Below are positions 1 to 64,000 of a stretch of DNA of 64,000 nucleotides, one piece after another; within the stretch, counting starts at the first letter, position 1; every line of letters starts with the position of its first letter. Below the pieces are notes generated by a model. The model was not told the DNA's origin and did no database searches. It saw nothing but the letters and a program-made list of their open reading frames with translations. This DNA comes from Plicaturopsis crispa FD-325 SS-3 (Eukaryota > Basidiomycota > Agaricomycetes > Amylocorticiales > Amylocorticiaceae). The position numbers were made by a program, and so were the translations under genes. The DNA is taken from assembly GCA_000827205.1 (NCBI GenBank), contig KN832559.1:557167-621166 (forward strand), in the 5' to 3' direction.

Positions 1-255
1 CAACCACCTCTCCACGCCCAACGCCACCACGAAGCACGCCGCCGTCACACAGCACCCCACCACGAACAGCGGCTTGAGGAAGCTCGCGCCGACGTCGGAG
101 ATGTACGCGATGTGCCCGTCTTGGGAGGGGTAGTGCGGTCGGCCGGAGGCGAGCCAGGTGATGAGCATGGCCCAGAGGGTGCCCATCCAGATGAAGGCGC
201 CGAAGAGGGGCACGGAGGCGTAGAGCCAGTGGCCGTGGTGGGAGAGGGCGGTCAT
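1..255 (-). CDS. Frag1/DRAM/Sfk1-family membrane protein, N-terminal part
   Basis: This open frame starts at the ATG at 255-253 and runs off the left edge of the window, giving 85 residues. It has a hydrophobic segment near residues 13-35, then a polar loop carrying the block SDVGASFLKPLF, then a second hydrophobic segment ending in ERWL. That loop-and-helix pattern is typical of the Frag1/DRAM/Sfk1 family (the CWH43 N-terminal domain), multi-pass membrane proteins linked to GPI-anchor remodelling, phosphoinositide signalling or autophagy depending on the member. The family call is from remembered motif similarity. The exact role cannot be given because only the N-terminus is present. Confidence 0.75.
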   Translation of the reverse strand, partial: MTALSHHGHWLYASVPLFGAFIWMGTLWAMLITWLASGRPHYPSQDGHIAYISDVGASFLKPLFVVGCCVTAACFVVALGVERWL

Positions 256-726
256 GGTTTGGATTAGACTTAGACTTTGGGAGGGAGGGGATTAATGGGA
301 AAGGGAGACGCGCGGTTGGGTTTGGTGGGCGGGACGCGTGACGTCAGTGGGTGCGTCACGCGAGCACGTTGAGAGAGGATGGTGGGTGCACAGCCACTGC
401 GAACCGGCTCCGCGAGCGCCTCTCCCCGCCGTGGACTGGAGATCTCGACATCGAGACGGCGACGCCAATGCACTACTGTAACTAGCTCTGGCGCCTCTTG
501 TTCGACGTGCACACCCTCCGCAACCTCTAGTGTGTTCCATACGTGTGCTTTGAAGCGCCCGTGAACGAATCGTCGCGTGCGTACTATTGTAGCCAACGCA
601 TCTTCGAATTCGGACAGCTCGTAAAGTAGCCAACGACTCAGCGTATTCCCGGTGCATTCGTGCATCGTCACCGTGCCACTGATACCTCAGGCTGCCGGCT
701 TCGAATCTCTTCAGCATACAGCTATC
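256..726. other. Intergenic, no gene seen
   Basis: This is the upstream region of the Frag1-like gene on the minus strand. Frames on both strands are short and low in hydrophobic or family-like pattern. No tRNA, repeat or convincing promoter element was seen. Confidence 0.5.
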
Positions 727-1040
727 ATGGTGTCGGACCCACTGAAATACCTCCCCCGCATCCTCCCCCCGCCCATCACCATATACGTCGTAACATCCTT
801 CCTCTGGCCGGACGTCTCCAGATGGGTTCGGGTTGCCGTGGCTCTGCTGTCGTTGCCAGCTGTGATAGCCAGTGTCGTGCTGCAAGATCGATATTGGGTT
901 CGTGTTCGTCCGCCTTTTCGCGTGTTAACGTTGCGGTATTCTAACAGTCGATATAACAGGCGGTCAGCACTGAGCCAGTGGGCACCCAATTGGACGCTGC
1001 ATTGGACAAGGGACCCGACGCGCGTGCCCCCAAGCGGTGA
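727..1040 (+). pseudogene. CYP63-like P450 relic (N-terminal fragment)
   Basis: The frame from 727 reads like the membrane anchor of the two complete P450 genes downstream: a Pro-rich block (RILPPPITIYVVTSFLWP) followed by a hydrophobic helix, closest to the gene at 12389. At about 890 the similarity jumps from the middle of exon 1 to the end of exon 2 (GATCG...GGTTCGT), continues through the equivalent of intron 2 (GCGGTA...TCTAACAG) and into the start of exon 3 (CACTGAGCCAG, GACAAGG). Internal segments are therefore deleted, and nothing downstream of exon 3 is recognisable. It is a decayed third member of the tandem family. The 3' limit is approximate. Confidence 0.8.
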
Positions 1041-1220
1041 TGGGACGCGTCTGCATCGAAGCTCGCTCGATGCCGTCTGTTTGACAAGGCCATACCATAC
1101 GTCGTTGGAGTAACGCCTCGAAATTGGAACCGTGCGCAGCGGTGATGAAAGCGACGGAGGCGGGACGACCATAGTTTGACCAGGACGTCCCATCATTCCA
1201 TAGCTTTGCAGACTCCCCGC

Positions 1221-1266
1221 CTCCGATAGTAAGGCCTGCTGGCCTCTGATAGCAAGGCCTGCTGGC
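1221..1266. repeat. Tandem 23-bp repeat, two copies
   Basis: Two adjacent 23-bp copies built around GATAGTAAGGCCTGCTGGC and GATAGCAAGGCCTGCTGGC differ at two positions. It is noncoding as far as can be seen. Confidence 0.85.
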
Positions 1267-1632
1267 CACCAACAGGAGAGGCGAATGACATCCCTGACTA
1301 GGGAGCTGGTCTCGAGGAGGACCAAGTTGTACACCGTGACGTACACGAAAGTCGCCGAGACAATAAGACAGATCTGCCTCCGACGTCGTCGTCTTCTGTG
1401 AGCGCTTCGTCATGCTGCTCGCATGCATCGATGTCGTTCATTTCACCCAGACCACTCAAACGCATCACAAAGTCAGGTAAGTATGCAGATATCAGAGGCA
1501 TATGCGATGATAGGCTAACATATATATTCTGCAGTATCGCTGCAGTATCGCGCTCATTTATTGTCGAGTCCGACTTTGATTCCGCATACATTGCGTTATT
1601 GTCCCACAACTCGCCAAATTGGCTCCCCTATT

Positions 1633-1672
1633 ATCTCTGGAACACATAAAGCATCTCTGGAGCACATAAAGC
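1633..1672. repeat. Tandem 20-bp repeat, two copies
   Basis: The 20-mer ATCTCTGGAACACATAAAGC is followed directly by a copy with one A-to-G change. It lies 150-190 bp upstream of the DUF6699-like start codon. Confidence 0.9.
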
Positions 1673-1821
1673 TTCGCGCACAGGCAGGTTGTTTGTCTAT
1701 ATACTCTGGACTGTTTGCGGCTGCCGATTCACTCCAACAGCTTGCCCCCTCATGCCCTACATCGTCGCCCTCTCCAACTCAGCACCATCTCTATAACTTT
1801 GAAGCAAACACCCTCCTCGCG

Positions 1822-3008
1822 ATGCCGCAGTTCGACCGTAACACCGGTCTATCTCGACCCATTCCAACGCCGTCTCAGCCCACTAGTATATCATATCTTC
1901 CCGCAGAGTTGGACCGGCTACGCATATCTTCAAGTTCGTCGAATGTAGGCCATAGCCGGGGGAGGGGCCCGCTTTACCGGAGTACACATACACTGTCGCT
2001 TCCCGCGATACGAGGAGCGTACACAGCGATGCGAGGAGCGTACACCGCGATACGAGGAGCGTACACAGTGGCACAGCACGGTGGGCCCGCAGCAAACACC
2101 GATCTCCGCGAGCCTACCGTCCCGATCATGGAGACCACAGCACTGGCAGGATACACCCAGCTCACCATCTCGCAGCAAGGCATCCCGGTCCTTTTTGTCC
2201 AATCCAATGCTCCCTTAACAATTCATGCCGGCCCGGGCGGACCTCTCCACAGACCGAAGGGAGATCGCCCCGCCGACGACTGCGAGTTCAAGAGGGTAGT
2301 ACAGATGGGCAAGTGGGACTGTATGTTTATAGCTCATACTACTGCATTCATTGCTCTTTGCGGGGCCTCTGATACGGTGATACCATGTTGATAGATGGGC
2401 CTGCCTTGGACAGGATATGCGCCTCAGCCGTTCACGCGTCGCCCACCATCAACCCCTTGCTTCAATATTCGCAAGACAGTAGTACCACGGGACACCATTC
2501 CATCAACTGGAACATGCTATTTCCCAGCTCCTACGCCACTGCCACTGCTACGTCGCAGGAGACTCTACTCGCCCGGCTCCGCGAACCTGCCACCCACCCT
2601 CGTCTCTCCGCCATCCGCGTCATATCGCGGGCCTTTCCGTGGACCATCGAGATACACGCGCAGACGCGACTCAACACCGCGCTCACCTGCCAGGATATCC
2701 TCGACCAGCTACACCTATTCTTCTACAAATTCCTCCTCAGACGGGAGATGCACACTGCGACGCCCGAGCATCAAAAGGCGACGTGGATTTATCACAAGGC
2801 GAATCGCACTCCGGCTGACGGCTTACGGGCACGGGTGCTGAACAACATGTATACCGGCATGAGGAAGATCGAGTGGCTTGGGAAGGATACTGCTTTCCGC
2901 GGCATTGAGCAGGACGACGAGTATGTTCGACAGCAAGTCGGCGTGGTGATTCCTGGGACGTATGTGCTCATTTGTGGACATCCGGTAGAGGCGGAGGCGA
3001 GCGCGTAA
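1822..3008 (+). CDS. DUF6699-like basidiomycete protein
   Basis: Exons 1822-2320 and 2395-3008 join at a GTATGT...TAG intron of 74 bp and give 370 residues. The C-terminal two thirds carry the layout I associate with DUF6699 proteins: NPLLQYS, then SINWNMLFP, REPATHP, FPWTIEI, a helical region with paired aromatic residues, WLGKDTAFRGIEQDDEY, and a closing GTYVLICGHP strand. The function of this family is not known; it is expanded in mushroom-forming fungi. The N-terminal ~160 residues are Ser/Pro-rich and contain three copies of a 7-residue repeat. The start at 1822 is the first ATG just ahead of the region; an upstream in-frame extension exists but looks noncoding. The family assignment is from memory. 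Confidence 0.75.
2005..2067 (+). repeat. In-frame 21-bp tandem repeat, three copies
   Basis: The unit GCGATACGAGGAGCGTACAC plus one base occurs three times head to tail with one or two differences between copies. It adds seven residues per copy (IRGAYTA-type) inside the first exon of the DUF6699-like gene. Confidence 0.92.
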
Positions 3009-4399
3009 CCCTCGATCTCTTCGCGGGTTTCGGTAAGACTATGTCTGACAGACTTCGCTGGTGGAGCAGCGGCCACAATGTCAATGTCAATGTTGACCTC
3101 CGGATTTGAACCCGAGTGTTCGTTGGCCGTTGCAGTAGCAGCGGCAGCTTGCATAATATACTGTATCCTAGTCAAAGCGCAAAAGCACTGAGGATTGCAC
3201 AGAGTAGACAGGGAATTTATGCAGGGCGATCAACGTTAGCGTTGATTAAATAATAATATTCCACCGCGTTGTACATTGTGCATTGTCCGAGTCAGCCTGA
3301 GTGACGCGTTCTTGCTTTATATACGAACGGGCACGGGGACGCGGTGTAGGCCCAGGACTGTGATTGTGCGGATTATCATGACATGTACGCTATGTACTAT
3401 TCCACAAAATAATGATATACCAGTACTTGGTGCGTGAGGCGAGCTCAAGGATACTTAGATGATGCACTCGCTCATCGACGTCGCGAAATTGAAATTGAGT
3501 CGAGACGACGCGCCTCGAGGCTCGCATAGCCCCTATCTGCCTTTCTCCTCTGCTCCGTCCCTCGACTGTCAACATCGTCACGGTCGCCGTCCAGTGTTCC
3601 TCCTGCCTTTGTCGCCGACTCGGACTCGGACATGCTTTCGTCGCCCTCATCTCTATGGGTCCATGATCATCCTCGCACTGGTACCATCCAGCCTCGCAAG
3701 TACTGGAAGGAAGGAAGGAAGTTGTACTGGTACCATCCAGTGTCGGAGAACGCGTCACCGGTTCACCAATGGTACGATGGTCACTACGCCGGCGGTACTG
3801 CGCGCGCGCCCATTGTCCTGCGTACTGACGCACTTATCCACCCGCACGTCGCGTTACTCTGTTACCTGTAGAGGCAGCGGGGACCTCGAAGGAGGCACAT
3901 ACGCTGCGACTACGGATGCGGGACTACGGATGCGGGCCTGGGACTGCGAGCACGGGCGCCGGGGCTGTCAAAGCGAGCGCTGGGACTGCTACTTCGGGCG
4001 CTGGGATTACCAATGCGGGCGATGTGACTCCGGATGAGGGCGCTGTGTCTACGCCATGCACGCACGAGCGCGAGCTGCATCCCTGCATGGCGTGCCTCTC
4101 CGTGGCCCATATCATCCCGTGTGTAGATTCTGCGAGCATTCCAGGGTGCGGATTCTTCGTCAATGGTTGCCTTAATGCTTCCTTTGCGGCCTAACAGACG
4201 TGTCAAGTCTGTGGCGGAGGTGGTTGGGGAGGCGGACGCAATGGCTCCGCGTCGCGCGTTCGCTGCCATCAGAGCTTGACTGTCCATTTCTACTGACGAA
4301 GGACTTGGGCTAGGAGTCTGCCGAGTGTATCGCGCCCCCAAGTTGTGGGTCGGTCCGCCGAAGTCGATGGCGCGCCGTGTACTAGTCACGCTAGCACGC
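3009..4399. other. Intergenic, low-complexity patches
   Basis: No gene is supported. CTGGTACCATCCAG occurs twice, near 3679 and 3729, around an AAGG-rich run. From 3900 to 4035 there is an imperfect array of short GC-rich units (CGGATGCGGGACTA, GAGCGCTGGGACTGC, CGGGCGCTGGGATTACC). Open frames through it look like products of composition. Confidence 0.5.
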
Positions 4400-6250
4400 A
4401 CGACGCACCCTGTCTCCGACGTGCAGCCGCGATAAATCGGCGTGTAACCACTTATCGCTACCGCAGAGCATGCTTTTCCTAGCTGGCAAGCCTCGACATG
4501 GCAATAATCGGCAACATACGCGACCTTCAATCGGCGACATACGCGACCATCAATCGGCCTGGCACACTTGGAGGAACTCCACGTCACTGCTACTTGTATT
4601 CCAGCAGCAGCTTCTAGCAGCTCCGTGACGAGAAGGTAATATCGGTGTGTAGATCCTTCCTATCTGCGTTCCTAGGCTGACTCGTCTCGCTAACTTTTTG
4701 CTAGGTCCGTTAGAAATATCAATAGTCGCCCTGCTTGACAGAAGGCATTCTGCTTGGCATAAGACATTCTGCTTGACATAAGACATGGAGCTCGCGTGCA
4801 GCTATCCACTCGCAAGTCCGCAGGTGCGTCCCATGTTTAGTATATCCGGACCGAGCATTGACGGCCTGACTGATTCTTCTAGTGTGCGTTTCCCGCGTTG
4901 TCCGGCCTCGTCCTGCAGACGTCTCCGCCTGGGTTACACGCCGAAACTGACCGCGGGGTTCGCACACCGCTAGACTCTGCTGCATTTTCCTCCAGCACGC
5001 ACAAAACGCCTTGACGCGAGGAAATAATATCGGTGCGTAAATGCGCCCGAAGCCTCGACTCCTCCCTCCGCACTCTGGGTGATTCATCTCGCCAACCTCT
5101 TCGTACCAGTCAGCTCTCCATTTCCAAGCCGACAGCTCTGCATTCCTAAGCCGATTCGTGTCAGGCTCCATCAGAGGCGCCAGTAATTGCCCTGCTCGCG
5201 TGCAGCTCTCCGGGTTCATAGGTACGTGCATGCTTAGCATATTTAGTTTATTCGTGGCAGAGCGCTGACTAATTCTGTTAGCATGCATGCGCCGCGTTGT
5301 GCTGCAGACGTCTCCGTTTGGGGTACATGTACACCGTCTGGGATACACGCACACCGTTTAGTTTGCTTTCGTGACCAGTGGAACGGATGCATGTAGCAGC
5401 CCGCTCGGGCGACTTTGTCCTATCGTGAGCATTGGCATGCATGTCCTTGGCCTGGGACGCCTGGCGGAGGAACATGGTTGCGCATTGGCATTGTCCGATC
5501 CGCGCTACCGACTCCCGACTCGGGCGAAGCTCCATATCGCAGACAACCGCACACCGTGACATTTTCCTCCAGCCCGCACAAGAAATCGCAACGCGCTTGA
5601 AGGCCTTCGTTCTATTGAGAGCCTTGACATGCACGACCTTGACTTGGAACGCCCGGACGAGAAGCACATCGCGACTGACTACGACTCGGCACACGGCACT
5701 GATTCCCGACTGGGGCGCCGTAGCTCTATATCGCAGACGCTTCCATTTAGCATTTTCCTCGAGACCGCACAAGATATCGTGACGCGAGAGACCCGGAGGT
5801 GAGTGCGTAGATGTGCCTAAACCTCGACTCCTCCCTCTACACTCTAGATGATCCATCTCGCCCACTTCTTCGTACCTCGCTACAATCGTGCGCAGCTTCC
5901 ACGGGGCTGTCACTTACTTATCAGGTGCGGGAAAATGCGTCAACTGAGTTCTGACATACCCGTGGCCGGGTGCTGACTGATGCCTGCAGCTTTTGTTAGC
6001 CGCGTGTCCCGGAGTTGTGTGCTGGCTATCACCGTCAGACTTACACGCTCAATGGACACGGATGCATATGACAGCCCGCTCGAACAACTTCGGTCCTGTG
6101 TGTGGGTCTCGTCATGGCCTTCTCGTCACCCATCCAGCGCTCGTCTCCAGCGGCCGCGCCCTGTAATTCTTAACGGTGCGAAAAATAATATGACCGCGTC
6201 CGGCGCTGTCTTGCCATGTACCATGTAGTATGCCAAGGTCTAATATACGG
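4400..6250. repeat. Block of old, diverged direct repeats
   Basis: At least two to three related segments can be aligned by eye. CCTCGACTCCTCCCTC followed by GATTCATCTCGCC or GATCCATCTCGCC occurs near 5053 and 5821, with a weaker copy near 4670. ATTTTCCTCCAGC/GACCGCACAA occurs near 4984, 5563 and 5752. GGATGCATGTAGCAGCCCGCTCG (5382) matches GGATGCATATGACAGCCCGCTCG (6060). Each unit includes a splice-like stretch (CTGACTGATTCTTCTAG, CTGACTAATTCTGTTAG, CTGACTGATGCCTGCAG). This suggests tandem duplication of a once-spliced sequence, now too decayed to name. Boundaries are approximate. Confidence 0.6.
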
Positions 6251-6635
6251 ATTGCTGTTCGGCCATGCGATAAACCGGGGTGCAGTCCGCGGTTTATTGA
6301 TGACTATGCTGAGGCTGACGCGGCTTACCCATCCATCTCGTATCAGGACCGGATTACCCAGAGGCAATAGGGGCTAAATGCCCCTTGGACACGGCCATGA
6401 ATAATAATCGGCCTCTTGCTGACTGAACAGAGCTTGAAAAAAGCCCCTCGCTCGCCCAAATTTAATGCGTTCTGCTACTTCTGTATCGATATCCTAACCG
6501 GTCTCTTCGCTCTCCTTTCCTACTCTTCCTGCGAAACCTTTCAGACCTGAACCGCGACTATACAACTTACAACGAACGAGCGACAATCCTACCGCCCAGA
6601 GATCCTGCGCAGAAACGAACGAACGCACGACCAGG
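6251..6635. promoter_or_regulatory. Promoter and leader region of the DsbA-like gene
   Basis: The 380 bp upstream of the DsbA-like start holds no gene. It ends in a CT-rich run (6500-6540) and an A-rich leader before the ATG at 6636, a common arrangement in filamentous fungi. No clear TATA box was seen. Confidence 0.4.
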
Positions 6636-7599
6636 ATGACACGGGCCGTGAAGCTCACCATAGTGTCTGATATCGTGAGTCCTCAAATCCAGCCCCCTCT
6701 CCTATGCTAGCTCATAGCTCATGCTTTGTGTTGTGTGTCGTGCGCAGCTCTGCCCGTTCTGCTACATCGGGCACAAAGAGCTGCAGACCGCGATCGCGCA
6801 GTGCGCGGACCTGCCGCTCTCCTTCGACATCGAGTACAAGCCCTTCCGCGTGCTCACCTCGCTCCCGGACGACGCAGGGCCCGTCGACAAGGAGGCGTAC
6901 ATCCGCGCGAAGCTCGGCGACGCGCGCTTCGAGCGCACCGCGCAGATGCTCGGCGAGTGGAGCTCCAAGCACAGTGCGCCCGACGCACCGGACGTGTCCT
7001 TCCGCGGGAAGATGAGCCAGTCGACGCGCGCGCATAGGCTGTCGCTGAAGGCGCTGAGGAGCGGCGGGCAGGAGGCGCAGCAGAAGGTGCTGACGCTGCT
7101 GTTTAAGGCGTATTGCGAGCAGGCGCTCGACGTGGGCGATATCAACATCCTTGGCGCCATCGCCGAGCGTGCGGGCGTCATGGGTGCGGCTGAGGTGCGT
7201 CTTTCTTCCTCCCCTATGCAACCGGGAGCTGCATTTTCCACCGGCCCCTGACTAACTAACGCATTGGGTGGCAGGCGAGGGCATTTCTCGAGTCGGACGA
7301 ACTCAAGTCGGAGGTGGACGCCCTGATCTCGGACGTGCGGGGGAAGGGCATCACAGGCGTGCCTTTCACCGTTATCGATGGGAAGTGGGCCGTCAGCGGA
7401 GGCCAGCCTGCCGACGTCTATGTGCAGGTGCGTCCTTCGGGGTTTTGAGCAGACGCCGCAAGGTGCTGGGGTACTGACTTAATTATCTTTTGCGTGCGGG
7501 TGCGCTTAGATCTTCAAGAAACTCGCGACGTGCACTGGCGGAGACACAACTCCGACGAGCTCGCCGTTCCCCGGTGTCGTCGTGCACGCCGCAGCGTGA
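6636..7599 (+). CDS. DsbA/FrnE-type thioredoxin-fold oxidoreductase
   Basis: Four exons (6636-6674, 6748-7194, 7275-7427, 7510-7599) give 242 residues, the usual length for the FrnE branch of the DsbA family. The thioredoxin-fold strand KLTIVSD is followed by the active-site motif C15-P-F-C18 and YIGH; the helical insert occupies about residues 45-150. The cis-proline loop GVPFTVID puts Pro192 beside the active site, followed by VSGGQPADVY. These features support a dithiol-disulfide oxidoreductase or isomerase, or a glutathione-dependent relative; there is no signal peptide, so a cytosolic role is likely. The short first exon of 13 codons keeps the first strand intact. Its substrate cannot be told. 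Confidence 0.9.
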
Positions 7600-8016
7600 A
7601 CATTTGCGCCGTATATTACTTACCCGCATGTCGAGCTGCGGGGTGTGGTGTGGTGTGGTGTGGTGTTCTATGGTGCTTGTCTTCCTTTTCTCTTTTCTCT
7701 TCGTTTCGTCCCGTCTTCCTTCCGCCGCATACTTTCTTTCTGCTTCAGCTCCATCGCCCTGTCTGTACCTCGCTCCCATTCAAGCTTTTTCTCTTTCCTC
7801 CCGGTCATGTCCACATCTATCTCCTAGGGACCCTGTTCTTTGTGTCTGTCTCAGATTCACATAATCGTCTTACTCTTTACTCCCCTGGGCTCTTTACACG
7901 TTCTCGTTATCTGCGTGCCTCTCCCCATCTAGCCACCATGTACATACATATGCACGCGACTCGGTGGATATCCTGGCACTAGCACACATTCGGGCGCAAG
8001 GTTTTCGAGTGCTTAC
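7600..8016. other. Intergenic, 3' region of the DsbA-like gene
   Basis: Pyrimidine-rich sequence follows the stop codon, containing the TGGTG microsatellite listed next. No gene is seen. Confidence 0.5.
7641..7666 (+). repeat. (GTGTG)n-type microsatellite
   Basis: About five consecutive TGGTG units lie 40 bp after the stop codon of the DsbA-like gene, in its likely 3' untranslated region. Confidence 0.9.
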
Positions 8017-8601
8017 GTGCTGTGGAAAACGCGTTTAAATTTTTCGTTTGCCACCCCACCAAAATCGGCCGCTCGGTGGCTGCAGGACTGCCTATGGAAC
8101 TCGCCTAAACCTTGGTTACTGCATAGCAGATTGGAGAAAGCAGCGGATGGGACGTTCGTCGTGGCCCCGCTGAAGCTTCGACACTACCTGCTCGTTCCAA
8201 TCACGCGACACCGAAAGGCTCTTACGCGGCTGCTTACCGGCGACTCGCCTCTTGCGATCGAGCGGGGTCGTTGGCCTGAACGTGATCGGATGCGGATACC
8301 TCGGGAATGGAGACTTTGCAGATTCTGCAGAACGGAGGTTGAGGACGAGTGTCACGCTCTACTAGCGTGTACCGCTAACGCAGCTCTGGTTAATGTGCGG
8401 AGGGCGTTCGAAATGGACGTGCGACGGATGGCGCCTGCATGGGCTGCTTCAAAGTACGGTCTGCCCCTCGCCGACCTATTGATTGCGTTGACACGGGAGC
8501 GGGCGCTGACGAAACGGCTCGCAATGTTTGTCTGGGATGTATACGAGATATTCGCGACTACGTTTATGTATGTCCCGCCCCAATTCCGTCGCCCCAGATG
8601 A
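8017..8601 (+). mobile_element. LINE fragment: C-terminal end of a reverse transcriptase polyprotein
   Basis: An open frame of 194 codons matches the C-terminal tail typical of fungal non-LTR retrotransposon proteins. A hydrophobic stretch followed by RHRKALTRLLTGDSPLAIER leads to the zinc-binding pattern C-x2-C-x8-H-x4-C (CRFC...ECHALLAC) and then a helical tail. No reverse-transcriptase core, endonuclease or RNase H lies upstream, so the copy is 5'-truncated, as LINE copies usually are. The tail frame itself is open to its stop at 8601. No poly-A tract or target-site duplication was recognised, so the ends of the insertion are uncertain. Confidence 0.75.
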
Positions 8602-9457
8602 CGCTGGATTGCAGGAGCAATACAACCCGATCTAATAGATATTATGCATGCCCTCAATTATGGTTACCGTGAGACGTGTGGATCTTGCAGAGAGAATTAG
8701 TTTGTCTGGGACTAACTATGTAGTTATATAGACTACTAGACGACGGTTTTCCTACAGGTGTCAGATGTTCACAGCGGTTCATGTTTTGGGTATCCGTAGC
8801 ATACAGGTGACGCTCATGTATGTCGTACGGTTACGCGGCAGTTCTTGTACGGGACCGCGCCGTGAGAATATACCTACCTACCTACCACCGGTCGAGCGAA
8901 CTTGCAACTTACAAGGAACGAAGGTTTGCTTACGGCGCAGCGTTCAAACTCACACCGTAACGGCAGCCTTCAAACAAGTAGCCGGCGGGATCACGATTCC
9001 CCGACGCGTCTTTGAGTTTTCCATCTGCGCACATCTACCCAGCCCCGACGGTAAGTAGCAAAAAATCATTAATCATTTCGGGGGCAGAATTGGCGCGCGC
9101 GCGAGGCCAAGGCTGTACGGGAGAGCCACCTGGGTCCGAGACACATTCGGTGGACTCGGTGCTCTCGGTGACAGCCTGGCGCCGCTGCGTCCACCACCGA
9201 CACGGTGCCCGATAGTATCACGGCGCTGAGAGCACCCAAGTACACCCGTACGTGATACTACCGTGCCTCAGGCCCTGCAATTCCAGGATATGCCAAGGGT
9301 ACGCATGCACACCTCCGTTTCTCGCGGTGTTGCGCGATCTGGCAGATTGACACGCCGCGAGACAGATCCAGCCTGTGAACCGGAACAACTGCACCGACCG
9401 CGACTGCTACTGCGATACCATCTGGTATCGGCAGGGGCATGTATGTATACAGTAACA
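8602..9457. other. Intergenic upstream of CYP63 copy 1
   Basis: No gene is supported. The stretch contains a short (CCTA)n run near 8870-8885 and a group of inverted repeats between 9158 and 9260, described in the findings. Confidence 0.5.
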
Positions 9458-9467
9458 GTATATATGG
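9458..9467 (+). promoter_or_regulatory. TATA-like box of CYP63 copy 1
   Basis: GTATATATGG lies about 80 bp upstream of the start codon and is followed by a CT-rich tract (9489-9530), which together resemble a fungal core promoter. Confidence 0.6.
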
Positions 9468-9542
9468 GTGTAGAAAGCACCGTACCATCACCCACCATCC
9501 CACTCCCCCTCCCCCTCCTCACCCCAGCTTACCACCTTGAAT

Positions 9543-11920
9543 ATGCCAGTCGACATTCCACCCGGCCCGAAATATGTGGCCTCGCAACTCCCGCGCCTCC
9601 TCCTCCCGCCCATCGCAACATACGCCGTGCTCACGCTGCTGCACCCCGCGCCTCCGCTCTGGCTCAGCGTGCTCGCGCCCCTACTGTCGCTCCCCGCGTT
9701 GCTCGCCCTCGGCGTGTGGTGGGAGGAGTGGTGCAACCGGCGCGCGGCCAGGAAGCTCGGGGCCGTGCTGCCCCCGCGCATCAGGGGCACCGGGCTCGCG
9801 GGGCGTAAGATCTGCAAGAGGCTCGTGGAGAACTCTGTCAGCGGGTATATCGGTACGGTCCCCTTTGAGTTTTATGTTGCGTGGATAGGGTGGATGCTGA
9901 CGTGTGTCTTGGGGCGGGTAGCTGAAGTATTCAGTGGCTGGGCCGAGGAGTATGGCCATACCGCTAGGTTTGGCGTCATGTTCGAGGATCGCGTTCGTTT
10001 GTTTTCTCTCACATGCATGGGTGGACCCTGAAACTTAATGTCGGCGATGTAGGTTTTTACCACCGAGCCCGAGCATATCAAAGCAATCCTTGCCACACAA
10101 TTTGACGTCTTCGACAAAGGCCCCGTGGTGAACGCCCAATTTGATTCCCTGCTCGGAACGGGCGTATTCAACAGCGATGGTACGTTCCTGCTTGCATACG
10201 CCCCCTTGAGGCGTTGCTTAACGGTGTACATGTTCCCAGGTGCCATGTGGAAGTGGGTTCCTCCCCATTGGGATGCTTGTTACTACAGAACTTAATTGAC
10301 GGCTGTGTACATAGATTCCACCGCTCGATGACCCGCCCCTTCTTTTCCAAGGACCGTATCGCGCACTTCGATATTTTTGATGAGCACGCGGAGCACACCG
10401 TCAGACTCCTCCGTCAACGGCTGCGCGAGGGATGGCCCATCGACATCCAGGTGCGTAGCCTCGGGCACCCTACTCGACCCATTATAACCAATCGATCGGT
10501 TTTCCTCCAGGACGCCGTGTCCCGCTTCACCCTCGACTCCGCCACGCACTTCCTCTTCGGGCACAACGTCAACTCGCTCTCCGCCGGCCTGCCCTACCCG
10601 TCCTCCTCGCTCCTCCCCTCCTCCCCCGACCACCTCAACAATCCCGCGCACCCCGCCAACGCATTCGCACACGCCTTCGCCGAGGCGCAGTCCATCGCCT
10701 CCCTGCGCTCGCGCCGCGGGCCCGCGTGGGCGCTGTCGGAGTTCTGGGAGGACAAGGTGAAGGTGCAGATGAAAGTTGTGGACGGGTTCATCGAGCCGAT
10801 CGTGGAAGAGGCCATTAGCAAGAAGAGGGCGGAGGGCGGCGCAAAGTATAGCGGCGCGGACGCGCAGGCAAGGGAGGTGGCAGAGGGCGAGACGCTCCTG
10901 GATCACTTGGTGAATTACACGGAAGGTGCGTACCGGCGGCGGTTTGCATTGAGGAGGGGCTGATATGTTCGGGTGCGTAGACAAGAAAATCATCATGGAC
11001 GAAACTATGAACATCATGATCGCTGGACGTGACACCGTACGCTCATCGTTTCTTTTTCTAGTGTATCTGGACTAAAACATATGAACAGACTGCTACCACC
11101 CTCACATTTGCCATATACATGCTCGCTGAGAATCCACAATATCTCACCCGTCTACGCGCCGAAATCTTGGAACATATCGGCCCGGACCAACGTCCATCGT
11201 ACGACGACCTCAGGCGGATGAAATTTATGCGCGCCGTCATCAACGGTACGCTTCCCACCTTTTCTTTGCAACGAACTTTAACTGATACCACCGTGCAAAG
11301 AAACCCTCCGCCTCTATCCCGCCGTACCAATGAACTCGCGCACCGCCATGCGGCCCACCGTCTGGCAGCCTACCGCGACCTCGCGCTCCTCCCAGCCGTA
11401 CTACATCCCCGCGAAGACCCGCGCCGCGTACTCTGTGTTCCTGACGCACAGACGCACGGACCTGTGGGGCCCCGATGCGGAGGACTTTGACCCCGACCGG
11501 TGGCTGGACGCGCGCGTTGCACGGGTGACGAAGAACCCGTTCATGTTCACGCCGTTCAACGCCGGGCCGCGTATTTGTCTCGGTCAGCAGGTATGTGCAT
11601 CATTCAGTCGTCCCTATTCGTCCGTATCTCACCGTCAAGCTTCCAGTTCGCGTACAACGAAATGTCGTTCATGCTCGTCCGGTTCTTCCAGGCGTTCGCG
11701 GGCGTGAAGCTCACCCCGGAGGCGATCCCCGTCGAGTCGCGCCCGCCAGAAGAGTGGAAGGCCTCCAACGGCCCACAAGCCAAGGAAAAAGTGTGGCCGC
11801 GCAGCCACCTTACCATGTATGCAAATGTGCGTTTTTTTCACCGTTTAGTTTTGTTGTCTGGTATTGATGTGTTTACAGGGTGGGCTGTGGGTGAGCCTCG
11901 AGGAAGCGAATGTCGCTTGA
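9543..11920 (+). CDS. Cytochrome P450, CYP63-like, copy 1
   Basis: Eleven exons (9543-9852, 9922-9992, 10053-10179, 10240-10252, 10315-10450, 10511-10925, 10981-11036, 11089-11245, 11301-11590, 11647-11826, 11879-11920) give 598 residues. The N-terminus is a membrane anchor. Core P450 motifs are present: AGRDT in the I-helix, ETLR for the ExxR motif (its first codon spans intron 8), FDPDRW, and the heme-binding [10 protein letters not shown] with Cys521, followed by [13 protein letters not shown]. Length, exon pattern and these blocks resemble CYP63 of white-rot fungi, ER-bound monooxygenases tied to alkane, fatty-acid and aromatic oxidation. The 13-nt exon 4 is needed to reach the [14 protein letters not shown] block. 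The start is the first ATG of the anchor, 80 bp below the TATA-like box. The subfamily and substrate are inferences. Confidence 0.93.
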
Positions 11921-12388
11921 GGACAAGGACTTGGTAGAACGTCGGACGGTACATAGGATATAGAATGTATATTAGGTTGTACTTACCATCCTGTCGAGTA
12001 TGTATCATAGTAGCTTTCACCTTTATTCCGACGTCAGTACTACTTGGTATGTAACCTATGAGCGCGCCGGGCCGGCGACTATAAGCTGAGGTGGCGTTAA
12101 AATTAAAGTGGGCTGCCGACAAAGTTACGCATCTTCGCACTGTCAGTATTCGTAACTGTTCAATTTCGTAACAGTCAAGTACCAAGTACCTGCATCTCGT
12201 TTGCATCTCGTAAGGCTCAGTGCTGACTGATCCCGGTGCCGACTGAGGACGTAGTGCTGCAGTACGGCCGGCTGAAACCCCTGGATTACTTACGGTAAGT
12301 ATGCGTATGGAAAGTACGTCCAAGCATATACTTACAGTCAACTTGTCTTCACAGAGGTTGAATTGTGGCTTCTGTCCACGCCACGGCA
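11921..12388. other. Intergenic between the two P450 genes
   Basis: About 470 bp containing the 3' region of copy 1 and the promoter of copy 2. No gene, repeat or clear TATA box was seen. Confidence 0.5.
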
Positions 12389-14822
12389 ATGGTTATGGTA
12401 GACATATTGCCCCCTGGCCCGAAATATCTGGCTTCGCGCCTCCCCCGCATTCTCCCTCCGCCCGTCACTACATATATCGTGACATCACTGCTATGGCCAA
12501 ACGCTTCCAGATGGCTCCTGGTTCTCTCGGCTCTGCTGTCTTTCCCAGTGCTGCTGACGTTCAACTTCTTCTGGACGAGCTGGCGGAACAACCGCGAGGC
12601 CAGGAAACTCGGTGCGGTGCTGATCCCGAAGATCGAGGACTCGCGTCTGGGGGGTCGCACCATTCTCGCGAAAATGATAGAGAATGCTGAGAGTGGATAC
12701 ATAGGTCAGACGCTGTTTATTTAGGTGTTTTCGAGGGAACTGACGTAGGCGAACGCGATGCTGTAGGGGACGAGTTCAGACTCTGGGCTTACGAGTATGG
12801 CCCCGCCATGATAGTCAGAGTCATGTTCGAAGATCGGGTTCGTCTATCTTGTCGCGTGTTGCGGTACGCTGTATCTAACAGCCAAAAACAGGTGTTCACC
12901 ACTGAGCCAGAGCATATCAAAGCAATCCTGGCCACCCAGTTTGACACTTTCGACAAGGGGCCCGCGCTTGCTTCAGCGCTTGACTCCCTGCTGGGTACAG
13001 GCGTGTTTAACAGTGACGGTACGTGCCATGCATTAAGGCCTGCGTTGAAGATCGCTCATAATTGAGGTCTCTTTGCAGGTGATACATGGAAGTAGGTATT
13101 CGGCACACATGTCTCCGAACACTTGACTGAAGCAGATCATCTCCTATAGATTCCACCGCTCTATGACCCGGCCATTCTTTTCCAAGGACCGTATTGCGCA
13201 TTTCGATATCTTCGACGAGCACGCGGAACATGCGATTAGACTCATTCGCCAGAGACTGCGAGAGGGATGGCCCGTAGATTTGCAGGTACGAGGAGCCTGC
13301 GACGAGCATACTAACTACCACGGCCCAAAACCCGGACACAGCGCCTCTTGCTAATCCTCTCTTATTCAGGACGCCCTCTCTCGCTTTACGCTGGACTCCG
13401 CCACCGAGTTTCTTTTTGGGCACAACGTCAACTCCCTATCTGCGGGGCTTCCCTATCCTTCAGCCAGCCTTCTTCCGGCATCCCCGGAGCATCTCAATAA
13501 TCCGACACACCCATCCAATGTCTTTGCAGCAGCCTTTGCTGAGGCACAGAGTCTTACTGCAAATCGATTCCGGCTAGGTCCGATTTGGCCACTGACGGAG
13601 TTCTGGAAGGACAAAACCAAGGTACCTATGGAGGTCGTCTATAGCTTTATTGAGCCCATCGTCGAGGATGCGATCAGTAAGAAACGGGCGGAGGGCGGCG
13701 TAAATTTAGGTGATGGCACTGTTAAGGCAAGGGAAGTGGCTGAAGGCGAGACATTGCTCAATCACTTGGTTAATTATACTGAGGGTGCGTGCTTTGGTAA
13801 AACCCTCGGACGACCTCGCTTATTTCATCTGTGGGCAGACAAGAAGATCATCATGGACGAGACCATGAATATCATGATTGCTGGCCGGGACACTGTAAGC
13901 TCATCTTTGTTTACTTATATAGGACTTCCTGGGCTTACACTTATACTCAAAAGACCGCCTCGACACTCACATTTGCTGTATACCTACTCGCTGAACACCC
14001 GCAATTTCTTGCTCGTCTACGCACGGAGGTCCTTGAGCATGTAGGGCCCGATCGACGACCGTCGTACGAAGACCTTCGGCAAATGAAGCTCTTGAGGGCT
14101 TTCATCAACGGTGATGCAGATTCTTTGTCTAGTCATACAGCTTACTTATACAGCCGTTTCTAGAAACCCTTCGTCTCTACCCAGCCGTGCCGTTTAACCA
14201 GCGCACGGCGGAGCGTGCCACAACTTGGGCTCCTACATCATCGGCACGAGCATCGCAACCCTATTACATTCCGGCGCATACAACTTCAATATACTCTGTT
14301 TTCCTTATGCACAGGCGCAAGGACCTTTGGGGCCCCGACGCGGACGAGTTTGACCCTGACAGATGGCTGGACTCCCGTGTAGCGCGAGTCACCAAGAACC
14401 CATTCATGTTCCTGCCCTTCAACGCAGGTCCACGGATTTGCCTCGGACAACAGGTGCGTCTTCTTTGCTCAGCATCGCCTCCCTCGTTGGCATCCCATGC
14501 AGCAGCCTCGTGCTGACTCTTACGCCTATTAGTTCGCATACAACGAAACTTCGTTCATGCTCATCCGGTTCTTGCAAGCATTTTCCGGTGTAACACTCGC
14601 GCCGGAAGCACACCCTGTCGAGGCACGCACGCCAGAGGCCTGGAAGAACTCTGATGGTCCGCAGGCAAAGGAGAAAGTGTGGCCTCGTAGTCATTTGACT
14701 ATGTTTGCGAAGGTGAGCGTTTCCCCCATCGCTGTAAAGTGTATTCTCGTCCTAATCATTTCCTTCAAAAGGGAGGATTATGGGTTACACTCGAGGATGC
14801 AAATACTGGGGACACCGCGTAA
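12389..14822 (+). CDS. Cytochrome P450, CYP63-like, copy 2
   Basis: Eleven exons (12389-12704, 12749-12837, 12892-13018, 13079-13091, 13150-13285, 13370-13784, 13839-13894, 13954-14110, 14164-14453, 14533-14712, 14772-14822) give 609 residues. Exons 3 to 10 have exactly the lengths found in copy 1 (127, 13, 136, 415, 56, 157, 290, 180 nt); only exons 1, 2 and 11 differ. Motifs are intact: AGRDT, ETLR, FDPDRW and [10 protein letters not shown] with Cys529. A second ATG two codons in (12395) could be the start instead. It is a tandem duplicate of copy 1 in the same orientation, with shorter first intron (44 bp). Both copies look functional and probably differ in substrate pocket or regulation. 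Confidence 0.93.
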
Positions 14823-14905
14823 TAAGGCTGAATGTCGGCAGTGAACGTTTGAACTCGACCATGTATTATCTGGACAAACCAAATAAATGACCATTGCGAT
14901 ACATT

Positions 14906-15998
14906 TCAAGTGCCTCCATCTTCCATCATTCGCTCCGCCCAGGACTCGTTCTCGCCACGGTTAAATAACTCCACATGCACTTGCGTACGTAGCCGTTCTA
15001 CAAATGGCGCTGGGTCTTCCGATCCAAAAAGCGTGGAATCAAGGCGTAAATTCCGGACGGGTCTGCCCATCTTGACTCTAACCGTGATACAGTTCTTGAG
15101 GATGTCCTCGAAGGCATCCATCGTATTAGGAAGCCGCATGGCTGTGTGTGGTTGACGTCCTGGCCATACGCCCAGTGTGATTGTGTGTAGTTCGGGCCAT
15201 GCATCTGCAGGACTGGTTTCGGAGAAAGCTGCCACTCCATCCAAGAAATGACGGCACGCCCTGTACGGAGGAGGATCTGGAAGTACAAAGGACCTCCTAA
15301 TAAACGAGGAGCCGCGCGGAATATTGAGCTCCAGCTCTGCGACGGCCCGAGTAGCGCGGATGAAATTTCCGAACGTGTCCTTGGTGAGCGATGAACAGCA
15401 TCTAGTTTGAGCGATCGTAGGAGGGGTAACTTCGAAAGAGTCTGGGTGCAACCTGCAGTTGGACGAACCATCCGTTCGAAGACTTTCCCTTGTACATTCC
15501 TCAGCACTAGATCTTGGAGGCGCGGTGCATGGATTATCTCCAGCATGTCACGAATTGCGGTGATCGCCTCGTCCTCGGTGCCGATGAGAGTGAGGGTGTG
15601 CAATAGTGGGAGGGGCACTTGAACCCGTTCGCTGCGGAGGGCTCGTGGTAACATGATGGATCTATTGTCGAGGATGAGTTCGTACAGCAGAGGCAGCTGC
15701 TCCAGCAGCTGGCGTAGCCCGTTATAGTCCAAGGCGTTCAGGTGCGACTCATCCCACTCCCAGCTCCAGTCGTCTCCAATCTCTGAGTCGTAGCCAGAAA
15801 TACGGAACGACGTTATGGATGCGAGCGGGGGCAGAAAGACCTGCGGTGGAACACCGTGCACGTGAAAATACGATAATCGCAGTGCTCCACCCTGAAAGAG
15901 AGGCATACGTGCGTTCCCATCCACCTCGATAGGCCTTGTCGCACGCATACTGAAGCTGTGCAGGCACAGTGCCTCCGAGGCAATCTTACATTTACCTG
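14906..15998 (-). pseudogene. F-box/LRR-type gene, C-terminal half (split by a transposon)
   Basis: Read on the minus strand, the frame picks up near 15998 (IASEALCLHSFSM), continues through PLFQGGALRLSYFHVHGVPP and several leucine-rich segments (LLYELILDN, LLHTLTLIG, LLRSLKLDA), then changes frame near 15385-15400 and continues as FIRATRAVAELELNIP to a stop at 14906. It looks like the LRR-like half of the F-box proteins common in basidiomycetes, but has no F-box. The missing F-box half lies on the same strand at 22887, beyond the Plavaka element. The frame change at ~15390 has no nearby splice signal and fits decay after the split, though a sequencing error cannot be excluded. Confidence 0.75.
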
Positions 15999-16135
15999 GC
16001 GCGACTTAGGCTGTCTTGGGCCACTTTCTTCTGGATCCCCAGACGGCAAGTAGCCCAAGAGCACCAAGTCATCAAGTAGAAGTTCGAACCACATATATTG
16101 AATGATATAGAGAAGAAAGGAAAAGTAAGCTTAAA

Positions 16136-19100
16136 CTACGACTCCTCCGTAAGAAATTCATTCGTATGGTGGTCGATGTATCGGTTGACATAATAGGAGC
16201 GGAAGACGTCTAAAGTATAAGAGAAATGGAAATTTTCGGGAATAAAGGACGATCCGTAGACTCCCATGAGATGTGCGGCACGCGCAATACAGTCGAGATG
16301 GACAACGGCCATGCACCGCCGACCGTTGGCCTCGTATTCAGGCTTCACCTTCCACATCCCCGTGATGTTGTCGGGGCCCACCTCGAACGGGATGAGGTAT
16401 TCAACGAGGGCACATGGGTACTCGGTATTGCCGTGAGTGAACGAAAAGAATAGGCGAACGCGCCCGATGACCATGCCCTGCATGCTCGGTAGATCGGCGG
16501 AGGTAACGATGAACACAGTGTCGTAGCGGGCATACTCGCCTCTCCAATTGGGATTCGCACGGATACGCTCGCGGTACATGCCTCCAGCACCACAGAAGTC
16601 GCTTGGGGCATAGAAACGAGCCACAGCAGAATGGTAAACGGATATGCGGCCATGAAAACGTGGGCAATCCTCCAAAGCGACGTCGGCAGATGAGATGTTG
16701 CTCTCGGGATGCAGTTGGTCATAGAGAAAGCGCCGTAGAAGCTCCGGTAGGCGCGGCTGCTGAATATCAGCAGCGAGCGCATGGACATCAGAGCGGTAAC
16801 CACGGGCTATCATATAAAAATGAAAGGAACGATTAGCAACGTGGTACCGTGAGGGGTACGAAAGGGTACATACCAGGACATTGAGCTAGTTTAACACTAG
16901 CTGGAGTGCGTGGACCCGCAACCTCCTCGTTGTCATCGTCGTCGTGTTCTGCGATGGGAATTGGCTCAGGATGCTCCCCGGCGAGCATACGGGCCGTGTA
17001 CGACAACGTAGAGCCCGCCATCATCCCGAGCTGCTCGAAAATACGCCGAGCAGCGGCCAATTTATCGAGCCGTTGGTTTGTGAGGAGCATCTGAAGGAGG
17101 GCCTTCCATCGGCTCGATCTGCGCCACGGTTCTTTGACGGCCTTGATATGCTTCGACTCCGTGATGGAGGAGCATAGTCCATTCGGGGAGCCGAACAGGC
17201 GAATCGAAAGGACATAGTGCATCAGGGAGTGCTGACGCGGGAGCGAAATCTTGTCTTCGCGGACGCCCGCATCGATGAAGACCTGTCTCAATCCATGGAA
17301 GCGCTCAAGCGCATCCTCGAGCTGCGCGAGAGAGTCTGTGTCGAGAGCGTTGCGTCGTGCGAGGTAACAAAAATCAAGGAAAGCAGCGAGACATTGCACC
17401 ATTTTATCGGGGACATGCCCAGCAATAGCAGGAAGGTAGACCTTTGAGTTTACAAAGGGTTCAGTGGACCGTACAAGGCTCGAGCAAAAGAACAAACCTT
17501 CATAAGGGCTTTTGAGTCGTCCCCAGTCCACTGTGTGAAGTCGCGGCCATCAGGAAACCGACGAAGGCCTGGGAAAGCAGGAGCAGCGGCAATACTATCA
17601 AGATAACAGCTTAGTGCAAGAACAATCGAGTGATGAGATCTACTTACCGGCGGTCAATATCATCTATGATCTCGTGCGCACGGGCTTCGCCATGGACTAA
17701 CACTAGGTATTCGTTCACCCACGTTACGATGTGGTCCTTGAACGTTCCCTTGATAACTTGATGGAGGAGGTCGGGAGAGAGTAACTCGTGGATGTCGGCG
17801 CGCGGAAAGTCATGAGTGAAAGGCTGCGATAATGGCACTTGTTAGTAGTACTCGAAAGCCTGGCGTGTCGGAGACACTTACGACAACGTCTGCTCGGATA
17901 CCATAGTCATCCCACAGTATACCGGGATCGAACACTGAAATTGTGAAATCCGTTCTCTCCTGTGTCCGCCGCAGGGAACCTTGAGTATCAAGGTCATCGG
18001 GTCTTGCATCACATCTGCCACATGCGCAGAAACACCGTAAGTTTGCAAAAATGGCAGGCAGAATAGTAGGTTTGTGCCTCACTTTGGACACCACCCTTGC
18101 ACAATTGCTGCTAGCCAAACTTGTTCGGGATAATCGGCAATATATGGACCTAGACCGAAAATCGCACGACGGAAGTGGCCATCGGGGCACCGAACAACCT
18201 CAGGAGTTGTCATCGCGGACTTCAGGGGCTCGAAGACACGGGCAAGACATGCATGGTAGAGTTGGCGACAGAATTTCTGGTATTCTGGCCGCTTGCGATG
18301 CCTTTTTGCCGCTGCTAGAACGTTAGTACAAATAGAACACGGCAGGGAAACCGATCTTACTTTTAGGTATAGGCAGGAATGCCACGGGAAGGACACCATT
18401 CCCACGCGCTCGGCGAGCAGTGTTCGTCAGTATGCCGGGGGACATATACACCGGATGGTATTCTTGATGACCCGTTGCAACAGAGCATGTCGTTTTGTCA
18501 CTACCTGCGACAATAGGCACAAACATTGCACCGTGTGTTCGTGGATCCTCCGCAATAATGTCCTGTGAGAAAATGAGCATGGGCCTGTAACGAGAATCAC
18601 GAACTTACCGCCTGCTTCCACGACCAATCGCCGCTCATAAGATTCGAGTAAACACGTTTACCCGCCGTATTGAACTGCTGGTACGGTATGTAATTTACCT
18701 GCCCGTTGAAACCGCTGTTTTCAAGCTGGTTGCGCGCGATGACGAGGGCATCTCGCGTGCATAACTCATACTCTTCCGTCATCCACTTTGGCGGCGTCCC
18801 GCGTGGAAGAGGCCCTTGGTACCGGATTTTGACGGTCTCCCAAGGGGCATCACCACACTGGATCTCGTCAATAGTAGCGTACATTTCCTTCGCATTACTC
18901 CAGGGTGTGTCTCCGTTATACTGGAGCACACTGGCTGCCCAATGCTCGAGGGCCTGGTTGATTTCGGATTCTGAGCTTTGTGCTTGGACAAAATGGAAGT
19001 GTGCGAAGTCGAAGTCGAGGCGTGAGGAGAAAGGGTGCCATGCGTTTGCACCTTCCGCGGAGGCAGCATGCTGATCAAATGGTGGAGGAGGAGTGTGAGC

Positions 19101-19350
19101 GGGCAGAAAATCTCCCTCGGCATTGCATGGCCTCGCTAATTTGCACGGTCAACTCAAAAAGTCCCCGCACAAGAATACAATACTTACCCGTCAAATGGGT
19201 ATGATACCGGTAAGAATATTGGGCTTTGGCCGCGTCGTCGTCGGATAGAGGTGATGGTGCTCGGTGAACCGCGTTATGGTGCTGGGTCAGTCCACGCGAG
19301 CTACGGCAAACAACCGGGCAATGGGGACAAGAATAGCGAACAGAGTTCAT
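16136..19350 (-). CDS. Plavaka-like transposase, intact frame
   Basis: Nine exons on the minus strand (19350-19188, 19135-18609, 18562-18361, 18311-18083, 18014-17882, 17823-17648, 17594-17498, 17441-16874, 16806-16136) splice to 921 residues with no stop or frame change. The N-terminus is a C2H2 finger (C8, C11, H24, H29), likely DNA-binding. The transposase blocks familiar from basidiomycete Plavaka proteins follow: GDFLPAHTPPPP, DIIAEDPRTHGAMF, GLGPYIADYPEQ, DLLHQVIKGTFKDH, CSSITESKHIKAVKEPW, then a C-terminal domain with ALVEYLIPF. Plavaka belongs with the EnSpm/CMC-like transposases that cut and paste DNA in the nucleus. The introns carry standard signals; intron 3 has a TACTAAC branch site. 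Residues of the catalytic triad were not assigned. Confidence 0.9.
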
Positions 19351-19562
19351 GGAGGGGGAGAGTGTTGTATAAGTTCGCAGCGCCACGTATACGAGACCGT
19401 CGATGGAAGGGGACTTGTCAGGACAATGTTGTGGCACAAGACTCCACCCTACTTTGTCCGACACCAAATAAATCAACACAGAATATTGGACTCAGGCATT
19501 TTCAACCGCCGACCGTTTTGTGCCTTTCCCTCCCACTAAAGTCCCGCCCCTACTATACCGCC
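19351..19562. promoter_or_regulatory. Shared divergent promoter of Plavaka element 1
   Basis: The two start codons (19350 minus, 19563 plus) are separated by 212 bp, so both genes must be driven from this gap. It contains an AT-rich patch near 19465-19490. No canonical TATA or CCAAT box was confirmed. Confidence 0.6.
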
Positions 19563-21957
19563 ATGCAAAGGAGCGGCCCAACCACTCGCTCAAAGAAGCC
19601 CACAGCACCGACGGACAATTCACTCTCTCTTCCGCCCGCGGACGGCACTGCTTCTACTCCTGCCGAGGCTCCTAAGAAAAGAGCACGGGCTGCTTCGAAG
19701 GATTCTGCAACGGCTTCAGCAAAAGTTCCCCCAGCGAAAAAGATAAGGAAAGGTCGGACCAACCAGGTGGTGGCAAGTGCAGAAGCCGGCGAAAACGTAG
19801 ATGGCCCTGCGGCAGTCAAGCCAGAGCCAAAGAAGCGAGCAGTCCGTGCCCTACCTCCCAGGGACGAGCCACTACCGGAACGCACAAACCGAAATGTACA
19901 CCCGGGCGTGCCCGTGATGCCCAGGGCAAAGCGGACTTCTGCGCAAGTGGCTGCCGACAAACGCGAGCACGATGACATTGCACGCCAGATTGCGGAGCTA
20001 GAGGAGAAAAAGATGAAGCTTTTGGCCACCATGGAGCTGGCGTTCGCTAACAAGGAGGCCGAAGAACAGGGATTAGCGATAACACACATTTCGCAAGCAG
20101 CAGAGTCAACTAACCCAGTCAGCGATCCCGAAGTCGGGGCTGATGCCCTGTCCGACGTTGAAACCAGAGTTGAGGGCACCGACACTGACTTGCTTGAGAA
20201 TCCGCGAGCGGCAAAGGTTGGCAGTACAGGAGGCGAGAACATCGCCAGCGCCAACACTAGCAAGGTATCATTCAATGTTCTTCCCGTGCCTTCAACGAGG
20301 AAAAATTCGCTCACCATATCTTCAAACAGAAGAAAGGAAAGGCTAAGCGTGGAGAGACTCGGGCGGCGGTCGAAGCCATAAAGCAGAGACTTCAAAAAGC
20401 GACGGCTGGCATGACCTATGAGGAGGCGCGGGCTAAAACAGATGAATGGCAAGCGACGATGTAAGACTATCGATGCGTTGATTGTTGCTCGTTCCCACGC
20501 ATCTTGCTTACTTCCTCCTCGCTTTCCATCTAGCTCGAAAAAGGGAGCCTCGACGTCCGGGCTCGTTTCTGGCTGGGAAGCAAAGGCTAGCAAGGCGCAA
20601 GGGCACCGAACCTTGAGCCACACCAACACCGATACACGTACCGCCGGTGGAGAGATACTAGGTGGCCTCGCAGACGAGGACATCAATGCTGCGCGTCCGA
20701 ACGAAGGCTCAAAGAGTCGCGCTAACGAGGTGAGCAATTGTATGTCCAGGCCAGTCAGGAGATGTAGTATTAATGATGATCTGGATACAGCTGATTAGCT
20801 TTGTGAATTCCGAGTCTCAGCACCGCAGCGCGTCTGCATCTCGTCCAAAGCCCACCAAGACCGAAGATCACCCGTCAAAAGCTACGCTCGGTCATCTCAA
20901 GTTACGCACGACCTCCTTGACGAGCGCGCCGGCGACACCCAGTCCCTCTGGCTCTCAAGTTCTGTTATCATCTCCGGCTCATACCAACGCGGACGTCGCC
21001 CACCTGCCAGAGTTTGCGCGTGCTGCATGGTCTTCGACGTTCCTGCCGACACTTTACGCGTTCCTCGCTGCTTCGGACACCCCGTGGAGTCCCTGTCCTC
21101 GGGACCAAGATTTAGTAGCCGTCTTCCAGGAAATCGTTGATGCGTGCTGGCCCGGCACAAATTATGTTGTCAGATATAATGACAAAATATTTAACACGGC
21201 AAGTCTTCCCCGTTCATTGATTCTGTCCCAGCAGCTCACAATTCGTTGTCCCAGGCCCGCAACCGTCTCTACGACAAACGCAGCTGGATTGGCAGAAGTG
21301 CCGTGAAAGTCGTCAAGCAATTTTTCAAACAGCCAAACTGGACCGGGAATACGCATGCTATCGCGGTGTATGCGCAATATGCAAGTAGGGCGGATGGACC
21401 GGGTCTCTTCGGCGTGCCAGCACCTATCGATTCGGCACCGGGTGACGAGAACTATACGGTGAGTTGCCTTATTGTCATCCTTTTCGTAGCTAAATTATCT
21501 AACTTTGGGTCTAGAAACCAACTACCATATTCGAATCCTCGTTCATCCTCGACACACTTCACGGCTTCCTCAAGTTCACGAAGAACGCGCGCAGAGATTA
21601 CGGTCGTCCGAAGGGTGCACTCGCACTCAGTGCAGCCGCGGTAAGAGTCGTATCATGAGCTGTTTTCGCGTTGTCTGATTGCTTCCAAAGGTCGAGCGTG
21701 CGTTCCGTATGTTCCACAGTGGAACACAGGTCGATATCGGCCAGTTCAGCAAAGACACTGTTGGTGTCATGACGAGCGACTACATGACGTTAGCCAAGAA
21801 GCTAACCGCGAGACGCTGGGGCATCATTCTTCCTTTGAACGATGATGCCAGTGGGATTACGGAGACACCCATGAAGGCAGCCAGTACGCTCTCGCTTCAG
21901 CAGGCCCGCCGTGATCTCTACGAGCCCAGTAGCCCCCTGCCCGAGGACTCTGATTAA
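19563..21957 (+). CDS. Plavaka partner protein (second gene of element 1)
   Basis: Seven exons (19563-20264, 20330-20460, 20534-20729, 20791-21198, 21255-21458, 21515-21640, 21691-21957) give 677 residues. The first ~170 residues are Lys/Arg/Pro-rich, suggesting nuclear or nucleic-acid contact. A coiled coil follows (IARQIAELEEKKMKLLATME). The C-terminal half is globular, with FLPTLYAFLAASDTPW, WIGRSAVKVVKQFFK and ALALSAAAVERAFRMF. Intron 4 starts with GC instead of GT (21199-21254). I recall similar unnamed proteins next to Plavaka genes in other mushrooms, but I do not know the function; a role with the transposase, such as end recognition or regulation, is inferred from the shared promoter only. 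Confidence 0.8.
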
Positions 21958-22443
21958 TGGTGAGCCTTTCCTGGCAGTCTCGTACCGCTCGTGTCCATTA
22001 ACCCTATACCGAATCAGGTCCAATCCGATACAATCCATCTATTTTGCAGTTTTTTCCGCGTCCTTCCTCTCACAACCGTGCGCTCTCTGTTCGTCGTGCC
22101 CCCGTGCACCTTCCACTCCTTCACGACCGACTCGGACTATACCCACCCCTTGCCGTTTCCTTTAATCTCAACCTGCTTATTTGCTAAGTGCTGTTTAATT
22201 GCTGCTTAGAATCCTCGTTATTCATCGGTCCCGTCGTCCATCTTGATTTCGCACCGCGATCAAAGTAATTACCGTGATCTATTTTCTAATGATTTATACC
22301 TACTGTCGCTACTGTTCGTCTTGCATGTCTTGCATCTTGCCAGGTCTTGGTCTCGTTTATTTCACAATAAAAATGTCGTCTGACAAAAAAACGGACCTAC
22401 CTTGGGACTTTCGGGTCTGGAGCGCTTGGCCCTACTTACAAGA
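21958..22443. other. 3' flank of Plavaka element 1
   Basis: AT-rich and pyrimidine-rich sequence after the partner gene stop, ending in the presumed right terminal region of the transposon. No gene is seen. Confidence 0.45.
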
Positions 22444-22473
22444 CTTGTACAAGCTTGTACAAGCTTGTACAAG
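22444..22473. repeat. Three perfect copies of a 10-bp palindrome
   Basis: CTTGTACAAG is repeated three times head to tail without a mismatch. It sits at the boundary between the transposon and the F-box half gene. Confidence 0.95.
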
Positions 22474-22887
22474 ATGGCCAAGACGGATGTAGGAATACTG
22501 ATGTCCTGCGTGGACGATGGGCCAAAGTATGCCATGTAGGTCAATCAGACTGGCGACGTGGACGTAGAGGGTACGCCATCGCGCGATGCAGATAGGGTCG
22601 TAAATCACCGGACGAAGCCACGCGTCTGAGGGAGGGCTAAACATGAACACGTCAAGGGGGCGTTGCTGCGACCGATCCAGGTAGAGCGCAATCAAGTGTG
22701 GAGATGTGAATGGATGAATGCCGTGGCATATCGTAGTCCACAGCGAGGACGTGCCAATGGCAACGGAACGCCAATGGCTGGTGACGTGGGATATTCGGAG
22801 GGGGTACAAAAACTGGGCGACAAGTGGCTCATTGCGATGACTGTTTGCCCCGGCCTCGAATATGAGGGATAGCAGCTCATTGGGCAT
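22474..22887 (-). pseudogene. F-box gene, N-terminal half (split by a transposon)
   Basis: From the ATG at 22887 the minus strand reads MPNELLSLIFEA..., a standard F-box start (LPxELLxxIF), followed by ISHVTSHWRSVAIGTSSLWTTI, the next conserved part of basidiomycete F-box proteins, and RWRTLYVHV. The frame then runs into the CTTGTACAAG repeat and stops. No LRR part follows; the matching half is at 15998-14906. The true protein may begin somewhat upstream in another exon (minus-strand frame around 23101-22960), which was not resolved. Confidence 0.75.
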
Positions 22888-23775
22888 TGAATGAATCGAC
22901 GGAGACAGTCCTATTAGCGAGTTCGTCGACAGGTGCTACCGATCCTGAGGCATCCGCAAGCAAGGGTGCTTGTGACGACGAGTAGCCACTGCACATTGTT
23001 CCCCGCCGCGGTACCGATGTCTCCAGCGGTGGAGACGATTCGAAGTGTTCAACTGATAGGCTGATCCGCTGTACAACTTGATTCATTACTCGGTCGTGCA
23101 AAGTCTGGCACCGGGATCAAGAGTCAGAGAAAGTCTAGGAAAAGAGACGATCCATAAACTTACCTCAAGCCGTCCACTATCTATGCATCAAAGCGTCTGT
23201 GAGTGGTGCTTGCTTGCAATCGATTTTTTGGACAGCACCTAGCTGCGGAAAAGCTGCCAGCACTATGTATAGTGGGCGTCGCTGTGTAGGACAATTGATT
23301 CATGACTCGTTGCTGTCATGATTGCAGGGCGGGAGAGCCTGAGAGATTGCTGCCATATGATGATGTTTTCTCTCTCAAGGCTATGGAAAATCAATACAGT
23401 TCGGTTGTTCCGATACTTAGCCTATAACATTACCATGAGTGCCACGAGTAGGAAGAGGATACCATGACTTTGCTTGCCTGCATTAAATCCCAAGTACCCT
23501 GAATGCTTTTTCACAGACTGAGATTTATATAGTCAGGAACCAAGTCAGGAAGTCGAAAGCAGGAGACGCGCACTTCGACGACATGCTGCGCCCAGGCTGC
23601 ACCTGAATGACATCCGACCGAGACCATTGCAATTGAAGTCAAAGAATAGTAATAATACCATGTTCAATGTTCAAGTCTACTCAACCATATGCTACAACAT
23701 CGCGTACCGGATAGCATGAAAAAATATACATTACTTACAATAAATTTGCTTAAGCATAAGTAGGACGCTTGCACA
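22888..23775. other. Intergenic
   Basis: This holds the upstream part of the split F-box gene, possibly with a further 5' exon, and the 3' region of the ankyrin gene, which ends at 23776. Nothing else is supported. Confidence 0.45.
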
Positions 23776-26700
23776 TCACAGGCACGTCCGTTTTGTGACG
23801 CCGCGTATGGCCTCCTTCACAATGCGAAGCCATACCGCCGCCTTGTCGATTTCCGCGAGCGCCCCGTCGATGCGCGACTCGATCTTCCGCTGCAGTAGCC
23901 GCCGCAAAGCCCGCGTATCTTCGTCGTCGCCGTCGGCGAGGGTCGACGAGACTGAGACGTTGGACGAGCTGGCGGACGCCATCGTGTAGTTCATCGACGC
24001 GACTGTGGTCGGGCGAGAGGACGCAGATGATGGGCTGAAGTAGTCGCTAACGGAGGAGGACCGCGACGATACGGGGGAAGCAGGCACCGGGACATAGATA
24101 TCGTCAACAGAGCTGTCTTCAGGGATGGTGGCTCCCGGGACGCGTAAAAGGCCAATGGTCATTTTCCTCGTCTGAAAAGGGGAGTTAGACGAGGCAGTGA
24201 AAAGCAGTTGGTGAGACATACCGCCAATGATTTTTGGACGAGCCTGTCAACACGCGATATAGAGTGGGATGCAGCACTGATATATTGGTTCGCCTGAGAG
24301 AGCACGGTGAGAACGTATAGGAACATTCGCCAGATGAAAACTCACAGTCGTCATACAGTCCTCTATGCTCGCAAGATCACGGCCGGCGGCGGCGAGAACG
24401 ATATGCGAGGAGTGCAACGCCTTCTCAATCGACGATGCGGACATGTCGCCTGGGTAAGTTTGGTCGACAGCGCTGAGCTTCACCTCCCGTCCAACCCCGC
24501 AGTCGCTGTCGAGATCTTGGACAATCTCCAAGTGCATCGGGAGCTCCGGGGTGTGGCTGATTTTCTTCCACAACCACGCCTTCAGCCGTTCTGTCCCACT
24601 TCTCCGCCTTTCTCTGCCAAGCCAAGCCCGTTTCGCACCGTCCAGTTCCCGCTCGCGTTTCTCCTCCTTTTTCCTCTTCTTGATCAGGCCCTGCAATTTA
24701 GCGTCGGTAGGCCGTTCCGCCTCGTCAAGGTCAAAGCTGAACCGGCTGCGAAGTATGGGGGAGCTGGCCTCGGTCTCGGCAATAATATCGTCGATGGTCG
24801 ATGCCGGATCGAAGACATCATCACGCAGGGGGTCGGGTGAGAGCAGTGGAGCCAGATATTCGCGACGTCTCTGGGAAGAGGAAGCGCGGCGATAGGTCGG
24901 CCCAGTTTGTATGGCGACGTCACGGTGTGTCGTATCGTCAGTCGACGCAACAGCGACCTCCGAATCTGGCGTGGTTTTTCTGACAGCTTCGCCACTCACA
25001 TTAGACACGGCAGTGACTTGCGAGTCCTTGGAGTCTCGCGTGAGTCGCCTGACGTGTCCGGGTGCATATTCCAACGGCGATGTGTCCTCTCGCGAGGACT
25101 CCGGCGCGCCCAATTTATCGCGAACAGCCTGAGCAACAATGTCCAGCCGCTCATCGACCTTGGTGAAGGTCTCGCGCACATCGTGCAGCTTGTCCATCAC
25201 CTTGCTCGTTTTCTCGCGAAAGTGCGACACCACGACGTCGTTGATGTGTGCCGCATCAAGAATAAGATTGGATAGATAGTCGAGATGGGCGGGATCGTCG
25301 TCGTGGTAAGTTTGCGGGGAGGTGAGGCGGAGATTGTCGAGCAATCGCTCGATCGATATGGATACGTCAAAGGCGGGCCCGAAAAAGACATCTGGGACGG
25401 GGGAAGATTGCCCGCTAGACGATGGCGATGAGGGGGATGGAGCCCACTCCATGAGAGATGACATTGACGCCAAGGACACCTGGGGACGGACGGTGCGCGT
25501 GGACGCGACGGATCGCGGGCGGGAGTGTTCGCCCTCCGGGTCGAAGACGGCAAGAAATTCTGGTTTTGCAACTTCGAGGGCAGTCAATCTGTATGCGTGC
25601 ATCAGTATCGCGCCACAAAAGGATAACCACGAGATCATCCAAGACTCACCCTCTGGAGTTGCGCATAGACCGTACAGAGCCAGTAACATCACAGTCCACG
25701 AATGCAGATAATACATCAATACACACACCGTGCTCGGCGGCGACATGTATACAAGTCTCCTGGTTTTTATCTTGGGCCGACAGGGGAGCCCGGAGGTCCC
25801 GGATGAGGTGTACAGCGAAAAGGTATACAGACAAGGCGGCATCTTGGTCGTCCGGGCATGCGCGCGCCGTACGAGCTAAACAGTGAAGTGGGGTGTAGTC
25901 CTCGAGTGCCGTAAATAGGCTGACGTCTGCACCGGCGCGATACAAGAGGTCAAGTACCTCGACAGAGGGGCACGGGGCGGAGGCGCAGTAGTGGACAGGA
26001 CTCCAGCCTCCCATATCGGGTAGGTTGACAAGGGATGATGGGGGACAAGGTGACGAGGATGAATCAGTCCGTGGTGCATACAATATGTTACAAATAATTG
26101 ATAAATCAGAGGCAAGTGTGGCGTTGATGAGGGCGTTAGTTGTTGTCGTAGCGTCGTCGAAGAATGAGGTTGAAGGAGGGTGGTAGGGCTCGGGGTGAGC
26201 CAGTGAGGATGACATCAGTTGGCGGATGTGGCTTTGCTCAGAAACATCCGAGAAACATAGGTTTCGTTTATTCCTAGACTTTGCGGGATGTCAATTTGAA
26301 TATTACTGCGAGCAATAGATGGACCTACTTGACTCTCTTGCCATCTATGTCGGCGAAGCGCCATCTCACATGCCCATAAAGCCTGTGGATGCGCAAGTGC
26401 GAATTGGATAGATGTTCGATGGTGTACGTCCCTGAAGTCAGGACGCGCGCCGTGTGCAAGCTAAGTGGAATTTTGTAAGATGCGAAATTGGGGCGGATAC
26501 CCTAGGCGACATACCAGCTTCTCTATAACTTCGAGATTACCATCTCGCGCAGCATCTATAGACGTGATAGTTTAGATTTTATCTGTCAAGTCCAGGAGGA
26601 AGGGGCGCTTACACATTAACGCCGTCGCGCCTTGGGCATCCATACCATCCACTGAGACTGCTCCAGAGGACGCCTCGAGCAGTAGCTGAACAGCTTCCGG

Positions 26701-27083
26701 GGAGTTCAGCCAGGCAGCTACGCCGAGCGGAGTGACTCCCCTCATGGCAAGCTGCGGTGCATTTAACGAGTATAGCGATATTTTACGGTGAGCGAGGAGC
26801 GTTCGCAGGATGTTCAGGCGCGTCGTGCATAAAAACGACGCGTCAATTTCTTCCCAGCTGAACATATCCGATCAGCAGAGAGTATGCATGAGCCCCGACC
26901 GAGGCAGACTCACTTTTCACCGGTAATAGCACACGATATGACGGATCTCCCGTCGTGGTCAAGCGCGTTTACATCGGCACCAGCATCGATTGCGGCCCGT
27001 ACGCGTTCCTCGTCGCCTTGTATAACGGCCTCGACCAAAGATATGTCGCCAAACGAGTGTCGTTGGCGTTGTACAAAACTCAT
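23776..27083 (-). CDS. Ankyrin-repeat protein with long disordered/coiled C-terminus
   Basis: Eight exons on the minus strand (27083-26914, 26857-26613, 26555-26515, 26460-26329, 26236-25650, 25588-24346, 24293-24222, 24171-23776) give 961 residues. Residues ~10-400 hold ankyrin repeats: SLVEAVIQGDEERVRAAIDA followed by GADVNALDHDGRS; GVTPLGVAAWLNSPEAVQLLLE; YAARDGNLEVIEKL; GWSPVHYCAS; YTPLHCLA; ETCIHVAAEHG; GLTALEVAKPEF. The remainder is Ser/Pro/Asp-rich, with a Lys/Glu/Arg-rich helical stretch (KKRKKEEKRERELDG) and a final possible coiled coil. Ankyrin repeats mediate protein binding. The repeat set and length are reminiscent of fungal cyclin-dependent-kinase-inhibitor-like or transcription-factor (Swi6-like) ankyrin proteins, but I see no DNA-binding domain and give no symbol. 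Confidence 0.88.
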
Positions 27084-27989
27084 CCCGGCGAGTTCGTAGT
27101 ATGTAGCAGTCGTAAAAATTTCACAGCACAAGCAAAGACAGTCGGACAACACCGAAAACGAAAGACCCAAGAGACCAGGAGATGTGAGAAATTGCTAGCA
27201 GGATAGAGATGAGAGCAGGAGTGGAGGAGGCCAAGCAAAGAGAGTGGGAAAATGCTATGTTTTCATGTCGATGTATTTATCCAATATATATCAGAGAGAG
27301 CGCCGGCGGGAAGAGCGGAATAGAAGAGAGATCAAGGAACTGTGAGAACCGACCGCCGTGTCGTCCTCGAGTGCGGTCTCCGCTGCTCCTCGCTGCACGC
27401 ATGAGGAAACTTTTACAGCCTCGCATCAGACACGAGCCCTGCATGAGCCTATGCCTCTATGTTGTCCATTACGTTCTGGTCAGTCTGCCTGTTTTCTAGT
27501 GCAAAAACGGGGACAGCCGGTGGGTCTCGCCGGTAATACTACTTACTTGCCTTCCTACCGGCCGGGTGTCCATGTCAATGGCAGCCAATTCTTCCAGAAA
27601 CTCGTCCTTCTATTGCAAATTGTCGTAGCGCATGACCAATGTCTAGTGCGTATATACACTGGTGCGCGCCAGACGTCTCACAGTGAGGACGCTAGCTTGC
27701 GTAGGGAGGAATGTTCAGTAGGACACATCAGCATCAGAAAACGTTTGCGCTAGTATCCAGCGTGTTATTGCATTGAAGACACACAACGATGGGGTTGTCG
27801 AGCCGATGATGATGGAGAGTGCATTGATGAGGGTCGGAGGAGGGGTGACGATTGTACATTATGTATCGGGGAGTGCATAATAAGATGTAGAGAAAAAATG
27901 TGTTTGGTAGGCGTACATAGCGAAAGCCCAAATAAAAATTGCGGCATGACCGTAGATGTTGTCCGAGTCGCGTATCCTCGTGTACGATG
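27084..27989. other. Intergenic between ankyrin gene and Mex67 gene
   Basis: Both neighbours are on the minus strand, so this is the promoter of the ankyrin gene plus the 3' region of Mex67. An AT-rich TATATA run lies at 27287-27293, about 205 bp upstream of the ankyrin start. No gene is seen. Confidence 0.5.
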
Positions 27990-30326
27990 CTATAGGAATG
28001 CCTCTCGTGCCAGAGTCCCCTAATAGAAAAACGAGCGTAAATACGTGCAAAGATAATTTGACTGAAATATCCCACCTTGACCTGCTCAAAGTTTGCAACA
28101 GCGCGCTCCAAATCCCATTCATTTCCTAGCAAACACTCGACTGCGAATTTCACGTTCAACCCTGTTCGCTGGCATATGGCCACTACGAGCGCTCGCTGCG
28201 GCTCCGGCTGCAGATCACGTAAATGATATATCAGCGCTCAATCCCCGCTATAGCAATACGAGACCGACATACAATCGCAGCGAGAGCCTGCTGCACCTCA
28301 GGCAGGGACAACTGTGCCGGCGGCGAGGGTTGTATTTGCGACCCCGGTATCGATTCTCCGGCTTGCACGCGCATTGGACCTGGCTGCCATGCCTCGTGGC
28401 TAGAATACGCGCGTACGACCCACTGGTCCGACAAGATCATGACGTCCCATCCATTCATTTGTGCTCTGTGCCCATTAGGTGAGTCTAAAGAAAAGGCCAA
28501 ATGCGTATGGTGCATACCGAGAGCCCGGAGGGGCTGGAGCCAGTACGAAGGAGCGGTCGAAGGACCGGATCCCACGGGAAGGTTCTATGACGCATGAAGG
28601 TCAGCAAAGTTTGCACCGAGGTAATGAGGAAAATATTCTCACCCTCCATGAATTGTCCGTGTACAGAGATAAATAAGTTCATACTTTCTCCGACACCAAC
28701 GGGCCAGGCGTCGACGCAGAATTTCTCCGGAGCACCCGCAACGTCGTGTATTGTTCGGGGTAATGCCACCATGGCCTTGATAACCTCATCGGTGCCAACG
28801 TGCAAGCTCTGTATCATCTTGTCCACACCACCGCCCATGCGTCCCAAGTTGCGCGACCCGCCATGGCCGCCGGATAGCCACGGCGTCCACTCCAGGTTTT
28901 TCTGATTCGGCATGTCTTTGGAATGGTGGAAGCCGTGGATACGCGCTCGTGCGGGGATGGCAGTGTTGGCAGAGAAAGAGAACGTGGCTTGTGGATGATA
29001 AGCATCTCCGAGCGCCGCTCGTTGACTGTCGAATGTTGGGAAGAACCTGCCGCCACAGTTCGGTAAATGGTAGGGTGATATGTGGGCAGCTACTTACCGC
29101 ATAAGAAAGTTGCTGACGATGGAGCCTTCAACACCCGTGATGAAGGAGGGTTGCATGTCGCATGGAAAGCTCGTCGCAGCTGGTAGTTGAGGCGCCGGAG
29201 TGGCCGACGTCGATGCGTGTGGTGCGTCAAACGAGATACTCGCAATCGCTTCCGAGTCCAGCATCTCCAGCGCTGGTAATCGCCGTGCTACATTACTACA
29301 GCGCCCAAGTCAGTGAGTTTGCATATGATACAAAAAGCTGGTCACGCACCTCTTATACTCGTCGGCACGATTATTGTTATACTCGATGTCGCGTATAGGG
29401 TTTCCAACTAGCACCAGCTCCCTAAGCTTTGAGAGTTTCCCTTTTCGTCCGCAGATGAGGTCGATATCGCGCCACGTCTTCAGTTGGTTGTTTTGCAAGG
29501 AAAGGTTTTCAAGGTCTGGGAGGTAGTGTGCGAGGTAACTGAGCGTGGTTCCCTGCGTGAAGTTATTGTTGGCAAGCGAAAGCGTTTGAACCTGGGACGG
29601 CGATATCAGCGAGTGCACACTACAGTAAATGGCGCGTGCCTACCGGTGGCTGGAGTTTGGATGCATGTTTGAAAATGACGGCCGCCTCACGATAGGACGA
29701 GCCTTGAGCACCTGGTATGATTACACGACTCTTTTTCAATGTGTCGTCGTCCGCCATGTGCTATCATTGCGAAATGTCAGTATGCAGTGCACATACAATC
29801 GGACTGTGGCGCACCTCTAGGTTCAAGAAGCGCGACTGTGGGTTGTACCGCCGGGTTACGAATTCCTCCCATACTTTGATGACCTTGGTTTGCGTTCCTT
29901 GGGTGCGCGAGGTGAGGGCCCGCAGTTTGGTCTCGTTTGCTGCGGTGTTGTCTTTGCGGATGGAGACCCTCGGCCTCGACGCGCCCCGGATGGCGAGAGG
30001 CTCGGAGGATGCACCGGTTATGCGTGTGGCGAGCTGCGATGTGCGGCGAGAAGATGAGCGCCGTGGACACAATGGCTTGCTGGCTATGCGGAAAAAAGAA
30101 GAGAAAAAATAAGTAGCGTATTTACCGTGCGGCTTGGGCCTGGTTGGTCCTTGAAGGAGTCGATCAGGCGGGGTCGATGCGACCGGAACTTGGATGTGCC
30201 CTTGCGCCCACCAGGCTTGTCGGTGACATCTCGCATGCGCTCGTCGTGGTCGATGAGTCCCGCACTGCGAAGGGCGTTCGAGGCGACCTTACGCGAGCCC
30301 GGCGCCGGTGTTGGACTCGAAAACAT
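27990..30326 (-). CDS. mex67: mRNA export factor Mex67 (NXF1/TAP orthologue)
   Basis: Ten exons on the minus strand (30326-30126, 30075-29815, 29760-29644, 29591-29350, 29295-29098, 29046-28643, 28584-28518, 28465-28273, 28207-28076, 28019-27990) give 614 residues. In order: a basic N-terminus; a region ending in [12 protein letters not shown]; leucine-rich repeats ([33 protein letters not shown]); an NTF2-like domain opening with [20 protein letters not shown] and including [23 protein letters not shown] and [10 protein letters not shown]; and a C-terminal UBA-like TAP-C domain ([20 protein letters not shown]) closing with GTLAREAFL. Mex67 pairs with Mtr2 and carries mRNPs through the nuclear pore by binding FG repeats. 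All domains are complete. The acceptor of intron 1 ends in AAG rather than CAG/TAG. Confidence 0.95.
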
Positions 30327-31084
30327 GGCGGATCAACGCACGGAGCTTTCTAGTGTTTGTGAGACAGGTAAACGGGGAGTGTTCGTCGTGGATGGTAGTG
30401 GTTTGAGGACAAGGAGTGCTGCTCAGCGTCGGTGTTCGAGGCAAAGCGCTGGTCCGTGCCACGGTTCCGGACAAAAAAGGAGTCATCGATTGCCATTTGG
30501 GGTGCCCGTCGGAACTCGGATGCCGTCCGGCCAGTGGCGGCCACACAAACTGTGGCAACGCCGGTTCTTGACCGCGCGGCGCGACTGTCAGTGTCAAGAC
30601 AAGTCTCAAGACACTCAAAGTCGAGGTCAAGATATCGCCGGTAACACGCATCGTATGTACTGGAGTCGCAGGGCTCACGGATTTGATTTCAATTCGACTC
30701 AAGGCAGAAGTGTTTGGTCCCCAATACTAGTCAGTACTTGGCATGAATATTTGACGGTTATCATTGCATCTTCTAGGTTTATACTTCAGGTCTGTAGCGT
30801 TCAAAATAATTCATGTATGCAATGCACGGCATATGTGATAGATCTTACATGCGGAACACGTAGAGAATCCAGGTCAACGACGCGGCACAAGTCCTTCTCG
30901 GATGCACGCGCCGCGACTTCATGTTCACCTCGCGTCGCGCATCGTTAACATCGTGCAAACGTTCATTAGCACTTGCTGCCCTCGCTGAACTGAATCGTGA
31001 GTTATGGACGCCCTCATCTGAGCACCTCATTTGCCGCTAACCTAGCATGTCTACTACTAGTGAAATAAATCATTCGAATCAAAC
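30327..31084. other. Divergent intergenic region
   Basis: Shared upstream region of Mex67 (minus) and the small Cys/His gene (plus). A long plus-strand frame through 30127-30948 is antisense to Mex67 and then noncoding in character. No regulatory site was confirmed. Confidence 0.45.
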
Positions 31085-31554
31085 ATGGGCATGGGTGACA
31101 ACATCATCGTGGGGGACTTCATGTTCTGCCGCGACCACGGGGACGAGTACTGCCACATCTGCTGTTGCGACCATAGGATGTGCAACAACATGCGCTTTGA
31201 GAACGAACTCGACGAACTCGTGCAGAGGAGCAATTATGATTTTGATCCCGAGGTGACTTGATCTTATCTTTGTCCGCGTTGAGTGACAGCTAACGGGAAC
31301 TTGGCAGGAACGTCGCCCTCTCAACGCCTATGCAAATGGTGCTGTACTGAAGAAAGGGGACGACTATAAATGCCGCAAACACGGTAAAGTCGACTGCGCA
31401 ACCTGCTTTGACTGGCTCAGCATGATCCGTGCGGAAGTGGGTTTGGATGAGGTAGGTGGTAGCTTGCGGGATGTTGACTGAGGTTCGTGCGCCATTGGAT
31501 GCAAGGACCGATTTCGATTGACCTGCGCTTTATCAGAACGCCCTATCGAGATAG
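31085..31554 (+). CDS. Small Cys/His-rich protein with two matching metal-binding-type motifs
   Basis: Three exons (31085-31252, 31308-31451, 31537-31554) give 109 residues; the last exon codes for only five. Two copies of the pattern C-x2-H-x4-C-x2-C are visible: C15, H18, C23, C26 and C78, H81, C86, C89, with extra Cys27, Cys28, His30 and Cys33 after the first. This strongly suggests zinc binding. An acidic helix (FENELDELVQRSNYDFDPE) separates the two. There is no signal peptide, so it is not a secreted cysteine-knot protein. I recall similar short proteins in other basidiomycetes but know no function; it may be an adaptor akin to MYND-type fingers. It is divergent from Mex67. Confidence 0.8.
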
Positions 31555-31925
31555 AGTTAGCTCGCAACCTCTTATGGCGTATCGTATGGAAGTGCATAAA
31601 ACGGTCGTCTGTACTTAGCTCGGTAAGATCCTCGGCATCTGATTCACAAACGTCACGGTTAAACGTTAAACGTCTAAGCCTTCGTTGCGTAGTCAGATCT
31701 CCTTCAAATTCGCAATGCTGGGTTGTTTTCTATGTACAAATGTTGCGTATCGTCCGTAATAATTCGTGAAGATCGTGTGCGCGCATCTAAATGAGCCTCC
31801 CAGCCAGATAGTCAAGCAACCTTCCAAGCATGTAGTGTCCCCCGCATTCATTCAAATCCCATTGACCATACCCAATGCTGAAAGAGGGTCATCCGCGAAA
31901 CCGAACATCACCCCACGATGCAGCT
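31555..31925. other. Intergenic between convergent genes
   Basis: 370 bp of 3' sequence for the Cys/His gene (plus) and MFS transporter A (minus). Nothing else is seen. Confidence 0.5.
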
Positions 31926-33892
31926 TTACGCGTTCCACACATGTCGCGGCAGCAGAGCTGCGACGAGCAGCGACGCGAGTGTGACGGCACACATCGCCGA
32001 ATAGACGATGCTGAAGTCGTGTTGCTTGACGCTCATCGCGAAGAGGCCGTTAGCGGCACCGGGACCGATCGTGCGCATGATAGAGACGGACATTTGTGCC
32101 ATCCCGTTCACCGCGCCGAGGGAGGCACGGTTGGGGGAAGCCGCGGATATATATATGAAGACGCAGCCTATGCAGAACATGAATCAGCACATGGGGGGAT
32201 TGGGGGAGTGTTTTGCGATGATAGTCTCACCATATGATAAGCTTAACATTATGGAGATAACGACTTGCAAACCCACAGCTGCCCAAACGAGAAGACACAT
32301 GCCATGAGCTCTCGCGAGTGCATTGATTATGGGGAAACTGGCGAAGACCGGGAGGGCAGACAGAACGCCGGCTATGAAGACACGCTTCGTTCCCCATCGG
32401 TCGTGGATGGCGGCAAAGAAAAATATCTGGAATACGCCATTCAGGATGCCGAAGACGGAAAGGATGGCGCCGATTGTCGACGGCGGAAGACCGAGACCGC
32501 CAAGCTCAATCGGGGTAGAGTAGAACAGAGGTTGCATCGCACGAATAGCGATGTCTACGAGAGACAAGGTGGCGTAGTTGCCACCAGCAATGAGAACGCG
32601 TCGTGTGAGGAGTTGTTTCAGTGGTAAAGGTTTCTCGTTCTTGGAGGATTCAGCAATGTCGGGGGTAGGTAGTGCAGTAGTGTTGGGCTGTTGAGATGCG
32701 GCGACATTCTGGAGAGTGAGGTTTCCCTTCGTCTTGCGAAATTTCAGGATCCGAGAGATAGAACGAGGGGACGAAACGGTCTACCGGGGTAAAAGATTAG
32801 CGCGTGAGAGGTCGAGGAGACGAAAATGTATTTACCTCCTTTAGAAATACAAATGTGACTATCCACGCAACAATGGAGAAAGTGGCCGGTACAGCGCAGG
32901 GTAGAAAATAAGGATATTTTTTGAGGAAATCGGAGTGGCCAAAGATATCTGGGAATCGTTCGGCGGGGTGGGATAGAGAACCTCCGATAATAGGTCTAAA
33001 TGGCATATTGGCACAGGAACGGGACGATAACAAACGTACTCTGCTCACCCTAGTGTGCCGCCTGTGGACCAAGCAATAGGCCTAACAATAGGACAGTCTA
33101 TAACAGTGTGACAGGATAAGATAACATTTACTCACATGTACGCCTAGATGAGAGCATGTTAGGGATACACCCGAAAAGCCTATAGAGAGAAACTCACGTA
33201 TGCCTGCGCGATATTTGTGGAGTCCGTTATTTCAGCTATCATACTTTTCATTACCCCGATGTTGCCTGCATTTATTTCCGTCAGCAAATCGGTGAGTAGA
33301 ATCAGATGGCTCTGAGACACTTACCATTCAGGGCACCATTCAAGCTTCGGCTGTAGGAAATCCTTAGGTAAACATTGACGAAGACGAACTGTGATGAGCC
33401 CTACCTGACCACGAGACCCCAGAAGGTGGTAGAAAGACCGAAGCAGTACATGGACAGAGAAAGCCCGAAGAGGCCCGTAAGGATCACAGGCTTTCGCCCA
33501 ACGTAGTCAGACGCCCGACTCCAGTTCAGCACTGTCACCGCTTGCGTGGCGAAGAATATTGATTGCTGGAAAGTTGGTGAGCGGCGGGATTCTGTGTTCG
33601 CGAGGCCAAGCGTACCATCAGTCCGACATAGTATCCTACTCGAGTCTCATCGCCATGCGTTATGCCGATATCTCTGATGAGCTGCGGCGCAAACGGGTTT
33701 ATCACCTGGCTGGTCAAGGGCTCCGCAAGCTGCAGGACGAGGATTATACCTGGGGAATGTGAGTCAGAATCAACCAACGCTTAGATACATCGACTAACCT
33801 AGCTGAGCCCACGGCAGCGGCGTGTGTCTCTTCTTGTCGGACTTCGATGGCGGCAACAAAGGCGCCTCTTCGTCCAGATGCGAGGGGGCCAT
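31926..33892 (-). CDS. MFS transporter A (DHA1/ZIFL-like)
   Basis: Ten exons on the minus strand (33892-33799, 33749-33616, 33565-33405, 33350-33325, 33265-33198, 33143-33136, 33081-33049, 32995-32836, 32780-32231, 32167-31926) give 491 residues with about twelve hydrophobic segments and a polar central loop. The loop between helices 2 and 3 has the MFS signature A in the form SDYVGRKP. The cytoplasmic N-terminus (DEEAPLLPP) is typical of fungal DHA1 drug:proton antiporters of the ZIFL-like type. Exon 6 is only 8 nt long but is needed to keep AQAYAYMPIAWSTGGTLG in frame. It is a tandem paralogue of transporter B upstream. Substrate unknown; likely plasma or vacuolar membrane. Confidence 0.9.
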
Positions 33893-34579
33893 TGTGAAGG
33901 TAGAGAGGTGGGAGAGAGACAGGGAACTGGGGTATAGAATGTAGTTTTGTTGGAAAGAGAAGGAAAAAGAGAAGGGTGCAAATTTGAACCGGATCTATAT
34001 GAAATCTCGTGACGTTTCGTACGTACCGAGTCGGTTGACGTCGGCCGGGCCATTTGGCAACGATATAAATCTTCACGAAAACGTAGGCAAGGAATAACGA
34101 AAGACACTGTTAGAGAGCAAGTAGGAAAGCTGGCGATGGACGAAGTAAATGTGCAGCTGCGAGGCGTTCAAAAAAGATCTCTTGAATGCCGGAATCTATT
34201 TAGCGCATCTATGCAGATCTGGTGGCGGGACTGCTCGGGTACTCCTGGCCTTTGCGTATAGCAGTATAGCAACCTCAAGGCATTAACCGTTGGATAAAAC
34301 GGCACATTGTAAGTTCGTTGGACAACTTCGGACTCTGCAATGTATCGTACGCCGATGAAGATGTGTTGTGATGTTGTAGGTGTGCTACAATGTACAAATA
34401 TCTGACGAGGTTGTGCGAAAATAACGTCATGAATCGCCATTCGAGTCCATTTTATTCTCCGTCGGTAGTAGGATTGTGCTGGATGTGGGATTAATTTACA
34501 TTGTATGTTACTTGCAAGGAAAGCGCTGGGATATGTTGTAAGTATGTATGAGTTTTCTAAGAAGGTCTAGTAGTGGTAT
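33893..34579. other. Intergenic between MFS genes
   Basis: The promoter of transporter A and the 3' region of transporter B. No gene, repeat or element was recognised. Confidence 0.5.
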
Positions 34580-36311
34580 TCATCGCCACATCTTCCGGGG
34601 AAGGATGCTCGAAATCAAGACCGAGACGAGCACCACGGCCCCCAGCACAACATACACCAGCATGCCGTCGAGGAGATGATGTTTGATAGTGATGGAAAAT
34701 AGAGATGACACGGCCGCGGGGCCGATGGCACGCATAACGGACACCACTACCTGAGCAATGCCGTTAGTTGCTCCCAGGCTTGCTCGATTCGGGGAGGCGG
34801 CCGTGATGAAGATATTTATGCAGCCTGCATCGACGGGGAGGGGAGTAAATCAGTCAGTCACCAAAGCAAGACAGTGTCAGGGAGTCTAGGACTCACAGTT
34901 TGCAAAGTTCGAAGAAATAGACAGGAATATCTGCACCCCTACAGTGAGATACACCAGGCCGCCCACACCGCGACTTTTTGCTAAGTAGTTGATCAGCGGG
35001 AAAAGAAGGAACATGGGGAGTTGAGCCGCGATTGATGTTACAAGAACGATCTTTGTGCCGAAGTAATTGTGGATAGCGGGGAAGAAGAGAACCTGAAACA
35101 CGCCGTTCGTTATACCGAAGACGGAAAGAATGGAGCCTATCGAATGCGGCTCCAGCCCGAGGCCTCCCATCTCTATGGGCGTCGCGAAAAACAATGGCTG
35201 CACAGCACGCAGCGCAATGTCGAGCAGTGCGATCGCCGCATAACTAGCTGTGACCGCCATGACGCGTGCATTGAGCAGCTCTGCAAACGGCACCGGGGCT
35301 TCCTTTGGATCAATGGGACTTGAAATTGGGCCCGAGGCATCTGACGATGATGCCGTAGTATCTTCCGTCAATGCCTTCCTATCCCGAAACCCAAGGGCTT
35401 GGCTGATCGGCATGGGCGAAGCGAGAGTCTGCGCGAAGCAAAAGGAAATGAGCCTGAAATACTTTCCGCTGTAAGACAAAACTTCGCACCTCTTTGAGAA
35501 AGAAATACAGAATGAATATGAGGCTGCCCGAGTATGTCGCTGACACACAGCACGGCAAGAAATACGGGTATTTGGAGAGGAACTCGGAGCCCCCGAAGAT
35601 GGCCGGGAATCGGGTGACTGGGTGCGAGAGCATGCCTCCGACAATGGGGCTAGGATCGAGCAGCCGTGGCATTGAGTCGAGGAATCACGGAGCAAGAGAG
35701 CAGTGTTTGCTCACCCAAGGGTACAGCCTATCGACCAGGTAACGGGGATGAACGAGTACGCTTGCGCGATGTTTGTGGGGTCCGTCATCTCGCCGAGCAT
35801 ACTTTTGAGCACCCCGACATTACCGTTCAACGCGCCGTTGAAACTTCGCGAAAGAACGAGGGTCCAAAACGTCCTCGACAGGCCAAAGCAAATCATAGAC
35901 ATAGAAAGTCCAAAAAGGCCGATCATTACGACGGGCTTCCGTCCGATGCGGTCAGAGAAACGACTCCAATGCAGGACGGTGATCGCCTCTGTCGCAAAAA
36001 AGAGCGATTGCTGTAAACGCAGGACCCAGTGAGTTTCATGATAGCTTGGAAGGACAAGCAACAGCGTCACTGACCATGAGCCCGACATAATAACCGACTT
36101 GCGATTCGTCGCCATTGGTAATGCCAACATCTCGTATGAGTTGAGGGGAAAAGGGCGCTATGACCTGCGAGGTCATCGGCTCGCTCAGGAGAGACATGAA
36201 GACGAGGAGACATTGCCGCCATGGGAGGGGTGTGCGCGCCTTGACCGCAACGTGCCCGTCCGAGCGCAATAACGGGGTCTGCTCGTCGTCGACTTCGCGC
36301 GTAACTGTCAT
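34580..36311 (-). CDS. MFS transporter B (DHA1/ZIFL-like)
   Basis: Five exons on the minus strand (36311-36075, 36010-35715, 35649-35490, 35428-34897, 34824-34580) give 489 residues. It matches transporter A along its length, including DEEAPLL-like EQTPLLRSDG at the N-terminus, QVIAPFSPQLIRDVGIT, MFS motif A (SDRIGRKP), NIAQAYSFIPVTWSIGCTLG and AASPNRASLGATNG. Its exon 3 has the same 160-nt length as exon 8 of A. Five introns present in A (including those around the 8-nt exon) are absent here. The motif A is closer to consensus than in A. Start chosen at the first ATG before the DEQ/LL motif. Confidence 0.92.
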
Positions 36312-37884
36312 TGCTGTTTGGTGTAAGTGGGGGAGTCGATCCGGAAATGTGAATGACAGGAGAAATGGAAAAGAAAAGAGAGATGCGACGGTGTCGTGAT
36401 GCATGGCTTTATATGTACATAAAGGTCTCGGCAACTTGAGCGACGATGAGATTTGTCGTTTAGATTTGGACCGATGCATCCTGGTTGGATCAAAGAAACA
36501 CGCATTGCCATACGTTACGGCATCCTACGAAGGCAGCATCAGTCATGGTGTCCGAGCACGTACGCATGCAAGCGCACGCAATGGATTCAGGGGCGCCGGA
36601 AAGATGTTCACAGCTGCAGAAACGAGTTGTGGATCATAACTGGGATGTGAATGGCCGGATAAAAGGCGTGAGCGCTAAGCATCGACGGAGCGACAGAACA
36701 GGCGAACCTGACGGAGCAAGTTGCCCCGATGACGTTGCATTCCGCGGGCCACGCACAGCTAGCACGAGATTTGGACGAGCCCAGCGCAGTTTCTAGGATT
36801 CACAGGTTTCCGGAGAAACAGAGTAGGACAGGAAGTGAATGACATTTGCGAGCAGAGCGGGCACAAACATGCGTGGGATGATGGCCCCAATTTGATTCCG
36901 CTGTGGAGGATATCATTCCATTATCAACGTGCCGTGGCGCGCAAGTCTGCAGGACGGGCGGCTATGGTTCAGCGTGGAACGATGAGGTTCGTACAATGCA
37001 CTTTATACTACGTCCAAACTATATTTCGTCTGGGTAAGTGTAAGGAAGCAAAAGCTTGTAGATATCAAGGCCTACCTGGCGGAACCATTGTGGGACACAT
37101 ATATAGTATAAGGCGTAGAGGATATTGCCATTGGCGGAAAGCGTTCCTGGCAAACGCACCGATTGGATGGGCGAGTGATCGTATTGAATACTGGGGGCAG
37201 GACAAATGGGAGGTAGAAGCCCGTAATGGTGGAAGATGCCGAACAGCATGACAGTGAGTAGAAGCGGATAGCAAGCCTGCAGTTGCGATGGACTTAACTG
37301 GTCGACGGTCCATGGCATATGAAACAGGGATTGAAATTAAGCATACCGGTGACAAGCTGTACCGTTCATAGTTGGCTTATGGCTACCCTGGCCGCCCGGT
37401 GCTAGACACTGGTTGGGAACGTCAATGGATGCCATATGCCAGCAATCAAGCATCGCATGGGTCGTAGCCTCGAGAGCCATGATATCGTTAGACAAGATGT
37501 TTGGTCGATCCGATGAGAAACGGACGACGTGGGGACGGCCCACTCCATTTGAAAAGCGACATGGAAGCTGCACGCTTGTCGCTTGTAAAGTCCCGATTTC
37601 AACTTCTCAAGTCTCAAGCCGTAGACTGCAGCGCGATGACGAAGTGCATGAGCACCTGGAGTTATCGTTGGTGGTGGGAGGAAGAAAGAACAAGAACAAC
37701 GGGCGAAATGCTCGTGGCGGACTAGAAACTTCGGCCGGGCGGTGCGCCACAGCCCAGCCACGTCTTGTCTCGGACTCTCGGCTGTTGCACTCATTCCACT
37801 ACCACCACCACCACCACCACTGCATACCACTACTCAACTGTCGACGTCTCTTGTTATTCAGGCCGTTGTCTACCTTTGCTCACG
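36312..37884. other. Divergent intergenic region between MFS B and SPT2
   Basis: About 1.6 kb with no supported gene. A minus-strand frame of ~100 codons at 37318-37019 has hydrophobic segments but no recognisable family. A (CCA)n run lies at 37798-37820, just upstream of the SPT2 start. Confidence 0.45.
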
Positions 37885-39472
37885 ATGTCAGGCTTCGCAG
37901 CGCTAATGGCGCTAAGCCGTACACAAACAATGCAGTCCCAGGACGCCGTTCAAACAGCTCTTGCTCAGCGCCAACGCAACGAGGCCGCAAGGCGCAGGGC
38001 GCAGGAGGAACAAGAGCGGAAGGAACGGGAGCTCGAGAAACAAATGCGACTGAAGCATTTTGAGAACGAACGCTTAGAGGAAGAGCGTCAGCGTCGCAGG
38101 GAGGCGGAGCAAGCCGCGGCGGAGAGGGCGAGGTTGCGGCGGGAAGAGGAACAAAGAGAAAAGCTCCTCGGTTCGAAAAAGCACAAGGCGAAAGATTCCG
38201 GCTCCCCGAAATACCCTACGTCCAGCTCCCATGCCCGCGAGGGTAAGCGCAAGAGATCCCCCGATGACGACGACGATTCCCCTCGTGGCCAGAGCATTCT
38301 TACCCGAGAGGAGTTGCGAGAGCGGAAGCTTCAGCAGGAACTCAACAGGTCGATGGGCGGACCCAGGCGCGCGACCGCGACGAAAGGCTACAGCAAAGCC
38401 GGAAAGCGACTGCCAGGTGGGGCCATCGACGCTCCTACTGCCCCGCCGTCGCACCAGGCCACGAGCTCGCAGTCCGTGAAGGAACGCATAGCCTCCCTGC
38501 CGAATACACTGACGAAGCTCAACGTCAATAAGCGCGATGTGCGTACGATCGACGAGATTCTCCAGGACAGAGCCAAGCTTCGTGGCGACGCGGCTGTCTT
38601 GAGTGGCGACAAAGCCCGAGAGTTCAGTGATTGGTTCTCGTCTAAAAAGAAAGACGTCCCGCGGCGGCCTGCACAGCGTCCTGCCGCATCTGCTTCGCCT
38701 TCTTCGTCGGGTAGTCCGGCAGCGTCTCAGGTATCCATGAATAGTGAGTGCAGGGGACAACGGTACACTGTCAATAACATATCTGAGGCGTTTAATCTTT
38801 TGCAGAAACATCCGCTTCAACGGGAGGTAGCCAGGCGTCGGCGGCCAAGAAGCCTGCTGCTTCTAAACCTCTCCCAGGAGCAGCTGCATCGAAGAGTGCA
38901 TATCCCTCTAAATCCGCAGCTGGCGCAAAGCCAGTGCCCTTCCGGGCTACAGACACAAAGTCTGCTTCGTCTACCGCGAAGTCTGCGTCGAGCAAAGCTC
39001 CGCCTATTAAGACGTCTTTCGCGAAGACGCCAGCGTCAGCTGCGAGTGGGAGTCGCACCCCGAATGCCTCCTTCAGGAAGCGCCCTCGCTCGCCGAGCGA
39101 GTCCCTCTCGCCGCCTCCTCCGAAGAGGCGCGCCGCATCTCCTCTCGATCTTAGCCAGGAGATATGGAATCTCTTTGGCAAAGACAAGCAGCGCTATATG
39201 CAGCGAGACGTCCTGAGCGATGACGAGGACATGGAGGCGGATGCTCGCGCTCTTGAGAGGGAGGAGCGTCAAAGGTCAGTGTCTGGCTCTCTGGACTATC
39301 GTCCTTGGCTACACTGCCTTTGGTTTGTTCGACTGACTAATGTCGGTGTTCATCTCGCAGCTCGCGCATTGCTAAGATAGAGGAAGAGAAGGCGCTAGAA
39401 GAGGAGAGGCGCCACGAGGAGGAGAAACGCCGCAGGAAGATGAGGGAGATGAAGGCGAAACGGGGCAACTGA
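37885..39472 (+). CDS. spt2: SPT2-family chromatin protein
   Basis: Three exons (37885-38743, 38806-39274, 39361-39472) give 479 residues. The N-terminal 110 residues are a charged Arg/Glu-rich helix; the middle is Ser/Ala/Pro-rich and basic. The C-terminus has the SPT2 signature: SQEIWNLFGKDKQRYMQRDVLSDDEDMEAD, then SSRIAKIEEEKALEEERRHEEEKRRRK. SPT2 binds histones H3-H4 through this end and restrains histone loss during transcription; it acts in the nucleus. The C-terminal signature is split by intron 2 after REERQ. An earlier upstream frame to 37765 is excluded because the ATG at 37885 opens the conserved region. Confidence 0.93.
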
Positions 39473-40046
39473 TTTTTTTTTCTTGTCTAGACGATCGATC
39501 GCAAGCATCCCTTTCGCGCCTGCTGCTATCAACGCCGGAACTCTTCGTTTATTTCTATCGGACTCCAATGACAGGGGAAGGGTTGGACGACCTAACATGT
39601 TTCCATCCATTCGATTTTTGTCACGGTGTCCTGTCGCATTCTACCTCACATACAATACCCTCCCAATGTAGTTCTATATATCATAACCTGTCTCATAGTC
39701 CCATATGTAAATTGCACATTTAAATCGAAATCATTGCACGTCGGACGCCTATGATGGATGTAGGCACAGATCTAGAGCAAATGAACGTTGTCGACGTCAC
39801 CCATATTGTGGCGCAAGAAGGCGAATTGCAAGGGGAATAGCGAGTGTTCGTGTTCGAAATTATACAGCAGCGCGACGTGTCTAACTACAACCACAACCCC
39901 ATCGTAAGAAGGCAATTAAGACACCTAGAAAGCAGGAAAATATATAACGCATCGCGAGTTGCGTAGAATAACAAAAACGTCTTGCCACTGGAGGAGAGCG
40001 GTAACAGTCCGTGCGTATTGGTTGTGTACATGGACTGGATTGTTGT
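39473..40046. other. Intergenic between convergent genes
   Basis: 3' regions of SPT2 (plus) and the CPSF6-like gene (minus). A T8 run follows the SPT2 stop. Nothing else is seen. Confidence 0.5.
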
Positions 40047-41605
<1,559 letters not shown>

Positions 41606-42217
41606 ATTTGCGACAACTCAGGAAGTTTGGCAAGGGGTAAAAACTTTTTTGCACTGTGCAATTTGAGGAGATGACAGGCATTCGAGTACCGACGGACACG
41701 ACACCCATGAGGGCAACACCGGAGACAAAAGCAACATAAACAGAAAACAGTCAGATATGCGTATACAGGCAGGAACAACACCAAAATGCAGAGTCAGCAA
41801 TACAGATAGCGAATGGAGCTCTTACATGACGATATTATAAGGATACAGAAATAACAGGCTAGTAGTGCCTTGAACCGCCGTTCGTTCCAGATACCAGTTT
41901 TACAGACAAAGCGTGACAGCGGGCTAGAGAAGGCGGATAGCGGTGCGAGAGACAGAAGGAACCGAGGACACAGAAAGCAGCTGGAGCGGTGGTCGACGTT
42001 GAAAGTCAAGAGTGGGCAAGGACGGCGAGCGCTCATTTCGAAGACTACGTCGCATTTGCCATTGTTTGGTTTTGGTGGCTTCGTGCCACAAAATTACAAC
42101 CTCCCGCCGCGGCATGTCTCGGCGGCGGCGGACATGATACTTGTGACACTCAAAGCGCAAACGCCGGATGGTAAAATATACAGTGCACTACATGTCCTAC
42201 TGCAGTATACAGTACAT
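41606..42217. other. Intergenic
   Basis: Upstream region of the CPSF6-like gene and 3' region of the DENND6-like gene, both on the minus strand. No gene is seen; plus-strand frames here have no family pattern. Confidence 0.5.
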
Positions 42218-44304
42218 TTATCCCGAAGAATTACGCTCTGCTTTATCTTTCAGGACAAGGTGAACGACCTCCTCCTGATGTGCAAGCCACATTCCAAAGG
42301 CAGGCGTCTTCAGCCATCTCTCGTAAAATTCCTTCTGTTTACTGGTAGACCGGAATGGAAGAGGGGATCCATGGGCTTTTAGGGACGCGAAGAACCCGGT
42401 CGTGCTGAATGGCTTCAGACGGCATTTTCCCGCAGCATTACTAGAATCGGACGGCGGCGGAAGGAGGGTGTTGAGGTACCGACTGAGGGGAACAAGTAGC
42501 GCCGTAGTTCGCGAGCAGAAATGTAGGCGTAGCGCTATAGAGGCGTCCAACCCTGAATGTGATACCATCAGACGGTGTGGAAGTAGAAGTGAGCTCTATC
42601 ACATACTGGCTCGTTCATCTCCACGACAAGCATCTACAAGCCGCTTCAAGAGCGGCCTATCTTTCGATATATATCGATTATGTGTCTTGGTTTTCCATCC
42701 AGGTTCAGGTCCTGGAGCGGCTAGCGGCGCCTTGCTCGAAGACTTTGTGGCACTAAGTTTCATAATGAATAGGCGCCGGAAGAAGAATAGGGACTCTACG
42801 TACGGAAGGCGTCGACCAAGGCTCAGGATATGAGGCCAGTGGCTACATGAGCGCTCAATAAAGGGATTGGTAGCTCCAATCAGCAGTCCAGCTTTGGGCG
42901 GCATCTTGTTTACAATAATCGGATTGTCTTTGTCGTGGATCGTCAGATATGGACGGACGTCTCCAGCTTGAGGTATCTATTTGGCATTTAATTGACGGAA
43001 CTCCCGCAAATTAGACGTACTCACAGGACGAAGGAGATCCCGTAACCACCACACGGCCTGGCTTGTCATTGCCGGGGATTGGCCAAATACCAGGATCGGT
43101 TCACACAGCACTAGGCATTCCCATATTGACCATAGGTGAGACAGCGACGCCTCAAACAGTAATAGTGGAGGTGGAAGAGACGGAGCAGAGCATGCCAAGA
43201 TCTAGAGCGGTATTGAGTTAGCGTTTGCACGGGTTTTTTCCATTGAGATAGAATGCGCACGAACATGCAGCTGGGGGTCAAATTTATCATGAAATGCTGG
43301 CGTATCTGCTAATTGCTGGTCATCTAAAGTCTGGGGTAGCTTAGCCTGCAAAACGCTTCCGAGAAACCCCAGCTCGATAGTCATTCCTGGAGTAGGATCC
43401 GGCCTTCTTTGCACAGTCTTAGCAGGGTTTCAGCACGATGGCAACGAGATGTACCATGTGGCAATATTATGGCACGCCGTTTCTAGCATCGGCAGGTTGT
43501 GGGTCTGGTATAAAGGTCCGAGAACGGTGGATATATGGGAGAAAAGCCCGGGGTATTGGTGTTGCGTCAAAATAACCAAAGCTCGCTATACGAGTATCAG
43601 CATTATCATCATAAGATAAAATATCCGTGTCGCGTGCAGGCTTACCTGCTGGTAACCTCTCTTCGATGTGACGTCCCTTCGCTGGGTGAAATACGAGAAA
43701 CCGTAGATGTATCCGTCCGCGCATAGTGGTCTGTCCTGCGGCGCAACAGAGTTTTTGCGAGATGCTGTATCTTCACGAATGAGAAAAGAGTGCGCTTGCG
43801 CGCCCTGGTCAAACTGGAACGAGTCGGGAAACGCTGAAAACGCACTGCGGGACTCAGTAAATACCAGGAGAATGAAACGAATAGTAGGACGTGGACTGAC
43901 ATATTTTCTGCCTCAGAAGGGGAGATCCAGAATGCAGGGTACGACCCACTGACCACCGGCCCCCGATCAAGGTCAAATTCAACTACAGCACCGACAGTCA
44001 GAAGTCTTCCATCCAAAAACTGGAATGTGCTTGTCTGCGTACCCAGTACTAGCCCCAAGATCCACCGTCGTATTTTGCGAACGTTCTCTGGGTCTACAAC
44101 GAGTGCATCCAATTCTGAGTTACTACGCAGAATTGCAGAGTCGTCGTGCGGTAGCGTTTTCGACCGGGATATAGACCGCGGTGCTGCAGGCCTAGTGGGG
44201 GGCTTTAGGGCGTCGGCAAGAGCTGGTGAAGAGGGCGAGCGAACAACGGAAGCGCGTCGTGTATGCGGGAGCGGCAGACCTGGCGGGTGAACAGGATCTG
44301 CCAT
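42218..44304 (-). CDS. DENND6-like DENN-domain Rab GEF
   Basis: Nine exons on the minus strand (44304-44043, 43982-43901, 43844-43646, 43585-43455, 43403-43265, 43201-43025, 42976-42804, 42752-42607, 42552-42218) give 547 residues. After a Ser/Pro-rich N-terminus come the DENN upstream part (WILGLVLVEFDLDRGPVV, FSAFPDS, DGYIYGFSYFTQRRDVTSKR), the core (LPPPLLLFEASLSHLWSIWE, FGQSPAMTSQAVWWLRDL, GDVRPYLTIHD, LIGATNPF, HWPHILSLG) and a downstream part. The order and blocks match DENND6, whose animal member activates Rab14 in endosome recycling. A role in vesicle traffic is inferred. Intron 4 uses an acceptor after AAGAAG; the alternative AAAG acceptor would create a stop. Confidence 0.88.
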
Positions 44305-45452
44305 TTGGTACGATATAACGCTGCGGGACAGTGAGTATACAAGACACGGTATAGCAATGAGCGATGTACCTCTCGACGTCTGGCATTGTACCCTGGTTAC
44401 CGCAGAAGGTCTGGAGTACCGGTATACGCTACTCTAAGTTGATAACTTCGAACTCTTCAAAGCTTCACGTTGGGTTGATTAACGACGTGGTCACGTCCAG
44501 ACGAATATATCAAAGCTTGCAATGGCTGGAGGAAAATGGTGCGGTGTATGCAAAGGCTTCAAAGTTCAAGTCACTAAGTAGCTGCACAAGCAAGGACAGG
44601 GAAGACCAACGACTGACGTCGTTGGCGCTCGGAGTCGGTGGCTGGACAGCACGCGACGCCCGCGCGCAAACCGCGCGACTGCGTTGATAGATACTAAGAT
44701 AGACAATGTGATCATAATTCATGTGCGACTCGTTGAAGACGCGTGTTAAGTACAGCAGGGAGTAGTGTACACCAGCATGAGATGCAGTTCCAATATTTGT
44801 TCGATACGAAGAAAAATGAAGCCATTGACAAGGACATCCAGGACGACAAATAATCCGTAGGATGCACGAGCTCAGAGCTGGTATACAGCCCGGTACGACC
44901 TCGCGATTGCGCGCGTAGGGTAAATCGAAGCAGGCACCGGTGGCTGCCTCGCATTGATAAACAGAGTACTTCGAGCTATACGTATTGATGGGGTGTGTCG
45001 CCCAGCTGAGGCGTCTGCAGAGGCGAGTAAGATAGGCCCATGTACTCTTGGTGTATGTCAGATGGAGAAAAAAGAGACGTACCAGGCTGCTATACTGTGA
45101 TATTTTATTGGGACTGGATATCCGAAAGGATACGAAGCAACCCCAAAGCATAGCAAATCTCGGACACACCGACAGCTACATCGTAAGACGACTCACGAAA
45201 CAGTGGCCGAGCGTGAGCACGGTTTTCTTGTGGGGCTACAGGGCGTCGTCATATATGTGGTAACATGAGCGAGCGCCATCGGAATATTCCTGTCTAAATA
45301 CGCAGAGCAGATCGACCCTGTGAAAGAAAGTTGAGTAGTTATACGGTTCGGGTGTTTACCACTAGCTACCTTTGTTCGCTCAACAAAGAGAAGAGTTGTG
45401 CACTATCCCACAGCATACCGAGAGGCTACGGTATACAAAGCGCAGATTGAGC
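44305..45452. other. Intergenic
   Basis: Upstream region of the DENND6-like gene and the sequence left of the hAT-type element. Frames here are short, without family patterns. No repeats were recognised. Confidence 0.5.
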
Positions 45453-46419
45453 CAGTGTTGTGCCGGTCGACAACTAGTCGTGTTGGTCGCCGGCTAGTCG
45501 GAAAAAACGACTAGTTGTCGACCATGCGACCACGACCATACTGCTTTAGGAAACAACCACCCCTGACTGCAGCTACCTGCAGAATGACCGTCGCCACCGC
45601 CGTACGTCGTACCACCGCCCTCCAACCTCATCGCTCAGCCGCTGAACCTCTGTCAAAGAACACCACGAAATCACATCAACGATGGCGTCGCGCGCTTCCC
45701 GCATCGTGCGCGCTACATAGCACCGACAAAACGAGTTGTCCGCCGAGGCTCAATGCCGGTTACGCCGCGCGCCATCTCCATAGTACACCGAGCGCAAGTC
45801 TCAAGACGGTCGAGTACGCTAGCATCGCACCTTTTGCGATGCGCGACGCGCAGTGTTTCAATAGGAGGCGGCATCGCTACGAGAGCATACGCAGCACCTA
45901 GGTAAGCGCCACCTTATAACGTTGAATTATGCTTTGATTGTCGATGACGCCGCTTTGCTAGACGAAACGAGGCTGTTAGAACATTAGGGAGCGATGCCAA
46001 TACCACCCCTTGGCTTCTATGAGCCTTCCTGCTATAGCAGTACATGGTGCTCATCTACTCGAAATAGCAGCCTCACTCTTCTGTATCATACAGGACTTAC
46101 AGTACCAGATCTGAATAGACATCCTGTATATTTGATACCAATTGTGTGATTCTACTAGTGCTACTTATCACCAGGACACAAAGGATATCGAACAGAATTG
46201 CTGAAGCTCTGAAGCTCGTGCGCTGCATGTGCGCTCGCCGCTGCAAGCCGCGGGATCGGTCGGAGTGGCGACTGTCCGAAATTCTTCCATATTAGGCAGT
46301 TCTCCTGTGTCGCGCGCAGCCACCTGGTCAGGTCGTTTTCACAGTCGCCGACCAGTCGGCGACTGGTCAAAAAATCCGGCCTCCGACTAGTCGTTTTGGT
46401 CGCCGACCGCACAACACTG
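45453..46419. mobile_element. Non-autonomous hAT-type DNA transposon, 967 bp
   Basis: The element begins CAGTGTTGTGCCGGTCG and ends with the inverted counterpart CGACCGCACAACACTG, a terminal inverted repeat of about 16 bp with one indel. It is flanked by a perfect 8-bp direct duplication GATTGAGC (45445-45452 and 46420-46427), the length made by hAT transposases. CAGTGTTG is also a usual hAT terminus. Subterminal regions are dense in GACTAGTCG and GGTCGCCGAC words on both sides, as expected for transposase binding sites. No transposase is encoded, so it would need one supplied in trans. The perfect target duplication suggests a recent insertion. Confidence 0.93.
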
Positions 46420-46549
46420 GATTGAGCGGCGTATTGGCAAGTCAAGAAGAGGAAACGAGGATAGCGCTGGTGACGGCAGAGAGCAGAAGGCGGACCGGCA
46501 AGAAACAAATTACAAGTCCATTTCAGAGTCCGCCGGATCTGCCAATTTC

Positions 46550-46670
46550 CATACCACCTCGTCGTTCCTTTCCCTTTCCCTTTTCCCTGTTCCTGTACCA
46601 CGTCCAGTCCCGCTCAATCCTTTCACCGGGCTGGCGTTCGCTGGTTCTACCCCTTCCCTTTCCCCCAACA
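46550..46670 (+). promoter_or_regulatory. Pyrimidine-rich core promoter of the casein kinase gene
   Basis: A CT-rich run (46562-46600, and again 46645-46662) lies directly upstream of the start codon. The hAT-type element ends only 251 bp before the ATG, so the original upstream promoter has been pushed about 1 kb away. Confidence 0.5.
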
Positions 46671-48958
46671 ATGACTACTCCTCATGTAATCGCTTCGTCC
46701 TCTGGCCACCCGTCTCAGTCAACCACTTCCAATGGTATCGTCGGAAATAACTACCGTGTAGGCAAGAAAATAGGCGAAGGCAGCTTTGGTGTCGTGTTTG
46801 AAGGTCAGCTATACTCTATAGTTTCACTGGTAGAGAGCGCGTCCATTTCTTTGCAAGTAAACAATCGGGCTTATTGCCGTTGCTCCGATTGGATCATTGC
46901 GCACGACGCAGTCTTTGTGCGCTGCAGAACAAGGACCCACTAGTCTAAAGGACGTCGAATAAGCCCTGCGCAGGACATGTACAAGGACTGGAGTACTCTT
47001 GTCGCATTCAAGGCGAAGAGGTCGTGACGGAGGAAGTATCGTCTGACAATACCTCCTGCCTATTCCTTTCGCGCGCGCTATTCATACACATCCCTCCCCC
47101 ACTGGCCATCGTGTATATGGATTATAACTGACACCTCTCTTCAGGTAGCAAGATTGGCACCAATCAGCCAGTTGCCATCAAATTCGTCAGTACCTGAGGC
47201 TCGTATGTTTGTGGCGGCATTGACACGCACCAACACAGGAACCTCGAAAATCCGATGCTCCTCAGCTACGCGACGAATTTCGGTCATATCGGACACTCAA
47301 TGGCACCCGTACGCCCTGCATCCTCTAAACGTGCTCTTGAGGATAGCTAATTACTTCCTAAACTTGTAGCCGGTGTACCTCAAGTTCATCATTTCGGTCA
47401 AGAGGGTCTGCACAATGTGCTTGTCATTGACTTGCTGGGACCCAATTTAGAAGACCTCTTCGACATGTGCGGACGTAAATTCACGATCAAGACTGTGTGT
47501 ATGGCTGCCAAGCAGATGGTGCGAGGTCTCAGTACCGGTATGGTGTGTATGCCTTCGTCCGCTGACTTGGGCGTGGTATGCAGGTCACTCGCGTCCAGTC
47601 GATTCATGAAAAGTCTCTCATATATCGCGACATCAAGCCAGACAACTTCCTCATAGGTGTCCCTGGCACGAAGACCGCGAACACGATACATGTCATCGGT
47701 CAGTTTCCTCAAGCCATCTCATAATTGACGTAACCTCAAGGTGGTCTAGATTTTGGCATGGCCAAGCATTATCGTGACCCGAAGACCAAAGTGCACATAC
47801 CGTATCGTGAGCGGAAATCCCTTTCGGGTACTGCTCGGTACATGTCTATCAACACCCACATGGGACGCGAACAATCACGACGGGACGACCTCGAGTCTCT
47901 CGGACACGTGTTCATGTACTTTCTGCGCGGCGGCTTGCCCTGGCAGGGCTTGCGCGCCGCCACCAACAAACAGAAGTACGAAAAAATCGGCGAAAAGAAA
48001 CAGAGCACACCGATCGCGGAGCTCTGCGAAGGTTTCCCCGGTATGCTTCGTCTCGTGCTTAACTCCGTTCAGAGACTAAAGTATTTCACAGAGGAGTTCG
48101 CTATATATATGAATTATGTCCGGAAGCTTGGCTTCGAAGAGGTTCCGGACTACGAGTTCCTTCGTGAACTTTTCACGAAGGTACTCAAGACCCTTGGTGA
48201 GCCGGAGGATGGAGTGTTTGACTGGATGCTCCTGAATGGCGGCAAAGGGTGGGAAGCTGGCAATGTATGGACAATCCTATTTGTGATGTATGGGATTCTG
48301 ACGAGATCCTACCCAGTCACCTGCGACCCTCCTTGCACAAGCTCACGCCAACGCTGCATCACCCCACACCCCTCACCGCGAGAGTAAACGTGACCGTGAT
48401 CACGGTGGTCACCGGCGTGTGTCCCGTCAGCCTCAAGACGGTACAACATCGCCCCTTGTTCTCAGCCCCACGCCCGCGCATGTCAGGAGCCGCACACGGC
48501 CAGGCACTCAAGAGCGTGGACTACCATCGCGCGACCCACGGGATACGAGCGTGCAGGCGCTCGCCCCGAACAGTCGACGCGCCAGCCAGCGCCAGGGCGA
48601 AGCCGGCTTGTCCGCGCCCCACCCATACGCAACCGCGCCGAGCCCCACGGGCTTCCGTTCCGGCAGCGCAGCGTACGGGCGGAGCTCCCCCATCGCCCCG
48701 GGCTCCGCCGGCCTCAACCCCCATGTCAACGGCAATGGCTCGGATTCGTTCCTATACGGCGCACAGGCGCAGACGGGGAAGAACGGCACGGCGTCCCGCG
48801 AGGGCACGACGGCCACTACCGGGAACCGCGAGATGCCCGGCGGTGTGCGTGGCATGGGTGTTTATGACCGGGACCAGATGCAGCGGGTGGGCGAGCAGGA
48901 CGAGGACGGTGGCCACGGCCGTAAGGGCTTCTGGGCGGCGCTGTGTTGCCGCGCGTAA
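46671..48958 (+). CDS. Casein kinase I, membrane-type
   Basis: Eight exons (46671-46803, 47145-47185, 47239-47308, 47370-47518, 47584-47698, 47750-48040, 48092-48264, 48317-48958) give 537 residues. The kinase domain is complete: [18 protein letters not shown] with Lys57, the CK1 block [24 protein letters not shown], catalytic [19 protein letters not shown] and [13 protein letters not shown] Ser/Thr/Gly-rich tail ends in FWAALCCRA. The C-terminal Cys pair is as in yeast Yck1/Yck2, where palmitoylation anchors the kinase to the plasma membrane. CK1 phosphorylates Ser/Thr primed by acidic or phospho-residues and controls nutrient sensing, endocytosis and polarity. Intron 1 is 341 bp, much longer than its neighbours. 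Confidence 0.95.
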
Positions 48959-49756
48959 TGAACTGGACCGTCTTTTCTGGTTCTTCATGGCGCGTACTGG
49001 TTACGCTTTTCTTTTCGGTGAGTCCTGCGGGACGGAGGCTCGTGGGACGCACTGGGCTGATGAATAATGATAACGCATAGGGATTACATCTGCATATAGA
49101 TAATATATATCCTCGACGATTTTCTCCCCATACCATTGCGCTATTGCTTTCATTATCTTAATATCCCCAGGGCCGCCGGCTCAACTCGTCGGCCCTGTAC
49201 ACCCCGCTTGTGCACAAACGCTCTCCTTTAAATCGTTCTGATGCTCCGTCGTCCATCGCAACACACCGGACCCCTCCTCACGTCCCCCGCCGTTACGAAT
49301 TATCGCACGCACGGATTACTTTTTCCATGACTTTATTATTGGATTATATCCCCCACCCACCCTCTTCTCGCCGTTGTATTATTTACACAACAATTACTTG
49401 CGCATCACACTCCTGTAATGTTCATGCTAATGAAAGAACTTTTTTTCTATGGGTAATACCAGGTTGACTCTGTATGGAAAGTATGCAAAACACACCATGG
49501 AACCACAATAGGCTCCCTGGTTTTACAAATTTACATCTGAGAGTTGGACATCGACTCTTGGCCTTCAAGCGTTAGGTTCATAGGCGTAATTAATACACTG
49601 GATAGCGTGTCTGCCGTGGCCAACCCGTCCATTGCCATCTCGCACAAGCCTTCACGCTATTGCCTGTCATCTAGGGATGTTAAGATAGGTAAGTAACGGG
49701 AGCCTCGAACAGTGTATAAACGCCAAATGCTGACCTCAGGCGATACGGTAGGTGTG
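48959..49756. other. Intergenic between convergent genes
   Basis: 3' regions of casein kinase I (plus) and the DUF6534-like gene (minus). No gene or repeat is seen. Confidence 0.5.
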
Positions 49757-51180
49757 CTACGCACTGCCGCTTCGTTGCAAGGTCGGAATCAGCAGGAGGA
49801 GCCGGCCAGGCTCCGTGCTGGTTTCATATGCGCGCAGTCGCTCGCGGCCGTTGAGTCTACGGTACGGTGAGCACGCGGGGAGCAAGTTGAGGTGGAGGCG
49901 AAAGCTCACGACGCGAGGAGGCTGTTCGAGTACACTGCGCCGTGGGGTACTGTGTTAGCACTCGTATAAGATACCATAAAGCACAGCGCGTACACGTCGA
50001 TGCAGTCACAGTGAACGCCATCCAGATAACTGTGCGTCACCGTCAACCAGCCATATTTAAGCTCGAAGCGCTGGACACAGCTCATACGTATGTTTGATCA
50101 AGACAAACTGTGGGCCGAGGTGCAGTGTTGTCAATTAAACGACGGGGAAGAGGAAGGCGTCAACAGGGATGCTTACGATAAGTAGTTCCGTGAGGATTGC
50201 AACGCTGGGACGAAGGATTCAACTCGGGAGCGGGGGACGACGCTGCGTGCTTACCTAGTAAGTAGGCCATTGTCTGCAGCAGCGATTTTCATCAGCTAGC
50301 ACGTCAAAAGCCGGAGGAATCACACCGACTCAATGTCCACAAAATCAGCATATCAATCAACCGCGCCGTCCTGGAATATCAAATAAATACAACATGAACA
50401 CCTTTTCTTTCGCCCTCGCCCACAGGACATACCTCTTTAGTGCAGACTTCCTCTGCTTCTTGAAATACCAACACAAGATAACAGCTATAGCCAAATCATT
50501 CCCCGCGCCGACCGCAATCGTAGCAATGTACAACCAAGAGTACTCCCGCTCGAGCTGCGCGAGCGTCGCGGACCGGATGGACGTGACCGTCAGGCCCACG
50601 ATGCCCATAGCCTCGAGAAGGGAGAGCGCCCAGCTGAGTGCCGCGACGACGTAGTTACCCGCAAAGCCGCGGATGCGTTTCGCGTATATACACTGCGAGG
50701 AGAATTGAAATGTGAGATGTATATAGATTATTTGAGGATTTTGTGAGGGCGGAAAAGGTACCTGAACGACGGGACCGACTAGGCCGCTGAAGAGAAAGGA
50801 TAGAAATATCGTCGGTGGGACGCCGGCAAGCCGTGCGGGGTCCCCGTAGTCGGTAATCGTGAAGGTGTAAGTCCCATGCGCGAAGCACGCTATGTGCAGC
50901 ACCTCTAAAATCCTGGGGTCGGAGGTCAGGCGCTTTACGGGTCGTCATGGCGGAACAAAGCCGTACCAGATTATCAGGACCTGCATGTGGCCTTCAGCAG
51001 ATACACGGCAAAGGAGGTAGATGGAGGTACACTCACGGAGGCCTTTAATGCCATCGAGTCCCGGGACGCGTGGCAAAGATATACAACCGTCTGCACGGTG
51101 GACAACCCGAACATGTACGTGGATATCACTAGGCCGATCTCTAGCACGCCGATCGTCGAGTTGAGGCCGGTGGAGGACAT
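49757..51180 (-). CDS. DUF6534-like seven-helix membrane protein, copy 1
   Basis: The minus strand shows exons 51180-51037, 50980-50967, 50912-50762, 50692-50433, 50370-50330, 50273-50255, 50204-50177, an exon 8 starting near 50107, then 50029-49994, 49933-49909 and 49856-49757. Lengths equal those of copy 2 (144, 14, 151, 260, 41, 19, 28, then 36, 25). The protein starts with LNSTIGVLEIGLVISTYMFG, has repeated hydrophobic helices and the SLNGRERLRAYETS tail typical of the basidiomycete DUF6534 membrane family. Function unknown. The 3' splice of exon 8 cannot be matched to copy 2 with a normal GT donor at the same place: the canonical GTATGAG gives the wrong phase. The gene may use a shifted donor or be damaged there. 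Confidence 0.78.
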
Positions 51181-52676
51181 GGTCTGTGGAACCGGAATTG
51201 TGACAGATGTGCAACGATGGAATGGACTTTGAGATGGACTCGGACACTATACATTATATCCATACAATGCCGGGCGCTGGCATAGCAAGAGGTGTTGGTA
51301 TGTGGATGCGTATCTCAAAGCACACATCGGCACGGACATACGACTCGTAGTCCTCTATGTGCTCTTCGAGTTGCCACTCAAGGAAACGGACCCGAGGACC
51401 TGTGTTGTGTTGTGGCGAAACCTGCTTGCCCGAGCGATGCCCGAGTCGATGTGACGCAGACCGCGGTCGAGTGTTTATGCCGACGCTGAGGCCTTGGATG
51501 GATGCGCCTCGGAGCAGTCTCCCTGTGCAGACGAGAGACGATTCGTTCAACCTCGCGGGCTCGGATATTCTTGTCTGACCCTCGGAGGAACCCTCAAGGA
51601 CTCACAGCACATTGCTTCTTCCCGAAGCTTCACTTTTCAGGCCATGCTTGCGCTGGAAATATCATGAAGCGCATTCGAGAATTGCATCGAGATTTTGGAA
51701 TGCTGTGAAATCCGCAACAGCTTCAAGAGTGGTTGGCAGCCCAAGTTCATCCTCGTTAGTAAGCTTTTAACTTCAGGACTTCACTACATACCTACCTCCG
51801 GTCAAAAAGCAACAAACGCACTTCTTGTTACTCGTGGAGCACAGATCTTGGAGCCCAAGTACAGCCAAGTACATGCTGGTGGTAGATTATAGCTACGCTT
51901 CACACAGGTGAGACGCAATCCCCGACAGAGCACCCGCTAGTACTCACTACATGGACTTCATTTTACCGCAACACCTCTACGAGCAGAGAAGCGTGCCGGA
52001 CGTGCAGTAGCTCTCTGCGAAAGCACTGAAGGCATCTGGTAGTCGCGTCGCCCCAGATAGCTCGTCCTGGGCGCGTTCTGTGTCTGGACAATGGAAACAT
52101 AGCAAGCTCAGCAAGTTCCCGTCATTTCCCCGTAAATCAATTAGTGTGTAGAAAGCTCAAGCTCGGGACCCTGGAGCGTTATTCGCGCATTCACGAGTAC
52201 TATTCCGCAAGCTCGAGAGTGTATTTCGCAAGCTCGAAAGTGTTGTCAGTGTTCGCGTTCGTAGTGATATTCGCGGGTTCCAGGTTTGCTCAATGGCAGA
52301 ACTCCCGCACGCAATATACCGTTGCGGCCGCAACAGAACGGCTTCTCGGGTGCGCCAACAATCCAGTGGGGTCGACAACAAGGCTACGAGGCTACGAATG
52401 AGACCAGATGAGACCATTGCCATGATACGATTTCCGTCGCGACCAACCAGAGCGTACGATATTGCAATTATTGTTCGCGGAGGCAAGGGACGCGATCGCG
52501 ATTTGTTTCAATTGGCGGGAATACCCCAAGTTTCTCACGCCACATTGACCATTTATACCGTCATACTTAAAGCAGCGCCGAGAGACACAGGTCAGCAGGT
52601 CCCACTCTTCCCTCTACCACCACCACCACCAGCGCCCACGACCGCCGCACCCACACTTTTTTCCCGGCCCACAACA
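51181..52676. other. Intergenic
   Basis: Upstream regions of DUF6534 copy 1 (minus) and the mitochondrial protein (plus). No gene is supported. A near-tandem repeat is listed separately, and a CCA-rich run precedes the next gene. Confidence 0.5.
52203..52244. repeat. Tandem 21-bp repeat, two copies
   Basis: Two adjacent imperfect copies share CGCAAGCTCGARAGTGT. They are noncoding and lie about 430 bp upstream of the mitochondrial protein gene. Confidence 0.75.
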
Positions 52677-53306
52677 ATGTCGTCCGTCTTCCGCGCTGTA
52701 ACGAAACACTCGCGCGCGCTCTCTCGCGCCTCGAGAACCGCATCCGCGCCCGTACCCATCCGCGCATTCCACTCCCCCTTCGCCGTGCTCGGCTCGACGC
52801 CCAACAACACTCTACCCCCGTCATCCGAGCTCGGCACCGCGCACTACGAAAAGCAGCTAGACCACTCCTCCGAGCCCTTATCGCAGCTCGGCGTGCGCAC
52901 CTACGTCGTGTCCGAGCCGGACCCCGCGAACACACCGTATGCCGTGCCCTCGGGCGCGTACCCCACCTCCGAGCCGTACGTGCACGCCTTCACGCCCACC
53001 GAGGCGCCCGATGTGCGGGGCCAGCAGAGCTCTACCTCGTCGGGGCTCGCGCACCCGTTCACCACGCGCGCGGCGCCGCAAAACGAGTCCGGGGTCGGGG
53101 AGAGTGCGGCCGTCAGGCACTCTGCGGCGCCGGGGGCGATGGGCGGGCGCGGTGCGGGCTATGGGGGGCTGGGGTTGATGGATAAGGAGGGAACGGTCAG
53201 CGGCGAGGGGGAGTTGGCGAGTCGGAATCCGCAGCCGGATTCGTCTGCGGTCGCTGGGAAGTTCTCGAAAGCGGGGGTGGATGGGGCTTGGGAGTTGCGG
53301 AAATGA
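52677..53306 (+). CDS. Small mitochondrial protein, function unknown
   Basis: A single exon codes for 209 residues. The first ~40 residues are rich in Arg, Ser and Ala with no acidic residue (FRAVTKHSRALSRASRTASA, then IRAFHS), a strong mitochondrial targeting signal with a likely cleavage site near AFHS. The rest is soluble and Gly/Ser/Pro-rich, with conserved-looking blocks YVVSEPDPANTPYAVPSGAYP, SSTSSGLAHPFTTRAAPQNE, GGLGLMDKEGT and the end KAGVDGAWELRK. I recall close relatives across Dikarya annotated only as hypothetical proteins. It lies between the two inverted DUF6534 copies but shares nothing with them. Confidence 0.8.
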   Translation: MSSVFRAVTKHSRALSRASRTASAPVPIRAFHSPFAVLGSTPNNTLPPSSELGTAHYEKQLDHSSEPLSQLGVRTYVVSEPDPANTPYAVPSGAYPTSEPYVHAFTPTEAPDVRGQQSSTSSGLAHPFTTRAAPQNESGVGESAAVRHSAAPGAMGGRGAGYGGLGLMDKEGTVSGEGELASRNPQPDSSAVAGKFSKAGVDGAWELRK

Positions 53307-54604
53307 GTGCTACGTTCACGCTTGGTCTGATTTATTTTCTTCTGTTCCCGGTTTCGTTATGAGGCTACAACTGTGCCTGCGCTGTCGTGATGTTTTAACA
53401 TTCGAGATTGTACGAGTATATTAGCAGGTGGTACGAAATGCATCATTAATTCTTGTCCATCAGTCCGATAAGCTGCATATGTCGCCCATGTACTGTACTT
53501 TTGGACAGTACTCAGGGACCCCAGGACCAATCTCTCGAACTTGTTAGCTTGTCGGATGAGAGGCACTGACAGATCCAGGCGCCGCCCAAAAACAATTCGG
53601 AGCGCGTCTAATTATCAGATCACGGGAAAGTCACCTGATCCGTAGTACAGCTCGATCGCGGTGGCTGAACACGCCGCTAAATATTTCTTTTCTACCGACC
53701 AACACACGCAGAATTTCAATTCCGTAGCTCGAAACGTCGATGCTTGCCACGAATCAGAATTTCGAGCAGAAAGTCTAGCGTGGAACTTCTGGAGTACCAA
53801 GATCGCTCGCAAGCTGTGGCGTGGCTTGACTCGTGTCACTGGATAGGCGCTCGAAAGCTGTATACAGGGTAAAACAACTATAACAGATGCTGTAGACATG
53901 TAGCTGTGACGTGGTGTGTACATGCATCTCTTCCATTCCATTTACTTATCGATCTTATCACATCATCAGGTAGCGGAATACCACTTTGCAATACGCTCCC
54001 ACTAAGTACCACAACTGATGTATCGCCAATCTCACCAGGTCGACTTTCCGGGAGGTCTCTAAAGGCCTGTCGTATAACGACCGCTGATAATAAAGCACAT
54101 ACGCATCGACCCGTAATCATCAGGTATGCGGCGTCGTGGCGCCCGCATACCCATCATTCGTGTATTTCACAGCATCCTCAATCTGTCGTGCGAGTCGCAG
54201 TACCAAGCCAAGAAAGTGCCGCGTCTACCGTATCGCTTCACCAAGAACGAACTCAAATGGTCCAGACGAAATAGGCAAAGTTGTGTAGCCCGCGGACAAA
54301 GCTTCTCCGGTGTCGGCGCAAAACTTCACCGCCGCATCGACTGTGAGGTAGACTGCCTGCCTATACACTGACACTGCTACAGCACGGGCTCTCGTGGATC
54401 CACGTCGATGCTAAGCAAGCAAGCAACTCGGGATCCACAAGCGGTAGCGTGACTCGTACTTGGCACACAGGGCAGCATTTGGACACCACAAACTTCTTCC
54501 TCTGCCAGTGCGTCGGTGGAACCGTTTATAATGCGTGGCGTCCCCCGGGATCCTTTCATCTGTGCAGCACCTTAGTCTGTCTGCCGTCTCGTCTCCCACC
54601 TGCG
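53307..54604. other. Intergenic
   Basis: 3' region of the mitochondrial protein gene and promoter of DUF6534 copy 2. Several frames of 60-130 codons occur on both strands without family patterns. No mobile element ends were found. Confidence 0.5.
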
Positions 54605-56237
54605 ATGGCCTCCAACGACCTCAACTCGACGGTTGGCGCACTGGCGATCGGCCTCGTGATATCGACGTACTTGTTCGGGGCGTCTACCATACAGACGGTC
54701 ATGTATTTCCAGCATTCGTCCCGGGACTCGCTGACGCTGAGAATCTCCGTGAGTCACTCCGCGTCCTTCGCCATGTGCCCGTCCACTCACCTTGAATCCC
54801 GCCAGGTCGCGATAATCTGGTACGGCTCCATGTAACATGCGGCGATTTGCGTTGCGTCTCACCCCACCCCACGTAGGATTCTAGGCATCCTGCACACGGT
54901 GTGTTTCGCGCAGGGGACGTACACCGCTACGGTAACCCACTACGGCGACACCGCGAAACTGTCAAGCGTGCCCTCAACGATCTTCCTATCCTTCCTCTTC
55001 AGCGGCCCCGTCGGGCCCATCGTCCAGGTACTCAGTTACTTCCGTCTATCCCGCTGTCCCGCCCTATCTTATCACCGCTGACACCCGACCCGACAGTGCA
55101 TCTACGCCAACCGCATCCGCGACTTCACTGGCAACCACCTCGTCGCCATGCTCAGCTGGACGCTCTCCCTCCTCGAGATGGCCGCCATCGCGGGGCTCGT
55201 CGTCGAGTCCATCCGCTCCCCGACGCTGCGCCAGCTCGAGGCGGAGTGCTCCTGGCTGTTCACTGCCGCACTGGCTATCGGCGCGGCGAACGATCTGGCG
55301 CTGGCGGTGGTGCTGTGCTGGTATTTTAAGAGGGAGAGGAAGGAGGCGCTGAGGAGGTATGTGTGTGTTCGGGGCATGGGTGGGGTGGAATGGGGCTGAT
55401 GGTGGTATTGTGGCGTTTTGTTGCAGGACGGCACGGTTGTTGGATGTGCTTATTTTGTGGACGTTGAGTGGGTGCATTGTTCTTATAACTTTTGTTGCTG
55501 GCTGATATTGGGCATCACTCTTGAAGACAGTGGCTTGCTTACGAGGTAGGATCATGACTGACACTCCCTTGTGCTTTCCATTCCCTGATCCAACCCGTCC
55601 TCCAGTGTCGCGATACTCGCAGAACTCATTACTGTGAGCAGCTTTCGTAGCTCATACGCAATCACTGCTGACCACTTTCCACCCCGGGCTACAGTTTGTA
55701 ACTATGAAACAAACATGTCAGTCAGCTTTTACTTTCTATTACCACTGCAGCTTACTTATGGTTGCCTGACGTACAGTTATATGGATGGCGTTCACCGCCA
55801 CTGCAGCAACATGTACGCCGTGCACCCAAGTTATATGACGCAGACCCTGATAATATGTGCCGCACAGTGTACTCGAATAGTCTCCTTGCATTGTGAGTCT
55901 CCACCCTCTCCCTCTGGTGTCAATCCGCATCAGAGTGATTGACTTGACCATTTGTAAAGACTGAACGGTCGAGAGCGACTACGCGCGTATAACACTAGTA
56001 CCACCACCGCCGGGACGCTGGCCGAGCTGGCGTGGACGGCACCCGCCTCCGAAGTGCGTTCGCTCCCCTCCGATGTATGTCCGCGTATACGTTGCCCGTC
56101 TAGAGTGCTAACCTTGTTGTGCGCAGTCCGGCAGAGTCGACGTTGCGGTCATGGAGCGGCAGCGCACACCTTGTCCACAAGCGCCTCGCGAGGTTAGCTT
56201 TCGGTGTTGTTGCTCCCGTTACTTTTCTGACTGCTGA
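54605..56237 (+). CDS. DUF6534-like seven-helix membrane protein, copy 2
   Basis: Twelve exons (54605-54748, 54806-54819, 54877-55027, 55097-55356, 55427-55467, 55527-55545, 55606-55633, 55695-55716, 55777-55812, 55868-55892, 55960-56074, 56127-56237) give 321 residues, a usual length for this family. Seven of the exons are under 50 nt. It opens LNSTVGALAIGLVISTYLFG, contains several hydrophobic helices (TIFLSFLFSGPVGPIVQ, LALAVVLCWYF) and the SLLALLNGRERLRAYNTS end block. These fungal membrane proteins have no known function; a sensory or receptor-like role is only speculation. The very last exon could instead be spliced at GTTAGC (56193), ending near 56287. It is the inverted paralogue of the gene at 51180. 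Confidence 0.82.
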
Positions 56238-57051
56238 CCCACCGCTTAGGCGTTACCGATACCAGCCCCGGTGGCGGCAATGGTGTGAGGTTCGTACGGA
56301 GATGACGAGCGAGGGGAAGGAACGCGACAAAAGTATGGGATAGGGCTTGTGTTTGTCAGTGTAATACTAATATGTAGGCAGGTGCCTGCAGTGGCAGGTT
56401 TGTATCAGGGTTCCATGAATTGTATCTTGTAGACTTGTACTCAAGGGAGGAGGGATCCGTCGGTACTAAATCAAGACATTGAACCTTGTCGGACACACTG
56501 CACGTCCAGGACGCGCTTCCGCTGGGAGGTCCAGGCCTTGCTGTAAATGAAGTGCATGCAGTGAGCACTAGCGGGTGCTCTGTCGGGGAGTGCGTCTCAC
56601 CTGCGTGGAGCGTAGCTAGAACCTATCACCAGCATGTACTTGGCTGTACTTGGCCTCCAAGAGAGGGATTCTGTACGAATGACAACGGTGAACGCGTCGC
56701 GGACCGCATCTGGAAACGCGTTTGGGCACTGTAGTTGACGGTCAACTACAATAGCATTCAATAGCACAGTAACCTGTACGTAGCGCTATGTACTACCTCC
56801 CCTGCTACAGCCTGCTATGAGAGATTGAATTTGAGATCAGTACCGATTTTGGCAAGCCCTTGAAACTCAGCTGCAACGTCTCGTTTTTGCCGCTGACTCA
56901 GCTGATGGCAAAAACGAGATGAAGGTCAATGGTCCGTGCACGGCGTTGCTGCGTTGGCCTGCGAGACTCAAGTCAGGACCAACGACTTTGAGATCCAGTG
57001 AGTAATTCAAGACGGTTAAAACAGCACGACACGCCGGAGGAATACGACAGC
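56238..57051. other. Intergenic, presumed left flank of Plavaka element 2
   Basis: Lies between DUF6534 copy 2 and the transposase stop at 57052. It should contain the left terminus of Plavaka element 2, which I could not locate. It holds the 39-bp palindrome listed next. Confidence 0.45.
56880..56918. repeat. Perfect 12-bp inverted repeat around a TGACTCA site
   Basis: CTCGTTTTTGCC (56880-56891) is the exact inverse complement of GGCAAAAACGAG (56907-56918), with a 15-bp spacer that itself contains the palindrome GCTGACTCAGC. TGACTCA (56894-56900) is the Gcn4/AP-1 type bZIP site. It may be a hairpin, a protein-binding palindrome or part of a transposon end. Confidence 0.8.
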
Positions 57052-57986
57052 TCAAATACAATTTCTATGCCCGACTTTGATCATACAAAACGCGTGAGTG
57101 TCACTGTAAGGACTAACAAAAAACCCCTTCGTCTTCTCTACCACATTCAGCGCCGTCCAAGTGTTGTCAATAGCTCGCCCGAATTTTGGATAGAGATGAC
57201 AGTTACGGACAATGCGGTTGAGGGGAACAATTTCGGCATATGGACGATGAGAACGTGTCGACCGTGAGAGAGGGATAAGGCCAGTAGCGGGATCTGGGGC
57301 ACGAAGGGGTGTAAGCCACTCGATGTACGCGAGCGGCTCTGCCGTTTTCACCGGGTAGTGAGCGGGAAGCTTGAATATCACGCGTACTTGGGCAACGCGG
57401 AGGCCTGCAAGATTGTTTGCTCGGTTATATATCTCAATTATAAGTACAAAACCGTTACTCACCTTGTAATGAAGTTCCATCGGTCACCGCATTGCTTTCT
57501 CCCGTTCGTAAAAGCGCAAAGTCCAGGTGCGCCGGCTCAGCAGGGCGTCGTCCAGAGGCAGGGATAGGGGGGGACGCGCGAACAATGTTGGTAAGTTTCC
57601 GATCGCTGACTTCAGCGATTGACGGCAGCTGGAACGTGATCCGTTTGAAGAGATCAAACATGTCGAAGGATTGTGGGACAAACTGCGTGTTGCAGCTGTT
57701 CCGAAGGAAGGTGGTGAGAGCAGGGAGAAACTGTGTGGCGTGGTTTTCGAGGATAATTTCGCTCGCGGGAATGCTACGGAGTGCCGCTGGATGGCGCTTA
57801 GCGACCTTGAACGTGGTTGTCGTTTGGCCACTCGCAGCAGTTTGCGACTCGACGATTACCGCCTCCGCCATATCTTCGACATGCTGAGGTAGCCCTGGCA
57901 TCTCGTGCGGAGGACTCGGACCCTTGCTACCGCCAGCACCGTCTACAGCATTATGGCCCTTGCACCATTCGAGGTACACTGAGAAC

Positions 57987-59770
57987 CATCAGGAAAAACC
58001 CATATCACAAATCTAATCTAATTTGTGGTAGATTTTGTACAAACGACGCAAATCAAAGAAAACTGTCAAAACGCCGTGAATTGGCACTAACTCTACGTGA
58101 ATTGGCACGGAGCGCAAGTAACTGTACTGAGTCCTTACATTTTCGAGTCGTATCCAACCTTATCCAATGACCATGATACCGTACACACAAGATGATAACA
58201 ATGAATACTAAGGAAATGAACGCACAATGGATGTATAAACAGAAAGGGCAGACATTACTTGAGTTTCCGAATCCTTGTGTTGCTTCCCGTGCGCCTGTCG
58301 TGCACTTTGCTCCTGTGAACAACCTGGGGATGTTGTTGCGATGCGTGAAAGCCAACGTAGACCCGCGCTGTAGCCTGGCCCATTGTCGAGGCATTGGGCC
58401 TGCTCACCCGTTGACGCTTAGGCCGCTACGAACTCGCGTTAACGTTAAACAGCGAGCCTGAATAATGGACGCTGGCTGCGCTCTTGCGTGTCATATCTGA
58501 ACGGCGAGGGCGAGGAGGCCAGGAGTCGTGCTATCGTGCCGTGGAGAGGGCAGGCCAGGCGCATATGCGCGTACAAAGCGCCGGCAAGCTGGTGGGAGTG
58601 AGCGAGGTTCCGAGGATGAGCACAAAGAGTTGGTCGTGGTAGGACAACAAGGGCGCACCTGATAGATACAAAGTCCCGTATATTCACCCGTTCCTGTTGT
58701 TGATCTCGATCTTGTCGCCTATCGTCGTTCATGAGGGCTGAGGCCGTGTGGTCGCGTACCACGTAGAGTTGGCCGGGCGATTGTCGAGACTTGGTCGAGA
58801 CTGAGAGTTCGAGAAAGTTCTGTACAATTCAAGCTCCGACCGAATATTAATATAAATTAACTGACGCGTCACGTCGTTTCCGTTTCTCTCGCATGCCCCA
58901 CCATCGTCGAATGCCAACTTAGTGCCAACTGCGCGCCCTTATCGTTCAAACCCGCTGCGTCTTTTCGCCGTCCCTTTCATGGCGGTGGCATCCACCCTCT
59001 ATGCTCTCACAATTCTACTCGGGCTTGCTGCGCTGTCTTTTCACGCGCGACTCGCTTGATTTTTAGGTGCCACACAGGAAGGACTAGGACCGCCGGAGGC
59101 ATTCTTGGCCGGTGCGAGAACACGACACAGGTGAGTGCTGGCGTCGTGTCAGTCATTACGCGTATTGACGGCTCGTTCTCGCACCCCCACTAGCGCCCCA
59201 TGACGTCCCGCCCAGTGTTCCACGCGCAGACGCCGCAACGCCACGGTATCATGCGGCCACTCGGTAGGTTACATCGCGAGCTCGTCAATACCGGCCACCA
59301 CTAATGCTGTGTAGGTATCAAGTAATGTTTGTCTGCCCGTGTAGCTCCTTCTGCCTTCCTGTGCATTCATCTGTGAGCTCATTTCCATCTTAAACCCCCT
59401 GCTATGTATGCTCATATTTTGTGTCAGTGTCTGAGTCCAAGGTTTCTCAACTGCTTAGAGCTATGATAGTGGAAGGGTGGGATAGGCCATAGCTTAGCTG
59501 TCTGTATGTAGATAGTCAAATGCGATTGATTTTGTATTGTCTTGAATGTGCAGTTTCGGTCAATAAGAGGAAAAGTAGATAACAAAGTCAGGTGAAATAG
59601 GACAGATTTTATTAAGATTGACGGATATTTGATGTGAATCTGCACGAATTCGCAACAAACTCGAGGAAGATTTTTTGGACCTCCCGGATTTCAAGAATGA
59701 ATGAATTTTCATGAATTTGCATGAATTATCGGGAATTCGTGCAAATTCGGGATACAGGTTTTTCCTGATG
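57987..59770. mobile_element. Non-autonomous TIR DNA transposon, 1,784 bp, nested in Plavaka 2
   Basis: The ends are a perfect 14-bp inverted repeat, CATCAGGAAAAACC at 57987-58000 and its complement at 59757-59770. AC flanks both sides (57985-57986, 59771-59772), consistent with a 2-bp target duplication. The host transposase frame (ESIAR on one side, SVYLEWCKG on the other) is in register once the insertion is allowed for, which fixes the ends independently. Subterminal repeats are visible: CGTGAATTGGCAC twice at the left (58075, 58096) and TGCACGAATTC with its inverse at the right (59641, 59733). No transposase frame is present. A short TSD and CA termini suggest a CMC/EnSpm-like origin, but the superfamily is uncertain. 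Confidence 0.88.
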
Positions 59771-60468
59771 ACCGGGCGATCGACTCCTGGCGACGAAGCC
59801 AAGTCGTCATCTGGTGGACGTAGTCCTTCTTGTTGCTAGCTCGGTATGCATCCTTGGCGTAATCGATATGCAAGCGTTCCGGAGACTCCGTGCTGAACCC
59901 ATCCGCCGACCCAAAAAGCTCAATCAAGTCGACATAGTGCTCCATCATATGAATTTTGGGAATATTAAAGTGAGTCTGCTCCCTCGCCCCGAGTTCGATG
60001 AATATGTCCTTGTTGGCGTGGAAGTCGTCGAGTGCGCATCGAAGGGCTACGAGCGTCTTGGATGTGTGCGAATGGAGAGACGCGTAGTAGATGAAGTCGA
60101 TGGCGGCACGGACGGCCTTGATGACACGGGGATCTGCGCGCCCAATGACAAGCCCCAGGAACACCTTCTCCATCTCTTTATGCTCGTGCCCGGTCCACTG
60201 GGATACTGACGATATGCCGTTTTTGAAGTGACGGAGCCCAGGGAACGGTGTCATGGCTCGAAATCGCGCATCAAGCTCCGCCTCGCCGACAACTTTTGTG
60301 CACCACTTGACGAGGTGATCTTTGAAGACGCCTTTGTGGAGCTGGTGGAGGAGGTCCGGGGTAAATCCTTGGAAAATGTCGGCGTATGGCAGGTTTGCCC
60401 AGAATGGAGGGTAGACAGGACGTAGTCCGAGCGTATGAAAGTTGGCGTTGAAATCAGGGTCGCGTAAG

Positions 60469-61077
60469 TGTAAGAACCGGGCCACTCGCAATGAACCCAG
60501 AACCACTGAGCCAAAAGGCCACAATATCAGGTTACTGATATTAGTTTGCGAGCGCTATATATGTTGATCGCACAGTTCAATCCCCTTTAACCAGTAGAAT
60601 GGTCGGTTCATGACAGTACCCCCCCTGCAAGGGCTGAGCCCTCGAAGCCCCTGTGACATATATACAAGACCCCCACGATTGCTCATGTAAGCCATCGGAA
60701 CCCAGAGACCCCATTTGTCATGGTTTGGGCAGTTATTGGTGCCCAAAGTGCCCGAATTTGGAATCGGGTGGACACCTCACATAACCTTGTTTCTTATTCC
60801 CAGGCCACCGGACGGAACCGGAAGAATAGAGGGGCCCACGGTACTCCGTGTCTCGCATGGAAGCGGAGAATTTTGGGGAAACAAGTGACACCATGGGGAG
60901 TTGAACCGATGACCTTGGAACCTGATATTCTGTAAGAACCGGGCCACTCGCAATGAACCCAGAACCACTGAGCCAAAAGGCCACAATATCAGGTTACTGA
61001 TATTAGTTTGCGAGCGCTATATATGTTGATCGCACAGTTCAATCCCCTTTAACCAGTAGAATGGTCGGTTCATGACA
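60469..61077 (-). mobile_element. TRIM-type LTR fossil, 609 bp, nested in Plavaka 2
   Basis: Two 147-bp direct repeats (60469-60615 and 60931-61077) are identical base for base, start TG and end CA, and are flanked by a 5-bp target duplication GTAAG (60464-60468, 61078-61082). The internal part is only 315 bp and noncoding, which fits a terminal-repeat retrotransposon in miniature. On the minus strand a G7 purine tract (60616-60628) abuts the downstream repeat as a polypurine tract should, so the element is read in that direction. It looks structurally whole, has no genes of its own, and identical repeats indicate a recent insertion. A tRNA-type box A and box B are also present (see findings). 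Confidence 0.92.
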
Positions 61078-62593
61078 GTAAGTTCTGTGCGTCTAGGTTG
61101 CTGCGGTGTTGCAAAAATGCGAGCGTCTCCCGGGTGTCTCGTTTCTGGCATGGTGCGTGTGTTCCCCTTTCATCAGGGTGCACTTTACCGATAGGGCATC
61201 GGTTTTCCATGCAGCAGGAGACCAAGCATTGCTCTGGATAGTCCGCAACATAGGCAGCAAAAATTGGCCAAACCCAGCGGTTCATACCGTCTGCGCAGGT
61301 CATCTCTTTGCCTGTCCTTCCGGCCTCGGCGACGGTGCGAAGAAGCCGGCTCATGCAGTAATGGAACAGCCCGTATTTCGTGACGGATCGTGTCTTATCA
61401 CTGCAGCAGTCCAGTTTGGCGATGGGAAGGTACCCAATTAAAACCGTAGCATGGCTGGATGCCTGCCGTCGAACGTCTTTCGCTATGTTGCCTATCGTCA
61501 AGTACACGGGCCACGCGCTCTTGTCCCCTCGGAACTGCGACAGTCGTGTCTTGTCCGATGACAAGATAAGCGGGGCAATTGTCGCGCCAGTAGGCAGTTG
61601 CTCCTAATCACAGTCAGTCGGTAGTCGCTTTTTCATGTTCTGTATTTAACTGACCTGTAGTTTCCACCACCAGTTCGCCGTCCACATCTCATTTATGACT
61701 TTGTTCTCGCGAGCTTCATCTGCGAACAGCTGCTCGGGAGCGTATTCCATGACATCTCGGAAAGCTGGATTCCCCATGAGTTCGCGTACACATTCGACGG
61801 GATCGCGGAACCACATCTCAAGAGTTTCGCTTCGAGTTTGGCCATCGTCGTCAAGTAAGTCGCCTTGTACGTGTACGTCTTCACATTTCCAATCGATTCC
61901 TCCAGGAAGGTCGTCAATATCGTCCAATAGAGCGCCTTTATTGTGGTAGGCAGGGTTGACACGGCGCTGTATCTACGATCGGAGGTAAGCTCACGCCGAA
62001 TCCATTGCTCGATGGTGGGAGCAAATCGAATGACGTACGATTGGCATTTTTAGGAAGGCTTCTGCCTGGTTGTGCCCAACGTTCTGCATGAGCCACTTCG
62101 CTAGTTCCCATTCCTCTTCGTCGACAAATGGACCCCAAATTTCTGCTCCTCGCAAGACCTGATCGTCACGGATTCTTTCGAACGACGTCTGGGATGATCC
62201 AAAAGTCTGCCCTGCACATTTTCCTGCCGGAAATCCGTCTCTCCAGCACATTGAATCATCATCCTCCACCTCCTCTATGCGCGGATTTGGCCGGCTAGCG
62301 TCCTGGTCCACTAATGGCTCCTCCTCGGGGTCATCCTGCTGCAGCATGCCAGGTAATGGATAATCATTGTGAGCACGTTCATCCTGGGCTTGCATGGCAT
62401 CTGAATCCGCTGATACTCCATTATCCACAGAGGCTGTAGCGGCCTCCGACGCCACCTTATTGGATTGGCGCTGCGCGTAAAGCCTCTGCAGCCATTCATC
62501 TCGACGACGGCGACAGATAGGTGCTTGACTTTGATGCTGGTGCATGCTCTTGAAAGTGCGGAAGAACGAACGGCAGTATGTGCATTGAGGCAT

Positions 62594-62787
62594 TTTCGGT
62601 TCGAGAATGATGGGCACTGAGACAGAGGACTTAGACAGATTTTCGTTGAATTTGCCCACCTGTGCCGCGCGTTCGGCCGCTCGTGTACGGTCGGAACTCT
62701 AATTTCATCTTTTTTTCCCTCAAAACCTCGCCGTGTCGTTCGTTGCTTGCCTTTTCCTCCACTTCCATCAACCTCTTAATTTTTACC
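62594..62787. promoter_or_regulatory. Shared divergent promoter of Plavaka element 2
   Basis: 194 bp separate the transposase start (62593, minus) from the start of the plus-strand gene (62788), the same divergent layout as element 1. No TATA box was confirmed. Confidence 0.55.
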
Positions 62788-63990
62788 ATGGCTGAAAACT
62801 CGTTTGACGAGTTCCGTGCCAACGAAGAGGAGGCTGTAGGACGTGGCAACCGTGAGCATAAGCGCTCACCTCGTTTGGAGCAATTCGGTCAGTGGACCAC
62901 CCGCTGTGCATGTATCCTGCAACCCACACTAAACCCCGCACTCTCTCATTAGACGAAGCTGCTGCTACTCTCGCAGACAGAGCCACTCGCAAACAGGCCC
63001 GCCAAGCTGAAAATTCCACCGCGGCAAACAGTGGTGCTGTACAGCAAGTCGGTGGTTCAGCTCCTCTGCCCGCGGTGCAGTCGCAATCGCCAGCCTCAGT
63101 CCCGAGTCATCGCAGTTTTGCTTCACCAGCGACAACACAGGCTCCCTCCACGTTCATGCCGCACGGTCCCTCGTGGACCGCGAGTCAGCCCGAATTCGCA
63201 TACTATAATGGTAACGGTTTCAGCGGACACGGTGGCTTCACTTCACCGCACCAGTTTCCCACCGCTTGGCAGCAGGGCCCTGTCAATACCCTCACCGGCT
63301 CCTCCTTGGAAGGTTCTGGTATGATGGGGACCAGTGGACAGCAGTGGCCTGGTGCAGCGTCGTCTATGGGACCTGTCCAGCAGTATTACGGAAACAGCCT
63401 CCACAGCTACGGGCATAGTCCGATTCAAGGTAGTCTGTATTCAGCTCCGAGTTATCAAAATGACTAACGTACATGCATTGATAGGAAGTCCGATCGCTAG
63501 CACGAATGCGACTCCTACTGAGGCTCACCATGAGCCCACGGATACACCTGCAGAGGCACAACGGACAGCGGATGAGTACAGCATACCACCTCACACCGAC
63601 GAGGCAGACCTCGAACATACTTTTCCTGCCGCAGATTCCGTGGTAATATTCAGCTGTTCGCATCAAATTTCAGGGTCTGCTAACGTATGTTCGGTTTTGT
63701 TCAAGTTTTCATCTAGCCCCGTCATTCTACCAGCAAGCGGCAAGCGCAAGCGTCTTGTCAGTCGTACTCGCCCCAAGACTTCGAACTGTGCGACGCCGAC
63801 ACCTGCTCCTGCGGCGCCTCGAGACAGCCCGAATCCAAACCTTGTTCGTCGAAGGAATGATATGGGGGCATTCCAACTGTTCCCCGCCGATTCCACGCCC
63901 GTATCCCACCACAGCGTTGCTAATAAGGAAAATTCTTCGGATGTCCCACCTCAAATCGTACGTTCTTATCCCAATTTAGTACCAATCTAA
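62788..63990 (+). CDS. Plavaka element 2 partner protein (3' structure unresolved)
   Basis: Exon 1 is 62788-62887, exon 2 62953-63429 and exon 3 starts at 63485. The protein begins MAENSFDEFRANEEEAVG, has a charged segment (TLADRATRKQARQAE) and then a long Gln/Ser/Gly/Pro-rich, probably disordered stretch. The frame continues to a stop at 63990, possibly with one more short intron near 63643-63710, and a donor-like GTACC just before the stop may carry the gene past the window edge. I do not recognise the family, and it shows no similarity to the partner of element 1. Its place opposite the transposase suggests it is the second gene of the element. Confidence 0.55.
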
Positions 63991-64000
63991 CCGCTCCTTT

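Follow-up and report, generated by a model that had tools for sequence, protein, structure and literature searches.

The window analysed here, a stretch of 64,000 nucleotides (C6:557167-621166) from a genome of 33.2 Mb and 49 contigs, probably carries a Plavaka transposon of low copy number, with two genes and PlavakaB-like ends, which was inserted into a presumably F-box-like gene and encodes a transposase and a putative DNA-binding accessory protein (Table 1). The element itself is of a known kind; the part worth following is that a second gene and a palindrome array at a fixed position accompany Plavaka. We tentatively propose that DUF6532-type genes may be the usual second gene of Plavaka, and that their products might be DNA-binding accessories whose docking sites are the palindrome arrays placed at a constant subterminal distance, which would make the pair a fungal equivalent of plant TNPA/TNPD. 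If true, this would give a testable task to a fungal domain of unknown function, together with a candidate binding site. The preliminary description had placed the element at 16000-22450, which clips both of its ends; these relatives and the host gene place at the limits given in Table 1. The window was also scanned for Rfam families and tRNAs, with no matches.

Table 1. Features of the element and of the interrupted host gene (positions in the window)
Feature	Position	Strand	Description
Whole element	15979..22503		6525 bp, left end damaged, right end CTGATG; basis: ends of C23, C12 and C7, and host-gene frame test
Two bases in place of the relatives' 2-bp target duplication and CATCAG	15979..15980		Left terminus missing
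Left subterminal region	15981..16135		Matches C23 beginning with the base that directly follows CATCAG; CAAG motifs scattered
Plavaka transposase gene	16136..19350	minus	Spliced prediction: ATG 19350, stop ending 16136, 9 exons, 8 introns, 921 aa; D252, D357, C372, C375, H580, E604 conserved
Gap between divergent start codons	19351..19562		212 bp
Partner gene	19563..21957	plus	Spliced prediction: ATG 19563, stop ending 21957, 7 exons, 6 introns, 677 aa; N-terminal part basic; C-terminal domain with sub-threshold DUF6532 match
Palindrome array	22444..22473		Three head-to-tail CTTGTACAAG; 40 bp between start of final unit and right end
Right terminus CTGATG	22498..22503		Agrees with relatives
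Host gene (presumably F-box-like), first half	22504..22882	minus	From MPNELLSLIF; no Pfam match
Host gene (presumably F-box-like), second half	14906..15978	minus	Frameshift relative to 5/5 paralogs

The transposase is a clear member of the Plavaka family: its match to PF18759 scores 431.5 bits against a cut-off of 26.3 (E = 2.7e-129) and covers the profile from end to end (1-325 of 325). Donor sites were picked by eye and acceptors ranked by script, and the splice sites are thus predictions. The gene model is better than chance because C23, C12 and C7, the closest copies aligned, all share its eight intron positions (residues 55, 230, 298, 374, 418, 477, 509 and 699), and in these copies our own spliced aligner found zero stops and zero frameshifts in the transposase. 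On these grounds we retain the nine exons and the open frame of the preliminary description. Amino-acid identity to the window copy is 79.6% for C23, 70.1% for C12 and 68.3% for C7, with replacement-site differences (pN) of 0.13, 0.20 and 0.21, respectively. Silent sites are saturated in the same comparisons (pS of 0.78, 0.81 and 0.82), so that no dN/dS can be obtained from them. The transposase appears to be under purifying selection. D252, D357, C372, C375, H580 and E604 are present in nine of nine aligned transposase copies, the window one included, and H584, which forms the H(3)H pair with H580, is kept in eight of nine. Judged by the alignment, D252, D357, C372/C375, H580/H584 and E604 are the candidate catalytic residues. 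The transposase alignments of C9, C8, C10, C17 and C1 are rough (C10 shows false introns, C9 frameshifts and C1 a stop) and served for the motif residues only.

The seven exons of the partner gene also join into one open frame, and both this claim and that of a 212-bp gap between the two divergent starts are upheld. The C23 partner is 49.5% identical, shows no disruption, and shares the six introns within one residue, including the GC-AG intron at 21199-21254, whose C23 counterpart, placed at an identical residue, has GT as its donor. The C12 partner is 37.5% identical, in an alignment that contains a frameshift and two additional introns of doubtful status, and the C7 partner gives clear profile matches (best E of 2e-23). 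Some 9 kb of other DNA apparently separates two parts of this C7 gene (C7, approximately 288751-297973). Conservation is highest in the C-terminal part (for C23, 60% vs 37-47% elsewhere; for C12, 43% vs 29-40%). The window protein has a weak match to DUF6532 (PF20149), colinear over most of the domain, of 13.8 bits for the whole protein (E = 0.054) and 16.2 bits for the domain (E = 0.01), which is below the curated cut-off of 24 and leaves it outside the family as curated. The C12 partner reaches 23.6 of the 24 bits (E = 5.3e-5); the C23 partner has no match to the Pfam profile, nor have six single-exon pieces of the C7, C10 and C12 partners. Near the C10 copy, the expected partner position holds a weak partner match (E = 0.0065) with no DUF6532 match. 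In C8 and C9 the domains are clearly DUF6532 (E = 1e-53 and 6.7e-51); convincing ends were not found for these two elements of the DUF6532 group. Direct comparison of the partner profile with that of DUF6532 is weak (probability 12.6%, E = 0.0023). Partner and DUF6532, which occupy equal positions beside Plavaka, are likely to be one family. A comparison of the partner domain with solved structures gave one weak match (E = 0.057), which we took as chance.

The association with Plavaka extends across the genome. Profile matches were merged by eye, from 84 pieces to 37 loci for PF18759, from 35 to 16 for PF20149, and from 16 to four for the partner, and the resulting counts are lower bounds. Of at least 20 partner/DUF6532 loci, at least 16 have a Plavaka locus no more than 15 kb away, 15 of the 16 in divergent orientation (binomial P = 5e-20). 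Divergent pairs are spaced by 2.3-3.9 kb, with a single exception at 11.7 kb, and the layout of C23, C12 and C7 is identical to that of the window element. Among the Plavaka loci, at least 37 in number, 16 have a partner/DUF6532 neighbour and 21 have none at the thresholds used. The DUF6532 loci with no Plavaka match inside 15 kb (C7:1583981, C5:1955072, C10:544813 and C5:300551) may be remnants or host genes. The window holds a second Plavaka transposase locus on the minus strand, at 59709-62698, where PF18759 is matched twice (59.7-60.6 kb; 61.1-61.9 kb). Just beyond the window end (C6:621523-622156), and divergent from this locus, lies a DUF6532 match. Both domains are listed for two Ganoderma genomes, unlinked, in the accessible text of PMC8955403; our literature search, which covered the main text of openly accessible articles, found no statement linking them in the text available.

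The partner-side terminus of the four related elements, and this side only, carries 10-bp palindromes of the form [CG]TTGYRCAAG, three or four per element. The window array recurs unit for unit in C23; C12 has four variants, and C7 has three units, two of which begin with G. In the window, C23, C12 and C7 the start of the last unit is 40, 40, 40 and 41 bp inside the right terminus. A genome-wide search for the triple array with at most two mismatches recovers these four loci and C8:334353 (zero in the backward control), and a two-unit search adds C3:1341-1360, with one mismatch, which is absent from the triple-array search. A single unit occurs at C10:938238. The array at C8:334353-334382 (L036) is of the same kind and perhaps belongs to a remnant or a non-autonomous relative: neither a transposase nor a partner match accompanies it, CTGATG is absent from its surroundings, and a TGATG lies about 100 bp further. 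CTTG is enriched in the last 250-280 bp, array included, a level that is reached by 0 of 500 shuffles for the window, 0 of 500 for C12 and 20 of 500 for C23. Enrichment of CAAG at the left end is weaker (13, 1 and 24 of 500 shuffles, in the same order).

These features suggest a division of labour in which the transposase would cut the ends by DDE chemistry, and the partner would bind the palindrome array and so assemble or regulate the transposition complex, by analogy with TNPA in En/Spm. According to the accessible text of PMC2613891, the subterminal repeats of that CACTA element are bound by TNPA, which is needed together with TNPD. The two systems share 1) a transposase accompanied by a second element-encoded protein and 2) repeated motifs just inside the ends. 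They differ in that the proteins come from two divergent genes here and from alternative splicing in En/Spm (PMC2613891), and in that the array is here at one end and its binding putative. The transposase has an N-terminal C2H2-like finger of its own, kept in C23, C12 and C7, and might itself bind the array, leaving the partner with another task or none, for instance as a captured host gene; the four of 20 partner/DUF6532 loci away from Plavaka would also fit. We regard this as rather unlikely, as the place, strand and introns of the partner are kept beside Plavaka in diverged copies, which is unexpected for a passenger. A host factor might also be what binds the array.

Another comparison is with VANDAL elements and their protein VANC, whose targets are often tandem repeats (PMC5735166, accessible text). 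There too the second protein evolves fast and the motifs are tandem and noncoding; here the partner of C23 is 49.5% identical to that of the window, against 79.6% for the transposase. The partner could then be an anti-silencing protein, binding the array to remove silencing marks and not for cutting. This is unlikely in our judgement. The CpG observed/expected ratio of the element (1.06) is like that of its flanks (1.05 and 1.11), and therefore bears no trace of methylation decay. Unlike in VANDAL, the array keeps a fixed distance from the end, 40-41 bp in all four elements, as expected of a transpososome site. We also take the VANDAL transposase to belong to another superfamily than Plavaka. 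Docking of the partner on the array as part of the transposition machinery is the reading that we consider more probable.

The relatives define what the ends of the window element should look like. C23 has ends CATCAGCAATCT...TTTCCTGATG flanked by TA on both sides, C12 has CATCAGCAATCT...ATTACTGATG flanked by CA, and C7 has CAGATCAGCAAG...ATACTGATG flanked by CT, its left end being a variant; these 2-bp duplications surround both genes in each copy. PlavakaB elements have ends CATCA..TGATG and 2-3-bp duplications (Kojima 2025, PMC12730594, accessible text). C23 and C12 have both of these ends, whereas the window copy has only the right one: its left-hand match to C23 begins at CAATCT (15981), and in the one assembly at hand two bases appear to occupy the place of the outer CATCAG, which C23 and C12 have, and of the target duplication on the left. 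A search for terminal repeats between the two flanks of the window copy found nothing, which the comparison with C23 explains. The earlier term "intact transposon" is not supported: we class the window copy as damaged, related to a PlavakaB-type family rather than a full member of it. The PF18759 transposase and the TGATG right end are as in PlavakaB, as are the CATCA end and 2-bp duplications of the relatives. The missing left end sets the window copy apart from it, and neither a partner gene nor a palindrome array is mentioned for Plavaka in the accessible text of PMC12730594. The Pfam matches of the two proteins include no TET/JBP domain, another difference from the PlavakaB families.

The interrupted host gene, which we take to be F-box-like from its sequence, allows the break to be placed. 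Its two halves, on the minus strand, have their matches in common, at four paralog loci of which C1 holds two and C8 and C11 one each. Joining 22504 directly to 15978 requires no frameshift at the join for five of five paralogs, whereas removal of a 2-bp duplication requires one within 63 nt, again for all five. Total scores favour the direct join for four paralogs; L015 slightly prefers the duplication-removed join (325.5 vs 322.5), and for L018 a third cut scores practically the same (376.5 vs 376.0). Our first reading, a TC duplication (15974-15975, identical to the right flank) with a changed left end (CGAGG), holds only if the host frame is ignored, and the frame test disfavours it relative to a small deletion. 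The same TC, and the intact rest of the element, could be invoked to argue that the transposon is complete and mobile and that its left end was lost in an assembly error. This is improbable: for five of five paralogs the host frame stays open across a join that has neither the six terminal bases nor the duplication, and the contig is otherwise continuous there. One may speculate that a small deletion across the left cleavage site fits a failed one-ended excision. For Marasmius oreades, the accessible text of PMC9674265 describes a Plavaka element with a deletion that did not resemble an excision. The far half of the host gene has a frameshift 582-678 nt in, in all five paralog comparisons, which implies that the insertion is not brand new, although the gene is still recognisable. 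A second frameshift, 406-437 nt before the join and near the N-terminal start, is found in all five and may be an exon border; two more appear with L018 and one more with L015.

The coding capacity of both genes had been read as a mark of recent or ongoing activity, which the copy number does not bear out. The genome search for near-identical copies proposed at that stage was run, and none was found among the best-scored candidates of this own-genome DNA search, the nearest being 70% identical over about 3 kb; silent sites between the compared copies are saturated. There is no sign of a recent burst. The open frames argue for selection on both proteins until not long ago, yet open frames alone do not make a mobile transposon when one end is gone, a point that corrects a likely over-reading. 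The window copy itself would no longer be excisable, and both of its proteins may still be supplied in trans. Plavaka is among the superfamilies with more expressed families in Rhizophagus (PMC11075540, accessible text). That single-copy, conserved proteins beside a lost end reflect a domesticated gene pair serving the host while its ends decay is very improbable, given that the disrupted host gene is still recognisable, so that the insertion is not ancient, and that the relatives retain both ends and their duplications.

At about 10.1-11.0 kb and 13.1-14.8 kb of the window lie two similar genes, neighbours of each other, on the plus strand. One exon of each was compared with Pfam, with no match, and from a sequence motif both genes are presumably cytochrome P450s.
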